In this document: piece after piece, positions 1 through 64,000 of the stretch
Position numbering within the stretch: the stretch's first letter is position 1
Layout of the letters: each line of letters begins with the position of its first letter
Source: Cylindrospermum sp. NIES-4074
GTDB taxonomy: Bacteria > Cyanobacteriota > Cyanobacteriia > Cyanobacteriales > Nostocaceae
Assembly: GCA_003994795.1 (NCBI GenBank)
Contig: AP018269.1
Span: 434,001 to 498,000, forward strand
Direction of reading: 5' to 3'
Length of the DNA: 64,000 nt
Notes under the pieces: generated by a model
What the model was told of the DNA's origin: nothing
Database searches by the model: none
The model's input: only the letters and a program-made list of their open reading frames with translations
Program-made: the position numbers and the translations under genes

Positions 1-445
1 CTCCATTGGTAAGGTGGAGATGCCAAAGATTGTTGGCGGTGAAGTTGGGTTGGGAGATCGACACCAATTTAGTCTGCGATCGCACTTCCACACCCCGTTG
101 AGCCACTTGCTTTGCCAAAAATCGGTCAAAACGGGTTCGGTCTAAATGCCACCCCGCGCCCCGTGCTGAATAGATGAAATGATTTTCCATCAGGAAAGGT
201 TGCCCCCAAACTGCGGCTTGACTGTGAACTGAGCGAAATTGCTCTGCCTCAAACCCCTCCCAAATGCCCAAATGGATCAGCAGTGGGCGAGCAATAGCAG
301 GTAAAACCTCGCCCACGCGGGGCTGATCGTAGGCTGAAGCTTCCAGCAAAATGATATTGAGGCTAGGGAAATGCGATCGCAACGACAACGCCGTGGCACA
401 GCCTGCTGCACCTCCGCCCAAAATCACAACATCATAGGTCTTCAA
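1..445 (-). CDS. LodB-like FAD-dependent oxidoreductase (partial, runs off left edge)
   Basis: About 148 N-terminal residues are visible and the C-terminus lies outside the window. Residues 2-20 carry a Rossmann FAD-binding stretch (YDVVILGGGAAGCATA), followed by an acidic strand end (LLEAS) and a QPRVGEVLP motif like that of the tryptophan-halogenase/LodB flavoprotein group. No ATG fits. TTG at 445 has AGGAG nine bases upstream, so I chose it; TTG at 451 is the alternative. It lies 24 bases after the stop of the 139-aa gene and belongs to the LodA operon. In the LodA/GoxA family the flavoprotein partner is needed to hydroxylate the Trp that becomes cysteine tryptophylquinone. The LodB role is inferred from this context plus the fold; by sequence alone it is a generic FAD monooxygenase/halogenase-like protein. 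Confidence 0.8.
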   Translation of the reverse strand, partial: MKTYDVVILGGGAAGCATALSLRSHFPSLNIILLEASAYDQPRVGEVLPAIARPLLIHLGIWEGFEAEQFRSVHSQAAVWGQPFLMENHFIYSARGAGWHLDRTRFDRFLAKQVAQRGVEVRSQTKLVSISQPNFTANNLWHLHLTNG

Positions 446-469
446 GGGCAAACTCTCCTAATTGACACG

Positions 470-889
470 TTAATTCTGTCGCACCGCGTAGAAAGAAGCG
501 ACAACCCCCGCTGGAGAAACACCCCCCCTCGAAGAGGAATGGGGAATAGTTCGCACCACAGATCCCACCATTGCTGCCCGTTGCAACGTGGCATCGCTGT
601 TGGGCCAGACTGGCACTAACCAGGCAATATAGTCATAGATCCACTCTTCCCCATTGACCAGCCCCTTGCCCTGAAACCGGGCCTGCATGGGAGAGCCATA
701 AGCTCGGCTACCGTGCAACTCCAGAGACCAGCCGTCGCCGCCAATAGTGCCTTGAAGCAGGTCAAACTCTGTCTCGTGAATGGCGATCGTCCCTCGACCA
801 AATTCCAAGTCATTAAACGCCTTCTTAATATCAGGATCATTTAACAGACTGCGATAAGTCCAAGACCCCACAAAAGGGTTATTGTTCAT
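470..889 (-). CDS. small conserved lipocalin-like protein in LodA operon
   Basis: 139 aa with no signal peptide or membrane segment. It opens NPFVGSWTYRSLLND, then has alternating short strands (GRGTIAIHE, GTIGGDGWSLELHG, ARFQGKGLVNGEEWIYDY) and ends with a conserved-looking VGSVVRTIPHS and PAGVVASFYAVRQ. This pattern suggests a small beta-barrel of lipocalin/avidin-like topology, but I cannot assign a function. Its ATG overlaps the TGA of the LodA-like gene (ATGA), so it is translationally coupled, and the LodB-like flavoprotein follows 24 bases later. The tight packing between oxidase and maturase suggests a role in assembly, a third subunit, or substrate or quinone handling. That role is inference. 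Confidence 0.85.
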   Translation of the reverse strand: MNNNPFVGSWTYRSLLNDPDIKKAFNDLEFGRGTIAIHETEFDLLQGTIGGDGWSLELHGSRAYGSPMQARFQGKGLVNGEEWIYDYIAWLVPVWPNSDATLQRAAMVGSVVRTIPHSSSRGGVSPAGVVASFYAVRQN

Positions 890-3609
890 AAATCCTCTTT
901 ACGTTCAACGCTAATGTATTTCTTGTCTGGAGAAGCTTTATCTTCTTCACGTGCTGGTAAAGGTAAATAGGGGTTGCGGATGATAAAGCCAAGACGAGAC
1001 CATTCCGTGACCATTTTCAGATTTCCGGCATTGGTCTGGGGTACACCACGAGACCAGTTTAAGTATTTATATTGGGGTTGTCCTCCATCAAAACCCACCA
1101 CTTCATAAGCTTGCAGGGGGCGATGGGCAGGCCACCACAGGGTTTCCCATACCTGCTGCTCTCGTTCCAGCCAAGTATCATTTCCACTGTCGGGGTTAAG
1201 TAAATTCCAATCTTTGTAGGTGATATTGATTTTGTGAGTAGTGCATTCATTAAAATCAGATTGCCAGGGTAATGCTATTTGTTTGGTCAAGTCTCCCGGC
1301 TGCAAGCCCTGATCAAAATTGCTGTCCTGACTGAGGTTAGTATCAACTGAAGAGGTGTAATCCTGGGCTGGAAGCCCGCGTTGATTAGCCTGAGCCGCAG
1401 TTTGGGGAAAGTTGGAGAAATCAGGATCAGCTTTGAGTCGGTAGGGTTCTTTATAAATGGCAGGATTACGAATCAGCCAACCCACTTCTCCCCCTGGACA
1501 AAATGCTCCACCCAAAACATTCATCAATACGCCCTGATCTAAATCTCGTCCAGTTTTATTGACCCAATTTTTATAGGGGTGGAATACATCTATCTCGTCT
1601 GGTTTAACCCAACCCTCATCAATCTCGTTATAGAATTTGCCTTCCGCCCATTGTCGCAAGATATGAAGCTGATAGTCAGTCATGCGTAGGAACTTGGATG
1701 GAGCAACATTATTGAAGGGATTATCTCCTGCCAACAGGGGCATCAAGGGCAGGTTAGAGGTGCGGTTTTTGGGTGCGCCACCCAGGCGGAACCGATTTTC
1801 TTCATCCGGTTGTCGCATGATATCGTAGAGAAATTTCCTCTCTTTGCGGAAGCGATCGTAGGTACAATCCGTCTTTGCTTTTTCAAAAGCGTCTTCCAAC
1901 AGCTTTCCAGTGTGAAACTCTTGGAGACATTGAGACAAATTAGGGCGAAAATCCTCTTTTTCATCCTCATTAGGACGACGGGAGAGCTTTCGATTCACTG
2001 GATCTCTTTCATTAATCAGCTCGTTGATCTGATTTTCTAAGAGTGTTACAGCACTGGTGTAGTGCTTTTTTAAGTCACTTGTTTCCGGCTCGGCTTGAAC
2101 TTGCCTATAAAGTTTTTGCCAGCTTTGCAAATATTGAATCGGATCTGTATCCGATTTGTGTTCGATATGGGCTAAACATTCTATGGAGCGGACAAAGGTA
2201 AGGGCTATATCCTTAAGTTTATTCCAATTGTTTTGAGTTTCAAGCTTAGAGAGAAAGCCTTGGTTCGGTTGCAAATTATAGGGTTCTTTTTTGAGCTTCT
2301 CATCCCAGAGGTGAAATTGCCGTTCTAAAAATTCCGCCCAAAGTCCACCATCCCTATATTTGTTAATCAAGTTCTTTAATTGACGCTTGAGAGGTTTGTC
2401 CATGATTTTGGGTGGCACCGACAGTTTATCAGGGTCGATGTTGCCTCGCCCGGTTTGGTTATGGGGAAGATTAGACTCTTTCAGGATGTTAGTCAGGTAG
2501 GTGAACTCATCAGCACGGAACAAAATTGGCCAAATATCCCGATAAAACCAAGGTTTATACTGGAGATTCCAAGTCAGACGGTAGCGTTTCCAATGTCGGA
2601 GGGCATCAGGATCGCTGGTATCAATCTTTTCAGGATTATCGAAAGTGCCTGCTTTGCCATAAATGTCAGTGCGATAGGCAAATTCCCGAATCGCCAAATC
2701 GTAAATTACGTCATCTGCCGTAACGATATCCAGAATTTGCGGTACATAGGCAGGATAGCCCACCACAACCCAGGCAGGATATTCCACATCAATAAATCGC
2801 TGGCGCTCAACTTGCTGAGAATACATCACTAACCGCGCTGTGACTACTCCATCAGAAGTGTCATCAAACCAACCGTCATTATTGGCGTAGGTATCAATGC
2901 GGGGATGTCCTAGCCCTCGCTTGACTGTGCCAGATTTGCCATGACCGCCCAAGACCAGCAGACGGCCTGCATTGTCTGTTTTCAGTTCTCCCAGAGTGTT
3001 GATCGAATTGGGCAACAGTTCTGGCGGAAATGTGGGAGCATAGACATCTTTATTATCTAGGTTGTCTCGACTGAAATTCGCCTGACGGCGATCGCTAACA
3101 TTCACCACCTGACCACCTGGATCAATGATCAATTGTTGGCGGGCTTCTGGTTCTGTAATGTCAGCATTGCGTCGGGGGTGGTTGGCATCATAGCCATGTT
3201 CACCTTGCAGGGCATCAAATTCATACCAGACAGCTTTTTTGTTGGCTAAATACACTCGCCATTCAATGTCCACCAAAATGCCCTCATTGCCACCTCCTTG
3301 GATTTTGTCACCTAATTTCAGGGGGCGACCCTCTGTACTATCGTTGTCGTAGACATACAACTGAAACCGAGCAGCCTGACGCTTGATTCGTCCTTGCCCA
3401 TCTTTGAACTGGGTAATGGTCACTTCGGACTGACCATCAGGGGAAAATAAGGGGTTGCCTTGGGCATCGCAGGCAAGGGGCAAGCCGGTGGGTTTCTCTG
3501 GGGAAATGCAAAATTTGGTGGGACTATCCCCCAGTCGCGCAATGCCGATACCAGGATGAATGCGGTAAGTTGGGACTGCTTGTTTGTCTGTACTTTTGTT
3601 CATACTCAT
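886..3609 (-). CDS. LodA-like cysteine tryptophylquinone (CTQ) amino-acid oxidase
   Basis: 907 aa, with no signal peptide. The N-terminus (YRIHPGIGIARLGDSP) is the signature opening of the LodA/GoxA family, which oxidises lysine or glycine to release H2O2 and ammonia. The two residues expected to form CTQ are present: Cys704 in GGAFCPGGE and Trp782 in ALPWQSDFNEC, 78 residues apart. FLRMTDYQ (about 640) and QWAEGKF are also family-like. M. mediterranea LodA is about 726 aa. The excess here is a charged, helix-rich insert at roughly residues 400-610. An AGGA ribosome site precedes ATG 3609. It starts 15 bases after the tyrosinase stop and overlaps the next gene by 4 bases. Substrate is unknown: lysine, glycine or another amine are all possible. 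Confidence 0.85.
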   Translation of the reverse strand: MSMNKSTDKQAVPTYRIHPGIGIARLGDSPTKFCISPEKPTGLPLACDAQGNPLFSPDGQSEVTITQFKDGQGRIKRQAARFQLYVYDNDSTEGRPLKLGDKIQGGGNEGILVDIEWRVYLANKKAVWYEFDALQGEHGYDANHPRRNADITEPEARQQLIIDPGGQVVNVSDRRQANFSRDNLDNKDVYAPTFPPELLPNSINTLGELKTDNAGRLLVLGGHGKSGTVKRGLGHPRIDTYANNDGWFDDTSDGVVTARLVMYSQQVERQRFIDVEYPAWVVVGYPAYVPQILDIVTADDVIYDLAIREFAYRTDIYGKAGTFDNPEKIDTSDPDALRHWKRYRLTWNLQYKPWFYRDIWPILFRADEFTYLTNILKESNLPHNQTGRGNIDPDKLSVPPKIMDKPLKRQLKNLINKYRDGGLWAEFLERQFHLWDEKLKKEPYNLQPNQGFLSKLETQNNWNKLKDIALTFVRSIECLAHIEHKSDTDPIQYLQSWQKLYRQVQAEPETSDLKKHYTSAVTLLENQINELINERDPVNRKLSRRPNEDEKEDFRPNLSQCLQEFHTGKLLEDAFEKAKTDCTYDRFRKERKFLYDIMRQPDEENRFRLGGAPKNRTSNLPLMPLLAGDNPFNNVAPSKFLRMTDYQLHILRQWAEGKFYNEIDEGWVKPDEIDVFHPYKNWVNKTGRDLDQGVLMNVLGGAFCPGGEVGWLIRNPAIYKEPYRLKADPDFSNFPQTAAQANQRGLPAQDYTSSVDTNLSQDSNFDQGLQPGDLTKQIALPWQSDFNECTTHKINITYKDWNLLNPDSGNDTWLEREQQVWETLWWPAHRPLQAYEVVGFDGGQPQYKYLNWSRGVPQTNAGNLKMVTEWSRLGFIIRNPYLPLPAREEDKASPDKKYISVERKEDL

Positions 3610-3624
3610 AAAATCCTCTTCTAA

Positions 3625-5691
3625 TCAATCTAAGAAGTTTAGGGAAACGCTCTTAAGGCGTAATAGCTCATGGTCTTCCTGGTAATCAGCACCAATCACC
3701 ACTAAGGTGACCTGTAATGTGGTGGTATCTGGTTTCAGAAGGCGTTTAGCGCATTTGGTGACGTTGAGCCGATAGTTACGAGGAGTGTTATGGTCTCTGG
3801 GGCGGAGGTCATACTCCCGTCGTCGCAAGGGTGCTGGCTCGCAGTGACCAGGGCCGCCATAACAGGCTCCATGACCAAAAACGGCAAGATAGCCACCGTA
3901 ATGAGGATTGTCCAGAGGTGTACTGGCATTAGCGTCGGGCAGATTCAGAAAGACGCGGATAAAGCAGGAACGTAATAACTGGGGAACCCGATGCAGCCGT
4001 ACTTCAGCTTTAGTAAAGCCACTGCTCTTGATCGCCGAAACATCAATCATCTTGGAGACAAACCGCCCTACAGGTACTTCTAAACCCACAGGGAAAAGAT
4101 AAGTATTCTTGACATATTCATAGCCAAACCGCTCTATTTTCAAGGTGTCGCGAATTGTGTAACTCCAGGGGGTCAAAACTGCATCTAAATCGGCGGGAAC
4201 AGATTCGGGATGTTGCTGTTGCCATTCCCACCACAGGCGATCGATATTGGCATGAATCGGCCAAAATACCGGATCGTAAGCGGCGGTGAGATTGCTGAAC
4301 ATATCACCCATTTCAGGCTGGCTATACAAGTCATCCAGTTTGTGCAATTTGCGTCCCGCTACCTTGACGGCTTTATTACGATTAGCTGCTTCAGGAGCAA
4401 TATTGTTCTGATTTTTATCACCCTCATATTCTGGGTTCATGCCCCCTGTCCAAATATGCATAGTGTTGTGGGGGTTCTGATCTATAAAGCCATAAGAATC
4501 GTTGTAAAGGCTACCACCACCAAAATCCCGAAAGGATTGTAAACTCATGATCTGCTCCATATCATGGGCTGAAGGATAATGGTAATGAATTACTCGGTTA
4601 ATCGTCCCTCCGTTTTTATATTGACCGGGATAGCGCAAGGGATACCAGAGGGCATTGGCTGCAAGTAGGGCATCAATAAAACGGTTACGATAGTTCCCTT
4701 GGGTATATTGTTTACCGATGCATTTCTCTACAGCAGCAAAAAAATCAGTCTGGGTGGCAAAGGTGGTATAACATTTTTGCGACGGGTCATATACCAAACC
4801 TTTTTCTTTTAGGCATTCTGTGGGAATATCATGCTTAGACAAAAACTCTAGAGATTTTGTTGTCAAATAAGCTTGCAAAGCTTTGGGAATGCGCCAACCT
4901 TTCTCTGGGTGTTCAGGTTTGTATTGGCGCATAGTCCAGTCCCAATAGGGCATTGTCACACCGGGGCAATGATCCTGGAGTGCTTGCTCGAATTCATAGA
5001 GGTAGATGCGATGCCAGGGCAAAAACCTCTCCCATCCATGTTGACAATGATTTTGGTGAATCAGCGCCAGGTTGTTGTAATTACGACCATCTAGCGGCCA
5101 CTTGTTTAGGTTATATAACTCTCGAAAGGCACAGCGCAGGTTTTCCAATTGACTTTCGCTCATGCAGTCAATGTTCATGCGCTGTTTGAGTTCCCCTGCC
5201 TCATATTGATAGTTAGTCACAGATTCGTCAGGATATTCATTACCTGCGATCTCATGACTAAACACAAACACAAGGTCTTTCTTCTCAGTCTCTGTGTTAG
5301 GTTTTTCTATCTCAAACTCATAAGTCTTGACGTTAACAGGACAGCCACTATCAATCCAATCGCTGATAAGTTGGATATTTTCAGCCGAAACAGGATTCCC
5401 CCCCCAAGGCAATGGCGGAAACTGGGAGCCATCAAAGGGGGTTTTGCCGCGTAAGCCTTTAATCAAGTTCGATTGTTCCCCCCTTCCTGCTGAATTGCCT
5501 TCTGTGCTTTCATTTGTACCGCAGCAAGATTTGACTGGAACTGGGGCAATCAGTGGAAGACCGTGTAACTTAGCACTCAAAAACTTTTCGATATCGAATT
5601 CCCATAAGGGTTGTCCACCGTATGCTTCAGGATGAGCGTTCGCAGCCTCTCGCAAAATTTTCTGAACTTTCTCAAAATTACTATTGCTCAT
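3625..5691 (-). CDS. tyrosinase / polyphenol oxidase with extra N-terminal domain
   Basis: 688 aa binuclear type-3 copper enzyme that oxidises phenols or catechols to quinones. CuA site: His218 and His227 ([11 protein letters not shown]) with His212 or His215 as the third ligand. Cys216 sits two before His218, the C-x-H arrangement that forms a thioether in fungal tyrosinases. CuB site: His408 and His412 (HNTMH), and His480 in [11 protein letters not shown]. The spacing from 412 to 480 is longer than usual, implying an insert of about 45 aa. The C-terminal 170 aa form a beta-rich lid-like domain. The N-terminal 130 aa end with PLPWGGNP and [11 protein letters not shown], resembling the tail of a c-type cytochrome but with no CxxCH, so not haem-binding. 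There is no signal peptide. It is followed 15 bases later by the LodA-like gene. Confidence 0.88.
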
Positions 5692-5755
5692 AATTTGACC
5701 TCAAAAGTACAAATGGGGAATTATGAAAAACTCGGTAGTGCTCAAGGGGGAAAAT

Positions 5756-5824
5756 AGACATCTCCAGAAATTAGACCTTAATTTAGACAGCATCAGGATT
5801 TGAGGTTCTTTGGCGGAGATGTCT
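5756..5824. repeat. inverted repeat between oxidase genes
   Basis: AGACATCTCC (5756-5765) pairs with GGAGATGTCT (5815-5824), a perfect 10-bp inverted repeat with a 49-base loop. It lies in the 279-base gap between the multicopper oxidase stop and the tyrosinase start. It could be a regulator site, a weak attenuator or a decayed element end. Confidence 0.45.
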
Positions 5825-5961
5825 ATAAAGATGACGTACCAAACAGCACTAATGTGAATAGTTTTGCCAAGATATTGCTGGACAAACCAGATGATGAGGG
5901 GGTCTTTCTAGAGCAGCTCACAACACTTCTCGAAGACGACCCCCACATACATCGGCTGTGA
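5782..5961 (+). other. unassigned open frame of 59 codons without ATG, possible gene remnant
   Basis: Plus-strand frame opened by a TAA at 5779 and closed by TGA at 5959. The conceptual protein is acidic and compositionally gene-like (LRFFGGDVYKDD, then SFAKILLDKPDDEGVF, then LEQLTTLLEDDPHIHRL), unlike a chance frame. It has no ATG start. It may be the 3' end of a gene destroyed when the copper-enzyme cluster formed. I do not recognise a family. Confidence 0.3.
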
Positions 5962-5970
5962 AACCACTAT

Positions 5971-8055
5971 TTACTGATGACTGGTAGTGTTTGTACCTGC
6001 ACCTTTCGCGGGGTCAACAATACTGACGTTCTGCATCATGCCTTGGTCTTCATGGTCTAGAATATGGCAGTGAATCACAAATTCGCCGGGATAACGTTGG
6101 TAACGGGTGCGGACGACGATGGTGTAATTTGGTTTTACAAAGAGGGTGTCTTTCCAGACGCCTTTCAGCCCAGGATACTGCGGATCATTCGTGCCGCTAA
6201 AATTATCGACCGCACCCGGCAAACTGACATCCTTGTTATTCTTGTCACTGATTTTGACGATCTGGAAAGGATTCACATGGATGTGGAACGGATGGCTGGC
6301 GGCGCCCGACTGCAAAGTCCATTCATCGGCACTGCCTAGTTTCAGCTTCCGGTCGATGCGGGTGTGATCGTAAGGTTGGGCATCTTTAGTATCCAGAGTG
6401 TTGCTGATCTCGAACTTGGTGGGTGAGTTGGAAATGAAGAAAGTCAGTTCTTGTTTGTTGCCTTTGACTTCATTGTCTTTAATGACAGTATGAGGTGTAA
6501 AGGCGGAGAGTTTTAGATCATCTTTCAGATCGTTTACAATGTTCTCCTTGAGCAAAGTCGAAATGGAGAGATTGCCAGCAGCCTCAACAAGTTTATCTGT
6601 CAGATAACCGTGAATATCATACTTTTCCTTTTCGTCTTGGGTCACTGAGACTTCAACCACACCCAGCAGTTGGCGGCTCTCTCCCTGTGCGTTGACACTT
6701 CCCAAAGCTGGGGCAGATGCATCGACCACACAGTATTTACCCGCTTCGGGGAAAACCACGAGCGCATCGCTGCGGTAGCCGGGTTGCAAGGTGGTCAAGG
6801 TGGTTTGCCATGCCTGGGATCTGGTCAGTCCGTCGTCGGCGATGACGTGGTATTTGATTGGATCTCCTGTACAATTTTTGCCGATGTAACTATCGGCATC
6901 GGCGGTTTTCAACGTGTTGAAATTGGGTGGGTTCTCTTTCAACTTCCGAAACTCCAAGTTGATGGTGGCGCGCACACCCCCATGAATTATCCGCCATCGC
7001 TCTATTTCGCCTGCCTTGGCATCCTTGAAGGTTGGCAGAATCTCTCCATTAATACTTGTGTAACGCCCAGATTCACCCCAGGTGCCAGGTCCGAAGAACC
7101 GATTGTAAGACTCGATTTTACCAATTTCATTGGGTTCACAAACCCAGGCAACAACTTTACCTTTTCGATCTTTTTTATCCTTGATCTCACCATTTTCATA
7201 AAGGCAAGCATATTGAATTTGCTGTAGCACCAAGATTCGTTCTTTGATCTCGGCTTTATTCAGCAAGGTGTCAATGTCGCCATTAACACTTTCGCTAGGC
7301 AATCTATCGCCACGTACAATGAAAGCACCTGCCATGCCACTCGCTACTTGAATTGCAGTTGAGCCATGTCGGTGGGGGTGATACCAAAAGGTGCCAGCCG
7401 GATGGTCGCGCGGAATTTTGTATTCGTATGTGAAGGTCTCACCGGGCTCGATTGTCAACAGCACATTATCACTATTGCCATTTGGACTGATCCACAAGCC
7501 GTGAGAATGCAAATTCGTGCGGTTGTAGTTGTAGCAATTAAGCACGTTCTCATCTGTTGTATCACGGCTGTCTTTGCAATCAGGACTAGGTTGATCCGGC
7601 AGTTTGTTGTTCAGGTTGATACGCACAGTGTCACCTGGTTTGGCCTCGATGGTTGGGGCGACAAAAGGTGTCTTTTCACTAGTACCTGTTCCCTGATAGC
7701 TACGCAATAACACTGTGTCATAAGAAGGTTTAGATGGATCTTTTGGATCTCGTTTTGCTGGGTTATTGAGTTCTGCCTTGACATATTTAATATCAAGATC
7801 AAACACTTTGTTGTCTGGCGGTTGATTTTGTTGTGTAGTAACTGGAGTAGCTTTCCTACGGGGTGGCAACAGTGGCGGATTTCTAAAAATCTCTTGTGCT
7901 AATGCGGGTTTTTCTAAGACGCTTCCTGCTGGCGCTGCTTGTACAGATGGCACTGAGAACACCATCAATATTGATATGCAAGCCGCGAAAGCAACCATTT
8001 TCCAGGCTCGAATTAAACCCGGATGATGATTGTTGTACTCTAATGTTTTGGACAT
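5971..8055 (-). CDS. multicopper oxidase (laccase-like), secreted
   Basis: 694 aa. A signal peptide is visible at residues 1-41 (hydrophobic FAACISILMVFSV, cleavage near VQA-AP). Three cupredoxin domains carry all four copper motifs: HSHG, WYHPHRHG, HPFHIH near residue 590, and HCHILDHEDQGMM near the C-terminus. The last includes the Cys linking type-1 and type-2/3 copper, plus an axial Met. Such enzymes oxidise phenols, metals or amines with four-electron reduction of oxygen to water. It is on the same strand as the tyrosinase and LodA-like genes but 279 bases away, so it may have its own transcript. It acts outside the plasma membrane, whereas the tyrosinase and LodA-like proteins have no signal. 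Substrate is unknown. Confidence 0.9.
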   Translation of the reverse strand: MSKTLEYNNHHPGLIRAWKMVAFAACISILMVFSVPSVQAAPAGSVLEKPALAQEIFRNPPLLPPRRKATPVTTQQNQPPDNKVFDLDIKYVKAELNNPAKRDPKDPSKPSYDTVLLRSYQGTGTSEKTPFVAPTIEAKPGDTVRINLNNKLPDQPSPDCKDSRDTTDENVLNCYNYNRTNLHSHGLWISPNGNSDNVLLTIEPGETFTYEYKIPRDHPAGTFWYHPHRHGSTAIQVASGMAGAFIVRGDRLPSESVNGDIDTLLNKAEIKERILVLQQIQYACLYENGEIKDKKDRKGKVVAWVCEPNEIGKIESYNRFFGPGTWGESGRYTSINGEILPTFKDAKAGEIERWRIIHGGVRATINLEFRKLKENPPNFNTLKTADADSYIGKNCTGDPIKYHVIADDGLTRSQAWQTTLTTLQPGYRSDALVVFPEAGKYCVVDASAPALGSVNAQGESRQLLGVVEVSVTQDEKEKYDIHGYLTDKLVEAAGNLSISTLLKENIVNDLKDDLKLSAFTPHTVIKDNEVKGNKQELTFFISNSPTKFEISNTLDTKDAQPYDHTRIDRKLKLGSADEWTLQSGAASHPFHIHVNPFQIVKISDKNNKDVSLPGAVDNFSGTNDPQYPGLKGVWKDTLFVKPNYTIVVRTRYQRYPGEFVIHCHILDHEDQGMMQNVSIVDPAKGAGTNTTSHQ

Positions 8056-8111
8056 TTCTTAATCCTTTGTTACTTTACTGATACCTGGCACTGTTCTCAA
8101 TTAACCCAAAG

Positions 8112-8169
8112 GTGGGCAATGCCCGCGACGCAAGAATCGGGGTTTCATGGCAATAAAAGCATTGCCCAC
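8112..8169. repeat. palindromic dispersed repeat (GTGGGCAATG ends)
   Basis: GTGGGCAATG at 8112 pairs with CATTGCCCAC ending at 8169. The spacer between holds no gene. This looks like the small MITE/REP type common in Nostoc genomes. Confidence 0.55.
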
Positions 8170-8270
8170 ACTACAAAAATTGGCATTAAATAACTGGTGC
8201 AAGTTGCGATCGCTCAAAGCACACGATTACAAACCCACAACAAATGAAACGCCGTCGAGATTTAAAACCT

Positions 8271-8304
8271 AAAACCCTTATCTGGCAAGGGTTTTAATTT
8301 TTTT
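8271..8304 (+). terminator. hairpin with T-run (terminator-like)
   Basis: AAAACCCTT and AAGGGTTTT form a 9-bp stem with an 8-base loop, followed by AA and seven Ts. It reads as an intrinsic terminator on the plus strand, but no plus-strand gene lies just upstream. It overlaps the decayed XRE fragment, so it may be fortuitous or end an unseen RNA. Confidence 0.4.
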
Positions 8305-8410
8305 CTTGAAAGCAACGATTAATTGTCGGATACTTATATGTGCTGCAAACTGTTCTTGTGTGAGTCCAGTCAGCAGCGGCAATTCCCGAATCAATTGGCC
8401 AATTCCCGGC
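8285..8410 (-). pseudogene. remnant of XRE-family helix-turn-helix regulator
   Basis: On the minus strand one frame reads GQLIRELPLLTGLTQEQFAA, typical of the start of a cyanobacterial XRE helix-turn-helix domain. The family continuation (YPTINR) is found only after a change of frame and then meets a stop. Only about 35 residues remain, with neither an intact start nor the rest of the protein. Assignment rests on motif memory, not on a search. Confidence 0.5.
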
Positions 8411-8572
8411 TATTTGATTACCAAAGAATTTTTAATTGTCATCTGTCTTAAGACAGAAAGAATAATAGATTAAAAAAGATAATAAGCATATTGACAGCCA
8501 ATAGCAATCATCAATCTATTGGGATTTATTTATTCTCTGATGACAGTAAATTAATTTACTTATATAGCGGTT

Positions 8573-8668
8573 CTCGGTTGAGTGAGATACAAGAACCCCA
8601 CCCCCAACCCCCTCCCCGCAAGCGATGAGGGGACTATGATGTATCTCATCTAAGTGCATACCGCTATA
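8573..8668. repeat. MITE-like element with TATAGCGG ends
   Basis: TATAGCGG at 8573 and CCGCTATA ending at 8668 are perfect inverted ends around a 96-bp element. Its interior has a C-rich tract (8592-8622) and a second small inverted pair, GAGATAC/GTATCTC. A chance reading frame crosses it. Confidence 0.6.
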
Positions 8669-8776
8669 ATTCAATGTAAATAATCCTGTATGATACCTTC
8701 GCCAACAAAAGAGTATGAAGAGAGAGGGCTGATGTAGTAAAGTTGTGGTCTTCAAAAACGACAAAAGCTACAAACT

Positions 8777-9079
8777 ATGTCAGTATCAAAGAAAAGTACA
8801 AGTCAAGGAATTCTCTTAATTACCGTAGTTGCACCGGGTTTAATTGCTTTGGTAATCTCGCTTTATTACTTTGGCACAGATTACGCAGCACTAATTAAAG
8901 CTGAAACTTACGTCACACAACTAGTAGAAGATGCAAATACCAGTGAGAGAAAATTAGAGTACGCCTATCATCGTACTTTATTACATCGCATCAATGTATT
9001 GGCTGATGGTACTTGGGGATTGTTGGGATGTATGATTGCAGCGATAGGCATACATGGCTTAACTAATTTGAGAGATTGA
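8777..9079 (+). CDS. small conserved membrane protein
   Basis: 100 aa. One strong transmembrane helix near residues 12-32 ([20 protein letters not shown]) and a second near 77-93 ([16 protein letters not shown]), with a charged loop between. There is no known domain. ATG 8777 is the only reasonable start. Its end overlaps the 3' end of trmFO on the opposite strand by 21 bases. Function unknown. Confidence 0.7.
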
Positions 9080-10390
9080 ATTTGCTGCTTTCCAGTTTGC
9101 TAAGTCAGCCAAAGAGCGATCGCGATATCTGCCATATTTTTCGGGTTTACTTTTGATTTTCACACCCAAATCAGGCACAATACCAAAATTAGGCGGCATG
9201 GGTTGAAAATGCTTAGGGGAAGCGGAACTGATAAACTCAAACAGTGCCCCCATCATGGTTGTAGCAGGTAAGGCTAAAGGTTCCTTACCTAAAGCTAACC
9301 GTGCCGCATTAATTCCTGCCAAGCAGCCACCCGCAGCCGCTGCGGTGTAACCTTCAGTCCCAATCAATTGCCCAGCAGCTAACAAAGTGGGACGCTGTTT
9401 AAATTGCAGAGTTGTAGACAGCAGCTGGGGTGAATTAATAAAAGTATTGCGGTGCATTACTCCCAAACGCACAAATTCCGCTTTTTCCAAACCGGGAATT
9501 AGTTGGAAGATGCGTTTTTGTTCACCCCAACGCAGATTAGTTTGAAATCCTACCATGTTCCACAGTTGACCGGCTTTATCTTCTTGACGCAACTGGATGA
9601 CAGCATAGGGACGTTCTTCAGTGCGGCTGTCAGACAGTCCCACAGGCTTCAAGGGGCCATAGCGCATGGTATCTTCTCCCCGGTGCGCTAATTCTTCAAT
9701 GGGGAGACAGGCTTCAAAAAATTTCGCCGTTTCCCGTTCAAAATCCTTGAGTTCAGTTTGTTCAGCTTTGCAGAGTTCTTCCCGGAAGTGCAGATATTGC
9801 TCTTTGTTCATCGGACAGTTGAGATAAGCCGCTTCACCTTTGTCATAACGGGAAGCCATAAAAGCAATATCGCGGTTAATTGATTCTCCCACGATAATTG
9901 GGCTAGCGGCATCAAAAAAGCTGAGATATTCCATCCCCGTTAATTGACGCAAATCTGCTGCTAAGTCGGGACTTGTTAAAGGCCCACTTGCCAAAACGGC
10001 GATTCCTTCGGGAATGGTTTGCACTTCCCCCCGACGAAATTCAATTAAAGGATGGCTAGATAAGGTTTCTGTCAAGTCTTGGCCAAATTGCCCTCTATCT
10101 ACTGCTAGGGCACCACCAGCGGGGACTGCGTGTTCGTCAGCTTTGGAAATAACGATAGAACCAAGTTGACGCAATTCTTCGTGTAATAATCCCGCTGCGC
10201 GATCGCTTGCCATTGCCCCAAAAGAGTTACTACACACCAATTCTGCCAAATGTTCTGTATGGTGAGCAGGGCTGAAGCGCTTAGGGCGCATTTCATGGAG
10301 AATCACTGGTACTCCAGCTTGGGCTATTTGCCACGCTGCTTCTGTTCCAGCTAATCCACCTCCAATTACTTGTATGGGTTGCATTTCCAT
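9059..10390 (-). CDS. trmFO: methylenetetrahydrofolate-tRNA (uracil-54-C5) methyltransferase
   Basis: 443 aa, full length for the family. The N-terminal FAD motif is [17 protein letters not shown]. The family signatures [13 protein letters not shown] and the C-terminal [12 protein letters not shown] are present. It makes ribothymidine at tRNA position 54 using methylene-THF as carbon donor and FADH2 as reductant. It is monocistronic; the neighbouring plus-strand membrane gene converges on it and overlaps its last 21 bases. There is no unusual codon use or truncation. Confidence 0.97.
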
Positions 10391-10593
10391 AATTAGATTT
10401 ATAATTCCCGGTTTCGTTAAAGTTAAATTGCGGCTGAAAAGTCTATTATCAGCCTAGCGCCCTTTCCTCGGCAAATCCCAAAAAAGGCGTTCGGCACGGC
10501 AGGGACGGAGGCGATCGCTTATTCCTCTAGTAATTTCTGTAACAAAGTGTAATTTCCTCTCTCGGTCGTATTCACAACATTTCTACATCTGTT

Positions 10594-10620
10594 CAACCCT
10601 CGTAGATTGGCAAAGGTATT
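10594..10620. repeat. direct repeat copy 1 flanking lectin/IS region
   Basis: CCCTCGTAGATTGGCAAAGG at 10598 matches a second copy near 11769 with about three mismatches. The pair brackets about 1.17 kb that holds the IS1 remnant, a Tn7-like end and the lectin-like gene. Confidence 0.5.
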
Positions 10621-10677
10621 ATGAAAAGATTATATTTTTATCCTTAGTGTACTTGATCACAGCAGAAAGTGCTGTAC

Positions 10678-10800
10678 ATGACAAGAGTAGAAAATGAGAA
10701 TACACGTTTACGTCATTATCTGGCACGACTACATCGAAAAACATTATGCTATTCCAAACAATAGATATGCTCAAACATTCAGTTCTATTGTTACTTCATT
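10678..10800 (+). pseudogene. 3' remnant of an IS1-type transposase
   Basis: One frame reads TRVENENTRLRHYLARL then HRKTLCYSK, followed by a stop. The next frame continues IDMLKHSVLLLLH. These match the C-terminal catalytic end of IS1-family transposases as I remember them from cyanobacteria. A frameshift separates the two pieces, and the upstream DDE part is missing. Inactive. Confidence 0.65.
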
Positions 10801-10860
10801 AATTAAAGCGGCAATCATGTTCACCCTGCTGGAAAAGGCGATTTAGAAGGATCTGGGTCG

Positions 10861-10930
10861 GTGACAAACAGTTTGTCGCTTTGATCAAATAATCTGTCAC
10901 TCTATAGTTGCAACTCGAACCCACTACCCG
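10861..10930. other. possible remnant of a Tn7-like (type V-K CAST) transposon end
   Basis: GTGACAAACAGTTTGTCG (10861-10878) and, inverted, GTGACAGATTATTTGATC (10900-10883) resemble the TnsB-binding repeats at cyanobacterial CAST ends. Just beyond, the minus strand reads GGGTAGTGGGTTCGAGTT, like a tRNA T-arm fragment; CASTs insert beside tRNA genes. No tns or cas12k gene remains. Based on motif memory only. Confidence 0.35.
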
Positions 10931-11136
10931 AAAAATAAAACTATTGACATACAGCTATATCTATAAAAAGAGATAAAAGCTACTTCAATGAAAAATCTAA
11001 TATTTACTAAGTTTGAAATGTTTGTGGTTGAATTTTAAGTGTCTTAACTGTCCTTGCATTCTCATAAACATTTTGAAATCTTAAAAGCATGAGGTGCGCT
11101 GAGATAGACTCCAAGCCGCTTACACCACAGCATTTG

Positions 11137-11262
11137 TCAAGCTAAACGCCTTAAGCCAGCGACTATATGTGCCGCTGCAATAGTATTCCCCCCTGGACTG
11201 ATGTCTTGAGGCGAACACTGTTGTGCTGAGTTGTCTTTGGCGTTGACAAAAACCGTATTCAT
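11137..11262 (-). CDS. possible 41-aa small protein
   Basis: The open frame starts at ATG 11262 and ends at TGA 11137. It begins MNTVFVNAKDNSAQQ and ends GGNTIAAAHIVAGLRRLA. The composition is gene-like, with a polar first half and a small hydrophobic Ala/Gly-rich end after a Gly-Gly, but the ribosome site is weak. It is divergent from, and overlaps the upstream region of, the lectin-like gene. It could be a small secreted or bacteriocin-like peptide or a chance frame. Confidence 0.3.
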   Translation of the reverse strand: MNTVFVNAKDNSAQQCSPQDISPGGNTIAAAHIVAGLRRLA

Positions 11263-11299
11263 TCATTTTCAAAACCTAGTAATTTTCGGAGGTCAGATC

Positions 11300-11623
11300 A
11301 TGGTAGCAACAGCTAGCAAAACTCAGATATTATCAGTATTGGATCAACGTGCTGGGATTATTGATCCTTTAGATGCAGATCGTAAAAGAAATACTTGGCA
11401 TAAGGTGACATATGATGTGCCTTTTGATAGCAACAAGAAAGTAATAGTTATACCAATGACCCAAACCTACAGGGGAAACGGTACACCTGGCTTAAGAATC
11501 CAAAATGTAACTCCTTTAGGTTTTGAGATCCGCTTTGACGAAGTTGTTGGTACTGGCAATCTATCTGATGGTGCTCATACCACTGATGTAGTCGGTTGGG
11601 TAGCTTATGGACTACAACTCTAA
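11300..11623 (+). CDS. H-type-lectin-like beta-sandwich protein
   Basis: 107 aa from ATG 11300, which has GGAGG seven bases upstream; longer upstream starts lack this. There is no signal peptide. The body shows WHKVTYDVPF, KVIVIPMT, LRIQNVTPLGFEIRF and VGWVAYG, the strand pattern of H-type lectins and related ligand-binding beta-sandwiches in secreted bacterial proteins. It probably binds a glycan, but that is inference from the fold. It lies alone between two decayed or repeat-rich gaps and is bracketed by a 23-bp direct repeat, so it may be an acquired accessory gene. Confidence 0.7.
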   Translation: MVATASKTQILSVLDQRAGIIDPLDADRKRNTWHKVTYDVPFDSNKKVIVIPMTQTYRGNGTPGLRIQNVTPLGFEIRFDEVVGTGNLSDGAHTTDVVGWVAYGLQL

Positions 11624-11981
11624 ATAGAAATTTCAGTAGAGCCAATCAAGAAACAACTTTGACAATTTGCTATTTAGAAAGCTTACTAAGTAAGCATTTC
11701 TAACTTAATAAAGTCAAGGTTATTTCTTGATCAGCTCTTCCAGAAAAGGGAGTTAATACATCAACTCACCCTCGTAAATCGGCGAAGGTATGTTAGAGTA
11801 ATCCACTTTCATAAATTATCCTGTAGGGCGGGCGCACTTCGACAAGCTCAGTACAAGTCTTGCCTGCCCCCAAACATAAGAGACTTATGTTCTACAAAAT
11901 ATTTGGTCGCGCTTTGTGCGTAAGTCCTGATTAAGCTAAAGTTGCAAATAACCGTGCATCTTCAGCTAGGAGGAAAAAATC
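11624..11981. other. intergenic gap with repeat remnants
   Basis: No gene is seen. It holds direct-repeat copy 2 (ACCCTCGTAAATCGGCGAAG from 11768). Near 11880-11935 is a decayed element whose right end TGCGTAAGTCCT matches the GGACTTACGCA MITE family. Confidence 0.5.
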
Positions 11982-12983
11982 GTGAAAGCAGTCCTAATGA
12001 CAGCAGCAGGCAGTCCAGAAGTACTGCAACTACAAGAAGTCCCCAAACCCAGCCCCGGAAATACAGAACTGTTAGTCCGCTTAGTAGCAGCTGGCATTAA
12101 CCCCATCGATACCAAACTGAGAAGCCGAGGCACATTCTACCCCGAACAAATGCCAGCCATTTTGGGATGTGACGGGGCAGGAATCGTTGAGGCAGTGGGT
12201 GCAAGCGTTCAGCGTTTTCGCTCAGGCGATGAAGTATATTTTTGCTATGGCGGTTTAGGCGCGCACCAAGGCAACTATGCAGAATATACCGTTGTTGATG
12301 AGCGGTTTGTTGCCCGCAAACCCACTTCCGTCTCCTTTGCCGAAGCCGCAGCAGCGCCGCTAGTATTAATCACCGCTTGGGAAGCATTATATGAACGGGG
12401 ACGACTAGAACCAAAAGAAAAAGTTTTGATTCATGCCGGTGCAGGTGGAGTGGGTCATGTAGCCATTCAATTAGCAAAACTCAAAGGTGCAGATGTTGCC
12501 ACTACTATTGGTTCAGCAGAAAAAGCCAAATTCGTCAAACAATTAGGTGCTGACGAAGTAATCTTTTACAAACAAACAGACTTTGTGCAAGCAGCTTTAG
12601 ATTGGACAAACGGCGAAGGTGTAGACTTAGCCTTTGATACCGTCGGTGGGGAAACCTTTCACAAAACCTTTCCAGCAGTGCGGGTATATGGCGATATCGT
12701 CACCATTCTCGAACCAGATGCCAAAACCGTTTGGAAAACCGCCAGAGTGCGTAATCTCCGCATCGGTTTAGAATTAATGCTCACACCAATGCTACTCGGA
12801 TTAACAGAAAGCCTCCAGCACCACGGTGAAATACTCCAACAATCTGCCACTTGGATAGATGAAGGTAAGTTAAAAATCCATGTAAGTCACCAATTTCCCC
12901 TCAAAGAAGCAGCAAAAGCACACCAATTACTAGAAACTGGGTCTATCACGGGTAAAATTGTTCTGCTAATTAGCGATGAATGA
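11982..12983 (+). CDS. zinc-free MDR oxidoreductase (quinone oxidoreductase-like)
   Basis: 333 aa medium-chain dehydrogenase/reductase of the zeta-crystallin branch. GTG 11982 follows a strong AGGAGG. The N-terminal GroES-like domain carries GINPIDTKLR and LGCDGAGIVEAVG. The Rossmann motif HAGAGGVGHVAIQLA is at about residues 147-161. There is no cysteine-rich structural zinc loop. NADPH-dependent reduction of quinones or other electrophiles is the usual activity, but the substrate cannot be told from sequence. It is followed after 12 bases by the TTG of the pentapeptide-repeat gene, though that overlap region is repeat-derived. Confidence 0.88.
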   Translation: MKAVLMTAAGSPEVLQLQEVPKPSPGNTELLVRLVAAGINPIDTKLRSRGTFYPEQMPAILGCDGAGIVEAVGASVQRFRSGDEVYFCYGGLGAHQGNYAEYTVVDERFVARKPTSVSFAEAAAAPLVLITAWEALYERGRLEPKEKVLIHAGAGGVGHVAIQLAKLKGADVATTIGSAEKAKFVKQLGADEVIFYKQTDFVQAALDWTNGEGVDLAFDTVGGETFHKTFPAVRVYGDIVTILEPDAKTVWKTARVRNLRIGLELMLTPMLLGLTESLQHHGEILQQSATWIDEGKLKIHVSHQFPLKEAAKAHQLLETGSITGKIVLLISDE

Positions 12984-12995
12984 TCAGCAGGCAAG

Positions 12996-15233
12996 TTGAA
13001 TAAAATATGTTTTCAACGCAGAGACACGCAGAGGTTAAACGCAGAGGTTCGCAAAGTTTCTCTGCGTTCCTTTGCGCTTTCCTTAGCGATACTCTGCGTT
13101 TGTCTCTTTCTTCTCCCCCTCCCAGCAGCAGCACAAACCCCACTAGAACGCACTCCCTTAACCCTGGAACTGTTGCAAGAGCGACTACGTACACCAACAG
13201 TCCGCGAAGGCAACTTGGCTGTAGATTTGCGGCAAATGGTCATAGATTTGCGACCGGAGAATGGCAGCTTTCGTGATGCTTTTTACCAACTGCTGCGAAA
13301 AGAATTGCAAAAAACTGGTGTCAAACCTTTGGGTTTAGACCTAAGTAATTCTCTGGTGCAGGGGGATTTTGTCGGTAGCGATTTGGGTTTGAGAACACCT
13401 CTGTATGCTCAAGCTATTGCCCCAATTTTCACTGCTACTGAACAAGAACAACTGGAACGGTTGCGTTTGGTTTGCTTGCAGTCATTAGCGATCGCCTTAC
13501 CCAATTCTAAAGACTGTCGATCGCTTTTAGCAACTGAGTCCCATACCTCCAGTGATATCAGCGTCTTCCGTGGTGCTTTAACCCTGGTGCAGACTCGTTT
13601 TAATGGACAAGTGCAGTTTCGCAATACTTTCTTTCTTCAGTCTGTGGATGTCCAAGGTGCCACCTTTATTCAACCGACTAACTGGACAGAAACCAGATTT
13701 AGCCGTCCTGTGAGTTTCTCCGCTGCTAATTTCCGGCAATTGAGCAATTTTCAAGGCAGTATATTCTTTGACAAAGCCAATTTTAAACAAGCTACATTTC
13801 AAGAAACTGCCGATTTTCAAGGTGCTATATTTGTAAATAATTCTAACTTTAACCAAGCTAAATTTAAGCAGTTGGCTAGATTTAGTAATGTGCAGTGGCA
13901 AGGAAATGCTGATTTTTCAAATGTGCGTTTTTTCAATCAAGCACAGTTTACTAAAGCAAATTTTAATCAAGTTTTATCGCTTGCAGAAGCAACTTTTGAA
14001 CAAGCTGTAATTTTTCGTGAAACCCAATTTGATCAAGCTGTAAATTTGCAAGGTGCTAACATTCTCAATCAAGCAGATTTTAGCGATGCTAAGTTTGCTC
14101 AAGCTGCTTTTTTAGATGTATCTGGGTTGACTTTTAACTCTAATCAAGCGAAAATTTTAGGTAATCCTGGTCAGATTGGGAAAATGTTTTACATCCCCAC
14201 ATTACAAGGTAATCAAAATATCTTGCGGAATTTGGGGCAAAATTTCCGTCAGCAACAGCAAGTAGCTGATGCCAATCAGTTAGAGTACACAAAACAACGA
14301 TTACGATTAATAGAATTAAGCCGTCAGTTGGTAGCAACAAATATTAATAGTGCCAACCTGGCTAGTTTGGTTCATTTGGGTTTTAGTCTCACCCAAGCGA
14401 AAGCAATCAAACAGCAACGTCAGATCCAAGCGTTTCGCAACCGTAGCGAGTTACTAATTTTAGCAGATATCGATTTAGAAACATATACTCAACTTAGCGA
14501 TCGCCTAATTGTGAGTCAACCTCTTTCCTTGGGTGGCTGGTTGGTAAAGGCTTCAGGCTGGTTGACATTGAGTGTCCTGCTGCTGCTGAGTGGCTATGGG
14601 ACAAGCTTTTGGTTAGTGTTTGGGGTGGGGGGAATTGCGATCGCTTACTTCGGCTTACTATTTTGGCTAGTTGACCGCTATCGCCGTCTGCGTCCCTTAC
14701 CCATTATTCCCACATCTTATGAAACTATTTGCATATTAGTGAGTTTTAGCTTTTTAACATTCTTTAGTTTACTAGCCATCTTTCGCAACTCTGAACAGCC
14801 TTGGCTCACTTTAGGCTGTCTATTAATTATTATTTTCCCTATACCAATAACTTTATTATGCCGACTTTATCAGCAAGGACGTTATCATAAATTAATGGAT
14901 ATTTCCTATTTTACAGAAGATGGGACTTTGCGACAATTACGCTTACTAATTGGGCGCTTGCCAGTAATCCCTAGAAATCCCACATTCCGCGAAAGATATA
15001 TGCCTTTATTGTGGAATCGCCGTTGGAATTGGCTCAATTATTATGACTTTAGTCTCAATAATCTTGTGAAATTGGGATTTAACGACATTCGTCTGCGGGA
15101 CGAACATCTTCCTGGCATTATTGCTGCACTTGCCTGGTATCAATGGAGTTTAGGTTTACTTTATATCACCCTAGTTTTGTGGACTCTCTCCCGCACAATT
15201 CCTGGCTTGAATTTGTTGATTTATCTGAAGTAA
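12996..15233 (+). CDS. pentapeptide-repeat membrane protein with HhH-like region
   Basis: 745 aa. A signal peptide is visible at about residues 22-47 (FALSLAILCVCLFLLPLPAAAQ). The region from about 200 to 370 is built of pentapeptide-type repeats (ADFSN, ANFNQ, AKFKQ, ATFEQ), expected to fold as a right-handed quadrilateral beta-helix. Residues 450-505 (LGFSLTQAKAIKQQ, then FRNRSELLILADI) resemble a helix-hairpin-helix pair. Four or five transmembrane helices follow (about 510-640 and near the C-terminus). No ATG lies near the start; TTG 12996 or a downstream codon must serve. The first 35 codons lie inside a dispersed repeat, so the true start is uncertain. Function unknown. Confidence 0.8.
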   Translation: MNKICFQRRDTQRLNAEVRKVSLRSFALSLAILCVCLFLLPLPAAAQTPLERTPLTLELLQERLRTPTVREGNLAVDLRQMVIDLRPENGSFRDAFYQLLRKELQKTGVKPLGLDLSNSLVQGDFVGSDLGLRTPLYAQAIAPIFTATEQEQLERLRLVCLQSLAIALPNSKDCRSLLATESHTSSDISVFRGALTLVQTRFNGQVQFRNTFFLQSVDVQGATFIQPTNWTETRFSRPVSFSAANFRQLSNFQGSIFFDKANFKQATFQETADFQGAIFVNNSNFNQAKFKQLARFSNVQWQGNADFSNVRFFNQAQFTKANFNQVLSLAEATFEQAVIFRETQFDQAVNLQGANILNQADFSDAKFAQAAFLDVSGLTFNSNQAKILGNPGQIGKMFYIPTLQGNQNILRNLGQNFRQQQQVADANQLEYTKQRLRLIELSRQLVATNINSANLASLVHLGFSLTQAKAIKQQRQIQAFRNRSELLILADIDLETYTQLSDRLIVSQPLSLGGWLVKASGWLTLSVLLLLSGYGTSFWLVFGVGGIAIAYFGLLFWLVDRYRRLRPLPIIPTSYETICILVSFSFLTFFSLLAIFRNSEQPWLTLGCLLIIIFPIPITLLCRLYQQGRYHKLMDISYFTEDGTLRQLRLLIGRLPVIPRNPTFRERYMPLLWNRRWNWLNYYDFSLNNLVKLGFNDIRLRDEHLPGIIAALAWYQWSLGLLYITLVLWTLSRTIPGLNLLIYLK
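13008..13110. repeat. dispersed ACGCAGAG-type repeat
   Basis: Contains ACGCAGAGACACGCAGAG and, inverted, CTCTGCGTTCCTTTGCGC, a repeat common in Nostoc genomes. It overlaps the 5' end of the pentapeptide-repeat gene and encodes part of its signal peptide. Confidence 0.75.
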
Positions 15234-15239
15234 TTTAAA

Positions 15240-15393
15240 TAGGATATTTCTAAAGTACCAAGTCGCATCGAGATCCCCCTAAATCTCACTTTTTAAGGGG
15301 GACTTTCGACTCCAGTCCCCCCCTTTTTAAGGGGGGCTAGGGGGGATCTAACTATTTTTGATACATCACCAACGACTTTTACAACATCCTCTA
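15240..15393. repeat. MITE-like element of the AGAGGATGT family (copy 1)
   Basis: The left end TAGGATATTTCTAAAGT and the inverted right end TAGAGGATGTTGTAAAAGT are related. The core has a long GGGGG/CCCCC palindrome around TTTTTAA, and GGTGATGTATCAA is shared with the copy at 24012. It lies between convergent genes and could also terminate both. Confidence 0.65.
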
Positions 15394-15419
15394 AAGAAGG
15401 CAGTTCCTAATTCTTAACT

Positions 15420-17618
15420 TCAGGATTTGATAGTGCTGATATATTTATCTTTAATCATACTTGCTTGAGAGTCATCATCCTCAGTGAAATAGTAGTAGCT
15501 GTAAGGTTCATTTTTAGGAATTACACCATTCACAACCTGTCCTAAGACATTCTGACCAGATTTTTCTAAAAGTTCCTTAGCAAAAGTTGCATTTACCGAA
15601 TTGACCACACCTGGACGAACTACTAATAAAACACCGTCAGCCATTTGACCTAAAGTAGCGGCATCAGCACCAACATTTAATGAAGGAGCATCAATAATTA
15701 CGAACTCATAGTTAGCAGCAAAAGTTTCCATCAACGCTGCCATTCGTTTTGAGTCTAGGAGAGATGCTGGACTAGGAGGAACTACACCAGAAGTTAGGAC
15801 ATCTAAATTATCCATAACTTTTTTAATAGCCATTTTGATTTCAGTTTGCCCAATAATCAAATTACTTAAACCTTGATTATTGGTTATTTCCCAGATTTTA
15901 TCCTGAACTGGACGGTGCAAATCTCCATCTATCAATAATACTTTACGCTCTATCTGTGCCATTGCTACAGCTAAATTAGCGGCTACTGTTGACTTGCCTT
16001 CTTTGGGCACAGAACTAGTGACAACAATAACTTTTAACTCTTTATCAGCGCTCATAAACTTCAGATTGGCTCTGAGCATTCGATAAGCTTCACTAACTGG
16101 TGAACGCGGCTTATCTCTAACAAGAATCTTGGGAATAGATAAGTCCAAATCTTCCTTGGCAGAAGTAGGTTTTGGGGATTTGTTAACATTAGGAATTACT
16201 CCTAATAAAGTCAATTCCAACAATTCTTTAGCCTCGTCAACAGTCTTGATAGATTTATCTCTTGCTTCCAAAAGTAAAATACTCGTCAACCCTGCCAAGA
16301 CAGCTAGTAAACTACCGCTCACGTAAGAAATCATCACTGAAGAAGGAATAGCTTTTTCTGGAATTTGAGCTTCAGCTATCTTACTAGCGTTACCTACGTT
16401 CTGATTTTCGGCAATGCGGCTTTCTTGGAACTTTTGTAAAAGAAGTGAATAGGTAGATTGAGATGCTTGGACTTTGCGTTCTAACTGCCGATGTTGTTGG
16501 TCTAATCTAGGCAGAATGTTTAACCTTTCTCTATAATTAGCTTGTAACTTTACTAAAGTAGCAGCTTGACTAATTAAACCCTTATGGGTTGATTCTAACC
16601 TGACAAGTTCAGCAGTGAGTTGTTGTTGCAGCGCTCCAATCTGCAATATTTTATTCAATTGTGGTTTATTCTTGCCAAGTATTTCTTGAACTCGATTTTT
16701 CAGTAAATTTTTTAAGGCTTGTTGCTTGCTTTCTAAATTAATAATTTCGGGATGATTGCTCAAGAAAATAGTGCGTTTAGCTGCAAGTTGAGACTCTAGC
16801 TGCTGGATTTCTCTGAGCATATCTTGCACACCAGAAGACTGGCTGAGGGAAGTCATAGTGATCGCCTGCTGGGAATTCATATTTAATTGCTTACGGATGT
16901 CTTGAGATTGTGCATTTACATCAGCAATTTGAGATTGGTTTTGGCTAATTTGCTGTTGCAATTCTGTAATTAATTCTAGTGCCCTAGTTGCTTCCTCTTT
17001 CAGATCAACAACTTTGTTCTTTTCTTTAAAGTTTGCTAATTCTGCTTCTGCTTGACGGACAATTAATTCAGCTTTGGGCATCTGTTGAACTATAAATTTG
17101 CGTGCAGCTACTGCTTCTGTTCTGTGGGAAGAGATATTATGTTCTAAATATGCATCCATTAAGGTATTTACAACCTTTGCTGCGATAACTGGATCTGCAT
17201 GTTTATAGGAAACTTGTAAAATATCAGTTCTTTCAAGTTCTTTTATAGTCAACTGGCTGATAAAATTATTATAGTTGAGGGTATTACCGTTATTATCTTT
17301 GAGATTAAGCTTATCTATAGTTTTTTGGACTACAGGGAGAGAACGGATAATTTCTATTTCTGTGGTGAGAGGATTACTCTGAGTTTGAGCTACCGATTCT
17401 AGCCTACCTATTTCTGTTCCTAATCCGGTTATAGAAGATAGCGGATTTGTTCCTTGAAACAGCAGTTTACCTTCTGCCTCATAAGTAGATTTTTTAAAAG
17501 AAAATGGTATAACCGAGATGAGGAAAACTGGTATAGATATGCCTATAGCGCATAGCCAGCGCCTTTGTATTATCTGTAAATATGTTTCGATGCCTACAAA
17601 AGATTTTTGTGATTTCAT
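15420..17618 (-). CDS. Wzc-type polysaccharide co-polymerase / tyrosine autokinase
   Basis: 732 aa. An N-terminal Wzz domain lies between two transmembrane helices (about 20-40 and 425-450), with a long coiled-coil periplasmic region between (about 190-410). The cytoplasmic BY-kinase domain has Walker A VPKEGKST (537-544), Walker A' LLIDGD (562-567) and Walker B VIIDAP (641-646). The C-terminal tyrosine cluster (Tyr706, 708, 709, 710, 726) is the expected autophosphorylation tail. It controls chain length and export of the polymer made by the locus. It is the last gene of the minus-strand exopolysaccharide block. No Wzb-like phosphatase or Wza pore gene is nearby. Confidence 0.93.
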   Translation of the reverse strand: MKSQKSFVGIETYLQIIQRRWLCAIGISIPVFLISVIPFSFKKSTYEAEGKLLFQGTNPLSSITGLGTEIGRLESVAQTQSNPLTTEIEIIRSLPVVQKTIDKLNLKDNNGNTLNYNNFISQLTIKELERTDILQVSYKHADPVIAAKVVNTLMDAYLEHNISSHRTEAVAARKFIVQQMPKAELIVRQAEAELANFKEKNKVVDLKEEATRALELITELQQQISQNQSQIADVNAQSQDIRKQLNMNSQQAITMTSLSQSSGVQDMLREIQQLESQLAAKRTIFLSNHPEIINLESKQQALKNLLKNRVQEILGKNKPQLNKILQIGALQQQLTAELVRLESTHKGLISQAATLVKLQANYRERLNILPRLDQQHRQLERKVQASQSTYSLLLQKFQESRIAENQNVGNASKIAEAQIPEKAIPSSVMISYVSGSLLAVLAGLTSILLLEARDKSIKTVDEAKELLELTLLGVIPNVNKSPKPTSAKEDLDLSIPKILVRDKPRSPVSEAYRMLRANLKFMSADKELKVIVVTSSVPKEGKSTVAANLAVAMAQIERKVLLIDGDLHRPVQDKIWEITNNQGLSNLIIGQTEIKMAIKKVMDNLDVLTSGVVPPSPASLLDSKRMAALMETFAANYEFVIIDAPSLNVGADAATLGQMADGVLLVVRPGVVNSVNATFAKELLEKSGQNVLGQVVNGVIPKNEPYSYYYFTEDDDSQASMIKDKYISTIKS

Positions 17619-17697
17619 AAATAGGTTTTACCTGTTTAATTATTAATAGATATTCTGCATTTAAGCTGCATAATTAGGGCGGGCTGTTTAGCCCAAA

Positions 17698-17738
17698 GCC
17701 ACTTGCTACAACCGGGGAAACCCTGGCAATGCAGTGGC
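17698..17738. repeat. GCCASTTGCTACAAC palindromic repeat (copy 1)
   Basis: GCCACTTGCTACAACCGGGG pairs imperfectly with CCCTGGCAATGCAGTGGC. Related copies lie at 25712 and 38568. It forms a hairpin in the gap upstream of the Wzc gene. Confidence 0.6.
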
Positions 17739-17786
17739 TCCCCCACAAGATTTTGATGAAATCGAAATATGCAAATTAGATGTGTT

Positions 17787-18956
17787 TTAGCTTATGAACG
17801 CAGGAGTGCGAGTTTTACAAAGTTGATGGTGGACGGCGGTAATAGCATCAATCACTCGCGCTAAGTCTTCGGTTGTGAGATTAGATCCAGAAGGCAAACA
17901 AAGACCCCGTGCAAATAAATCTTCAGCTACTGTACCGCCAATAGTTTCACAGTCAGCAAATACAGGTTGTAGGTGCAATGGCTTCCACACAGGACGAGTT
18001 TCAATTTGTTGTTCAGCAAGTGAGGTGCGGACTTGTTCTCGATCTGCACCAAAAGCCTGTGGATCAATTGTTAAGCAGGTTAACCAGCGGGTAGCACGTC
18101 CAAAAGCGGCTTCTGGCATAAATTTGATTCCTGGCAATTTTCCCAAAGCGGCTTGGTAAATTTCAAAGTTGCGTCGTCTAGCTGCCACTCTGTCAGGTAA
18201 AACTGATAGTTGAGCGCGACCAATACCAGCTAAAACGTTGCTGAGGCGATAGTTGTAGCCAACTTCTGAGTGTTGGTAATGGGGAGCAGGATCACGGGCT
18301 TGAGTTGCCAAGAAACGCGCTCTTGCCACCAATTCTGGATTGTCAGAAACCAACATCCCACCACCAGAGGTAGTAATGATTTTATTGCCATTGAAGGAGT
18401 AAATACCAATGCGTCCAAAAGTTCCGGGGGAACGCCCTTTGTAAGTAGCACCTAACCCTTCAGCCGCGTCTTCAATTAAGGGAATGTCATACTGATTACA
18501 GACCTTCAGAATTGGATCAATGTCTGCGCTTTGACCATACAGATGTACAACTACAACTGCTTTGGGTAATTTGCCAATGCGATCGCGATTTTCTAGGGCT
18601 AACCGCAATAATTCTGGGTTCATGTTCCAAGAATTGCGATCGCTATCAATAAATGTGGGAATCCCTCCCAGATAAGTAATTGGGTTAGCGGTGGCTACAA
18701 ACGTCAGGGTAGAGCAAAAAACTTCATCCCCAGGTTCAACCCCAATTAATCGTAAAGCCAAATGCAGCGCCGCTGTGCCAGAGCTAACAGCAGCAGCATA
18801 ACCAGCCCCAGTTGCTTGACAAAATTCTTGCTCGAAAGCATCAACATGGGGGCCAACGGGGGCGATCCAGTTGGTATCAAAAGCTGCTTTGATAAATTCT
18901 AGTTCGCGATCGCCCATGTGAGGAGTTGAGAGGAGAATTGGCTTACTCATCCGCAT
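17787..18956 (-). CDS. DegT/DnrJ/EryC1-type PLP aminotransferase
   Basis: 389 aa, full length. SSGTAALHLAL (about 58-68) is the cofactor phosphate-binding loop, EDAAEGLGA (162-170) the ring-binding Asp region, and Lys192 in FNGNKIITT the Schiff-base lysine. The family aminates 4- or 3-keto nucleotide sugars; the sequence is closest in feel to EpsN/PglE-type enzymes. With the CapD-type dehydratase in the same locus it could make an amino sugar such as a bacillosamine precursor. Only 3 bases separate it from the ATP-grasp stop, so they are co-transcribed. The second Met (18950) is an alternative start. Confidence 0.93.
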   Translation of the reverse strand: MRMSKPILLSTPHMGDRELEFIKAAFDTNWIAPVGPHVDAFEQEFCQATGAGYAAAVSSGTAALHLALRLIGVEPGDEVFCSTLTFVATANPITYLGGIPTFIDSDRNSWNMNPELLRLALENRDRIGKLPKAVVVVHLYGQSADIDPILKVCNQYDIPLIEDAAEGLGATYKGRSPGTFGRIGIYSFNGNKIITTSGGGMLVSDNPELVARARFLATQARDPAPHYQHSEVGYNYRLSNVLAGIGRAQLSVLPDRVAARRRNFEIYQAALGKLPGIKFMPEAAFGRATRWLTCLTIDPQAFGADREQVRTSLAEQQIETRPVWKPLHLQPVFADCETIGGTVAEDLFARGLCLPSGSNLTTEDLARVIDAITAVHHQLCKTRTPAFIS

Positions 18957-18959
18957 GTT

Positions 18960-19979
18960 TTAGATGTTCCTTAAATTAGTAACTAGGCGATCGCATTTTG
19001 AACTCATGATATTGGCTTCAACTTTTAGCCAACTCATATCGGGTTTTTCTCCATTTGCCCAAGCTATCAACGCAGCTGGGAGATTTGCTCCCGCCATATG
19101 AGAAAATGGATATCCGCCACCGAAACGTGGGTTCATATCTATGACATAACAACCGTTTTGATTAACAATCACGTCACAGTCAAGATTGCCAATATGCCCA
19201 AGCTTTTGACCAATCACATGACCCAATTCTTTTAACTTCTCATCTTCGACTGTAATCGCCCGGTCTGTCTCTCCAATGACCATAGATAGCTTACGTTTGA
19301 CAAAGGTGGTTACGTGATTACCCTCTAAGTCATTGACTATATCCAAACCATGTTCTTGTCCAGATAGCCGCTCCTGAATTAGGATACATCTTTGGGCATC
19401 AATTGCGTTGGCATCTGCCAAGGATGTCCGAGGAATATGTTTGCTGACAAATCGATAAGCAATATCTAATTCATCATCATCCTCAGCAGTGACAACTCCC
19501 ACAGATGCACTTCCCCAACGGGGTTTAACCATTAGCGGAAAACTTATAATACCTTCAATTAAGGCTTTGCGTGCTTCTGCTAATGAAAGATAAGTTTTGG
19601 GTACTGCAAGACCATACCCACTTAAAAATTCAAATGTTGCCCACTTGTCATAGCAAATATCAACAACCGTTGGAGATGAAATTACAGGCAATGTCCCTAT
19701 CTTCAGAAAACGTTCACGTTGTTTTGCAAGTAGTGGTAACTCTAGATCAATTAGTGGAATTAACAGACGAATTTGATACTCTTCACATATTTGAGCAACT
19801 TTGTCAAAGTAATCACTCTGTTTAACAAGCGGTAATACAAAGCTTTTGTCAGCTTCTTGTAACGCCGCTGCATCTGCACTAAAATCACTAGCGAATACTT
19901 GCCCGCGATTTTTAAGTGCCTCTTGGAAAAACTTTACCAGGTAGTTGCGCCGTCCTGCACAGGTTAATAACACATTCAT
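18960..19979 (-). CDS. ATP-grasp ligase (CarB-like)
   Basis: 339 aa. The N-terminus is a Rossmann-like pre-ATP-grasp domain (MNVLLTCAGRRNYLV). The ATP-grasp core has FPLMVKPRWGSASVGV (about 150-165), and the Mg-ATP site DMNPRFGGGYP lies near residue 280. Such enzymes join a carboxylate to an amine through an acyl-phosphate, often adding an amino acid. It sits between the PLP decarboxylase (11 bases upstream) and the DegT aminotransferase (3 bases downstream). The trio probably makes and attaches an amine or amino-acid substituent. The substrate cannot be read from sequence. Confidence 0.88.
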   Translation of the reverse strand: MNVLLTCAGRRNYLVKFFQEALKNRGQVFASDFSADAAALQEADKSFVLPLVKQSDYFDKVAQICEEYQIRLLIPLIDLELPLLAKQRERFLKIGTLPVISSPTVVDICYDKWATFEFLSGYGLAVPKTYLSLAEARKALIEGIISFPLMVKPRWGSASVGVVTAEDDDELDIAYRFVSKHIPRTSLADANAIDAQRCILIQERLSGQEHGLDIVNDLEGNHVTTFVKRKLSMVIGETDRAITVEDEKLKELGHVIGQKLGHIGNLDCDVIVNQNGCYVIDMNPRFGGGYPFSHMAGANLPAALIAWANGEKPDMSWLKVEANIMSSKCDRLVTNLRNI

Positions 19980-19990
19980 TTAATTACCTC

Positions 19991-21238
19991 TTATATAACA
20001 TAAGTAGAAAACACATCTTCAACAGTTTCTTGCCTTCTGATCATTGCATATTCATTGGTGAGCGAGTCATAGCTAATAATAGGAGGAGCAGGACAAATGA
20101 ATGGCGGTTTCAGGACAATAGTATAAGCACCAATATTATCGAAAACTACATAGTCTCCAATACCTATTTCCCCTAAAAATTCATAAGATAGATAATCGTT
20201 TTCTATACAAGTATATCCAGCTAAATCAACTGCACCACTCAATTTATTTTGATATTCATCCTCATCATTTGCGTAGACTGTAAAAGGCAACTTTTTATTA
20301 TTTAATGTGGGTTTAATATTGTGTATGCTACCCATAAGCAGAGCAATTTTACGCGATCGCACTGTTTTTAAGCCAACTACTTTGCCCACAAAATTCATCA
20401 CATCTGCCACAAGTGCTATACCTGGCTCCAGGATTAGCTCTGGACTATTTTCTTGTGAAAATCGACCTCGAAAATGAGTAGCAATTGCCTCAGCATACTC
20501 TTGGTAACTAGGTATATGACAGCCGTATTGTTGCATTAACTCTTCGTTCATGCTGCCAAAAAAACCACCCCCTACATCAATAAATCTTGGCAGTTTATCC
20601 TGAAAATAATAATCACTCAATTCCAGGATATTCTTGGTTCGTAAACTATATGATTCTGCACTTCTATGAGGGGTAGAGAAATGGCAGTGTAGTCCTTCTA
20701 TAAAACAATTATTTAATTCTGCAAAAGATTTAAAAGCATAATCAATCTCGCCCGCTTCAACATCCAAGCCAAATCGAGATATATTACTTTCACCTATATC
20801 AAAATTACATCTTAACCCAACAGCAATTTTATGTTCTGGAAATCTTCTAGCTAATGCTGCAACAATTTCAACTTCTTGCAGTGAGTCTAAGTTAACTATA
20901 GAGCCAGCTAAAATAGCCTTTTCTATATTCTGATTATGTTTAATAGGGCCGTTATAAATGATTCTTGATGGAGATACACCAATACTTATTGCTAAGTCAT
21001 ACTCCATTTGTGAAACAACTTCTGCATATCCTCCCATATTATTTACCTGATGGCATAACTGGGGAGTGTAATTAGTTTTGTAAGAATAGCCAATGTTGCT
21101 ATTTGCATAAATTGAGCGAAAACATTGGAGAAAATCCTGATAATTATCTGCAAATTTTCTCATGTCAAGAATATAGAAATAGTCTCCATATTCCTTTTCT
21201 AAATTATTGAGAGTTTTCCAATCCAGATTCATGGTCAA
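19991..21238 (-). CDS. fold-III PLP decarboxylase (LysA/ornithine decarboxylase family)
   Basis: 415 aa. The PLP lysine is Lys54 in GYSYKTNY. Family motifs include NGPIKH, GLRCNFDIGE, the HCHFSTPHRS loop, DVGGGFFG and ELILEPGIALVADV. The C-terminal beta-domain ends with DYVVFDNIGAYTI, giving the acid-rich second half of the active site. The family decarboxylates meso-DAP, lysine, ornithine or related diamino acids. It is unlikely to be housekeeping LysA because it is embedded in the polysaccharide operon with an ATP-grasp partner 11 bases downstream. It may supply an amine for polymer modification. A racemase-like use is less likely. Confidence 0.88.
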   Translation of the reverse strand: MTMNLDWKTLNNLEKEYGDYFYILDMRKFADNYQDFLQCFRSIYANSNIGYSYKTNYTPQLCHQVNNMGGYAEVVSQMEYDLAISIGVSPSRIIYNGPIKHNQNIEKAILAGSIVNLDSLQEVEIVAALARRFPEHKIAVGLRCNFDIGESNISRFGLDVEAGEIDYAFKSFAELNNCFIEGLHCHFSTPHRSAESYSLRTKNILELSDYYFQDKLPRFIDVGGGFFGSMNEELMQQYGCHIPSYQEYAEAIATHFRGRFSQENSPELILEPGIALVADVMNFVGKVVGLKTVRSRKIALLMGSIHNIKPTLNNKKLPFTVYANDEDEYQNKLSGAVDLAGYTCIENDYLSYEFLGEIGIGDYVVFDNIGAYTIVLKPPFICPAPPIISYDSLTNEYAMIRRQETVEDVFSTYVI

Positions 21239-21265
21239 ATCCTGATATTACTAATAATACTATTA

Positions 21266-21904
21266 CTAATTGCCCCTAAATTCTTCCATCGTCACATGGT
21301 TAGCTTGGCTTACCCCTTCTTTTCTTATGACTTTCCAAACGGTTAAGAAAAGAATTTTCATGTCCAACCATAGACTCCAATTATCGACATACCAAACATC
21401 TAACTGGAATTTTTCTTCCCAGGTGATAGCATTACGACCGGTGACTTGAGCCAAACCAGTGAGTCCTGGTTTCATCTCATGGCGACGTAATTGTTCAGGA
21501 GTGTAAAGCTCTAAATATTTGACTATCAAAGGGCGACAACCCACAAAGCTCATATCACCTTTGAGAATATTCCAGAGTTGAGGTAACTCATCAAGGCTGG
21601 ATTCACGCAGAAATTTACCAAACGGTGTCAGACGTTGTGCATCGGAGAGCAACTCACCATCAGAGTTGCGCTGATCGAGCATGGTGCGAAATTTGTAGAA
21701 GGTGAAAACGCTACAATCCTTACCAGGACGTGGTTGGCTAAAGATAATTGGATGCCCCATGCGAAAATAAACTGCGATCGCTACACCCAGGATTACAGGA
21801 GAAAGAGCAATCAAAGCAATCGCTGCTACAACTCTATCTAATACAGATTTGATAAATATAGTAGAGGTTTTCCAACGCTTATTTTGGGAGATTTGCACGT
21901 TCAT
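21266..21904 (-). CDS. initiating sugar-phosphate transferase (bacterial sugar transferase family)
   Basis: About 212 aa from ATG 21904; a TTG at 21937 would add 11 residues. A single N-terminal re-entrant or membrane helix (VVAAIALIALSPVILGVAIAVYF) precedes the catalytic block YKFRTM, LRESSLDELPQLWN, GDMSFVGCRPL and KPGLTGLAQVTGRN. This is the small PglC-like form without the extra WbaP/WcaJ membrane domains. It transfers the first sugar-1-phosphate from a UDP-sugar to undecaprenyl phosphate, starting the repeat unit. In this locus it is the priming enzyme for the Wzx/Wzy pathway. Confidence 0.93.
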   Translation of the reverse strand: MNVQISQNKRWKTSTIFIKSVLDRVVAAIALIALSPVILGVAIAVYFRMGHPIIFSQPRPGKDCSVFTFYKFRTMLDQRNSDGELLSDAQRLTPFGKFLRESSLDELPQLWNILKGDMSFVGCRPLIVKYLELYTPEQLRRHEMKPGLTGLAQVTGRNAITWEEKFQLDVWYVDNWSLWLDMKILFLTVWKVIRKEGVSQANHVTMEEFRGN

Positions 21905-22227
21905 ATTAGCTATTTGTGAGTTGCCAATACTAAACAAAAATATCCCAAGTCAGCAAGAATATGTAGCCATCTTGGCACTAGTTTTGTCGGCTTTTAATTA
22001 GACTTGACTTATTGTAAAAATCCTCATTTATTATTGAGAACCACATATCTAGACGTGTAGAGACTTCCCATAGGGTACACCGATAAATTATCTGTGTAAA
22101 TCTCATGGTTAATCTGTGGTTTTATTTTCATTAAATTTATTCTTGGAGGAGAGGCCGTGAGATGCGCTCACAAAAAAGGATAATCATCACATTTTCTCCA
22201 TCCCTAATGCCGAATTTCGGGATAGCT
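21905..22227. other. intergenic gap inside the exopolysaccharide block
   Basis: About 320 bases, AT-rich, with no gene seen. Loose repeats occur around 22090-22125 (ATCTGTG, TCATGGTTAATCTGTGG). No clear promoter or terminator was recognised. Confidence 0.4.
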
Positions 22228-23805
22228 CTATTTTTGTCGGAAGATCCCAACATTAAAATTCTGGGAAATATCTACTGTGTCAAGGACTAACCGATTGTTG
22301 GCTAATTCCGCATCTCTCCGTAGGTAGATTGCATAAGTTTTGTCTGTCTTTTTGATATTACTGTCTACCTTAAAAGAACAATTCCTAAAAACTAATAGTT
22401 GATTACTTTGCCTCTCATAACTTGGATGCTGCCACCAAACATCAGCAACGCTAAAAAAACTATATGGTCTTTTAGTCTCTTTTCGCGTAACATAAAAGTC
22501 GCAGTTTTCAAATGTAATATTATAGGGAAACACAATTCTGTTCATGTAGCCATCAGTAGCCCCCACTTTGAATTGCGAATTAGTAAATTTCATGGTTGAG
22601 TTCCGACTAAAAATATAAAAAGGGGCATCAGAGATTATGTCATTTCCTGTTACTGTTGAGCTATCGCTAACAGCAATATCAAAATTTCCGTTAATTAAAT
22701 TGAGATTTTCAAGTTTCACATCAACTTTTAAGCTGCCTCCATAACCTTCCCCATCAACTTCTATATCAATTCCTGTGTCATCAGTTTCTCCCCTAGTAGT
22801 TAAACTATATACTTCAGCCTCAGAATTTCCCCCAGTCAAGACAAAGCCACCTCTAAAAACATTTACAGCCTCACAGTTAAATACCTTTACAGAGACATTT
22901 GTATATACAGAAATGCCATCAGCTACTCCATCGATAAAATTACAATCTTCAATAAATGCTTGTAACTTACCAGGGAGCTTTGGATCACCTACCAAAAAAA
23001 TTAAATGTGCTTGTTCTAACTCATATTTTTGATAATCACCTTGATTTTTGCTATTGCCATCAAAAGTAAAACCCTTAATTATTAAGGGTTGAGAATTCGC
23101 CTCACCTGCATAGTTAGCGATGAAAGTCCTTGTCCATTTATCCTGGTTATCTGGACGTTTTATGGTTGCTTTATATCCCTGATAAGTAATGTTTTCTTTG
23201 AGATTCACAGATGTCACTATATAAACTCTAGGGGGAAATACAATAACTCCTCCACCTTGTTCATAAACTGAATCTACTGCCGTTTGTATTGCCTTAGTAT
23301 CATCAGTAATTCCATCACCAGCCGCACCAAAATCTTTGACAACATCAAATATTGCACCTCTATCATTGTCTATGAGCCTCATAGTATGTAAGCTATTTTC
23401 TCCAATACTTACATTCTGGGGATGTAAAAGTTTAATCTTGATAGTTTCATCGGCTTCTTGGATGGAGTCATCAATAATCGAAAGAGAAATGTTTTGAGTA
23501 ACAATTCCTGGTGCAAAAGTTAAAGTTCCCTGTGTTAGGGTGTAGTCTTGACCACTACCCCAGTTTGTATTGTTAGCTGTACCACCTGTAACTAAATAAT
23601 CCACAGTAATCTCCTGACTAGAGCTAGCACTCAAATTCACCACTAGACTGGTAGTAAGAGTATTTTCAGAGATACTAGAATTAGTTAATTCAAAGGTTAC
23701 AGTTGGCACAGATGCGATAATCGCTTGGAGTGGGTTAAAGCAGAGAATAAACCCAAGAATGCACAAGCTCAGAAATATCCAAAACTTACTTTTAGCAAAA
23801 CCCAT
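22228..23805 (-). CDS. exported Calx-beta plus pectate-lyase-like beta-helix protein
   Basis: About 525 aa from ATG 23805 (a TTG 21 bases upstream is less likely). A signal peptide is at residues 1-30 (WIFLSLCILGFILCF). A Calx-beta domain (about 33-145; TVTFELTNSSISEN, then DDSIQEADETIKIKL) is followed by a pectate-lyase-3 beta-helix opening DFGAAGDGITDDTKAIQ and GGGVIVFPPRVYIV. These domains usually bind or cleave acidic polysaccharides; the catalytic residues cannot be confirmed by eye. In this operon it may trim, depolymerise or anchor the exported polymer. Confidence 0.88.
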   Translation of the reverse strand: MGFAKSKFWIFLSLCILGFILCFNPLQAIIASVPTVTFELTNSSISENTLTTSLVVNLSASSSQEITVDYLVTGGTANNTNWGSGQDYTLTQGTLTFAPGIVTQNISLSIIDDSIQEADETIKIKLLHPQNVSIGENSLHTMRLIDNDRGAIFDVVKDFGAAGDGITDDTKAIQTAVDSVYEQGGGVIVFPPRVYIVTSVNLKENITYQGYKATIKRPDNQDKWTRTFIANYAGEANSQPLIIKGFTFDGNSKNQGDYQKYELEQAHLIFLVGDPKLPGKLQAFIEDCNFIDGVADGISVYTNVSVKVFNCEAVNVFRGGFVLTGGNSEAEVYSLTTRGETDDTGIDIEVDGEGYGGSLKVDVKLENLNLINGNFDIAVSDSSTVTGNDIISDAPFYIFSRNSTMKFTNSQFKVGATDGYMNRIVFPYNITFENCDFYVTRKETKRPYSFFSVADVWWQHPSYERQSNQLLVFRNCSFKVDSNIKKTDKTYAIYLRRDAELANNRLVLDTVDISQNFNVGIFRQK

Positions 23806-23848
23806 GTATAGTATCTTCTGTTGCAATACTGCTCAGTTAAAGCTCTTT

Positions 23849-23994
23849 GTAGGTTGGGGAGCCACTCACATGCGGGGTTTACTCCCGTTGAGTGAAGTGG
23901 CGTTTGACGCAAGGAAACCCAACATCATAAATCGTTCCTTTTGTTGGGTTTCACTTCGTACTGCTCCGCAGAAGCAAGCTACAACCCAACCTAC
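23849..23994. repeat. TAGGTTGGG MITE-like element (copy 1)
   Basis: GTAGGTTGGG at 23849 and CCCAACCTAC ending at 23994 are inverted ends. The interior carries further CCCAACA/TGTTGGG pairing. A second, shorter copy is at 55729. Confidence 0.7.
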
Positions 23995-24011
23995 ATAAAT
24001 GCGTTTTGTTA

Positions 24012-24166
24012 TAAGAGGATGTCTGAAAACTTTTTGGTGATGTATCAAGCACCCGGAGATCCCCCTAAATCCCCCTTTTTAAGGGGGACTTTAAGAAAAT
24101 TCCCCCCCCTTTTTAAGGCAAAGGGGGTATCTCGATCAATTGTGATACTTCTCAGACATCCTCTAA
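24012..24166. repeat. AGAGGATGTCTGA MITE (copy 2)
   Basis: AAGAGGATGTCTGAAAA (24013) is the inverted partner of TTCTCAGACATCCTCT (24149-24164). The core has a CCCCC/GGGGG palindrome around TTTTTAA and shares GGTGATGTATCAA with the copy at 15240. Confidence 0.75.
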
Positions 24167-24223
24167 GCATTCATCCGAAATTGAGATAAAATTTCGCCAA
24201 AAAAAACTATTTTTAGCAAATTT

Positions 24224-25522
24224 TTATGGCAAGAAAAGTCCTAATTGGCGATAAGATTGCACAAGTCTTTGAAAGACTAACCGCTCATCATACTCAGCTT
24301 CAATGCGTTGCCGACCTTTTTTTCCATAAGCTTGCCGCAATTCATAATTTGACAGCAGTTTTCCCAAAGCTTCTGCTAACTTTTCGCTATTTTGAGATGG
24401 CACAATTAAGCCAGTCTCTTCATGTACAACTGCTTCTCGACAACCACGAATATCTGTCGCGACAACTGGTAAACCCATTGACATAGCTTCCAGAATTGAT
24501 CGGGGTAATCCTTCATGGGTGAAAGTAGGCAGTGTGAAAATATCTAACAGTCCTAAAAGTTCTGGTATATCTTGACGCCCACCTGTAAAAGTCACATGCT
24601 GCTCGATTCCCAGAGCGTGAATTCGTTCAATTAGTTCAGCTTTAATTGGTTCAGGATCACTACTTAATTCACTGCCAATAATGAGGGTATGTAAGTTAGG
24701 AAATTGCGGTAGTAGTTTGGCAGTTGCCTCAACTAGATATGCACTACCTTTTTTGCGAGTCAAACGTCCAACTGTGCCAATGATGAAGTTAGTATTTTCA
24801 GGAATACCCAGGGATTTTTTTAATTGGTTTTGATGATTGAGATTGAGGCGATCGCGCTGGAAACGATGAATATTTACGCCATTACCCAAATAGCATAATT
24901 TTTCTTTTTTACAAAGACCTAACTTGTTAGCTGTGGCGATATCTTCATAATTTTGAGTGAGGATCAAATCGGTTATGAAAGCTGCAATTTTCTCAGCAGT
25001 AAAGTAGAAACGATATTGATTAGGAGATGATAAATCATGGAAGGGAAAACCGTGGGCAGTGTAAACAATTCTCTTAACACCAGCCAGTTTGGCAGCAATG
25101 CGTCCTAATAAAGCGGCAATTGGCGTATGCACATGGACAAGATTATATTGATTATGCTGGATAATTTTGGTCAAATGATAGATACTTAACAAATTAGAAA
25201 TTAATGAAATCTTGCGGTCGATTTGAACTGGGTAGACTTTATATCCCTGCTCTTCTAAATAGTTCACTTCTGGGCCTGGAGAGCAGGCAATATCAACTGT
25301 GATTTTTTGGGAGTCAAGGTATTGAATTTGAGGTAGTAAAAGGGTTTTAGCGGTGGCAGGAATTGCACAAATTTGCAATATTTTTACTTGCTGATGATTA
25401 TACTCATTTGCTAAGTGGTTAATAGCTTGAATTCGATGGTTGTCGCTGTACATTACCGTATTACTAGTGAGTTGAAATTTTAAATCTTTGGTGTAGGTTA
25501 TTTTCATTTGGGAGCTTACCAT
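24224..25522 (-). CDS. glycosyltransferase family 4
   Basis: Up to 432 aa. The first 45 residues are poorly conserved-looking and the true start may be Met24 (25453). The GT-B fold core starts at VKILQICAIPATAK. The C-terminal donor-binding half has IIGTVGRLTRKKGSAYL, ELLGLLDIFTLPTFTHEGLPRS-type spacing, and EAMSMGLPVVATD. Retaining GT4 enzymes use UDP- or GDP-sugars. It adds one sugar of the repeat unit on the cytoplasmic side. It is separated from the epimerase by a 311-base gap filled by a MITE. Confidence 0.92.
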   Translation of the reverse strand: MVSSQMKITYTKDLKFQLTSNTVMYSDNHRIQAINHLANEYNHQQVKILQICAIPATAKTLLLPQIQYLDSQKITVDIACSPGPEVNYLEEQGYKVYPVQIDRKISLISNLLSIYHLTKIIQHNQYNLVHVHTPIAALLGRIAAKLAGVKRIVYTAHGFPFHDLSSPNQYRFYFTAEKIAAFITDLILTQNYEDIATANKLGLCKKEKLCYLGNGVNIHRFQRDRLNLNHQNQLKKSLGIPENTNFIIGTVGRLTRKKGSAYLVEATAKLLPQFPNLHTLIIGSELSSDPEPIKAELIERIHALGIEQHVTFTGGRQDIPELLGLLDIFTLPTFTHEGLPRSILEAMSMGLPVVATDIRGCREAVVHEETGLIVPSQNSEKLAEALGKLLSNYELRQAYGKKGRQRIEAEYDERLVFQRLVQSYRQLGLFLP

Positions 25523-25643
25523 TGTGGCTAAACTATCAAATAATTAAATGGACATATAGCAGTTTGGGTTAATTCATGAACTTACTTATGTAGGCGATGA
25601 AGAGGGTTATAGAAAGTTAATGAATAGGTGCTTTCTTCAAAAC

Positions 25644-25799
25644 AGGACTTACGCAAAATCATGAAAAAACGTTCGCGCAGGTGCGGTCGGCATACCGCAG
25701 AGGCGCAGAGAAGCCAGTGCGTTGCGGGGGTTCCCCCCGTTGTAGCAACTGGCGCGACACAGAGAAATGAGAGTTTGAGAGATATTTTGCGTAAGTCCT
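25644..25799. repeat. AGGACTTACGCAA MITE (copy 1) with nested palindrome
   Basis: The ends AGGACTTACGCAAAAT (25644) and ATTTTGCGTAAGTCCT (to 25799) are perfect inverted repeats. Nested inside, at about 25712-25756, is the GCCAGTGCGTTGCGG/CCGTTGTAGCAACTGGC hairpin, a second repeat family. The short reading frames here are fortuitous. Confidence 0.8.
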
Positions 25800-25833
25800 A
25801 CAGATTAAGAACCGCTATTTATCTCTGTTTTGC

Positions 25834-26784
25834 TCATGTGTACAATGACTTCATCCACTGCCATTCTTGGGTTAACCCTTCTCTCAGGGAGACTTGTGGT
25901 TGATATCCCAGAATTTGCCTTGCTTTAGATATATCAGCAGCGGTATGACGGCTATCTCCCATCGCTTTTTCAATGTGGTTGCGTTTGATTGGTTTGCCAA
26001 CAATTTCTGCCATCATGTCTAAAACTTCTGTTAAAACTACTCTGCTACCACCACCAATATTAAAGATTTCTCCTACTGCTGCGGGTGTGGTTGCGGCGGC
26101 TAAATTGGCGGCTACGGCATCACTAATAAATGTAAAATCTCGCGTTTGTTGGCCATCGCCGTAAATGGGGATTGCTTCATCCTGCAATATGGATTTAAAA
26201 AATTTATGAAATGCCATATCCGGGCGTTGTCGGGGGCCATAAACTGTGAAGTAACGTAATGCTACAACAGGTACACCAAAGGTTTTATAATACAGTTCAC
26301 ATAACCGCTCTGCTGCTAGTTTTGTAATGCCATAGGGTGAGACTGGTTGAGGACAAATTCTTTCATGAGTGGGTAATGTTTCTGCATCACCATACACACT
26401 GGAAGTTGAAGCAAAGACTAAGCTTTTCAGGTTTTTAGCATCCTTCGCTGCTTCTAGCAAAACTTGAGTGGCGTTAATATTGCGTTCGGTGTATGCACAA
26501 AAGCTTTGACCCCAACTTGCTCTTACTCCTGCCTGTGCTGCTTGATGGTAAATAATTTCCGCATCTTTAAGAATTATCTGCCAGTCTAAAAACCGCATAT
26601 CTCCTTCAATTAGTTGAAATCTAGGTAATGAGTGAAAGTGAGCAATATTCTTTCGTTTCAAACCTGGATTGTAATAATCATTAAATTCATCGATGCCAAT
26701 TACTTCTTCTCCTTGTTTTAACAAGGCTTCTACAATCTGTGAGCCAATAAAACCTGCGGCTCCAGTCACAATAATTTTAGTCAT
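25834..26784 (-). CDS. NAD-dependent sugar-nucleotide epimerase (GalE / UDP-glucuronate 4-epimerase type)
   Basis: 316 aa extended SDR. NAD motif VTGAAGFIGSQIVEALL is at the N-terminus. The catalytic triad region is STSSVYG with YGITKLAAERLC (Tyr-x3-Lys). ALRYFTVYGPRQRPDMA and the early DEFNDYYNPGLK resemble UDP-glucuronate 4-epimerases and related GalE-like enzymes. It supplies a sugar nucleotide for the polymer, possibly UDP-galacturonate, which would fit the pectate-lyase-like partner. Substrate assignment is inference. Confidence 0.9.
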   Translation of the reverse strand: MTKIIVTGAAGFIGSQIVEALLKQGEEVIGIDEFNDYYNPGLKRKNIAHFHSLPRFQLIEGDMRFLDWQIILKDAEIIYHQAAQAGVRASWGQSFCAYTERNINATQVLLEAAKDAKNLKSLVFASTSSVYGDAETLPTHERICPQPVSPYGITKLAAERLCELYYKTFGVPVVALRYFTVYGPRQRPDMAFHKFFKSILQDEAIPIYGDGQQTRDFTFISDAVAANLAAATTPAAVGEIFNIGGGSRVVLTEVLDMMAEIVGKPIKRNHIEKAMGDSRHTAADISKARQILGYQPQVSLREGLTQEWQWMKSLYT

Positions 26785-27003
26785 GGCTGCAAAATTATAT
26801 TGAGATGTTCAGAATCTTTGCTAATTCCTAATTCAGAGGAGTATCAAGAATTATTCAAAACAATTCAAGTTTATCAATACCCTCAATTCTGAATTTTTAA
26901 TTGCTTATGACCGTCGCTTTGCTCTAATTAAAAATTAAAAAAGGATATAAGTCCCTAAATTTATTTATGGGGATATTAATTTTTAATTTTTAATTCTTAA
27001 TTT

Positions 27004-28956
27004 TTAATTCCCCGAAGGGGTTGACTGTTTTTCTAGCCATGCTTGAAACATCAGGATGTCCCAAAGATAGTATTGCCAATTACGATCGCCACAAAGATGC
27101 TCTTTCCACTTCTGGCGAATGGGTTGGGGATTAAAGAAACCCTCTCTGTGCAAGCGTTCTGCATCTAGTAGGGTTTCTGCCCAGTCTCGTAAAGGGTGAC
27201 GCAACCAGCTATCTATGGGTATGCCAAACCCCGATTTTGGACGCTCTAGAAGGGTCTTAGGCACGTGTTTATACAAAATTTGCCGCAATAACCATTTACC
27301 CTGACCATGACGAATTTTCATTGACAGGGGTATGCGCCAAGCAAATTCCACTACACGATGATCTAAAAATGGAATCCGACCTTCTAAACTAACACCCATC
27401 CCAGCCCGATCAACTTTGACTAAGATGTCATCGGGTAGATAAGTTACGGTGTCAAGGTACATCATCTGTTGGGTGAAGTCGGGTAATTTTGCCCAATTTT
27501 GGCGATCGCTTATAGTTGTCTCAGGTTCGGCTCCACTTACCAATACGGCTGCTGGCTGTTTCCAATGGGAAACCAAACCTGTATACATAGCCTCCGGGTT
27601 ACTCACAGCAAATACTTCAGCTAGTTTGTGGATGTTGTCCCCTGGAGTCAGTTGTCTTAACCGTTGTGGTAATAAAGAATGGGAGTGAGCAAAAATCCGA
27701 TCCCAAGTTTTAGGCGATAAGCTAGTTAAAGCCTTGGCCGCAGGTTCGCGGAACATTGCAGGTATCCAACCGGTTTTTTGCCAAATGCTGCGACCCCAAA
27801 AATAGCGATTGTATCCCCCAAAAAGTTCATCACCACCATCACCGGAAAGACTAACGGTGACGTGCTGTCTAGCCATTTGCGACACCAGAAAGGTAGGGAT
27901 TTGTGAGGCGTCGGAGAAGGGTTCATCGTATAGAGTTGATAGCTGGGGGATGACTGCAAGGGCTTCTGTGGGGGTTACATAAATTTCTGTGTGGTCTGTT
28001 CCTAGATGTTGCGCGATCGCTTTTGCATATTTGGCTTCGTTGTAAGCATCTTCATCAAAACCAATGGTGAAGGTTTTCACCGCTTGGCTGCTTTGAGCCT
28101 GCATCAGGGCAACTATTGTGGAAGAGTCGATTCCCCCAGAGAGAAACGCCCCTAAAGGCACATCTGCAATCATTCGCAGCGCTACTGCATCGGCTAATAA
28201 ATCCTCTAATTTGGCGATCGCATCGGTTTCGGAGCCTGTAAAAGGTTGAGCAACGCCTAATTGGGCAACTTCCTTAGCAGACCAATAAGGGACGGGATCT
28301 GTGCCGTTACAAGTGAGAATTGTGGCGGGTGGTAACTTGTAGATGCCTTGATAGATGGTATGAGGGGCGGGGATATAGTTAAACCGGAGATATAAAGCTA
28401 AAGCATCCCGATTGATCTCTCCTTTAAAAGCCGGATGAACTTTTAGGGCCTTTAATTCTGAGCCAAATAAGAACGTATTACCCATCCAGCCATAGTATAG
28501 AGGCTTTTCGCCCAGGCGATCGCGCCCTAAATGTAAAACCCGTTCTTGACAGTCCCACAGAGCAAACGCAAACATCCCATTAAACCGCTGAATCGCCCGA
28601 TTTAACCCCCATTGACTAAAACTAGCCAGCATAACTTCCGTGTCAGAATAACCCCGAAAGTTATAACCTAATCTTTCTAGTTCAACTCTTAACTCTAAAA
28701 AGTTATAAATTTCGCCATTAAACACAATCACATAACGAGCATTTGCAGACACCATTGGTTGATGTCCTTCTGGTGAAATGTCAATAATGGCAAGTCGTCT
28801 ATGTCCTAAAGCAATACCATTTTCAGCATCTACCCATATACCACGATCATCTGGGCCCCGATGCTCAAGAGTATTTGCCATTTTTTGAACTACAAACTCC
28901 ATCTTTTCAGTGGATGTTTGCCGATAGGCATCAATAAAACCAGTTATTCCACACAT
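27004..28956 (-). CDS. asnB: asparagine synthase, glutamine-hydrolysing (amidotransferase)
   Basis: 650 aa. Cys2 (MCGITGFID) is the Ntn-hydrolase nucleophile. The glutaminase domain has EHRGPDDRG, GHRRLAI and NGEIYN; the synthetase domain has GAFLSGGIDSS, the pyrophosphate loop, at about residue 255, and LSGDGGDELFGGYNRYF. AsnB paralogues in polysaccharide loci often amidate uronic or amino-acid carboxylates rather than make asparagine. The position between the epimerase and polymerase genes favours polymer amidation here, but free asparagine synthesis cannot be excluded. A MITE lies just upstream, and the 219-base downstream gap is AT-rich with repeated TTTTTAATT. Confidence 0.93.
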   Translation of the reverse strand: MCGITGFIDAYRQTSTEKMEFVVQKMANTLEHRGPDDRGIWVDAENGIALGHRRLAIIDISPEGHQPMVSANARYVIVFNGEIYNFLELRVELERLGYNFRGYSDTEVMLASFSQWGLNRAIQRFNGMFAFALWDCQERVLHLGRDRLGEKPLYYGWMGNTFLFGSELKALKVHPAFKGEINRDALALYLRFNYIPAPHTIYQGIYKLPPATILTCNGTDPVPYWSAKEVAQLGVAQPFTGSETDAIAKLEDLLADAVALRMIADVPLGAFLSGGIDSSTIVALMQAQSSQAVKTFTIGFDEDAYNEAKYAKAIAQHLGTDHTEIYVTPTEALAVIPQLSTLYDEPFSDASQIPTFLVSQMARQHVTVSLSGDGGDELFGGYNRYFWGRSIWQKTGWIPAMFREPAAKALTSLSPKTWDRIFAHSHSLLPQRLRQLTPGDNIHKLAEVFAVSNPEAMYTGLVSHWKQPAAVLVSGAEPETTISDRQNWAKLPDFTQQMMYLDTVTYLPDDILVKVDRAGMGVSLEGRIPFLDHRVVEFAWRIPLSMKIRHGQGKWLLRQILYKHVPKTLLERPKSGFGIPIDSWLRHPLRDWAETLLDAERLHREGFFNPQPIRQKWKEHLCGDRNWQYYLWDILMFQAWLEKQSTPSGN

Positions 28957-28993
28957 TTATAATTTTAGTAATTTTTCTGAAAAATTTAGGGTA

Positions 28994-29116
28994 GAACTTA
29001 CGCAAGTTTCACACTCAATGTAAGATTTTAGGGTGCGTCAGATGCTGAAAATCTGTTGATTGTTCCCGAATTATCGAGTCTGACGCACCCTACTAATATG
29101 CCAGTTGCGTAAGTCC
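28994..29116. repeat. GGACTTACGCAA MITE (copy 2) with nested inverted repeat
   Basis: GAACTTACGCAA (28994) and TTGCGTAAGTCC (to 29116) are the ends. Nested inside, TAGGGTGCGTCAGA pairs with TCTGACGCACCCTA. The right half overlaps the last codons of the polymerase gene and supplies its stop. Confidence 0.78.
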
Positions 29117-30354
29117 TGTAGGGTTTGTGCATTTGAATTGCCACGCTCATCCCTATGTTTTAATGGAAGTACACTCCAGCGGGCTATGGTTAGCAAATAA
29201 AACCAAAAAATGGGATGACGCAATACATAGTGAAAGCTACTAAATCCGGCTATAGATATAATGGCTGTGAACAAAATAATAGAGTTATTTTTCCAGGCAT
29301 TCCAAGCAATCCATCCTAGTAAGGAAACATAGCTAATTAGACCAATTGCTCCCGAACAAGTTGTCCAATCTATAAAAGTGTTATGGGCTTCAAAATTCAA
29401 TAATGGTCCAGTCATTCCTGAGTATACACCAGGGCCAAGACCAAATACAGGCGATGAAGATATCGCCATTATTCCATGTATCCACAGAGTAAAACGCACG
29501 CTCTCCTGTGAATCTTCATTGTATGCCTCATTTACATATAATTCTTCTTGTTGATGATGATAAAAATATAATGTTCCCACGGTCGCTAATAGCATCAATG
29601 TCCGAAATAATAAGCTATAAATGAAAGCTTGGTAAAGTTGTTGACTTTTGCTAATATAATTCGATATGAATTGATTGAATTTTAGAAGACTTAGGATTAA
29701 TATTCCTACTATCCATGCGACTTTTAGAGCATCAGAATTTGTAGAAAATCCAAGGATAGAAATACCAAACATTAGCAAGATATACCAGTTTCTTGTTAAT
29801 TGGTTATGTCGCTCATGATTGAGTAGATGCAAAAGTAAAAAAGGCATCATACTTAATAAAAGAGCAATTTGATTTGGGTTTTTAGCCCAACCTGCAAATC
29901 TGATACCACCATACCAAGGATTCACAAATGGAATTAGACCAGGAAAAAGTAACATTACCATTAAAGATATGATGGTAAATGAAATCGCCAAGACCACGAT
30001 TTTATTTAAATGTTCTTCATAAGGTAAAGATAATGTAAGTAATACAGAAAATATGCAGGCAAATACTAAAGCTAAAGTATCATAACCTACTGTTCTAGAT
30101 ACAACATTCATTGAACTTGCTATCAAATTACCCAAAGAAAGAGAAATAGATGAAACCAGCCAAAATAAACAAACTACTCTGACAATAGGCGTGATTATAT
30201 TTTGTCCACTAGTTAATATTCTCAGAATAATATAGATCATCCAAACCACAAGCATTACTTCACCAATACCGACTGGTAAAGATTCAGGTCGAAGTTGTGT
30301 TGCAGTTGTTAGCACAATGCTTAATGCTAACCAAATGCTTTCTAAACTTTTCAT
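29071..30354 (-). CDS. O-antigen ligase / Wzy-type polymerase
   Basis: 427 aa with about ten to twelve transmembrane helices. A long extracytoplasmic loop carries RFTLWIHGIMAISSSPVFGLGPG and NFEAHNTFIDW, the Wzy_C/WaaL signature, with the characteristic HN pair. It polymerises undecaprenyl-linked repeat units at the outer face of the plasma membrane. The last about 15 residues (LQDLRNWHISRV and on to the stop) are encoded by an inserted MITE, so the native C-terminus was different. This probably has little effect because it lies in the cytoplasmic tail. Confidence 0.88.
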   Translation of the reverse strand: MKSLESIWLALSIVLTTATQLRPESLPVGIGEVMLVVWMIYIILRILTSGQNIITPIVRVVCLFWLVSSISLSLGNLIASSMNVVSRTVGYDTLALVFACIFSVLLTLSLPYEEHLNKIVVLAISFTIISLMVMLLFPGLIPFVNPWYGGIRFAGWAKNPNQIALLLSMMPFLLLHLLNHERHNQLTRNWYILLMFGISILGFSTNSDALKVAWIVGILILSLLKFNQFISNYISKSQQLYQAFIYSLLFRTLMLLATVGTLYFYHHQQEELYVNEAYNEDSQESVRFTLWIHGIMAISSSPVFGLGPGVYSGMTGPLLNFEAHNTFIDWTTCSGAIGLISYVSLLGWIAWNAWKNNSIILFTAIISIAGFSSFHYVLRHPIFWFYLLTIARWSVLPLKHRDERGNSNAQTLQDLRNWHISRVRQTR

Positions 30355-30405
30355 AGGTTTTGCATAATTCTCACTGAGTAGTTAGTTAAGTTTTATCGTA
30401 ATGAG

Positions 30406-30656
30406 GTAAGCATTCATCTGTCAGCAATCTTCAAGAATTTATGAGCATTCTCACAGAGGTATTACTAATTGCTTTTTGGATGAGTCTCCCCAACTCAAAA
30501 CCCTTAAACTTGGTCTAAAAACTGGTTTTAGACTTTCCTGCGGAACGCTACGCGTTGGCGGTTCGCGGAGCGTGTCGCAGACAAGCCTGCGCTTTGCGCT
30601 TACGGCGTGAGCTCAGTCGAACGCTGAACGCTGACCGCTGATAGCTGAATGCTTAC
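30406..30656. repeat. GTAAGCATTCA MITE copy A, with 8-bp target duplication
   Basis: Ends GTAAGCATTCA (30406) and TGAATGCTTAC (to 30656), flanked by GTAATGAG on both sides (30398-30405 and 30657-30664). It carries an internal extra segment with GCGGAACGCTACGCGTTGGC. It is inserted across the stop codon of the GT2 gene. Confidence 0.88.
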
Positions 30657-31449
30657 GTAATGAGCAAATCAATACGCGCCTATAATACTTTGCTAAAGAC
30701 AGTAAAGATAGAATACGCCACTCAATAAATGTAATGGCTCTAGCTTTCCATAGTTGCCGATAGATTTCTGCTTCAGCAGCTTTTCCGTTCAAAAGATTTT
30801 TGGTTTGTCCCCCCGCACCAAAGGGAGGTTTAAAGTAGTAACATATAGGAAAGTCAAGAATGCTAGCCTGATTTTGTCCCAAGATAATTTCTATCCAGAG
30901 AAAATAATCTTGGGAATACCTAAAGGCAGGATTAAAGCGTTGACTAATACTTCTTTTAATCATCGCGGAAGAAGTACAAAAAACATTAGACAAAAGAATT
31001 TTATTTCTATTTATCTTCTGAGATTTTATATTTGTTGGTCTTGGCTCATGGGTAATTTGATTATCAGATTTTTGAATTTCCACCCGATGTCCAGATAAGC
31101 TAATCTCTGGATTTTGGCGCATCCACTCATACTGAACAGCTATCTTTTCTGGATGCCAAGTATCATCGGCATCTAAAAAAGCTAAATAGTCACAAGATGC
31201 TAAATCCCAACCAGCATTGCGGGCAATAGCCGGGCCAGAATTATGTTTTAATCCCAAAACTTTGATCCAGTCTTTGCCATAATCATCCTGTATTTGCAGC
31301 AACTTTTCTAAAGTAGAATCTCCACTACCATCATCAACAAGTATGAGTTCAGCGGGTAGCAAAGTCTGTTTAGCTACAGAGTCAACTGCTCTGTTGATTG
31401 TTTCAACGCAGCGGTAGCAGGGAATAATGGTGCTTACAGAAGCAGTCAT
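30613..31449 (-). CDS. glycosyltransferase family 2, C-terminus altered by MITE
   Basis: 278 aa. GT-A fold: STIIPCYRCVETINRAVDSV at the N-terminus, LILVDDGSGDST, ARNAGWDLASCDYLAFLDADDTWHPEK with the metal-binding DAD. An inverting GT2 for one sugar of the repeat. The last 13 residues (from KHSAISG to the stop) are read from an inserted MITE. Removing the element and one 8-bp duplication restores a frame ending VLICSLR and then TAA, so the ancestral protein was shorter. It may retain activity because only the tail changed. Confidence 0.9.
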   Translation of the reverse strand: MTASVSTIIPCYRCVETINRAVDSVAKQTLLPAELILVDDGSGDSTLEKLLQIQDDYGKDWIKVLGLKHNSGPAIARNAGWDLASCDYLAFLDADDTWHPEKIAVQYEWMRQNPEISLSGHRVEIQKSDNQITHEPRPTNIKSQKINRNKILLSNVFCTSSAMIKRSISQRFNPAFRYSQDYFLWIEIILGQNQASILDFPICYYFKPPFGAGGQTKNLLNGKAAEAEIYRQLWKARAITFIEWRILSLLSLAKYYRRVLICSLRKHSAISGQRSAFD

Positions 31450-31487
31450 ATCTTTTAATTGTCCTAAATTGAAATATTCTAGTGCTG

Positions 31488-32690
31488 CTAATTAACAGAC
31501 AAAAATAGCTTTGACGCACTTTCCTGAATGTAGATTTTTTCCAATTCTTTCACACTAGTTAAAATGTTAAATGGACTCATTTCAACTAGCTTTAAAGCTT
31601 CTGCCTGGGTGATTCCTGGTTCAGTTTTTCTTGTAGCTAAGATTGCTTCTGCCCAAGTTGAGGCTGGTTGGGATAAGGAAATTCTTTGTACTAAAGGCTT
31701 GACAATATCTCCTGCTTCAGGAACTACATCGGAGACAATGCTGGGTAGCCCTGCTGCTTGTGCCTCAAGTCGGACGTTTCCCATACCTTCGTAGAGTGAG
31801 GGAAAGAGTAATAAATCCATAGCACCCCGCATCAGTCGGGGAATATCAGACCGCACACCAGCAAAAATCACACGGTCTGTTAGGCCTAGATGAGCAACTT
31901 TTTGCTCAATTTCTGGGCGTAATATTCCATCCCCCACCAGCAAAAGGCAAATCTTGGGTTCTTTCTTGGCAACTTCAGCGATGATATCCAAGATAAATGA
32001 ATGGTTCTTGACTTTGACAAATCTGCCGATATGACCAATGACGAAGGTATCTACAGGTATACCCAATTCAGTACGCACTGCTACGGGATCGACAGCATCT
32101 AGGAACGGAGTTAAATCAATTCCACAATTCAAAATCTGCCAAGGTGGGTTAGTGAAAGAACCAGACAGAACTGCTGCTGCTTCTGTTGTGGTAGCTAAAC
32201 CCTTGGTTGCATGGTTGGCTATGGACATTTGCATTACATCTAGATACCAGCGTCGATACCAGCTTGCTTGAGTATCTTTGGCGGAGGTGTCGCTGTGGCT
32301 ATGGGCAATGCGGACGGGTATGCCTGCGTGGTGCGCTAAACGGAGGATGTAGCCGTTGAAGTGATGGATATGGCTATGAACAATGTCATAGGGGCCATAC
32401 TTGCGGAGAATTTGCAGGAATTGGAAGGGATAAAGCCAAGGCTGGGATAGATAAGGGCAGGAAATAATCTGACTGCCAAGGGCGCGAATTTCGTCATCGT
32501 GTTTCCCTGGCTGGGATGTGTGAACTAGGAAGTCTATCTGAAAGCGATCGCGATCTATATGGTGCAGAATTTGCTTGAGCCAGGTTTCAATGCCCCCTAA
32601 GTTCATGCTAGCAACCACTTGGAGAATACGCAGGGAACGAGGTCGCTGTTTATTCGCTTCCTTTCTGTCTAGGGAATAAGCGTAATGCAT
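31488..32690 (-). CDS. glycosyltransferase family 4 (EpsF-like)
   Basis: 400 aa. The GT-B N-terminal half begins LRILQVVASMNLGGIETWL, typical of EpsF/WcaL-like enzymes. The C-terminal half has GHIGRFVKVKNHSF, LLLVGDG, AMDLLLFPSLYEGMGNV and EAQAAGLP. Its start overlaps the end of the Wzx gene by 41 bases; Met1 (32690) could be replaced by an internal start, but the coding overlap is real. It adds a sugar to the lipid-linked repeat unit. Confidence 0.92.
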   Translation of the reverse strand: MHYAYSLDRKEANKQRPRSLRILQVVASMNLGGIETWLKQILHHIDRDRFQIDFLVHTSQPGKHDDEIRALGSQIISCPYLSQPWLYPFQFLQILRKYGPYDIVHSHIHHFNGYILRLAHHAGIPVRIAHSHSDTSAKDTQASWYRRWYLDVMQMSIANHATKGLATTTEAAAVLSGSFTNPPWQILNCGIDLTPFLDAVDPVAVRTELGIPVDTFVIGHIGRFVKVKNHSFILDIIAEVAKKEPKICLLLVGDGILRPEIEQKVAHLGLTDRVIFAGVRSDIPRLMRGAMDLLLFPSLYEGMGNVRLEAQAAGLPSIVSDVVPEAGDIVKPLVQRISLSQPASTWAEAILATRKTEPGITQAEALKLVEMSPFNILTSVKELEKIYIQESASKLFLSVN

Positions 32691-33930
32691 GGCAAATAAC
32701 TCCCAAACTCATAGTTGCACGGATAACTCCAGCTATAGATAAGGCGATCGGCACTCCTCGCAATCCTATACTGGGGATTAACCACAAAGATGCGATCGCA
32801 GATGTCGTGGTTGTCAATATAAATAAAGGCATTTGGATGCGGAAGTATCTGGCTGATGTCATTGCGTGTCCCAAGAAGGAAAATACATAATCAATTGCTG
32901 ACACAAACATCAGCGAGATAAACAAATCTGTGTGCTTGGCATACTCAACTCCGTAGAGGAGAATCAAAATCTCTTTACCTGCAATCCCAGCCACTAACAA
33001 ACCTGTTGTCGCTAGCAACAGACCGGTTCCCATCAGCTTCAACAAAAGTTTGCCGTAGGCCAGCCGATTTCCTGCTGCGTAATATTTGGCTAGTCTGGCA
33101 CTAGCTGATTCTCCTAGTGCTTGCACTACGATGTTTCCTGCTACCATGAGGTAGGCTAGGGCAGCGAAAATACCGAGTTCTCGCTCTCCTAAGTATCGGG
33201 CAATAAAGTAGCGAGGGATGTTAGCATTCAGCGAAATCAGCATCATCACGAACCCTAAAGGCAAAGCTAACCAGATTAACTGACCTAAGGTTTTGAGATG
33301 CCAACGCGGTAACAAGGAATTTTGAGGATATGAGTTAGGTAAAGTCTTGAGTATGGAAGCACCGTTGCGGATATCGTAGCTGAAGAGAACTACAGACCAA
33401 GCTACTAATAGCCCCACCGCTGCCCCCAAAACACTACCTGTCAGATAAAATCCCAGACCTAGCAATATGAGTGATAGGGGGCCTTTAATCATCAGGGACA
33501 TAGCAATCCGATCCATCCGTTCACGTTGCTGAATCAGTCCGTAATACACATCACTGATGGACTCGAATGCTTTAGCTAAGGCGATCGCGAAAATAACTAA
33601 GGTTGTCTCCCACCGATATCCAGAAGCGATGGTAATAACGACGATGATCAGCATCGCTAACCCTGTCATGATCAGCCTCAGACCCAAGTAGTCTTGGAAA
33701 AGATACTCTTGTTTAGCGTCTGTCACCTGGATAGTTCGCAATTGCAGGTTGGTTAACATGATGACAGGTGCGGCGATCGCCAAGCCCAAGGTAAATTGAC
33801 CTACCATTTCTGGACTACCAAGTTTAGCCAGCACTACCAACATTCCCCACTGGCAAGCCGCGTAGACCAAATTACCAGCGAAAGTCCAGGAGAAATTGCG
33901 GCGTAATGTCAGTGGCTTGATCTGTCGCAT
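32650..33930 (-). CDS. Wzx-type polysaccharide flippase
   Basis: 426 aa with about twelve to fourteen predicted transmembrane helices. The N-terminus RRNFSWTFAGNLVYAACQWGMLVVLAKLGSPE-type arrangement and FTLGLAIAAPVIM are characteristic of the MOP/PST exporter family. It moves the undecaprenyl-linked repeat unit across the plasma membrane to the Wzy polymerase. Its stop lies inside the next GT4 gene, so translation is coupled. Confidence 0.93.
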   Translation of the reverse strand: MRQIKPLTLRRNFSWTFAGNLVYAACQWGMLVVLAKLGSPEMVGQFTLGLAIAAPVIMLTNLQLRTIQVTDAKQEYLFQDYLGLRLIMTGLAMLIIVVITIASGYRWETTLVIFAIALAKAFESISDVYYGLIQQRERMDRIAMSLMIKGPLSLILLGLGFYLTGSVLGAAVGLLVAWSVVLFSYDIRNGASILKTLPNSYPQNSLLPRWHLKTLGQLIWLALPLGFVMMLISLNANIPRYFIARYLGERELGIFAALAYLMVAGNIVVQALGESASARLAKYYAAGNRLAYGKLLLKLMGTGLLLATTGLLVAGIAGKEILILLYGVEYAKHTDLFISLMFVSAIDYVFSFLGHAMTSARYFRIQMPLFILTTTTSAIASLWLIPSIGLRGVPIALSIAGVIRATMSLGVICHALRLFPRQKGSE

Positions 33931-34029
33931 TCGTCTATTATTGCCTCGACTCTGTATAAATTATTTGACTCTTCAAAAAATTCAGCAACAAACTTTCTCG
34001 TGGAATCTCCTGAATTAAATAAATTCAGA

Positions 34030-34803
34030 CTATTCGCTATTTTTGGGACTTTTTATGAATAACTTTTGCAATTGTAAATAAAGCTGACCTTTGATTGTTC
34101 TACCGTAGCTTTGGCTAAAATTTTTCACAACTTCTCCCCCAAACTTTTCTTTGAATTTATTAATTCCCAGTTTTTTCTGGTCAGTGTTGCCAGCATACCA
34201 ACCCCCAAAATCATAAATAGGAATGCCTAAATCTTTAAATCTCAACATATCTTGCCAGTAGTGGTAGCGGTTAGCTCGTCCTAGCATTGAGTTATAAGAT
34301 GTATCTGTATCATGTACTATCGATGCAGCGTGTAATAAAAATGCTCGATTATTACAGCGATAATGAGCGTGCCAAATCAGTGGTTCTCCATTATCTAACT
34401 TGATATGAGAGATATCTAAAACTCCAGATTTTGCATAGCTCTTAAGGCGACTTCTCTTAACTGCACTTAGACCTTTTTTCACGGCAAATACATCATAGAA
34501 ATTAGAAAATTCTTCTATAAGCTCATCATTAATATCATAACTATTCCAAAAGGTATATTTAAGCTGATCTTTCTGCCCTGCTCTTCTAATTTTATATTGG
34601 TCATTCTTACTGATATTTTCCCACAGATCATCATTGCTCTTGGTGAGATCAATCAAGATTGTGTAAAATTCACGAGCCTGAATATTTGGAATTGGCTGCG
34701 TCTGATGCAGATAATAAAGTACATCAACTTTCGGGATTTTCTCTGTCTTTTCATCAAACCATACCTCTCCAATTGAGATATATTTACCTCTAACTATCGC
34801 CAT
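34030..34803 (-). CDS. FemAB/GNAT-like acyl- or aminoacyl-transferase
   Basis: 257 aa with no signal peptide. LWENISKNDQYKIRRAGQ, a central AHYRCNNRAFLLHAAS, and the C-terminal YDFGGWYAG and INKFKEKFGGEVVKNF form the pattern of the FemAB branch of the GNAT superfamily. These enzymes transfer aminoacyl groups from tRNA or acyl groups from CoA onto cell-wall or polysaccharide amines. With AsnB, the ATP-grasp ligase and the PLP decarboxylase this supports an amino-acid-substituted polymer. Donor and acceptor are unknown. Confidence 0.75.
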   Translation of the reverse strand: MAIVRGKYISIGEVWFDEKTEKIPKVDVLYYLHQTQPIPNIQAREFYTILIDLTKSNDDLWENISKNDQYKIRRAGQKDQLKYTFWNSYDINDELIEEFSNFYDVFAVKKGLSAVKRSRLKSYAKSGVLDISHIKLDNGEPLIWHAHYRCNNRAFLLHAASIVHDTDTSYNSMLGRANRYHYWQDMLRFKDLGIPIYDFGGWYAGNTDQKKLGINKFKEKFGGEVVKNFSQSYGRTIKGQLYLQLQKLFIKSPKNSE

Positions 34804-34879
34804 ATAATTTCCTTGTTTTTCGTATAGTTTTACAGGAAGTTGTTAGTTGCAGATTACCCTCTTTTCAGATTGACAAATT

Positions 34880-35145
34880 GTAAGCATTCAGCCGTCAGCC
34901 GTCAGCTATCAGCAATCTTAAAGAATTTATGAGCATTATGACAGAGGGATTACTAATTGTTTTTGGTGTAATTATCCCTTGAGAAAAACCCTTAAACTCA
35001 GTCTAAAACTCTGTTTTAGACTTTCCTGCGGAACGCTACGCGTTGGCGGTTCGCGGAGCGTGTCGCAGACAAGCCTGCGCTTTGCGCTTACGGCGTGAGC
35101 GAGCGTCGAACGCTGACTGCTGAACGCTGATAGCTGAATGCTTAC
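34880..35145. repeat. GTAAGCATTCA MITE copy B, with 8-bp target duplication
   Basis: Ends GTAAGCATTCAGC (34880) and GCTGAATGCTTAC (to 35145), flanked by GACAAATT on both sides (34872-34879 and 35146-35153). Same extra internal segment as copy A. It lies 7-15 bases beyond the stop of the beta-propeller gene. Confidence 0.9.
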
Positions 35146-35160
35146 GACAAATTAGGTGTT

Positions 35161-36189
35161 TCAATAAATATCTCTAACCAACGTGCTAAACTCAAATTCG
35201 CTGCCAAAAACAAAACCTATTCGATATCCATCCACACAGGCTATCCATTGATTTTGGCTGATCTGGTGAGGGTCAATAGTATGCATTCCAGTTTTATTCC
35301 AACCAAAACCGCTAGCTTTTAAAATAGGATTTTTTTTAGCTGCTTTTTCTACATAAGTCGTCGTTGTCAATTGGGTTATTTCAAATGCCCGTACTTGATT
35401 CCCATAAAACTTTTCATCATCCTGGGCATATCTGAAAATTTGACCATTAAATACTACAACTCTACCTCCTGGTCTAGCTATCTTGATATTTTCTTGAATC
35501 ACAGGACTTTGAGGATGCTTAATCCAATTTCCCATAATTTCATGAGCATAATAAAGATGTAGAACGTTACTTTTTCGTGAGGTGGTAAATAGCCACCACA
35601 TATTATTAAAATTAAAAACAGAAGAGTCTACATAATCGCCATCGTCAAGTAAAGTTTTTACAAATGTCCATTTTCTGGGAAATTCAACTGCTTTATATAA
35701 TCTAATAGATTTAGCACCAGCAGTTTCTGGAATCATGTAGTAGTCATTTTGGAATTTAAATACATATGGGTAAGATAAATGGAAGGGTTCATCAAGCACA
35801 ATTTGTTGATACTGCCAATTAAACCCATCATTGCTAATTGCCAAGCCTATATCTCCTCGGCAATCAGAACCGTTTAGGACTTCAAAAAACATATACCAAA
35901 TGCCATTCTCAGAAACCATAAATGGATCTGCAACAAAGTGGGCTGATACATCTGTTACATCCTTAGCAGTTAAAACTGGATTTCTGATGTTCGCTGGAGA
36001 CGAAAAATTAGTCAAAGAGTCACCTGTATAAATTCCAATTGACCACTTGTGTCTTCTTTTAACAAAAGTTTTTGTTAGACTTTTGAACCAACAAAAATAT
36101 CTATTACCCACCTGTAAATTACTCGTAACACTTTGACCTTTTTTCACGTTTTTTCCTGCTATTAAGTTGGAGCTTTTTACTGAAAACAT
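35161..36189 (-). CDS. GINT1_N-like five-bladed beta-propeller protein
   Basis: 342 aa. Diagnostic strings include HFVADPFMV, WYMFFEVLN, GDIGLAISNDGFNW, HLSYPYVF, YYMIPETAGA, IRLYKAVEFP and HPQSPV, with RPGGRV and RYAQD further on. They match the GH43-like propeller domain named from plant glucosamine inositolphosphorylceramide transferase. In bacteria such proteins are often found in polysaccharide loci as putative glycosyltransferase or formyltransferase partners. There is no signal peptide. A role in adding or checking a sugar on the repeat unit is likely but unproven. Confidence 0.78.
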   Translation of the reverse strand: MFSVKSSNLIAGKNVKKGQSVTSNLQVGNRYFCWFKSLTKTFVKRRHKWSIGIYTGDSLTNFSSPANIRNPVLTAKDVTDVSAHFVADPFMVSENGIWYMFFEVLNGSDCRGDIGLAISNDGFNWQYQQIVLDEPFHLSYPYVFKFQNDYYMIPETAGAKSIRLYKAVEFPRKWTFVKTLLDDGDYVDSSVFNFNNMWWLFTTSRKSNVLHLYYAHEIMGNWIKHPQSPVIQENIKIARPGGRVVVFNGQIFRYAQDDEKFYGNQVRAFEITQLTTTTYVEKAAKKNPILKASGFGWNKTGMHTIDPHQISQNQWIACVDGYRIGFVFGSEFEFSTLVRDIY

Positions 36190-36342
36190 AGTGCAAATCC
36201 TGAAAAAACCAGTTTTTATTTGGCTCGGATATAGTTTTAGAGCAATTAACTATTCCTCTTTTTAAGGCAAGATTTTTAACTATTTTTACCTGGACGCTGG
36301 CAAATTGCTAATAAATAACCAAAAGCTAAAGTGCCAGTTTAT

Positions 36343-38388
36343 TTACACCTCTTTTGTGAGCAATTTTGTCGGCATATTTCTGTTTGAGGTGGCGATAACA
36401 GTAGTATTTGTTAAAGCCTCTGCTGATACATTGCTCGCTAAATATTGGGGTTTGTATCCTGGTACAAGTTTTTCCAGCACATACACAATTGAATTCACAT
36501 CATTTTTAGCGGCTGCTATACACAATTCCTCCACAGTAATAGCCAGATTTTCTGGAATAATCCCACTAGCATTTTTCACAACTAACAATTTTTCGTGTTG
36601 AGTCGGTTCATACTCTTCTCCTTCAATAAAAAGTTCCTCAAATAATTTTTCCCCTGGTCGTAATCCTGTAAACACAATGTCAATATCTTTGTTTACTTTA
36701 TATCCTGAAAGGCGAATTAGTTCTTCGGCTAGGTCAATAATTTTGACAGGTTCACCCATATTCAGCATTAAAACTTCACCACTACAACCAAGTATCGCCG
36801 CCTGTAAAACTAGTTGAACGGCTTCGGGAATAGTCATGAAATAACGACAGATATCGGGATGAGTAACAGTTACTGGGCCACCTTGAGCAATTTGTTTTGT
36901 GAATGTGGGAACTACACTACCACGACTACCTAAAACATTACCAAACCGCACCGCCACATAATGCCTTCCACTTTCTTTTGCAGCTTGCAACACTAACAGT
37001 TCCGCAACTCTCTTACTAGCACCCATAACATTAGTGGGATTAACTGCTTTATCTGTGGAAATCATTACTAAATGTTTAACATCGTATTGCAATGCTAGGT
37101 CTAGTAAATTTTTTGTTCCTATCACATTGTTGGAGATTGCTTCTGGTGGATTTAATTCCATTAACGGAACGTGCTTATGTGCCGCAGCATGGAAAATTAC
37201 ATCAGGATGAAATAGCTCAAAGGCGTGTTCTAATCGTGACCGAAAACGAATATCAGCAATGAAGGTAGAAATTATCGGAAAATTTCGTTGTCCTTTATGA
37301 TCGTTTTTCAGTTCTTGGATGAGTCGTTCTAATTCCTGTTGAATATTGAATACAGAATTTTCTCCATGTCCTATGAGGATGATTTCAGCAGGGCAACAAT
37401 GAAAAATTTGCCGACAAAGTTCACTACCAATTGATCCGCCTGAGCCGGTGATTAATACTGTCTTACCTTGGAGAAATTGGGAAACTCGCTCAATATTAGT
37501 TTGTACAGGTTCACGTCTTAGCAAATCTTCAATTCTGACATCCCGAATGCTATCTACCCCTACACGCTCATTGAGAATTTCATGTATTCCGGGTAAAGTC
37601 CTTGTTTGGGTTCCAGTTAGTTGGCAAATATCTACGATTTCCCGAATGACTTTGCCAGTAACCGTAGGCATGGCAATGATAACTTTATGGATTTGCAGAG
37701 ATTTGACAATATCAGGAATTTGGTAGCGATTGCCTACTACACGAATCCCCCGGATATGTGCATGTAATTTTTGCGGATCGTCGTCAATGAAGGCAATAGG
37801 ATGAAAGCCTAATTGGGAGTTTCTCTGCATATCTTGCACGAGAGAAACGCCTGCACTACCAGCACCCACAATCAGCACTCGCTCTCGTGGGTTAAATACT
37901 GCCTGTCGTTGACTGACTCTTTCCATCACCCGAAAACTGAAACGCTGTCCCCCAATGAAAATACACGACAGCAAGCCATCTATAAATGGTAGTGATTGTG
38001 GCAGGCTACCTATAGGCAAATACTCTATGTGACGCATAGCCTTCAATAATATAACTTCGATGGCTACGGCACTCACGACTAACATCGCTATATATGTCAG
38101 TTCTTCAATACTGGCATAGCGCCAATAACGCCGATAAAAACCACAACTCCAAAAGACAATTAGTTTAATTACTAAAAACAGAATTGTGGCGATCGCTAGT
38201 TGTGATATATCTGCGTATAGGTTGATGTTGCCATCTAAGCGCAGGAGCAAAGCTAATAATGGTGTTATCGAAAAAGCAATGATGTCAAAGACAAGCAAAT
38301 GCCTATTTCTTAACCTCAATAACTTGCTCAATATACTGTTTAGCGATTTCTTAAGAATTACTTGAACAATATATAATAAGAGATTCAT
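36343..38388 (-). CDS. membrane-bound UDP-sugar 4,6-dehydratase/epimerase (CapD/FlaA1 type)
   Basis: 681 aa. Four N-terminal transmembrane helices (about 30-125), a first Rossmann-like domain (VLIVGAGSAGVSLVQDM), then the SDR domain with VLITGSGGSIGSELCRQI near residue 310 and MISTDKAVNPTNVMGASKR. This is the long PglF/CapD/WbpM form that makes the 4-keto-6-deoxy sugar nucleotide used by a DegT aminotransferase. It is the first gene in the direction of transcription, so the promoter of the block should lie in 38389-38700. I could not single out a promoter by eye. Confidence 0.92.
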   Translation of the reverse strand: MNLLLYIVQVILKKSLNSILSKLLRLRNRHLLVFDIIAFSITPLLALLLRLDGNINLYADISQLAIATILFLVIKLIVFWSCGFYRRYWRYASIEELTYIAMLVVSAVAIEVILLKAMRHIEYLPIGSLPQSLPFIDGLLSCIFIGGQRFSFRVMERVSQRQAVFNPRERVLIVGAGSAGVSLVQDMQRNSQLGFHPIAFIDDDPQKLHAHIRGIRVVGNRYQIPDIVKSLQIHKVIIAMPTVTGKVIREIVDICQLTGTQTRTLPGIHEILNERVGVDSIRDVRIEDLLRREPVQTNIERVSQFLQGKTVLITGSGGSIGSELCRQIFHCCPAEIILIGHGENSVFNIQQELERLIQELKNDHKGQRNFPIISTFIADIRFRSRLEHAFELFHPDVIFHAAAHKHVPLMELNPPEAISNNVIGTKNLLDLALQYDVKHLVMISTDKAVNPTNVMGASKRVAELLVLQAAKESGRHYVAVRFGNVLGSRGSVVPTFTKQIAQGGPVTVTHPDICRYFMTIPEAVQLVLQAAILGCSGEVLMLNMGEPVKIIDLAEELIRLSGYKVNKDIDIVFTGLRPGEKLFEELFIEGEEYEPTQHEKLLVVKNASGIIPENLAITVEELCIAAAKNDVNSIVYVLEKLVPGYKPQYLASNVSAEALTNTTVIATSNRNMPTKLLTKEV

Positions 38389-38567
38389 GCCTGCAAAGAC
38401 CTCCAGGGTAATCTACAGAATCATCTCACTTACCAAAACACTACAAGGTCTAAAGCCCCTGATTTTTGTTATGGAAAGCCTAGAAATTTTTTTTCGAGAT
38501 GCAAATCGCAAAGAAACAATTGTTATTCCCATCTCCTAGTTTTAGCTATGGGTTTTTACTAAGCCAC

Positions 38568-38634
38568 GCCAGTTGACAGTAGTTGCTACAAATCTCTCGG
38601 CAGTCTACGGGAGAAATCCCTGCAACACACTGGC
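38568..38634. repeat. GCCAGTTG palindromic repeat (copy 3)
   Basis: GCCAGTTGACAGTAGTTGCT at 38568 pairs imperfectly with TGCAACACACTGGC ending at 38634. It is related to the copies at 17698 and 25712. Confidence 0.5.
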
Positions 38635-38710
38635 TTCTAAGCACTAATAAAGTAGAAATATCCATTTTCGGAGGATATTGAATAAACTCAATCAACCTCA
38701 AGAATAATTA

Positions 38711-38801
38711 GGACTTACGCAAGATGTGGCAGCCAAAGCTTATTATTGCGTAGCGGTAATTCATGAACTACCGCTAATTTTGTTCTGTTTTGCGTAAGTC
38801 C
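38711..38801. repeat. GGACTTACGCAA MITE (copy 3)
   Basis: GGACTTACGCAA (38711) and TTGCGTAAGTCC (to 38801) are perfect ends. Inside, AGCGGTAATTCATG pairs with ATGAACTACCGCT. At 91 bp it is the shortest copy in the window. Confidence 0.8.
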
Positions 38802-39014
38802 TGATAATATTGAAATCTCTAAATTACCCTGTCAAATAGGCACTTACAGGAAATTTTAGTAGTGAATATTTGACGGAATAATAGTTTGGGTTGCTAATCA
38901 TTGATACCGTTATTCTTTGGTAATAAATGGATATTTAAAAATTCCCTATCCCATAGCTCAACTTTTGTAATGAGTGATGATAAAAGCTTGGCAAACATTA
39001 AAATAATGAAGTAA

Positions 39015-39052
39015 ATATGTCATTGATCAATTATATTTTGTCAATGACATAT
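39015..39052. promoter_or_regulatory. long perfect palindrome, possible operator
   Basis: ATATGTCATTGA pairs with TCAATGACATAT across a 14-base AT-rich spacer. It is in the spacer between ilvN and the CapD gene. It could be a repressor or activator site for either side, or an RNA hairpin. There is no T-run suitable for termination on the minus strand. Confidence 0.4.
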
Positions 39053-39333
39053 TTTTAGTTTACGAATGACACATTTGTTGTTAGTACAACCCAAAACATA
39101 GATTCGTTTAGCATTGGGCAACAGTTGTTATTACTGTTGTCCTGAACTATCAATTTTGTACCAGTTTTTAAATGCTGGCGTCACGCCAATCTGACATATT
39201 TTTCCTTGGAGAAAGAAAAAACTTTTGGCAATAGAATTTATCTGCTAATACTGAGGATCGTTTCCATACACAAATGGCAGCAAATGTGGTAAAAATCATT
39301 ACCCTATTTACTGCCTTATTTGGTGTTAAAATC

Positions 39334-39499
39334 GTAAGCATTCAGCTATCAGCCGTCAGCTAAAACCGGGTTTTAGACCAAGTTTAGGGGTTTTGAGTTG
39401 GGGAGACTCGTACCAAAAGCAATTAGTAATCCCTCTGTTAAAATGCTCATAAATTCTTGAAAATAGCTGATAGCTGATAGCTGAAGGCTGAATGCTTAC
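39334..39499. repeat. GTAAGCATTCA MITE copy C (short form)
   Basis: Ends GTAAGCATTCAGC (39334) and GCTGAATGCTTAC (to 39499). At 166 bp it lacks the extra internal segment of copies A and B, and it lies in the opposite orientation. One end is one base from the ilvN stop codon. No clear 8-bp duplication remains. Confidence 0.85.
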
Positions 39500-39500
39500 A

Positions 39501-40019
39501 CTAAACCTTTGCTTCCAAAGACTTGAGCAACTCAGTATTCACACCTGATTCACGAGTCAGAGCAATTTTGCCAGTGCGAGCGATTTCTCTGAGTCCAAAT
39601 TTTTGCAGCACTTGGACGATCGCTACCATTTTACCTGGATCTCCTACAACTTCTAGGGTTAGAGAGTCTTCCGCTACATCTACAACTCGCGCCCGAAAAA
39701 TCTGAGACAGTTCGATCACTTCTGAGCGATTGCTGCTGGTAGCATTCACCTTCAAAAGCATCAATTCCCGCTCTACACAAGGAATTTCGGTAATGTCCTG
39801 TACTTTGAGGACATTGACTAGCTTGTATAGTTGCTTGGTGAGTTGCTCAATTACGCGATCGTCACCAGGTACAACCATCGTAATTCGCGAAACTCCTCCC
39901 TGCTCGGCTGGGCCAACAGCAAGGCTTTCTATATTAAAACCGCGACGAGCAAATAAACTAGAAATGCGGGACAGAACTCCCGCTTCATCTTCTACGAGCA
40001 CTGAAAGAGTATGTTTCAT
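39501..40019 (-). CDS. ilvN: acetolactate synthase small (regulatory) subunit
   Basis: 172 aa from ATG 40019, the family start [12 protein letters not shown]; a TTG three codons upstream is unlikely. The N-terminal ACT domain has [25 protein letters not shown] (read in two halves), the site of valine feedback. The C-terminal half has the ALS_ss_C domain. It activates and confers feedback control on the catalytic subunit IlvB in branched-chain amino-acid synthesis. The catalytic gene is not adjacent. A MITE abuts its stop codon. Confidence 0.95.
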
Positions 40020-40286
40020 TTTCGCCAACAGAGGCTAGGGGAGCAAGTGATTAACGCAGGCGAAACTCACGGCTACGCTAGACGTACTACCACAGTAAAT
40101 TGTAGGTCTAATCTCCCATTCTAAACTCAATAGGGACACTGATGGCATCCTGAGATAGAAGTTATGTGAAAATCATACCTCTAGCGGTAATCTTCCTGAG
40201 TACATATCTTTTCAGGGGTAGATGCTATTTTTTTAGGAAACTTTTATATTTTTATCTAAGGAAACTTTGATGGGAGAAAAGTGTTT

Positions 40287-40649
40287 ATGGGTTGGTTACA
40301 AAGACTGTTTGGATTAGAAAAACCGGAAAATGCCCAAGTCAATCCGACTCCGCAGCCAGTACCCCAAGCTTCTACTACCACCCCTACTGCTACTCAAACA
40401 ATTCCCCCAGAACGTCTGGGATTGAATGGAGAATACGACCAGAGTGGTTTGGCGAAGCGGGTAGCGTTGGCGTTTGACCAAGACACCCAACTCGATGACG
40501 TGAATACTCTCTGGGTGGCTCAGACAGGTAGCACTGTGGTACTAAAGGGCAAGGTTCCCAATCAGGCTATGATCAGCAAAATGATTTCTGTGGCACGTTC
40601 GGTGAATGGCACTACAGATGTTGACACCAGCCAAGTTACTGTTGGTTAG
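40287..40649 (+). CDS. small BON-domain-like protein
   Basis: 120 aa from ATG 40287 (GGGAG 9-10 bases upstream). MGWLQRLFGLEKPE is followed by a Pro/Thr/Gln-rich linker (about 20-45). A C-terminal domain (SGLAKRVALAFDQD, then TVVLKGKVPNQAMISKM, then VNGTTDVDTSQVTV) matches a BON-like alpha/beta fold. Such domains bind phospholipid or membranes. Function in cyanobacteria is unknown. Confidence 0.78.
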   Translation: MGWLQRLFGLEKPENAQVNPTPQPVPQASTTTPTATQTIPPERLGLNGEYDQSGLAKRVALAFDQDTQLDDVNTLWVAQTGSTVVLKGKVPNQAMISKMISVARSVNGTTDVDTSQVTVG

Positions 40650-40685
40650 GTGCTTTTCCCAGACCACAAGGCAGGTGAATACTAA

Positions 40686-41618
40686 TTATTGGGATGGTTT
40701 TGAGTAGCGATCGCCTAAACATCTGGGAATCCAATCTAAAATCGCCTGATTCACTTGCTCTGGACACTCGTCATGGGGGCAATGACCCACATCTTCTAGA
40801 TAGAGCAGTTCTAGTTTCTCGTTGTACAGCGCAAATTGTCTCGCTAGTATGGGGGGAACAAACCGATCTTTTTGCCCCCAAATTAAAAGCATCGGAATTG
40901 TTAAGTTAGGTAACACTGTCTTGACACTAGGGCTAAAGTCTACACCAATTGTCGCTTTGAATAAGGCACTAAAAGCACGGGCAGAACCCCGGTCTTGGGG
41001 CGGCCCAGCTAAAATGTCTATCAGTTCATCAGTAATCGCCTCTGGGTTAGCATAAGCCAAACTAGCCCAGCGACGTACAAAACCCGGTCGGCGCACCAGA
41101 TGAAACAGAGGTTTGAGTATCAACCCAGAAGCGACAATATTTTTAATCCCCCTGACAATGGGTTGCAAAAACACGGGGATCGCTTCTTGTTCTAATGAGG
41201 GGTCGGGTAAGCTCATCATCACTACACCCAGCACCATGTCGGGATGGGCAGCAGCAGCAGCTAAAGAAATCAGTGAACCATTGGAATTACCTATCAATAT
41301 TACTGGTTGCCTGATAAATGCTCGCCAAAAATCGTAAACCTGCTCTACCCAAAGGTTGATGCTATAATTGGCTGGAGCTTTTTCCGAAGCGCCAAAACCC
41401 AGCATATCTAGAGCGTAGACTGTGTGGTGTTCGCCCAATATCTCTAAATTATGTCGCCAATGTCCAATAGAAGCACCAAACCCATGCAGCAGTATCAGGG
41501 GTGTGGTCGTTTGCTGATTTTGAGCAGCGCGGATGAAGGTATAACGGGTTTGCCAACCCCGCCAAACCCAGTCCCTTTGATTACCAACCCGCTGCTGCCA
41601 ATGTATTGCACTGGTCAT
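40686..41618 (-). CDS. alpha/beta hydrolase, chlorophyll-dephytylase-like
   Basis: About 310 aa from ATG 41618 with GAGG seven bases upstream; a longer frame adds 19 residues but no good ribosome site. Oxyanion HGFGAS, nucleophile elbow GNSNGS (Ser), Asp in WGQKDRFVP and His in DVGHCPHDE form the triad. The WRGWQTRY opening is typical of the cyanobacterial/plastid group that includes chlorophyll dephytylase and pheophytinase-like enzymes. Substrate assignment is tentative. Confidence 0.85.
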   Translation of the reverse strand: MTSAIHWQQRVGNQRDWVWRGWQTRYTFIRAAQNQQTTTPLILLHGFGASIGHWRHNLEILGEHHTVYALDMLGFGASEKAPANYSINLWVEQVYDFWRAFIRQPVILIGNSNGSLISLAAAAAHPDMVLGVVMMSLPDPSLEQEAIPVFLQPIVRGIKNIVASGLILKPLFHLVRRPGFVRRWASLAYANPEAITDELIDILAGPPQDRGSARAFSALFKATIGVDFSPSVKTVLPNLTIPMLLIWGQKDRFVPPILARQFALYNEKLELLYLEDVGHCPHDECPEQVNQAILDWIPRCLGDRYSKPSQ

Positions 41619-42149
41619 AATTGCCTCAAATGAATCAGCCGTAATTACAATCCTACATTCCGCCATTAGTGACAAGTGAAGGAAATAGGTAAATTGTCAA
41701 GCCAGGTCTTTGCCTTGGTGAAAAATCATTGACTCACATCAGACAATTAGAAAATATAGCTTGGTGGGCATCTTGGGAGGGTAGCAGCAGTTAGGGTAGG
41801 CGATTAAGTGTATTTCCTGACATCTTTATGGGTAGATACTCGTTAAGCCCTTGACTAGACTATATGGCTAAAACACATCATTAACGCGTTTGCCAAAAAG
41901 CGTCATAATAATTAATATTGCCTGGTGTTGTGTAATTTTGATTAACTATTCCGGAGAAATTCTCAAGAGAATGAGTAGAATGACAAAGATAACGGCCCAA
42001 CTATTCTACGGATTAGTTACCCTAGAACTATAGACTCATTGCTAAATTCTGAGTTATTTTCAGTATTTTGCCTCTGAGGCATATCAATCAAGACTCAACC
42101 AATCAAGACCAAGACCAACCCTTAACTATAAGAGCTCCCACAAATCATA
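41619..42149. other. non-coding region upstream of infC
   Basis: About 530 bases between divergent genes. I see no gene. TTAACGCGTTTGCCAAAAAG at 41881 has weak dyad symmetry. It should hold the infC promoter and leader; no leader structure could be confirmed by eye. Confidence 0.4.
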
Positions 42150-42683
42150 ATGCCTGTGATTGAGAAAAAACGAACTCGCGATCTGCCCCAAATTAACGAA
42201 CGGATTCGCTTCCCGAAAATTCGGGTGATTGACACTGATGGTGCCCAACTAGGAATTATGCCCCCAATAGAGGCAATACAACTAGCAGAAGAAAAAGAAC
42301 TTGATCTGGTGCTACTCAGTGACAAGGCTGATCCGCCGGTTTGTCGGATTATGGACTATGGCAAATACAAGTTTGAGCAGGAAAAAAAGGCGCGGGAGGC
42401 CCGGAAGAAGCAGCACACGGCTGATGTGAAGGAAGTGAAGATGCGCTACAAGATAGAAGAACATGACTATAATGTGCGCGTCAAGCAAGCAGAGCGCTTT
42501 CTCAAAGATGGCGATAAAGTCAAAGCTACTGTGATGTTCCGGGGTCGGGAAATTCAACATAGTGACTTAGCAGAAGATTTACTCAAGCGAATGGCTACTG
42601 ATTTAGAGCCATTTGGAGAGGTACAGCAAGCGCCGAAGAAAGAAGGGCGCAACATGATGATGCTCATATCTCCCAAAAAATAA
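42150..42683 (+). CDS. infC: translation initiation factor IF-3
   Basis: 177 aa, full length. The N-terminal domain carries [21 protein letters not shown] (as two adjoining parts), the linker has [19 protein letters not shown], and the C-terminal domain [17 protein letters not shown] and MFRGREIQH. It binds the 30S subunit and checks start codon and initiator tRNA. Unlike E. coli infC, which starts AUU, this gene has ATG, so the AUU-based autoregulation is absent. It is followed by a strong terminator. Confidence 0.97.
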
Positions 42684-42743
42684 TCCTCTGACGGTTTTAC
42701 AGCACTCGAAAACTAAATTCTTGTAAATTTATCTAAAAACGAT

Positions 42744-42794
42744 AGTCCTGACGGCTGAGTGGGAAACATAATACTCAGTTGCTCAGGACTTTTG
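42744..42794 (+). terminator. intrinsic terminator of infC
   Basis: AGTCCTGA pairs with TCAGGACT, and inside that CTGAGT pairs with ACTCAG around a 12-base loop, followed by TTTT. It starts 61 bases after the infC stop. Confidence 0.8.
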
Positions 42795-42862
42795 CAATTT
42801 GTGCCGTTGTTATTGTTTTTACGTGCCCGATGTGCTGTGATTACACCAGAGACTAAAAATGC

Positions 42863-45800
42863 ATGGAATTGAAAAATCACTGGTTTGCTGAAAATAGAGG
42901 CTCTCTGGCACGACTGCTTCAGTGGGTGAATCTACGACCTGAAGAAGGCGAACGCACTTGGATGATGTTTGCCTTCTACACCACTGTGTCTGTGGGATTG
43001 CGGTGGGCAGAAGACAGTACAGTAGCGCTGTTTTTGGATGAATATGGGGCTGGTACACTGCCTTGGATTTATATTGCCAGTGCGGCACTTGGGGCTGGAC
43101 TGGTGGTTTTATATTCTTGGGTTCAAAAGGTTTTTCCCTTGCGCTGGGTGATTGTGGCGATCGCACCTTGCATGGTGACACCCTTATTTTTATTAGTCAT
43201 CTTGCATTGGGGTGTACATGTTTCCTACCTGTCACTAATTATCATCTTTCTGCTCAAGCTGTGGGTAGACGCCTTTTATGTGGTCAATGACCTCAATACC
43301 TCGATTATTGCTAATCAACTATTCAATATTCGCGAGATTAAGCGCACTTACCCATTGGTCAGTAGTGGCGTGTTAGTAGCTGATGTCATCAGTGGCTTTA
43401 GTTTGCCTTGGTTGTTACAATTCGCCAGCCTCAATAGGGTAATCCTGATCGCCTGTATTGTGATTATGTTCGGCGCAGGAATTTTATTTTATTTAAGTTA
43501 TCACTATCGAGAAGCTTTTCCTGACACCCCGCAACGGCTGATTCCCGAAGAACAAGCCTCCCGCCATCGTCGCTTACAAACTCCCCTCAAGCGCTATGCT
43601 TGGCATTTGTTTGCCTTTGTGGCTTTGTTGCAAGGGATTGGGTTGTTAATAGATTTTCAGTATCTCCGGGAACTCAAGGCCTCTTTGGGCGACCAACAAC
43701 TCGCTAGCTTCTTGGGTCTGTTTGGCGGCATTGTAGGACTGTGTGAGTTAGTAACCCAGTGGTTTTTTTCCAGCCGACTTATTGAACGGATTGGGGTATT
43801 TTTCACCGCCGCACTTTTACCAATCACCGTCGGGTTCGTCATCCCAGGGGTGATTGCCTTGCTGAATTTATTTCCCGCACTACAAAAGCCAAGCTTTTTC
43901 TGGGGTTTGATGGGTCTGAAGTTCTGCGATGAACTTCTGCGCTACACCTTTATTATTAGTAGCGGGCCTGTGCTTTACCAACCAATCCCAGAGCGTATTC
44001 GCAGCCGGATGCAGTCCTTATCTGGAGGCACAGCCGAAGCGATCGCCACAGGTTTAACAGGATTGGTAATTTTTGTCACCTTGTTTCTGTCTGGGCGATT
44101 TGTCGCCGAACCACTACAGAAGTGGGTCTTGATTGGGGAAACAGTAGTGGTAGCTGCCACCTGCCTCAAAGTAGTCTGGGAATTACGATTGCGTTATGTT
44201 GACCTGTTAGTCTTAAGTGCAGAACGGGGAGAACTGAGTGCAGCCAATGTGGGACTGCGTGTCTTCAAGCAAGGGGTAGTCAAAGCTTTAGGAGAAAAAG
44301 GTACTGAGGCAGATAAACGCTCTTGCTTGGAACTTTTAGCCCAAATTGACCTGCCAGGAGCAGCGGAAGTTTTAGCACCTCTGCTCTTTAAATTACCGCC
44401 GGATTTGCAGTGCCAAAGTTTAGAGGTGATGCTGATGGGAGGGGCAAATGCCCTCTATGTGCCCCAAGTGCGTCAGTTGTTAGAACAGCCCCCAGGAACT
44501 GTTGATCCTGAAGTTTTTGCCCTGGCTCTGCGCTACGTTTGGTTGGCGGAACCAGATCCTAATTTAAGTCTGTTAGAACAATATCTGCATCCCCGACAAA
44601 ACTCACTCATCCGCGCCACCGCCGCTGCTTTATTGTTACGTCAGGGGACGCCAATGCAAAAGGTAGCAGCTACCAAAACCATGCGCCGGATGCTGACTCA
44701 TAAACAAGAACGGGAGCGGATGAATGGCGTTAGAGCGCTCAGAGAAGCAGTTTATCTCCAAGCACTGCGAATTCACATCCCCAATTTGTTACAGGATGCG
44801 TCTTTACGGGTGCGCTGTGCTGTGTTGGAAATGATTGCTGCCACTCATTTGGAAGAGTATTATTCGGCACTTTTGGCAGCACTATACTACAAGTCAACCC
44901 GGACTACGGCGATGCGTGCCTTAGTGCGACTGGAGAATGAAGCTATTAAGATGCTGTTGGAACTAGCTACGGATATTTACAAACCGGAAGTAGTGCGGAT
45001 GTATGCTTGGCGCACCATTGCTCAAATCGGCACTTTGGAAGCAATGGAGACTTTATGGCGAAATTTAGAAACATCTTGGGGTACTAATAGGGATCATATC
45101 CTCCGCAGCTTGTTGAAAATTCAGCAACAACCAGGAAATGCCAGTTTAGTGGATCGGTTCTATGAAAGTAGGGTGGAAGCTTTAATTCAGGAAGAATTAA
45201 GATTTTTAGGTGAGATTTACTCTGCTTACATAGATTTCCAAACATCAGATGCTCTCAACAGAGGTCAATCAAATGAAAGGCTGGTGATTGTGAGTGGATT
45301 ACTGCAACGCTCACTCCTAGAATTAGAACTGGATGTAAAAGAGCGGTTACTGTTGTTATTAAAGCTACTTTACCCCGCAGAAAAGATGCAAGCGGCAGCT
45401 TTTAATCTCCGTTCTCAGTCGGTGGTTAATTTAGCACGGGGGTTAGAAATTTTAGACCATACAGTGAATTTGTCTTGCAAGTCCCTGTTGCTGAATATTT
45501 TAGATCGGCGATCGCAGCAAGAAAAACTCCAACACCTTGAAGAAGCTGGACTTGTAGAATATGAAAATATGTTAGTTAGCGATCGCCTCCGCACCTTACT
45601 CATGGAGCCTAAATTCCTTTCTGATTGGTGCTTGGCTTGCTGTTTTCATTTTGCTCAAGTTGCTCGCATCCGGCTGACAACCGAAGAAATTTTGGCAACT
45701 CTCTCTCATCCTACAGGCTTTGTCCGGGAAGCGGCGATCGCCTATTTGAGTGTAGTTTCACACCGCGTCTTCCGAGAAATGCTCCCCCACCTGCAAAAAG

Positions 45801-45871
45801 ATCCACATCCTCTTGTGGCGGCTCAAGTTCAAGAGTTAATGCAAAAATCCCAAAACGAAAATTCCCAGTAA
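42863..45871 (+). CDS. MFS/NTT-like membrane protein fused to HEAT repeats
   Basis: 1002 aa. Residues 1-430 form about twelve transmembrane helices of the MFS/ATP-ADP-translocase-like type. They are followed by about 550 residues of helical repeats (for example AATKTMRRMLTHKQERE, NGVRALREAVYL, RVRCAVLEMIAATH), consistent with HEAT repeats. The C-terminal end again has FVREAAIAYLSV-type repeats. Such fusions are conserved in cyanobacteria, often beside cyclic-nucleotide-binding proteins. The transport substrate is unknown. Its start lies 180 bases after infC, behind the terminator. Confidence 0.85.
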   Translation: MELKNHWFAENRGSLARLLQWVNLRPEEGERTWMMFAFYTTVSVGLRWAEDSTVALFLDEYGAGTLPWIYIASAALGAGLVVLYSWVQKVFPLRWVIVAIAPCMVTPLFLLVILHWGVHVSYLSLIIIFLLKLWVDAFYVVNDLNTSIIANQLFNIREIKRTYPLVSSGVLVADVISGFSLPWLLQFASLNRVILIACIVIMFGAGILFYLSYHYREAFPDTPQRLIPEEQASRHRRLQTPLKRYAWHLFAFVALLQGIGLLIDFQYLRELKASLGDQQLASFLGLFGGIVGLCELVTQWFFSSRLIERIGVFFTAALLPITVGFVIPGVIALLNLFPALQKPSFFWGLMGLKFCDELLRYTFIISSGPVLYQPIPERIRSRMQSLSGGTAEAIATGLTGLVIFVTLFLSGRFVAEPLQKWVLIGETVVVAATCLKVVWELRLRYVDLLVLSAERGELSAANVGLRVFKQGVVKALGEKGTEADKRSCLELLAQIDLPGAAEVLAPLLFKLPPDLQCQSLEVMLMGGANALYVPQVRQLLEQPPGTVDPEVFALALRYVWLAEPDPNLSLLEQYLHPRQNSLIRATAAALLLRQGTPMQKVAATKTMRRMLTHKQERERMNGVRALREAVYLQALRIHIPNLLQDASLRVRCAVLEMIAATHLEEYYSALLAALYYKSTRTTAMRALVRLENEAIKMLLELATDIYKPEVVRMYAWRTIAQIGTLEAMETLWRNLETSWGTNRDHILRSLLKIQQQPGNASLVDRFYESRVEALIQEELRFLGEIYSAYIDFQTSDALNRGQSNERLVIVSGLLQRSLLELELDVKERLLLLLKLLYPAEKMQAAAFNLRSQSVVNLARGLEILDHTVNLSCKSLLLNILDRRSQQEKLQHLEEAGLVEYENMLVSDRLRTLLMEPKFLSDWCLACCFHFAQVARIRLTTEEILATLSHPTGFVREAAIAYLSVVSHRVFREMLPHLQKDPHPLVAAQVQELMQKSQNENSQ

Positions 45872-45999
45872 TTAACCTTCTTTGATCACTTTAGGCAGAA
45901 GAAAGATATAAATTCTCAATTTGTGCAGCACAAAAAACCAACCCAATGAACTCATTCTTAAACTGAATTAACTATTATTCAACACTTGCAACCAAGGTT

Positions 46000-46180
46000 T
46001 AATTGACACTCTCAGGTCTAAAGACACTGAGATTCTTTAATCAAAGACATGACTTGCTCGGTCAGGCTTGCACCAGAGCGAGTAGAGGACGAATCTCCTA
46101 AAGCGTTGCTTGCGTCAAGCGCAAAAGTTCCCGTATGCCCTACGGTACTCAATCCTCGACTCAGGATATTTCTAGCTGCG
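46000..46180 (-). ncRNA. predicted omega (reRNA) guide at the tnpB 3' end
   Basis: TnpB guide RNAs are transcribed from the 3' end of tnpB through the right end. Here the right-end hairpin overlaps the last codons and stop of tnpB. Position is inferred from the family; RNA boundaries and the guide segment beyond the right end were not determined. Confidence 0.4.
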
Positions 46181-47232
46181 TTTTCGTCCCTATCCATTAC
46201 GCACCCACATTGACAAACATGGGTTCGAGTCGATAAAGTTTTTTTGACAATTTCACCGCAACTAGAGCATTCAAGGCTCGTATATTGCGGGTTTACCGCA
46301 ACTGTGACTTTCTTCCATACTTTACCAAAGTATTCAAGCCAGACACGGAACTGATACCAAGATGCGTCATTAATAGACTTAGCCAGACAATGATTTTTCA
46401 CCATATTCTTAATCCTCAAATCTTCATAGGCTATCAAGTCGTTAGACTGAACTACGCACCGTGCTAATTTCACAGCATGGTCTTTACGTTGCCTACTTAT
46501 TTTGAGGTGGCGTCTTCCTAAAATCTGTCTAGCTTTGCCTCTATTTTTTGAACCCTTAATTTTTCGAGAGATTCGTTTTTGAGAGCGTTTTAAAACCTGC
46601 TCACCAATTCTTAAAAATCTAGGATTAGCATAGGTATTTCCGTCAGAATCAGTGTAGAAATCTTTTAGTCCTACATCTAATCCTATGGTATTTCCAGAAG
46701 GTTGAATATTATCATTTCTATTGACATTAATGCAGAATTGAACATAAACACCGTCGGCACGTTTTACCAATCGGACTCGTTTAATTTGAGAGATTTGGTA
46801 GAAATGTAAATTACGAGTACCTTTGAGTTTTAACTTGCCAATTCCTTTTTTGTCGGTAAAAGTAATTGATTTTCTGTCTTCTGCAAGTCGCCATCCTGAT
46901 GTTTTGTATTCAACAGAACGACAATCTTTTTGGAATTGTGGAAATCCTTTCTTACCAGGAATCTTTTTCTGGCAATTATCATAAAAGCGAGAGATAGAAG
47001 ACCAAGCTCGTTCTGCACTAGCTTGTCTAGCCATTGAATTAAGTTCCGAAGCAAAGGCAAAAGTTTTAGCCAATACTGCACAGTATTTTTGCAAATCGTT
47101 TTTACCCGTATTCTGATTATCCATCCATAGCCGAATACAGCTATTGCGAACAAATTGGGCAGTACGGATAGCATCATCTACTGCTGCAAATTGCTTCACT
47201 TTTCCGTAGGCTTTGAACTCAAAAACTAGCAT
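46018..47232 (-). CDS. tnpB: TnpB RNA-guided nuclease (OrfB_IS605)
   Basis: 404 aa, full length. RuvC-like catalytic residues: Asp in GLDVGLK, Glu in IAYEDLRI, Asp in DRDENAARNIL. The four-Cys zinc ribbon is ECSSCGE and CQCGC. TnpB proteins are nucleases that use an omega RNA to cut DNA next to a TAM and help retain the transposon. All key residues look intact, so the protein is probably active. The C-terminal codons form part of the right-end hairpin. Confidence 0.93.
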   Translation of the reverse strand: MLVFEFKAYGKVKQFAAVDDAIRTAQFVRNSCIRLWMDNQNTGKNDLQKYCAVLAKTFAFASELNSMARQASAERAWSSISRFYDNCQKKIPGKKGFPQFQKDCRSVEYKTSGWRLAEDRKSITFTDKKGIGKLKLKGTRNLHFYQISQIKRVRLVKRADGVYVQFCINVNRNDNIQPSGNTIGLDVGLKDFYTDSDGNTYANPRFLRIGEQVLKRSQKRISRKIKGSKNRGKARQILGRRHLKISRQRKDHAVKLARCVVQSNDLIAYEDLRIKNMVKNHCLAKSINDASWYQFRVWLEYFGKVWKKVTVAVNPQYTSLECSSCGEIVKKTLSTRTHVCQCGCVMDRDENAARNILSRGLSTVGHTGTFALDASNALGDSSSTRSGASLTEQVMSLIKESQCL

Positions 47233-47392
47233 AACTACCTCTTGTTGTTATACTAGCATTACTAGCTAGCGTAAATATGGCAAATACAAAGACCAAGGCG
47301 AATAAATTCGCCCGTGTCGCTTATATCTCAGGGCTAAAGCCACTGAGCTTTACGCTTACCGGGCAATCTTGTAAAAATTGCATTGATTCGCG

Positions 47393-47435
47393 CAAAAATT
47401 CATCTCCTCACTCACTGCGAAGAGATGAATTTTTG
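47393..47435. terminator. bidirectional terminator hairpin at the fusA 3' end
   Basis: CAAAAATTCATCTC pairs with GAGATGAATTTTTG (14-bp perfect stem) with T-runs in either direction. It lies 38 bases beyond the EF-G paralogue stop. Confidence 0.72.
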
Positions 47436-47472
47436 TTTAAGCTAATGGTAAAGTGTGGATAGCTCAAAAGTG

Positions 47473-49494
47473 CTATTTGCTAGCCGATGTTGAGGATTGT
47501 CGATAGCAAGCAAACTCCATTGAGAAGGTTGCTATGCCAGAGGTGAGCGATCGCAAATCGGTAGAATATCCAAACATTCGCACTAGAGGTACTTCAGCCC
47601 GAATGACTGTATATCCTTGCATCGTTTGGGAACCCAATAACAAACCCCGACGGGAGGATAAGTCCCCTTGCACCCTACCCATCAACTCGTTGGGTGTTTC
47701 CACCTCCACCAGCATGATGGGTTCGAGGATGTAGGGTTTTGCATTGGCGATCGCTTTTTCCAGTGCTTGATGGGCTGCTGACCGAAACGCTAATTCCGAA
47801 GAGTCAATTGGGTGATAAGAACCACCCTCCAGCACAACTTTCACCCCGGTTACAGGATAGCCTTCTAGCTGTCCTGAAGCGATCGCTTCCCGGAAACCCT
47901 TCTCACACGCGGGGATATACTCCTTGGGAATCGCCCCCCCAACTACCCGGTTCTCAAAGACAAACGGCTCATTTGTCGGTTCAATCCACCCAGTAATGTG
48001 GGCAAACTGGCCAGGTCCACCCGATTGTTTCTTGAGTCGGTAGTCAAAAGTAGCACGCTGATTAATGGTTTCTCGGTAAGCCACCGCAGGAGTACCGACG
48101 TACACCTCGGCATTATATTCTCGCTGGATGCGTTCTAGGTAAATTTCCAGATGAAGTTCACCCATACCAGAAATCAGAGTCGCCCCTGATTCTGGGTCGA
48201 TGCTTAACCGGAAGGTGGGATCTTCTCGTTGAAAGCGGTTGAGGGCTTTGGATAGGCGATCGCTATCTTCCTGTTTCTTGGGTGTAACTGCCAGGGTAAT
48301 TACTGGTTCCGGTACAAACATTCGCTCTAAAGAAACTAGTGGTTCCCCAGCACAAAAAGTATCACCAGAGGCACAATCAACGCCCAACAGCGCCACAATA
48401 TCCCCAGCTACAGCAATTTTCACCTCTTCTCGCTTATTGGCGTGCATCTGCACCAATCGCCCAATTTGCACCCGCTGTCCTGTACGGGAGTTGTAAACGG
48501 TATTACCAGGCTTAAGCGTCCCAGAGTAAATGCGGGTGTAGGTCAATTGTCCAAAGGATTCCAAGGTGAGTTTGAATGCCAAAGCCACCAAAGCAGCATC
48601 AGGGTGAGGGTAGAGACTCACCGACTCTGAGGTTTTGACCACTTCTCTATCTACCGGAGATGGCAGATAAAGTGCGATCGCATCCAGTAAATTCTGCACT
48701 CCTTTGTTTTTGAATGCCGAACCCAGCAGCACAGGGGTAAGTTCTAGGTTTAAAGTTGCTTGTCGGATAGTTTCCCAAATCAGTTCTGGGGGAATCTCCT
48801 CACCAGCTAGCAGCATTTGGGTCATTGGTTCTGAGAACAGCGATAAAGCATCTAGCAGCTTTTCCCGTGCTTGTGTTGCCTCTGCTTCCAGGGCTGCGGG
48901 AATTGGCTGTTTGACCCAGTTCTCCCCATTTTCACCCTGGAAATAATTAGCCTGCATCTCTACCAGGTCAATCACCCCTAGAAATTGGTCTTCGCTACCG
49001 ATGGGGTATTGAAGCAACACCGCATTTAATGCCAACCTGTCACGCATTGCTTGCACAACACGAAACGGATTAGCCCCCATGCGATCCATCTTGTTGATGA
49101 ATGCTAAACGCGGCACTCGATAGCGTTTCATCTGCCGGTCTACAGTGATAGATTGGGACTGTACACCCGCTACGGCACACAACACCATTACGGCCCCATC
49201 CAGTACCCGTAAGGCACGTTCTACTTCAATTGTGAAGTCTACGTGACCAGGGGTATCAATTAAATTAATTTGGGTATCGTGCCACTGGCAGGTGGTAGCA
49301 GCGGAAGTGATAGTGATACCATGCAGTTTTTCCTCTGGCATAAAGTCCATCGTGGCACCTTTGCCGCCGCCCCGCACTTCCTCAATAGCGTGAATTCTGC
49401 CGGTGTAGAAGAGAATTCGCTCTGACAGTGTAGTTTTACCAGAGTCGATATGGGCAGATATCCCTATATTGCGGACGCGTTCTCGGGGAATCAT
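47473..49494 (-). CDS. elongation factor G paralogue
   Basis: 673 aa with all five EF-G domains. G1 AHIDSGKTT (canonical has Ala where Ser is), G3 DTPGH, G4 NKMDRMG, and GITITSAAT near residue 60. The switch-I stretch reads EVRGGGKGATMDFMPEEKLHG and departs from canonical EF-G (usually HDGAATMDWMEQEQERG), with one added Gly-rich turn. It stands alone and not in the rpsL-rpsG-fusA-tuf operon, so it is probably a second or third fusA paralogue rather than the main translocase. It may act in ribosome recycling or under stress. Confidence 0.9.
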   Translation of the reverse strand: MIPRERVRNIGISAHIDSGKTTLSERILFYTGRIHAIEEVRGGGKGATMDFMPEEKLHGITITSAATTCQWHDTQINLIDTPGHVDFTIEVERALRVLDGAVMVLCAVAGVQSQSITVDRQMKRYRVPRLAFINKMDRMGANPFRVVQAMRDRLALNAVLLQYPIGSEDQFLGVIDLVEMQANYFQGENGENWVKQPIPAALEAEATQAREKLLDALSLFSEPMTQMLLAGEEIPPELIWETIRQATLNLELTPVLLGSAFKNKGVQNLLDAIALYLPSPVDREVVKTSESVSLYPHPDAALVALAFKLTLESFGQLTYTRIYSGTLKPGNTVYNSRTGQRVQIGRLVQMHANKREEVKIAVAGDIVALLGVDCASGDTFCAGEPLVSLERMFVPEPVITLAVTPKKQEDSDRLSKALNRFQREDPTFRLSIDPESGATLISGMGELHLEIYLERIQREYNAEVYVGTPAVAYRETINQRATFDYRLKKQSGGPGQFAHITGWIEPTNEPFVFENRVVGGAIPKEYIPACEKGFREAIASGQLEGYPVTGVKVVLEGGSYHPIDSSELAFRSAAHQALEKAIANAKPYILEPIMLVEVETPNELMGRVQGDLSSRRGLLLGSQTMQGYTVIRAEVPLVRMFGYSTDLRSLTSGIATFSMEFACYRQSSTSASK

Positions 49495-49658
49495 AACATT
49501 TCCTTTTGTGAAAGTAACAAACAGTCACCGTCGGCACGGTAACTTTATTTATATTACAACTGTACTACAAAAGAGTAGACAGATCAATTACTTATCTAAT
49601 TTTTTCAAATTTTCAAAATATTTATACAGCCATAGTCTCAGCGAGGTTGGAAGTGAAT

Positions 49659-50216
49659 ATGAGCCACAAGCACCAAAACCAATTACCGCAAATGATTTGG
49701 GTGGTATGGATGGCGATCGCTCTATTCTCAACTGGATGTGAGGGAGTAATTGAATATTTACCGCCCTTACCAAGAATCCAAGTACCATCAAATCAGCCGC
49801 AACTGCCGCCCCAATCTGCCAAAACTGCCCAAATGGAAGCAGCAGTTCGTCAAGGTGTCAACCAAGTACGCCAAAAAAATGGACTACAACCCCTACAAAA
49901 TAATGAAAAACTAGCGCAGGTTGCCCGCAAATACAGCCGTCTGATGGCAGAAAAAAAATTCTTTAGCCACACCGCTCCTGATGGCAGCACAATGATAGAG
50001 AGAGTTCATGGCGCAGGTATTACTTATTGGATGGTGGGAGAGAATCTCTTCAAAAGTCAGAATGTCCCCCAACCCGTGCCTGCATCTATCGAAGGTTGGA
50101 TGAAAAGCCCCGGACACCGAGCTAATATTCTCCGTCCAGTGTTCACAGAAACGGGTGTGGGAGTATGGCAAGTTGATAATAGCTACTACATTACGCAGTT
50201 GTTTTTGCGGCGTTAA
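49659..50216 (+). CDS. exported CAP/SCP-domain protein
   Basis: 185 aa from ATG 49659 with GGAAG upstream; a TTG four codons earlier is less likely. A hydrophobic segment (MIWVVWMAIALFSTG) ending in Cys suggests a lipoprotein signal, though the lipobox (FSTGC) is weak. After a Pro/Gln-rich linker, the CAP domain shows VNQVRQKNGLQPL, FFSHTAPDGSTMIERV, GENL and GWMKSPGHRANILRP. These are the CAP-family cavity His and Glu residues. Function of bacterial CAP proteins is mostly unknown. Confidence 0.9.
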   Translation: MSHKHQNQLPQMIWVVWMAIALFSTGCEGVIEYLPPLPRIQVPSNQPQLPPQSAKTAQMEAAVRQGVNQVRQKNGLQPLQNNEKLAQVARKYSRLMAEKKFFSHTAPDGSTMIERVHGAGITYWMVGENLFKSQNVPQPVPASIEGWMKSPGHRANILRPVFTETGVGVWQVDNSYYITQLFLRR

Positions 50217-50235
50217 TTATAGCCAGCTGTTAAAG

Positions 50236-51045
50236 TTAAACTACCTCTTCGCCACCGGGATAACAGAAGGAAGAACGGGGAGCATAGAAGCCAAAGGTGG
50301 TTTCCAGCGGTTGTTTTGGTCGTAAAGCATAGACAGGATGACTTGGTTCGAGGAACTCCAAAGAAACGATTTGCCAAGGGCTAACGACCTCTGCAATATA
50401 AGGATAAACACCACTGGAGAATGACCCGTTGGCTTTTTTAGTGATGTACCGCAATTGACCACGAGCCACAGTAGCAATAGTGTTACCGACTTTAGCCGTA
50501 GTGCGGATGATGGGAACACCGTCAGATTCGGTTGTAGCTATTAAGGTATCGCCATTCAGGGTGAGAATTGTACGTCCCAGTGTTGCAGGAACCCCACGCT
50601 CTAAAACATATTTGATTACGGTAGAACTGGAGTTAAAGTAATTAGTCCACCATCTACCTGGGTTTACACCACCGGGAGCATCGAGGTTTTGGAGATCGGC
50701 ACCAATATAAGTCAGTGAATACGCGCCAAAGCCGGAAGTCTGATCATCATTATCAACTACATATTGGTTCATGAAGACCGCGCCCCGGGCGTTTGGTGTG
50801 AACCGATTTGGGACTAAGGCCTTAACAGCGGCAGGATCTTCGGGAATCCAGCCGAAATATAGCATTCGACTATTAATGACCATCTGCGGGGCTGCAAGCT
50901 TGTTGGTTTCTTGAGCTTGTGCCAAACTATCAGTATTAGAACCATTAATTAAGCTGCCGAGTGGTAGTGTACTCCCAACTGTTGCTGCGCCAGTAATTAA
51001 GCCAGCCGTCTTGAGAATTTGGCGGCGAGAGAAATTATTAGACAA
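50236..51045 (-). CDS. Tat-exported acetoacetate-decarboxylase-fold protein
   Basis: About 269 aa. I chose TTG 51045 because AGGAG lies six bases upstream; the longer frame to 51123 lacks a ribosome site. The N-terminus SRRQILKTAGLITGAATVG is a twin-arginine signal. The body has FGWIPEDPAAVKALVP, GVNPGRWWTNYFNSSSTV and YAPRSSFCYPGGEE, patterns of the acetoacetate-decarboxylase-like superfamily. The catalytic Lys of the decarboxylase is not obvious, so it is not a confident enzyme call. Confidence 0.78.
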   Translation of the reverse strand: MSNNFSRRQILKTAGLITGAATVGSTLPLGSLINGSNTDSLAQAQETNKLAAPQMVINSRMLYFGWIPEDPAAVKALVPNRFTPNARGAVFMNQYVVDNDDQTSGFGAYSLTYIGADLQNLDAPGGVNPGRWWTNYFNSSSTVIKYVLERGVPATLGRTILTLNGDTLIATTESDGVPIIRTTAKVGNTIATVARGQLRYITKKANGSFSSGVYPYIAEVVSPWQIVSLEFLEPSHPVYALRPKQPLETTFGFYAPRSSFCYPGGEEVV

Positions 51046-51709
51046 TTTAAGCTCCTGTAATTGGATACATTTTTTGAAGTATAGAACAATTTTTATCAAA
51101 CTGTTATACGTTAGATTTTTCACCTCAATAAATCGTTATCTAATTCCTTTCTTTCTTTTTATAAGTACACCAGAGTCTTGAACAAAATAGAAGCAGAAAA
51201 AAGGGTATTATGCTTTGTCTGGTAGGAGATTTTCCCATTGCTGCCAATGGTGGCAATGTTAGAGGGTGCGGTTTCTAAGTTAGGGTAAGCGCGCTTTTAT
51301 GCTTATTTGTTAAGTTAGTATCAAGCTTCAATATAGCTATATTAAAATAATAAAAAATAATCTAATAATTGGAGTTAACAATGTTAGTAAATACCCCAAT
51401 TTACTCTAGGATGACTACAGCGCTACATTCTCTAATTGCTGCGTGGGATTGTACCTTATAGCGTTTCTCGACCCAGTGAGGAACTCTAAGAAGTAATTAA
51501 CCACAGATAAACACAGATGAACACAGATAAATTCTTACCTCAGCAGACTAGGAAACGCTATATTTCCAGGGGTGCCAATTTTAGGGATTGGGGGATTTTT
51601 GGGCTGTGAAAACAGATGCAAATGATGGGAAGACAGACTTAGGATAGGTGTAGCGATCGCCAATTCCAACTAAACTACAGGTAATCTCACACTATTACAG
51701 GCATTTCTT
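51046..51709. other. intergenic region with a MITE-like repeat
   Basis: No gene is seen. It holds the TATAGCGTTTC element at 51457-51562 and AT-rich stretches. The Tat-protein and TspO genes face away from each other, so their promoters lie here. Confidence 0.5.
51457..51562. repeat. TATAGCGTTTC MITE-like element
   Basis: TATAGCGTTTCTCGACC (51457) and GGAAACGCTATA (to 51562) are inverted ends. The interior contains ACCACAGATAAACACAGATG and ACACAGATAAAT, a short internal tandem repeat. Confidence 0.6.
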
Positions 51710-52186
51710 GTGAAAGCTAGATGGATCATCACAGCAGTTTCAGCAGCGCTGTTTTTTGGCGGTAGTCTGTTCACATCACTGCGTGACCCTTGGTTTCAGA
51801 ATTTGCAACGCCCTGAATGGTTAACCTTTGAGTTCCTGATTCCGTTTATCTGGACATTCATTTGGGCTTGTCTCACCATCTCCGCAATTATTGTGTGGGA
51901 GCGCAGATCAAAACAACGCGAGCGTCCCTGGTACTTGATGGCTATCTATGCCGCGATCGCCATCCTCACCTCAATTTATAGCCCAATTGTCGTAGAACTT
52001 CGCAGCCTGGTAGGCGGAATCATTGTCGGCGGTTTGGCGACAATTCTCGTTTACATCCTGGCTTTTGTGGTCAAACCCATTTCCCAAAAAGCCTCTTGGC
52101 TGTTTTTACCATATGCGCTTTGGGGGCCTTTCGGTACTTATCTGACATGGTTATTGTTGCAACTTAATTCTGGTGTAGCCAAATAG
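51710..52186 (+). CDS. tspO: TspO/MBR family membrane protein
   Basis: 158 aa. Five transmembrane helices with loops bearing LQRPEWLTFEFLIP and WAWGPFG-like sequence (here ALWGPFGTYLTW). The GTG 51710 start is immediately followed by MKARW-type coding. TspO proteins bind tetrapyrroles and cholesterol-like ligands and act in stress and tetrapyrrole regulation in cyanobacteria. The characteristic WAPPK-like ending is replaced by a divergent C-terminus, so assignment is to the family and not a specific role. Confidence 0.75.
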   Translation: MKARWIITAVSAALFFGGSLFTSLRDPWFQNLQRPEWLTFEFLIPFIWTFIWACLTISAIIVWERRSKQRERPWYLMAIYAAIAILTSIYSPIVVELRSLVGGIIVGGLATILVYILAFVVKPISQKASWLFLPYALWGPFGTYLTWLLLQLNSGVAK

Positions 52187-52313
52187 TTAAAGCTTTTGGC
52201 AACAATCTCTCTATCATTTGCCAGAGGAACTAGCGATCGCCTTTATCTATGCTTTTGGTGTTTCCACCCCTCACCTATTCCCAGACTACTCCTTTGGAGA
52301 AGAAGAGGAATAT

Positions 52314-53444
52314 ATGCAAGGTCTTCGCTTAGGTACATTTTACGGGTTTGAAATCCGCATAGACCTGTCTTGGCTAGTTATTTTCTTCCTCGTGCTATGG
52401 ACTTTAACTGTAGGTCTATTTCCCACCAACTATCCCGGACTGAGTAACACCACTTATTTAGGTATGGGCATAGTAGCGACACTGCTATTTTTTGCTTCAC
52501 TGCTAGCCCATGAACTGTCTCACTCCTTTGTCGCTAGGGCCAAAGGAATTCCCGTTGAGGGCATCACCCTGTTTCTTTTTGGTGGTGTCTCCCGCACTCG
52601 CATGGATGCTGAAACTCCTGGTGATGAGTTCCAAATAGCCATCATTGGCCCCCTTACCAGTGTGGTGCTTGCTGCCTTCTTCGGCTTGATTTGGTATCTA
52701 GGCAAAACTGCTGGCTGGAGTGTTGTAGTTACAGGTATTGCCTTTTACCTCGCCTCAATTAACCTCGCCCTTGCCATCTTCAATATGCTACCTGGGCTTC
52801 CTTTAGATGGAGGTCGAGTATTGCGATCGCTTCTTTGGAAGTATACTGGCAGTCAGAGAAAAGCCACGCAAATTGCCTCTATTGGCGGTCAATGGCTAGC
52901 TTACTTGGTGATTGCTCTTGGTTTTTGGCAGTTGTTTGGTTCTGCTCTTTTGAGCGGTCTTTGGTTTATCTTGATTGGTTGGTTTCTCCACAACGCCGCA
53001 GAAATTAGCTATGAAGAGGTTTTGCTCCGCACCAGTTTGCAGGGAGTAAGGGCGCGGGAAATTATGACTCCCTATCCAGAAACAGTCAACGCCGAAATGA
53101 CGCTGCAAGAGTTAGTGGATAAATATTTCCTCACTCGTCGTTATCATTCCTTTCCGGTAACTGAAGATAGTCATCCTATAGGCATTATTACCTTAAATCA
53201 GGTCAAAGATGTGCCGCGAGAAGAATGGATATATCGAACCGTGAAAGATATCATGATTCCTTGTAGCAACGGAGTTACTGCATTTCCAGAAGAGCAAATG
53301 TCTCAAGTCCTCTCAAAAATGCAAGAGTCAGGTGTGCGTCGTGTACTGGTAACTCAGAATGGCTCACTCAAAGGCATTATTACCGCTAATGACGTGGCCA
53401 TTTGGTTACAGCGACAACGAGAGTTTGGTAAACAGATGGGATAA
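52314..53444 (+). CDS. site-2 intramembrane metalloprotease with CBS domains
   Basis: 376 aa from ATG 52314 with GAGG six bases upstream; a TTG at 52218 would add 32 unlikely residues. The zinc site is HELSH near residue 66 and NMLPGLPLDGGRVLRS (Asp third ligand) near 160-175. Six helices form the M50B core. The C-terminal 150 residues hold two CBS motifs (REIMTPYPETV and VKDIMIPCSNGV). S2P-type enzymes cleave membrane-anchored regulators; CBS pairs usually sense adenine nucleotides. Confidence 0.92.
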   Translation: MQGLRLGTFYGFEIRIDLSWLVIFFLVLWTLTVGLFPTNYPGLSNTTYLGMGIVATLLFFASLLAHELSHSFVARAKGIPVEGITLFLFGGVSRTRMDAETPGDEFQIAIIGPLTSVVLAAFFGLIWYLGKTAGWSVVVTGIAFYLASINLALAIFNMLPGLPLDGGRVLRSLLWKYTGSQRKATQIASIGGQWLAYLVIALGFWQLFGSALLSGLWFILIGWFLHNAAEISYEEVLLRTSLQGVRAREIMTPYPETVNAEMTLQELVDKYFLTRRYHSFPVTEDSHPIGIITLNQVKDVPREEWIYRTVKDIMIPCSNGVTAFPEEQMSQVLSKMQESGVRRVLVTQNGSLKGIITANDVAIWLQRQREFGKQMG

Positions 53445-53474
53445 AACGAGTTGACAGAAACTCCCGCCTATATA

Positions 53475-53867
53475 TCATCTTTTAAATAAATCTTTGAGCG
53501 GAGATTTATCCCTTTTAGGCGAATATTCAGAGCAATTTATCGCCTCTTCTGTCATTACAACATCAGGCTTAACTGCACACTTGAGATAATGATTATTGGA
53601 AAAAAAACGACAGTTTTTACAGGGAACTTGCTGTAAATGATTGATTGTAAAAACCATCTTATTGTCTAAGGCTGTACGGACTTTTCGCAAAATCAGTAAA
53701 AAGAAAACCCAACTGAGAACAAAGCTGAGAGGAGTTAAAAATATCAACAAGTCTGGGACATTTAAAGCATCTGGTTTTGCTTGCTCCTGTTTAACTTCAC
53801 TTTGTATTACCTGATGGAAATTCTTTTTTGCTGCTACATTGTGTTGGGGTATCTGCTCAATAGACAT
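53475..53867 (-). CDS. small membrane protein with Cys cluster
   Basis: 130 aa. One transmembrane helix (PDLLIFLTPLSFVLSWVFFLLIL, about 38-60) separates a polar N-terminal region from a cytoplasmic or lumenal tail with four Cys (CKNCRFF, LKCAV, INCSEY). The Cys pattern could bind iron-sulfur or zinc, but the family is unknown to me. Confidence 0.75.
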   Translation of the reverse strand: MSIEQIPQHNVAAKKNFHQVIQSEVKQEQAKPDALNVPDLLIFLTPLSFVLSWVFFLLILRKVRTALDNKMVFTINHLQQVPCKNCRFFSNNHYLKCAVKPDVVMTEEAINCSEYSPKRDKSPLKDLFKR

Positions 53868-54622
53868 ATTATTTACCCTTTGCTATATATGTTTACTATC
53901 CAGATTTTTGATAACAAGGTAATTGCTAATTTGTCGGTGGTCATTCTATTTTAGATTTTAGATTAGATATCTTCAACCTAAAACTTTCAATCTAAAATAT
54001 AGCCATCCTAAATCATTTGTGAAACTTGCAACCTCTCTCATTATTCTCTTTCCCTTGGCGTTATTGGCGTCTTCTCTGCGAGACGCTGCGCGTTGGCGGA
54101 AGCCTCTCGTAGAGAAGGCAGTTCGTTAAAAAAATACTGTTCACAAATCAAATAGGATTGCTATAGGCGTAATCAGTAATAATTCTAAAAAGAAGTGACT
54201 AGGACGATTAACATTGCTGAAACCGCTCTTTAGCTCTTAAGTGTGAGCATTGAATTTATGCCGATAATCTTGCTGGCAAATGCCTTCAAATTGATGCGGA
54301 TAGAGAACTGCATTGAAATAAATCTTTTAGTGGTTTGTTCAGACTCGGATATTTACAAGAGTTTAATTATAGATGTAGCAAAAAAAAAGTTCATCCATCT
54401 CCGCCGATAGTTTTGGTTGCTGGTTTATGAATGTATATCCAAAGGAGGAAATTACCAAATAGACTTGCCAAAGAAAATTTTCATGCTAGAATATTTACGT
54501 GTATTTCCCATAGACATTAAAAAATAAAATGGGGAATTCAGCCAGCTTGAGAAAGTAGCATCTCCGTGTATTAAACGCCAATTACAACATTAGTTTCATA
54601 AGTTTTACAAGTCTGGTAAATT
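53868..54622. other. 755-base intergenic region with a hairpin repeat
   Basis: No gene is seen. At 54070-54118 a dyad CTTCTCTGCGAG/CTCTCGTAGAGAAGG forms a stem with CTGCGCGTTGGCGG in the loop, a repeat related to the extra segment inside MITE copies A and B. An AAAGGAGGAAATT at 54440 looks like a ribosome site but precedes no good frame. Confidence 0.45.
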
Positions 54623-55051
54623 ATGGATGCGGGATTTTTGAGTAGGCTTCCTGTAGCACCTCTATTTTTACTCTGGTTGGCTTATGCACTCTTGGGATGG
54701 TATCTTGCCGCTCATCACATTGTGTGGTTAGTTGGATGTTTTATAACTGCGATCGCTCTAGCAATTGTGCGGAAGAGTTGGTTGTGGTTAGAAACTTTGA
54801 TGGCGTTTGGTTCAAAGACCTTAGTTGTTGTCTTAGTTTTAAGTGCATCAATTGCTTTAGTAGCTACTTGGTCGCTATTATTTAGCCTTTTTGTGATCCC
54901 AGTAGCGACTACTATTTTAGCTGATTTAGAAATGCGTTTTGCTGGTTTTAGGAAAGTCAATTCCTTTTGGATTTTAACAATACTGGCAATATTAGGTTTG
55001 GTAGTGGGGGAAACGATAGATATTGTGCTTTTACCCAGTAGCAGATACTAA
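54623..55051 (+). CDS. conserved small membrane protein
   Basis: 142 aa with four predicted transmembrane helices (about 10-30, 30-48, 62-88, 115-135). LPVAPLFLLWLAYALLGWYLA and IVWLVGCFITAIALAIV are typical of an unnamed cyanobacterial family. There is no catalytic motif. Function unknown. It precedes the broken permease by 2 bases, so the two may once have been one transcript. Confidence 0.72.
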   Translation: MDAGFLSRLPVAPLFLLWLAYALLGWYLAAHHIVWLVGCFITAIALAIVRKSWLWLETLMAFGSKTLVVVLVLSASIALVATWSLLFSLFVIPVATTILADLEMRFAGFRKVNSFWILTILAILGLVVGETIDIVLLPSSRY

Positions 55052-55053
55052 AA

Positions 55054-55545
55054 TATGGCTGATTTCAGCTACAGGGCTATTTCATTCTCAACACTGTTGG
55101 CATTTGTTTTTGGTGATTATGCCTCCCAAGTATGGCGGTGAGGGATGTTTTTATCTTCTGTTTATGCAGCAGTAACGATCGCCTTTTTAACGGCTTTGAA
55201 TATCATCGGATTACAGCAGGGTAAGTGGACGCAAAACTTGCTGACTGCGGCTAATACCAATTCCCCATAAAGTTGAAACAAATGAGATCCCCCCAACCCC
55301 CCTTAAAAAGGGGGGCTAGGATAAATCATATGTATCAAGGTTTAAGAGAAATGGTATAAGGTCTTCGGTTTGTTGTTGGTGGTGATTTTCGGTTCAGCTA
55401 CTCCGGCTCATACTACCGTCCCTGTGGAATCTGCATCACCCAGAACTTGGGGACTAGCGATGGTGTTTGTCTTATCTGTCCTACGGTAGCTGGAATGAGG
55501 CGGCTTATATCTCCGCAGAGATACAAGATAGACGCAGATTTGCGA
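55054..55545 (+). pseudogene. broken amino-acid permease (APC superfamily)
   Basis: Three pieces of an APC transporter remain. (1) FVFGDYASQVWR, an in-frame stop at about 55140, then ALNIIGLQQGKWTQNLLTAA. (2) After a MITE insertion at 55254-55357: GLLLVVIFGSATP and ESASPRTWGLAMVFVL. (3) After a frameshift near 55485: YGSWNEAAYISAEIQD. Each piece reads like neighbouring parts of one protein. It has no intact N- or C-terminus. Confidence 0.75.
55254..55357. repeat. MITE inserted in the permease pseudogene
   Basis: ATACCAATTCCCC (55254) and GAAATGGTAT (to 55357) are approximate inverted ends. The core has ATCCCCCCAACCCC and AAAAAGGGGGGCTAGGA, resembling the GGGGG/CCCCC palindromes of the AGAGGATGT family. 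Confidence 0.6.
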
Positions 55546-55657
55546 TAATTGGGGATTTTTCTGGCTTGGGGAGGGAATTGGGGGAGATGAAATGCGATCG
55601 CCTCCGGCGGGCGGGTACGCCATCGCACCTTGCGTCTAGGGTGTCGTTGGAATATGG

Positions 55658-55691
55658 CTAATTAATCAGCCATTATTTTTACCTGTTATAT
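55658..55691. repeat. 34-bp direct repeat, copy 1
   Basis: CTAATTAATCAGCCATTATT and the following 14 bases match 55816-55849 exactly. Copy 2 covers the last codons of the HEPN pseudogene. A TAGGTTGGG MITE lies between. Confidence 0.75.
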
Positions 55692-55728
55692 CATGTCCGG
55701 ATAATTAGTTAGCATAAAACTTTTATTA

Positions 55729-55803
55729 GTAGGTTGGGCTTACCGTGTGAGAACCCAACATTCATAAAGGTTGTGTTGGGCTTCGTCCCTCAACCCAACC
55801 TAC
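55729..55803. repeat. TAGGTTGGG MITE-like element (copy 2)
   Basis: GTAGGTTGGG (55729) and CCCAACCTAC (to 55803) are perfect inverted ends; related to the copy at 23849. It lies between the 34-bp direct repeats. Confidence 0.75.
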
Positions 55804-55815
55804 ATTTAATTATAA

Positions 55816-55849
55816 CTAATTAATCAGCCATTATTTTTACCTGTTATAT
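55816..55849. repeat. 34-bp direct repeat, copy 2
   Basis: Identical to 55658-55691. Overlaps the 3' end of the HEPN-type pseudogene, including its stop codon. Confidence 0.75.
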
Positions 55850-56315
55850 AGTTCTTTTGTAAGCTGACCTCTGCGTATATATTCTCCGTTTACTTTATCC
55901 CAATTCAATAGGGCTAGTATCACTTTATTGCAGAACTGATGGAGTTTTCTATATTTTTCAGCTTTTTGATTAACAACATTTCCAGTATGTACAATCTCGT
56001 TACGTAAATCATAGAAGTCATCATCCCAGTCTGAAATATTGTGTTCATTACAAAATTCCTGAAGTATTGCTTTAAATCCCGTTTAGATTGTCTAAAATAC
56101 ACATACTTTCTGCACGTTTCATTACATAAGGAAAAGCTTTAAGAATACCTCGAAGTAGAACCTTTTCCTTGGGACTAATCGTTAATCCAGACATAGGTAA
56201 AGTGCAGAACAATGAGCCATCATCTTTTTGATAGAGGGTAACTTCTGTCTCTGTCTTTTGTTCTTGAAGCTCTACAGAACAGCGTAATTTAATGGGTTCT
56301 ATACATAATAGGGAT
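55837..56315 (-). pseudogene. frameshifted HEPN-type protein remnant
   Basis: Two joined frames, changed near 56085-56092, give a first part with LTISPKEKVLLRGILKAF and a second with ILQEFCNEHNISDWDDDF, then DLRNEIVHTGN, ending ELYNR. RNEIVH fits the HEPN R-x4-H catalytic motif seen in many RNase toxins and ApeA-like proteins. The 5' end is missing (stop upstream of the first codons) and a one-base slip joins the halves, so it is not functional unless the slip is a sequencing error. Confidence 0.6.
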
Positions 56316-56424
56316 TAATAAGCTGAAGCAGTTACAAATGTATTTTAAGGCTTTGTGGCATAATTTATTTGTTACAAGTTATGTATAATGACCTCAATCC
56401 CAAACGTGATAGCCATGACTAGCC

Positions 56425-56706
56425 ATGACTGATCAAGAACTAAAACAACTAATTGAAAGTAATGCCAGAGCAGCCCAAGCTATGTTAGACTCAATGGCTG
56501 AGGCGCGACAGGAACGGCAAGAACTCCGAGAAGGAATGGTTATGCTGCAAAATGCAGTAGTGCAATTAGCAAATGTACAAGAGGGAATAGCTAATTTACT
56601 GGCTTCTTTGGATAGCGATCGCCCCACCATTCTCAGAAAACTTACAGCAATTGAAAATAAAGTTGATCGACTATTGCAGCAAGAGCAAGATGATAATCTG
56701 GGGTAA
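56425..56706 (+). CDS. small coiled-coil protein
   Basis: 93 aa. MTDQELKQLIESNARA is followed by a long charged helix rich in Ala, Gln and Glu and a C-terminal heptad run (ILRKLTAIENKVDRLLQQ). It is predicted to be wholly alpha-helical and coiled-coil. Such short proteins are common in Nostoc, sometimes beside toxin or recombinase genes. No partner is seen here. Function unknown. Confidence 0.68.
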   Translation: MTDQELKQLIESNARAAQAMLDSMAEARQERQELREGMVMLQNAVVQLANVQEGIANLLASLDSDRPTILRKLTAIENKVDRLLQQEQDDNLG

Positions 56707-56803
56707 ATGCTTATTCCGGTTTAAATTGCATAAATTTATTAGGTTTATTAAAATTATAACTTAATTCCTGTGGGGCGATTTCCCACCGCAAAGATATTGG
56801 TTA

Positions 56804-59788
56804 CTAACCAGGTGGTGTTCCCTCTTCCACAGGACGAATAATCGGCGGTGCAGGTGTGAGTTCTGGTTGAAAAATTGCCTTTAATGCTTGTTCTAATGTC
56901 TGCGCCATAACAATGCGGTTTTCGTAAGCAACAACTACCCGCACTAAAGTTGGTAAACTATTCTGCGTTGCTTCTAAATAAATTGGTTCAACATATAATA
57001 AAGATTGCTCAATGGGAATTATCAAAAGATTACCCTGAAGCGCTCTTGAACCTTGACGATTCCATAAAGAGATTTGTTGAGAAATTACTGGATCTTGGTT
57101 AATTCGTGCTTCAATTTGCTCTGGGCCGTAAACCAAGCGTTCTTTAGGAAAGACATACAGCAGCAGCTTACCGTAGTTTTCCCCATCCGATCGCGCCGCT
57201 AACCAAGCAATTAAATTTGTCCGCTGTTTGGGAGTGTAGGGTAAAAGCAGGATAAATTCTTCTCTGCGAGAGGCTGCGCCAACAAAGGGGACGGTGGGGA
57301 GGCTGGTAATTAAGTAATATGGCTCTACAGCACGGGTTTCACTACCATAGATTTCATTAGGAATCTGCCATTGGTCTTCCCGATTGTAAAATACCTGGGG
57401 GTCGGTCATGTGGTAAGTCATCAACCGCTCAGATTGAATTTTAAAGTAGTCCTCCGGGTAGCGAATGTGGCTGCGGAGGTTGACTGGCATGGCACTGAGG
57501 GGTTTAAATAAGTTGGGAAATATGGCTGACCAAGTGGTAATTATGGGGTCTTTGGGATCAGCAATATAAAAGTTAACTGTGCCGTGGTAGGCATCAATTA
57601 CAACTTTCACTGAGTTACGGATATAGTTGATACCGTCGCTACCTGTGTCTGAGTAGGGATAGCGATCGCTTGTTGTATAGCCATCCACTATCCAATAAAG
57701 ATAATTTTCCTTCCCTGGTAACGGTTGATTTGTGTTGTCAGGATTGGCGTCAGCAGCCACCAGATAAGGATCATGGTCAAATTGTAGAAAAGGTGCGATC
57801 GCCCGAATTCGTTGGTTAATATTCCGCCGAAACAACACCTTTGTCTCTGGTAGAAAATCCCGTGTAAATATCATCTGCCAGTCTTTTAAATACATGGCAA
57901 ATAGCCATCTCCGCCACAGGGAACCAATTTGAATTCCCCCTAATCCATCGTAAGTGTAGTAAACGTTATCGCTACCGCTGGGATAGTCCAGTTCCCTGGC
58001 TCTTGTATGAGTCATTACATAAGTATTAGTAATTTCCCCGTAATAAATCCGGGGTTGCCCAATGGGAACGCTGGCGCGAATGGCTTCACTAGAAGTAGTC
58101 AGGGCGCTACTATTACCGCTAATATCTTTGACAAAATATTCTGGTAGTCCACCAGGAGCAACGGTATTTACTGGACTCATGGTAAAGCCGTAACCGTGGG
58201 TATAAATTAAATTGCGATTTACCCAGGTTTGAGCTTGTTGGGGTACAGATTTATAATCTAATTCGCGTGCAGCAATTAGTACCTGTCGCCGTTCGGTTGC
58301 AGTAATCGTTTCTTGGTTGGGTGCGGTAACGTCTGTTTTTAAGGTGTAACGATCAATATCTGCATCAGGAAACTGATAATAAGGGCGAATTTGTTGTAAC
58401 TGGCGGTTGGTTTTTAATAATGGTTGTTGATCCCAAAGGCGAATATTGCGAATTGTCAAATCATTAGCTTTGAGATCGGCTTCCGTCAGTTTTCCTTGGG
58501 GGTTGAAGGTTCTAGCGTCAATGGACTCTAAATCAAATGCTTGGCGAGTTAAAGCGATGGTACGCTGAATGTAAGGTTGCTCTCGTTGCAATTCGTTGGG
58601 CTGGACGATTAAATTTTGCACCAACCCAGGTATAACAACGCTACCGATGACAACCAGCGCTAGATAAACCGTTAACGCGTAAATTACCAAAGGCTGAGAT
58701 TTGGGTTTCCAGAAACAGGTGCGCCAAAGTAGGTAAAATGCGATCGCCACTGCCAGAACACATAAAACGCTGTAAGCTGGCAACTGTGCGGTGACATCGG
58801 TATAGCTGGCACCAAAACTTACCCCACGGGGCGAATAAACTAATTCATAACGACTTAACCAATAACTCCAGGCTACAACCAGCAGCAAACAGCCCCCCAA
58901 GCCAGATAAATGGCGTTGCTGTTGTGGTGCAAACCCCGGAAAAATTCCCTGACTTAAACTATCTCCCGATAGCAAATAAGTGAGGGTGACTGCGACGAAA
59001 CCGTATAAACATAATCCCATCAGCCAGAGTTCCAGCAGTTCCCAAACTGGTAGGAAAAATATATATAAACTAATATCTTGACTAAATAAAGGTTCTGTGA
59101 TTCTAAAAGAGGTAGGGTGGAAGAATTGCAGCACCTTGGCCCAGTGTTGGGAAAGCAAGAACCCAAACCCCAGACTAAAAACAACTGCGATCGCCCTCAG
59201 CAACAATTGGGGATAAATTAATAAAGCGATCGCCATTCCCAAAACTGCGCCAAAATACCAAACGTGGGAAGTCATGCGCCTGAAGATTTGCCAAATTATC
59301 TCTAAGCGGAAGCGAGGGGGAATAGCTAAACTAGCTTCATTAGCTAGCGAATGCCATGCAGAAACAGCGATTTCGCCATAATGTACCAGCATGAAGCTAA
59401 TCAACAAGCTCAATCCCAAAGCTAAAGGTAACAGCCAACGCCATGTTAATTTCCCCCGTCTGCTGTCAAATGTAGAGGTTTCCTTGGCTGTTTTATCCCC
59501 AGGACTGAGAAAGTTTTTTAATTCCCTACCCGCGACTGGCTCTAGCTTCAGAGACTGGGGATATTTCAGCCGTTGAGCTATGGTTAAATTTCCTAGCAGA
59601 AATACAGCAGTGATACCAGCCACTACCACCCATAAACCGCCTTGAGTGACTACCCTCAGCATAAATACTGGCAGATAGCCGACTTCCTGAAACCAAAAAA
59701 TCTCCGCTCCTAAGTGGGAAACTAGATTCCAGAGTAGCCATAGCCCCAGGAAGACCACAAATAGTCGCCAGCACCATTTCCTAAACAT
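56804..59788 (-). CDS. UPF0182 family membrane protein
   Basis: About 994 aa from ATG 59788 ([15 protein letters not shown]); a GTG at 59821 would add 11. Seven or eight N-terminal helices (to about 420) precede a large extracytoplasmic domain with [43 protein letters not shown] and [16 protein letters not shown]. These are the UPF0182/COG1615 signatures. The C-terminus is a Pro-rich tail. Function of the family is unknown. It is single-copy in many bacteria and no partner gene is adjacent. Confidence 0.92.
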
Positions 59789-59977
59789 TCCTTGGTAATT
59801 AGTAACTAATATTACAGGCACTAGAGTATATTAATAGAGTTCTTGGGCGCATCGCTAATTTCAGCTGTTCTATCTGTGATTTTAGCGGCGATCGCGGGAG
59901 CGGGTGCGCCATCGCGGGAGCGGTTTTGTGTCTGCCTTGATTTTGGGAAGTTTGTAGGGTTCAGGGACAGACCATTG

Positions 59978-60172
59978 GTGTCAACTTAAGCTACAGATGG
60001 CTTATTTGTGGGCTTCCACACCCGCCCTGAAATGAATTTCCGGGCTAATATCTAAAGTCTACTGAAGTAGACTTTAGATTTTTCAGGATATTTAGTCATC
60101 TTGAGATGACTTTTGTTATTAGCAAGGAACTTCAGTTCCTTGTGGGACATGAGTTTTCCCTTAGGTTGACAC
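59978..60172. repeat. GTGTCAACTTAAG MITE (copy 1, 195 bp) with internal hairpins
   Basis: GTGTCAACTTAAG (59978) and CTTAGGTTGACAC (to 60172); the flanks extend the symmetry (CCATTG and CAATGG). Inside are three near-perfect palindromes: AAAGTCTACTGAAGTAGACT, AGTCATCTTGAGATGACT and AAGGAACTTCAGTTCCTT. A second copy of the same length lies at 61230. Confidence 0.85.
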
Positions 60173-60502
60173 CAATGGGGACAGACAAACTAAACCATCA
60201 CCTTTTTCCAATAGCTGATATCCTTCTTATAAACTGGCCATTGGGAATATTTATATGTTTATTCCTCCTGTCTACTGACCATCCTACTGGTATAGGATAA
60301 AGCTGATGAAGATTTCCCTGGAAATGATTCATCGCATTTCAGGAGAACAGACAACCCTTTCTCCCTTACTCCAAAACCTTTTTCAGACTTGTCGTGAAAA
60401 TTCACCACTCTTTCAGTAACGATCAACATCAGTTAATATAACTAATTGCCCCTTACTTTAGGTTGGAGATTTTGGCTAGTGTTTCCTTTGTAAAATGTAA
60501 TT

Positions 60503-60946
60503 ATGCTTACCAGCGTTGACCGTTTATTATTTGTCCGGCGAGTCCCAATTTTTATGGAATTGCGGGATGATTTTATTGTGCGGCTGGCTTCAGTGATGAA
60601 CGAACTGTCATATCCAGCTAATTACAGCATCTTTAAACAGGGAGAAGAAGGGCGATCGCTCTATATTGTCGTTTCAGGTCGCGTCAAAGTCCACATTGGC
60701 GATACAAAATTGGCAGAAGTGGAACAAGGAAAGTTTTTTGGAGAGATGGCAGTATTTGATACTGAACCTCGTTCTGCCTCAGTTACAACTTTAGAACCTT
60801 GTGAATGTTTGGAATTAACACAAGAGCAACTTTATGATGCCGTTGAGGAAACCCCAGAAATTGCCGTCAATATCATTCGTGAGCTATCGCGTTTGATTCG
60901 CAAATTAAATAATAATTTAAATACTACAAATGGAGCCAAAAATTAG
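60503..60946 (+). CDS. cyclic-nucleotide-binding-domain protein
   Basis: 147 aa, one cNMP-binding domain and a short C-terminal helix. FMELRDDFIVRLASVM opens the beta-roll, GEEGRSLYIVVSGRVKV follows, and FFGEMAVFDTEPRSASVTT is the phosphate-binding cassette with the expected Glu and Arg. It lacks a DNA-binding helix-turn-helix, so it is not a CRP-type factor. It may regulate a partner protein; the MFS-HEAT protein family often occurs with such domains elsewhere, but they are not neighbours here. Confidence 0.9.
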   Translation: MLTSVDRLLFVRRVPIFMELRDDFIVRLASVMNELSYPANYSIFKQGEEGRSLYIVVSGRVKVHIGDTKLAEVEQGKFFGEMAVFDTEPRSASVTTLEPCECLELTQEQLYDAVEETPEIAVNIIRELSRLIRKLNNNLNTTNGAKN

Positions 60947-61095
60947 CTAACAAATTTTAAAACAAATTCTCATAGCTAACTCTCAAAGTATCAACATCTA
61001 CTATTATTTATCATCTTCTTTAAAATTTTTGATTCAACCCAAAGACAGATTTAACGATTTGCCCCATATTTTTATTTCCCCTCTTGCCTTTCGAC

Positions 61096-61552
61096 CAGGG
61101 CTATTTCATTCTCAACAACCGCCTCAGAATTCATTCTGAGTCTAATAGCACAAGTCGTCTTTAGACGACTGAAAGAAAGTTTACATTCCGTTTTAACAGA
61201 CTTTCGTAGGGGCACAGCATTGCTCATACGTGTCAACTTAAGCTACAGATGGCTTATTTGTGGGCTTCCACACCCGCCCTGAAATGAATTTCCGGGCTAA
61301 TATCTAAAGTCTACTGAAGTAGACTAAAGATTTTTCAGGATATTTAGTCATCTTGAGATGACTTTTGTTATTAGCAAGGAACTTAAGTTCCTTGCGGGAC
61401 GTGAGTTTTCCCTTAAGTTGACACTCGTGGCATCTTGCCCACCCTTGATGTACTTTCTGAAAAGCACGACAACTTATTAGTGCTGTTCGCGTAGCTTTGC
61501 CTTAGGCTACTTCAGTTCTTTCTCAGATTATATCTAGAACGAAATAGCCCTG
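61096..61552. repeat. composite element with CAGGGCTATTTC ends
   Basis: CAGGGCTATTTCATTCT (61096) and AGAACGAAATAGCCCTG (to 61552) are inverted ends enclosing 457 bp. The 195-bp GTGTCAACTTAAG MITE copy 2 is nested inside. One end (GGGCTATTTCATTCTCAACA) also occurs alone at 55073, inside the permease pseudogene. Confidence 0.75.
61230..61424. repeat. GTGTCAACTTAAG MITE (copy 2, 195 bp)
   Basis: GTGTCAACTTAAG (61230) and CTTAAGTTGACAC (to 61424), nearly identical to 59978-60172 and exactly as long. The third internal palindrome reads AAGGAACTTAAGTTCCTT, differing from copy 1 at its centre while keeping the stem. Confidence 0.85.
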
Positions 61553-61560
61553 CCTTTTGC

Positions 61561-62952
61561 CTAAACAAAATTAATACATTCTTGTACAAACCGTTGTGGT
61601 AATTCTACACTTTCTCCCCAGTGCAGATGAACATAAGAAGCATGAAGATTAAGAGATTCTGACCATCCTTCATATCCCATATTTTCGTCACAATCGTAGC
61701 GAGAAGTTGTAAATAGGGGATGATGAGGAGGTGAGATTAAACGGGAACGATGGAACTCATGACCGTACACATTTGTACCTGCACCTACTAGCAAACTATC
61801 TTGCAAAGCTACTGCACGACGATACCCTAAAGTTAAACTTCCACCCATTTGGGCTGATGTCGGTAAAACACCCACCATTGACCAGGATTTACCCTCAAAA
61901 TCAATAATTTGCTCACACAAATACATCAATCCACCACATTCAGCAATTGTCGGCATTCCCTTTAAGATAGCTGTTTTGACTGCATCACGGACGTGGGTAT
62001 TTGTTGATAGCTGTTGGGCAAAAACTTCTGGGAAACCACCACCAAAATACATTCCTTGTATATCTTGTGGTAATTCAGCATCTTCTAAAGGACTCCAAAA
62101 AACTAGTTTAGCCCCCAATTTTTGCAGCAAGTCTAAATTATCTTGATAGTAGAAATTAAAAGCGCGATCGCGTGCAACGGCAATTTTAACTGGGTGATGG
62201 GTAATGGGTAATGGGTGATGGGTAATGGGTAATGATTTTGATTGTAAGATAGGCAGTAGTTGATCCCAATCAAAACAGGTATCGCCTAAATCAGCAAGAC
62301 TGTTAATTACAGCACTTAGTTGGGGAAGTTCATCTGACGGGACTAAACCTAAATGGCGATCGGGTATGGTGATATTATCTTGACGCCGTAAAACGCCGAG
62401 AATGGGTAATTGTAGGGGTTTTAGCGAATCTTTGAGTAAAGATAAATGGCGATCGCTTCCCACACGATTGAGAACTACCCCAGCAATCTTGATTCTCGCA
62501 TCAAAAGAACAATAACCGTGTGCGATCGCAGCCACCGAACCCGATAACCGACTACAATCAATCACCAATATCACAGGTATATCTAATAACCGTGCAACCT
62601 GCGCTGTACTCCCGAAATCAGTTGGTAATTGAGAATTGGTAACAGGTAATTGGTTTTCTGTACCATGTCCAACACCATCAAAAAGTCCCATCACCCCTTC
62701 CACAAGCGCATATTCACATTCTTGAGAATGACGAGTAAAACATTGCTGTACATAACTTTCTGAAGTCAGCACTGTGTCTAAATTCCGGCAAGCACGATTA
62801 GTTACATATTGATGAAACATGGGGTCAATATAGTCTGGCCCCACCTTAAAAGATTGCACCACCGCACCACGACGGCATAAAGATGCTAAAAGGGCAAGCG
62901 TCACCGTTGTCTTACCAACACCGCTGCGTTCCCCTGCAATGACTATAGACAT
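61561..62952 (-). CDS. cobB: cobyrinate a,c-diamide synthase
   Basis: 463 aa, two domains. The N-terminal dethiobiotin-synthetase-like ATPase has GERSGVGKTTVTLALLASL, SFKVGPDYIDPMFH and EGVMGLFDG. The C-terminal class-I glutamine amidotransferase has MYFGGGFPEVFAQQL and the nucleophile Cys in AECGGLMYL. It amidates carboxylates a and c of cobyrinic acid in cobalamin synthesis. The linker between the domains holds an in-frame tandem repeat (LPITHHP twice, from 62191-62233). No cobalamin riboswitch was recognised upstream. Confidence 0.94.
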   Translation of the reverse strand: MSIVIAGERSGVGKTTVTLALLASLCRRGAVVQSFKVGPDYIDPMFHQYVTNRACRNLDTVLTSESYVQQCFTRHSQECEYALVEGVMGLFDGVGHGTENQLPVTNSQLPTDFGSTAQVARLLDIPVILVIDCSRLSGSVAAIAHGYCSFDARIKIAGVVLNRVGSDRHLSLLKDSLKPLQLPILGVLRRQDNITIPDRHLGLVPSDELPQLSAVINSLADLGDTCFDWDQLLPILQSKSLPITHHPLPITHHPVKIAVARDRAFNFYYQDNLDLLQKLGAKLVFWSPLEDAELPQDIQGMYFGGGFPEVFAQQLSTNTHVRDAVKTAILKGMPTIAECGGLMYLCEQIIDFEGKSWSMVGVLPTSAQMGGSLTLGYRRAVALQDSLLVGAGTNVYGHEFHRSRLISPPHHPLFTTSRYDCDENMGYEGWSESLNLHASYVHLHWGESVELPQRFVQECINFV

Positions 62953-63316
62953 CGGTAAATTATAAGTTTATCTAATTCTTTTTTTATCTTAACCCTCCAG
63001 CAGACCCCCACCACTTTACTCAGCTTGGTGGTGGGGATGCCGATTCATTTCTGCTACCCGGTTGAAGTCCTAATCGCGTTCGGTTTGCTAAATTCCTACG
63101 TTGACGTGATTAATTTCTTCTTTGAGCTTTTGAACCCAATTTGATGGGTGAATAAGTTCGTAGTCAGGACTTTAGTCCTTGCCTTGAGTGCTGAAGCTCT
63201 GACTACAAACCCAGCAAAGTTGCCTTGCCAGACCACTAGGCTTAAGATAATCAAAGACAGATATTTACAGTGACATAATTTACTTTAAATTCAGTATAAG
63301 AGGAGTGTATACACAG
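62953..63316. other. intergenic region with hairpin repeats
   Basis: No gene is seen. CCCCACCAC (63006) pairs with GTGGTGGGG (to 63036). At 63160-63206 a long dyad GTAGTCAG/CTGACTAC encloses AGGACTTTAGTCCT and GAGTGCTGAAGCTC hairpins, similar in style to the internal palindromes of the 195-bp MITE. Confidence 0.5.
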
Positions 63317-63892
63317 ATGGGGAAAGGGAGGTTAGAAGCATTCAGCGATGGTGTACTTGCTATCGTCATCACCATCATGGTGCTGGAACTGAAAGTGCCC
63401 CACGGGGCTGATTTGGCTGCACTGCGTCCGCTGATCCCGGTATTTCTGAGCTATGTGCTGAGTTTTATTTTTGTCGGTATTTATTGGAACAACCACCATC
63501 ACTTGCTACAGGCAATCCGCCATGTTAATGGTTATATCCTTTGGGCTAATATGCATCTGCTGTTCTGGCTGTCGCTAATTCCCTTCGTCACGGCTTGGAT
63601 GGGGGAGAACCACTTCGCTGCCTTGCCGGTATCACTTTATGGTACGGTACTCTTGTTGGCAGCGATCGCCTACTTGATCCTTGTCCGCGTCCTCATTTCT
63701 CACCACGGTCAAGATTCCGCGCTGGCGATCGCACTTGGTAAAGACTTTAAGGGCAAGGTATCGATAGTTTTCTATGCCTTGGCAATTCCAGTTGCCTTTG
63801 TCAACTCGTGGTTTGCCTGTGTATTATACGTTCTGGTTGCAGCCATGTGGCTAATCCCTGACCGCCGCATTGAGAAGACGCTGACACAGTGA
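63317..63892 (+). CDS. TMEM175-family ion channel
   Basis: 191 aa from ATG 63317 with AGGAG eleven bases upstream; GTG 63305 would add 4 residues. Six predicted transmembrane helices. The first helix carries RLEAFSDGVLAIVITIMVLEL, the RxxxFSD signature of bacterial TMEM175 potassium-permeable channels. The helix-two to helix-four region has YWNNHHHLLQAI. Probably a potassium-selective leak channel acting as a homotetramer. No neighbour suggests a special role. Confidence 0.88.
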   Translation: MGKGRLEAFSDGVLAIVITIMVLELKVPHGADLAALRPLIPVFLSYVLSFIFVGIYWNNHHHLLQAIRHVNGYILWANMHLLFWLSLIPFVTAWMGENHFAALPVSLYGTVLLLAAIAYLILVRVLISHHGQDSALAIALGKDFKGKVSIVFYALAIPVAFVNSWFACVLYVLVAAMWLIPDRRIEKTLTQ

Positions 63893-64000
63893 TAGGCTGG
63901 GATCTGGTGTAGGCCCCATCATGTTCATGCCCTCGTAAAGGCGATCGCTTTAAGATATTGTCCAATCTTCTATTTGTAAATTAGGGACTTTGGCAAAATC

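Follow-up and report, generated by a model that had tools for sequence, protein, structure and literature searches.

A group ID-type lod operon in the cyanobacterium Cylindrospermum, probably acquired, whose small gene commonly neighbors type-3 copper enzymes

Five same-strand genes at the locus

The window analyzed here, a stretch of 64,000 nucleotides from Cylindrospermum sp. NIES-4074 (G000:C1:434001-498000), holds five genes that all lie on the minus strand and encode a multicopper oxidase (MCO), a tyrosinase, a LodA-like oxidase, a protein of 139 residues, and a LodB-like flavoprotein. Open reading frames, Pfam matches, and a reading of lodB in the genome bear out the five same-strand genes of an earlier note on this DNA, as well as its statement that the last four overlap or lie within 25 bases of each other: tyrosinase and lodA are separated by 15 bp, lodA and the 139-residue gene overlap by 4 bp, and 18 bp lie between the latter and lodB. 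The MCO and tyrosinase genes, both recognized by their Pfam matches, are 279 bp apart and share the strand of the lod genes. Models for SigC and cyanobacterial RpoD match a nearby gene, in agreement with the cyanobacterial host named at that time, and a search of the window against Rfam gave no match.

The McoA-like MCO (694 residues; 5971..8055, minus strand; Pfam Cu-oxidase_2/3) has a hydrophobic N terminus that, by eye, resembles that of a secreted protein. Its HxH motifs (183/185, 226/228, and 591/593) are kept in all 50 aligned MCOs and its HCH motif (662-664) in 49 of them. The tyrosinase, a type-3 copper enzyme of 688 residues (3625..5691, minus strand), matches Pfam Tyrosinase (PF00264) at 125.7 bits. 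The histidines of its CuA site (212, 218, and 227; 5011..5058, minus strand) and CuB site (408, 412, and 480; 4252..4470, minus strand) are invariant in 69 of 69 aligned tyrosinases, the window included. An N-terminal extension (residues 1-211; 5059..5691, minus strand) carries Cys56-Cys57 and Cys117, each of which is present in 49 of 54 Lod-linked tyrosinases; for Cys56 and Cys57 the remaining five have gaps. Outside the Tyrosinase domain the protein gave no Pfam match, and its first 45 residues hold no RR motif.

LodA, which is activated by LodB via the cofactor CTQ, releases H2O2 and ammonia as it converts an amine or amino acid oxidatively to an aldehyde or keto acid. The LodA-like protein of the window (907 residues; 886..3609, minus strand) carries both Pfam domains of the family (PF17990 and PF18417; LodA_N at 199.8 bits, LodA_C at 138.2 bits), and its best matches among solved structures are those of LodA itself (3weu/2ymw). 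Cys789 (1243..1245, minus strand) and Trp826 (1132..1134, minus strand) align with C516 and W581 of the LodA cofactor, and each of the two residues is present in 60 of the 61 rows of an alignment that comprises the window and the 60 hits of at least 600 residues among 75 LodA hits. The earlier note had proposed Cys704 and Trp782 as the CTQ pair; these align instead with C448 and W509 of LodA and were rejected, so that a CTQ pair stands but with other residues. The LodB-like gene enters the window with the N-terminal part of its product (1..451, minus strand) and ends some 686 bases past the window edge; the full gene (L009:11315-12451) has a TTG start and encodes 378 residues, and its product matches the LodB model NF038171 over 1-361, along the whole model, at 291.7 bits.

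The two proteins resemble LodA and LodB of Marinomonas mediterranea in their LodA domains, their CTQ residues, and the adjacency of a LodB-type flavoprotein. They differ in that both fall under the equivalog cut-offs (314.1 against 600 bits for the lysine 6-oxidase LodA, NF038172; 400 bits for LodB), in length (LodA of Marinomonas has 726 residues), and in their neighbors, since the tyrosinase and MCO of Marinomonas are unlinked to lod (PMC4417212). LodA is, like AlpP and PfaP, an antimicrobial protein (PMC4417212), and the operon might accordingly be mainly a peroxide weapon or an agent of biofilm dispersal on the model of Marinomonas LodA, with the copper oxidases in a protective role. The low equivalog score of the window LodA and the report that cultures of Saccharophagus, which has a group ID operon, showed no lysine oxidase activity (PMC4417212) make such a function improbable.

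A known operon type, probably acquired from another phylum

The content of this operon is not new. The earlier note knew of no described operon with exactly these genes, a statement that is superseded by the 2015 description of "group ID" lod operons with the same five components (Campillo-Brocal et al., PMC4417212) and, earlier still, by the observation in 2010 that the three oxidases of Saccharophagus are in consecutive order (PMC2855505). As exemplified by Bradyrhizobium japonicum USDA6, group ID unites in one operon a lodA-like gene, a small gene for 138 to 142 residues, a lodB-like gene, a tyrosinase, and an MCO. The 11 members counted in that study belong to the Alpha-, Beta-, and Gammaproteobacteria, Acidobacteria, and Bacteroidetes (PMC4417212); unlike the window, none of those counted is cyanobacterial, and the small gene was left without a function. 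What is new is the evidence for acquisition, the pairing of the small gene with a type-3 copper enzyme, the homology to a melanin locus, and a fusion to a PvdP-type enzyme.

Where another genome of the same genus (G030) has 185 bp, the genome of the window carries an additional 9.65 kb that includes the block, and the two genomes differ here in one piece. The upstream end of the extra block spans 8056..8801, with DNA homology resuming at 8802, and contains a hairpin at 8264-8302; no direct repeats were seen at the block ends when each end was scanned on its own. In a tree of the same 61 LodA rows, built without the 2015 reference sequences, the window LodA falls among proteins from operons of this type, that of Bradyrhizobium being one of them, and is nested with three Acidobacteriota. 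The small protein occurs in 2 of 386 genomes of the cyanobacterial phylum, this one counted. The five-gene block was probably acquired from another phylum.

The idea that these genes form a joint system, first put forward in the earlier note, is supported by the comparison of neighborhoods. In 37 of 80 loci from several phyla the surroundings of the small gene include a type-3 copper enzyme, LodA, and MCO together, so that the neighbors are conserved in other genomes, and this recurrence, together with the one-piece difference within the genus, makes a chance neighborhood of unrelated oxidases scarcely credible. Of the 58 loci having both lod genes, 56 have lodA and lodB on either side of the small gene, and a relative of the MCO, small gene, and tyrosinase trio is a demonstrated melanin locus (PMC7010606).

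The small gene and its neighbors

The 139-residue protein (470..889, minus strand), whose gene sits between lodA and lodB, had no significant match in Pfam, NCBIfam, PHROGs, or the PDB as a family, and 60 of its members searched singly against Pfam and NCBIfam returned only stray weak matches (best E, 0.019). We found at least 192 relatives and fetched the loci of the best 80, leaving out 112 weaker ones; the family alignment comprises 59 of the 80 loci and the window.

Near the small gene, these 80 loci have a type-3 copper enzyme in 69 cases, LodA in 63, LodB in 59, and MCO in 42. When restricted to the 52 loci with full context, the most constant neighbor of the small protein is the type-3 copper enzyme (48), not LodA (39), with MCO present in 35. 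None of these 39 LodA loci lacks a type-3 enzyme; 9 loci have a type-3 enzyme without LodA. The partners are of several types, namely Lod-type tyrosinase, MepA-type tyrosinase, hemocyanin-type protein, and a fused PvdP-type domain. Among the 11 loci in which no type-3 enzyme was found, 6 were checked, and 5 of those 6 genomes have a tyrosinase outside the fetched stretch. Across 288 Alphaproteobacteria, the centre genome excluded, a tyrosinase accompanies the small protein in 3 of 4 genomes, as opposed to 16 of the 284 that lack the small protein (Fisher p, 9e-4); in the Acidobacteriota set the small protein occurs in 1 of 247 genomes, the chosen centre itself, and this set says nothing about co-occurrence. 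Several observations count against the pairing: four full-context loci have no type-3 neighbor, and one of the genomes concerned (L096) is devoid of any tyrosinase match; a distant homologue (G590) is likewise without one, the tyrosinase of G617 sits on another contig, and the gap between small gene and tyrosinase is about 500 bp in three Lod-less loci. In L101 this gap can hold an open reading frame of 158 residues.

The position between the lod genes also counts against a tyrosinase-related role and suits a Lod role. The 139-residue protein would then be a third Lod maturation factor that aids LodB in forming the CTQ cofactor in LodA proteins of group ID, with no particular relation to tyrosinase, a role further favored by the overlap with lodA in the window and by PMC4417212, which counts the small gene in the lod operon. 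We consider this role quite unlikely. In 10 of the 80 loci the small gene lies beside a tyrosinase with no lodA nearby, and in all 10 the type-3 gene is at most 512 bp away on the same strand; lodA-less examples are found on plasmids of S. meliloti, Mesorhizobium AR10, R. ruizarguesonis (p3), Burkholderia, and R. lusitanum, as seen in flanks of 6 to 12 kb. On a tree of the small protein (67 rows: 59 of the 80 loci, the window, and 7 more, with 5 rows having no lod state), lodA presence changes six times, five times when two long rows are removed, and four of the changes are forced by supported branches. The small protein is fused once to a type-3 copper domain, and in Saccharophagus, though it belongs to group ID, lodA and lodB are not separated by a small gene (PMC4417212). 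A FAD monooxygenase of Mesorhizobium AR10 scored 150 bits with our own LodB profile.

A small partner encoded beside a tyrosinase recalls MelC1, the caddie of the MelC2 tyrosinase of Streptomyces (PMC9454253), and the 139-residue protein could analogously be a general copper chaperone for both copper oxidases. Caddie proteins are of similar size (about 15 kDa; PMC9454253), an MCO lies near the small gene in more than half of the loci (42 of 80), and a beta-rich fold, as in the caddie, was guessed from the sequence pattern. The invariant columns of the family, however, include no Cys and no Met, and His117 is their sole His; PpoB2-type copper chaperones, to which it would be redundant, lie near the small gene in some loci; and MepA, a tyrosinase paired with a relative of the small protein, is active in E. 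coli (PMC7010606). No caddie model of Pfam or NCBIfam was matched by the 60 small proteins. A general chaperone is therefore unlikely, if somewhat less so than a Lod factor. A search of the Cylindrospermum genome for a PpoB2 copper chaperone gave no match, as did its control.

A melanin locus, a PvdP-type fusion, and a candidate role for the small protein

By sequence comparison, the small protein of the window has a homologue in the published mcoA-hypothetical-mepA melanin locus of S. meliloti GR4, on pRmeGR4b, where the unnamed middle gene, flanked by those for MCO and tyrosinase, encodes a protein 54.9% identical to it; the MCO of the window is 48% identical to McoA over 687 aligned positions. 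According to PMC7010606, deletion of mepA or mcoA lowers melanin formation in that strain and the double deletion abolishes it. Expression of MepA in E. coli and in Agrobacterium also led to melanin, so that MepA at least is unlikely to depend strictly on the small protein. The Sinorhizobium locus differs from the window in having no lodA or lodB in the 12-kb flanks seen, and MepA, which may carry a Tat signal (17.4 bits, under the cut-off), is of another tyrosinase subfamily. With only 24% identity (305 positions) between MepA and the window tyrosinase, a melanin role of the latter is argued by analogy between the loci. PMC7010606 mentions neither LodA nor PvdP, and among open-licence PubMed Central papers we found none that connects the small gene with PvdP or with the melanin locus of Sinorhizobium.

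One relative of the small protein is fused to a PvdP-type tyrosinase, in the place where PvdP, the pyoverdine tyrosinase (PDB 6eys, 6rrp), has the N-terminal barrel domain that works with its type-3 copper domain. This fusion protein, whose gene also adjoins lodA, aligns with PvdP along residues 3-482 (E, 3e-90); against the NCBIfam model for PvdP it scores 380 bits, under the cut-off of 625, along 55-512 of 536. Its N terminus matches the small family (hhalign, 99.5-99.6%) on one side and the PvdP N terminus on the other, where 0 of 2,000 shuffles scored as high. Compared directly with PvdP, the small family reached only 0.1% in hhalign, no better than shuffles; 60 members set against the PvdP barrel gave a median empirical p of 0.46, with single members down to 0/200; and PDB searches with the small family had no PvdP among their matches. 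Since the direct match is not significant, the link is transitive, via one intact fusion. The window tyrosinase, moreover, is of another subfamily than PvdP, and the barrel that shares a chain with the enzyme in PvdP would here be a separate gene. A search for PvdP-like proteins in 239 Gammaproteobacteria matched only the centre genome's own small protein, and a 154-residue gene of S. medicae upstream of a small type-3-like protein, considered as a detached barrel, gave no match.

We arrive at a reading to which we assign a probability of roughly 0.57: an acquired group ID lod operon that joins a mobile melanin-type cassette to a peroxide-forming LodA and LodB, with the 139-residue protein, on the strength of profile comparisons and neighborhoods, as a free-standing tyrosinase barrel. 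The tyrosinase and MCO would oxidize phenols to quinones and onward to a melanin-type polymer, as the S. meliloti locus has been shown to do. Going by its family, the LodB-activated LodA would oxidize an amine or amino acid and yield H2O2, and its products may enter the same chemistry of oxidative polymerization or cross-linking. The most likely place of the 139-residue protein is docked to its type-3 copper partner, where it may shape, guard, or load the substrate pocket, which in PvdP lies between barrel and tyrosinase domain (PMC9569983). That the whole family is a detachable PvdP-type barrel, acting in trans as a substrate-pocket subunit for at least four kinds of type-3 copper partner, is a more tentative proposal that we place somewhat short of even odds.

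If the barrel reading is true, there is now a role to test for a family of at least 192 relatives, for which no Pfam or NCBIfam model was found, and a likely product can be named for a widespread mobile oxidative cassette. If the subunit is indeed detachable, bacterial tyrosinases would have a further means of control in addition to the caddie protein and the C-terminal blocking domain, and group ID lod operons would be tied to melanin-type chemistry on a defined substrate.

The five-gene block and its published relatives

The window covers bases 434001-498000 of contig C1 in a 7.7 Mb genome. Five genes on the minus strand follow one another in the order multicopper oxidase (MCO), tyrosinase, LodA-like protein, 139-aa small protein, and LodB-like flavoprotein. 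The MCO and tyrosinase genes are 279 bp apart and the tyrosinase and LodA-like genes 15 bp; the LodA-like and small genes overlap by 4 bp, and 18 bp separate the latter from the LodB-like gene, which runs out of the window and ends at L009:11315 in the same genome. Pfam and NCBIfam searches, which matched all block proteins except the small one, confirm the cluster described in the earlier note in its genes, order, strand, and families. The LodA-like protein carries both LodA domains (314 bits, where the LodA equivalog requires 600), the LodB-like protein reaches 291.7 bits with a cutoff of 400, and the copper ligands are complete in both the tyrosinase and the MCO. LodA proteins of Lod operons differ in length, from ~750-770 aa (Bradyrhizobium, Nitrosomonas) to a longer class of ~870-930 aa (the window, Mesorhizobium, several Acidobacteria); the additional length of the window's protein (886-3609) sits between LodA_N and LodA_C. 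Upstream of the MCO gene lies a 16-bp hairpin (8264-8302; 88% complementary, terminator-like on both strands). A cyanobacterial host is supported by a SigC gene further upstream in the genome (779.8 bits, cutoff 554; the cyanobacterial RpoD model is above its cutoff too). At G000:C1:2444685-2449700 and other places, this genome also encodes very large ORFs, 2338-3103 aa long, in which Big_9 domains are repeated.

The cofactor residues of LodA are C516 and W581 (PMC4417212). Alignment to LodA (3weu_A) places Cys789 opposite C516 and Trp826 opposite W581, with positions counted by eye and the W581 stretch forming a separate, weak segment. Each is kept in 60 of 61 aligned proteins, and from this alignment Cys789/Trp826 is the predicted CTQ pair. 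The previously proposed Cys704/Trp782, though conserved, were rejected, as they align with LodA C448 and W509, which are not cofactor residues.

The earlier note knew of no described operon with this content, but the combination is not new. In 10 genomes, lodA and lodB are split by a 138-142-aa gene without a known domain; operons with such small genes also contain hypothetical tyrosinase and MCO genes, and their clade was named group ID (PMC4417212). The 11 members given there comprise seven Alphaproteobacteria, one Acidobacterium, one Gamma- and one Betaproteobacterium, one Bacteroidete, and no cyanobacteria. Homologues of the three oxidases are consecutive in Saccharophagus degradans, and in Marinomonas tyrosinase, laccase, and LodA are under common regulation (PMC2855505).

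Origin of the block in Cylindrospermum

In G030, a genome of the same genus, the M23-peptidase and trmFO sides of the locus are only 185 bp apart; in our genome, 9,654 bp containing the five genes lie between them, and both flanks are 83-84% identical to G030 in DNA. The small protein has no match in G030, whose lack of the block may reflect loss there. Gain by the Cylindrospermum lineage is nevertheless preferred, because the LodA tree and rarity in the phylum agree with it: in the tree, built by a quick method, the window protein groups with proteins from three Acidobacteriota (SH-aLRT 95), and of 386 genomes from the phylum only two contain the small protein. These are Cylindrospermum's own and G278, a member of the same family; the 20 kb read at the G278 locus showed no lod gene. 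The GC content of the block is not conspicuous (0.44-0.51 versus 0.36-0.50 in the flank shown).

A proposed type-3 copper partner for the small protein

We used patterns derived from 12 small proteins to scan the genome_contigs collection (one genome per species, 84,980 species), obtaining at least 207 stretches and at least 192 relatives. The best 80, those closest to the query and therefore over-representing group ID, were fetched, and neighbors were detected with profiles built for this analysis: a type-3 copper enzyme (T3) at 69, LodA at 63, LodB at 59, and MCO at 42. Restricted to the 52 loci whose sequence extends 8 kb or more upstream and 3 kb or more downstream, the counts were 48 for T3, 39 for LodA, and 35 for MCO. 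None of the 39 LodA loci lacked T3, and nine loci had T3 without LodA; the four of the 52 without a T3 neighbor were L029, L059, L089, and L096. T3 was not found at 11 of the 80 loci. A genome-wide check of these four plus L070 and L081 (the other five, L051, L057, L072, L075, and L085, are short contigs) located a tyrosinase outside the fetched stretch in five of six, and none anywhere for L096. On the small-protein tree, lodA presence requires at least six changes, five without the two longest rows, and four forced by supported branches. Among 288 Alphaproteobacteria, the chosen center excluded, four genomes encode the small protein; a tyrosinase occurs in three of these (once on a different contig) versus 16 of 284 others (Fisher p 9e-4), with at most 14 candidates scored per genome, so that a few small proteins were possibly missed. 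Applied to 247 Acidobacteriota, this comparison was uninformative, since it found the small protein in the chosen center alone.

The candidate type-3 partners fall into four classes: Lod-type tyrosinases, MepA-type tyrosinases, hemocyanin-type proteins, and a fused PvdP-type domain. Several arrangements on rhizobial and Burkholderia plasmids, with no lodA in the flanks seen, pair these genes differently: MCO-small-tyrosinase, small-tyrosinase-PpoB2, tyrosinase-small, and small-MCO-tyrosinase. An MCO-small pair occurs on Rhizobium etli CFN42 p42d and in CIAT 652, and in neither case did a tyrosinase turn up within 6 kb; on p42d, an avidin/streptavidin-family gene (L146:8249-8716) lies ~1.9 kb away, possibly by chance. 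On an R. leguminosarum 9B plasmid, L145:2700-10343 holds a short tyrosinase ORF, PpoB2, DJ-1/PfpI, the small protein, an MCO, and another tyrosinase. On R. ruizarguesonis p4 (L013), too, DJ-1/PfpI comes after the lod operon. At two cyanobacterial loci, a hemocyanin-type protein replaces the tyrosinase: L017:10109-12531 in G278 and L093:10652-12727 in Petrachloros mirabilis, both with PF00372/Hemocyanin_M and the former with PF03723/Hemocyanin_C. L017 also holds a 131-aa ORF resembling the start of the 676-aa hemocyanin-like protein.

A 513-aa protein of Mesorhizobium onobrychidis has the small domain as its N-terminus and a PvdP-type tyrosinase domain as its remainder. Its gene adjoins lodA, and the opposite strand carries a LodB-like gene. 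On this plasmid, the two-domain tyrosinase and lodA span L022:5986-9547, and the 12 kb seen include no annotated pyoverdine gene. The small family matches the N-terminus of the 513-aa protein (hhalign 99.5-99.6%, E down to 3e-24). The whole protein matches PvdP of solved structure over residues 3-482 (E 3e-90) and the NCBIfam PvdP model over positions 55-512 of 536, below cutoff; its N-terminal 153 residues score 60 against the PvdP N-terminus, a value reached by 0 of 2000 shuffles (maximum 57). The link from the small family to PvdP is transitive, through one intact fusion, because direct comparison fails: hhalign gives 0.1% probability, under the best shuffles, and PDB searches with small-family profiles did not retrieve PvdP. 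The PvdP barrel is said, by Poppe et al. in 2018, to resemble streptavidin. PvdP joins an N-terminal beta-barrel to a C-terminal tyrosinase domain, and an inhibitor binding between them blocks the substrate pocket (PMC9569983).

Tyrosinases and the role of the operon

In Lod-linked tyrosinases, ~215 residues come before the first of the copper ligands (median 218; range 0-366 when cut genes and early starts are counted). This extension (window 5059-5691), without a Pfam match, holds three shared cysteines, two of them adjacent: Cys56, Cys57, and Cys117 are each present in 49 of 54 such proteins and could possibly form a copper-loading or redox site.

In Sinorhizobium meliloti GR4, melanin formation draws on both mcoA and mepA; the double mutant is non-melanogenic, and the two genes are separated by a conserved hypothetical gene (PMC7010606). 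Gene order on pRmeGR4b identifies this gene as the relative of the window's small protein. The two loci are alike in the small protein (54.9% identical) and the MCO (48%), whereas their tyrosinases come from separate subfamilies and share 24% identity. The earlier suggestion of a joint system making quinones and peroxide is partly supported, its joint character by the families recurring together in other genomes, by the block differing from G030 as one piece, and by this related melanin locus; among cross-linking, pigment, and competitor damage, sequence alone does not discriminate. Lysine oxidase activity was not found in one group ID organism (PMC4417212). By analogy, the cyanobacterial operon would convert phenols to quinones and then a melanin-type polymer, with LodA contributing peroxide and a carbonyl product. 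What is new here is the evidence for acquisition of such an operon by a cyanobacterium, together with a proposed identity and partner for its small protein.
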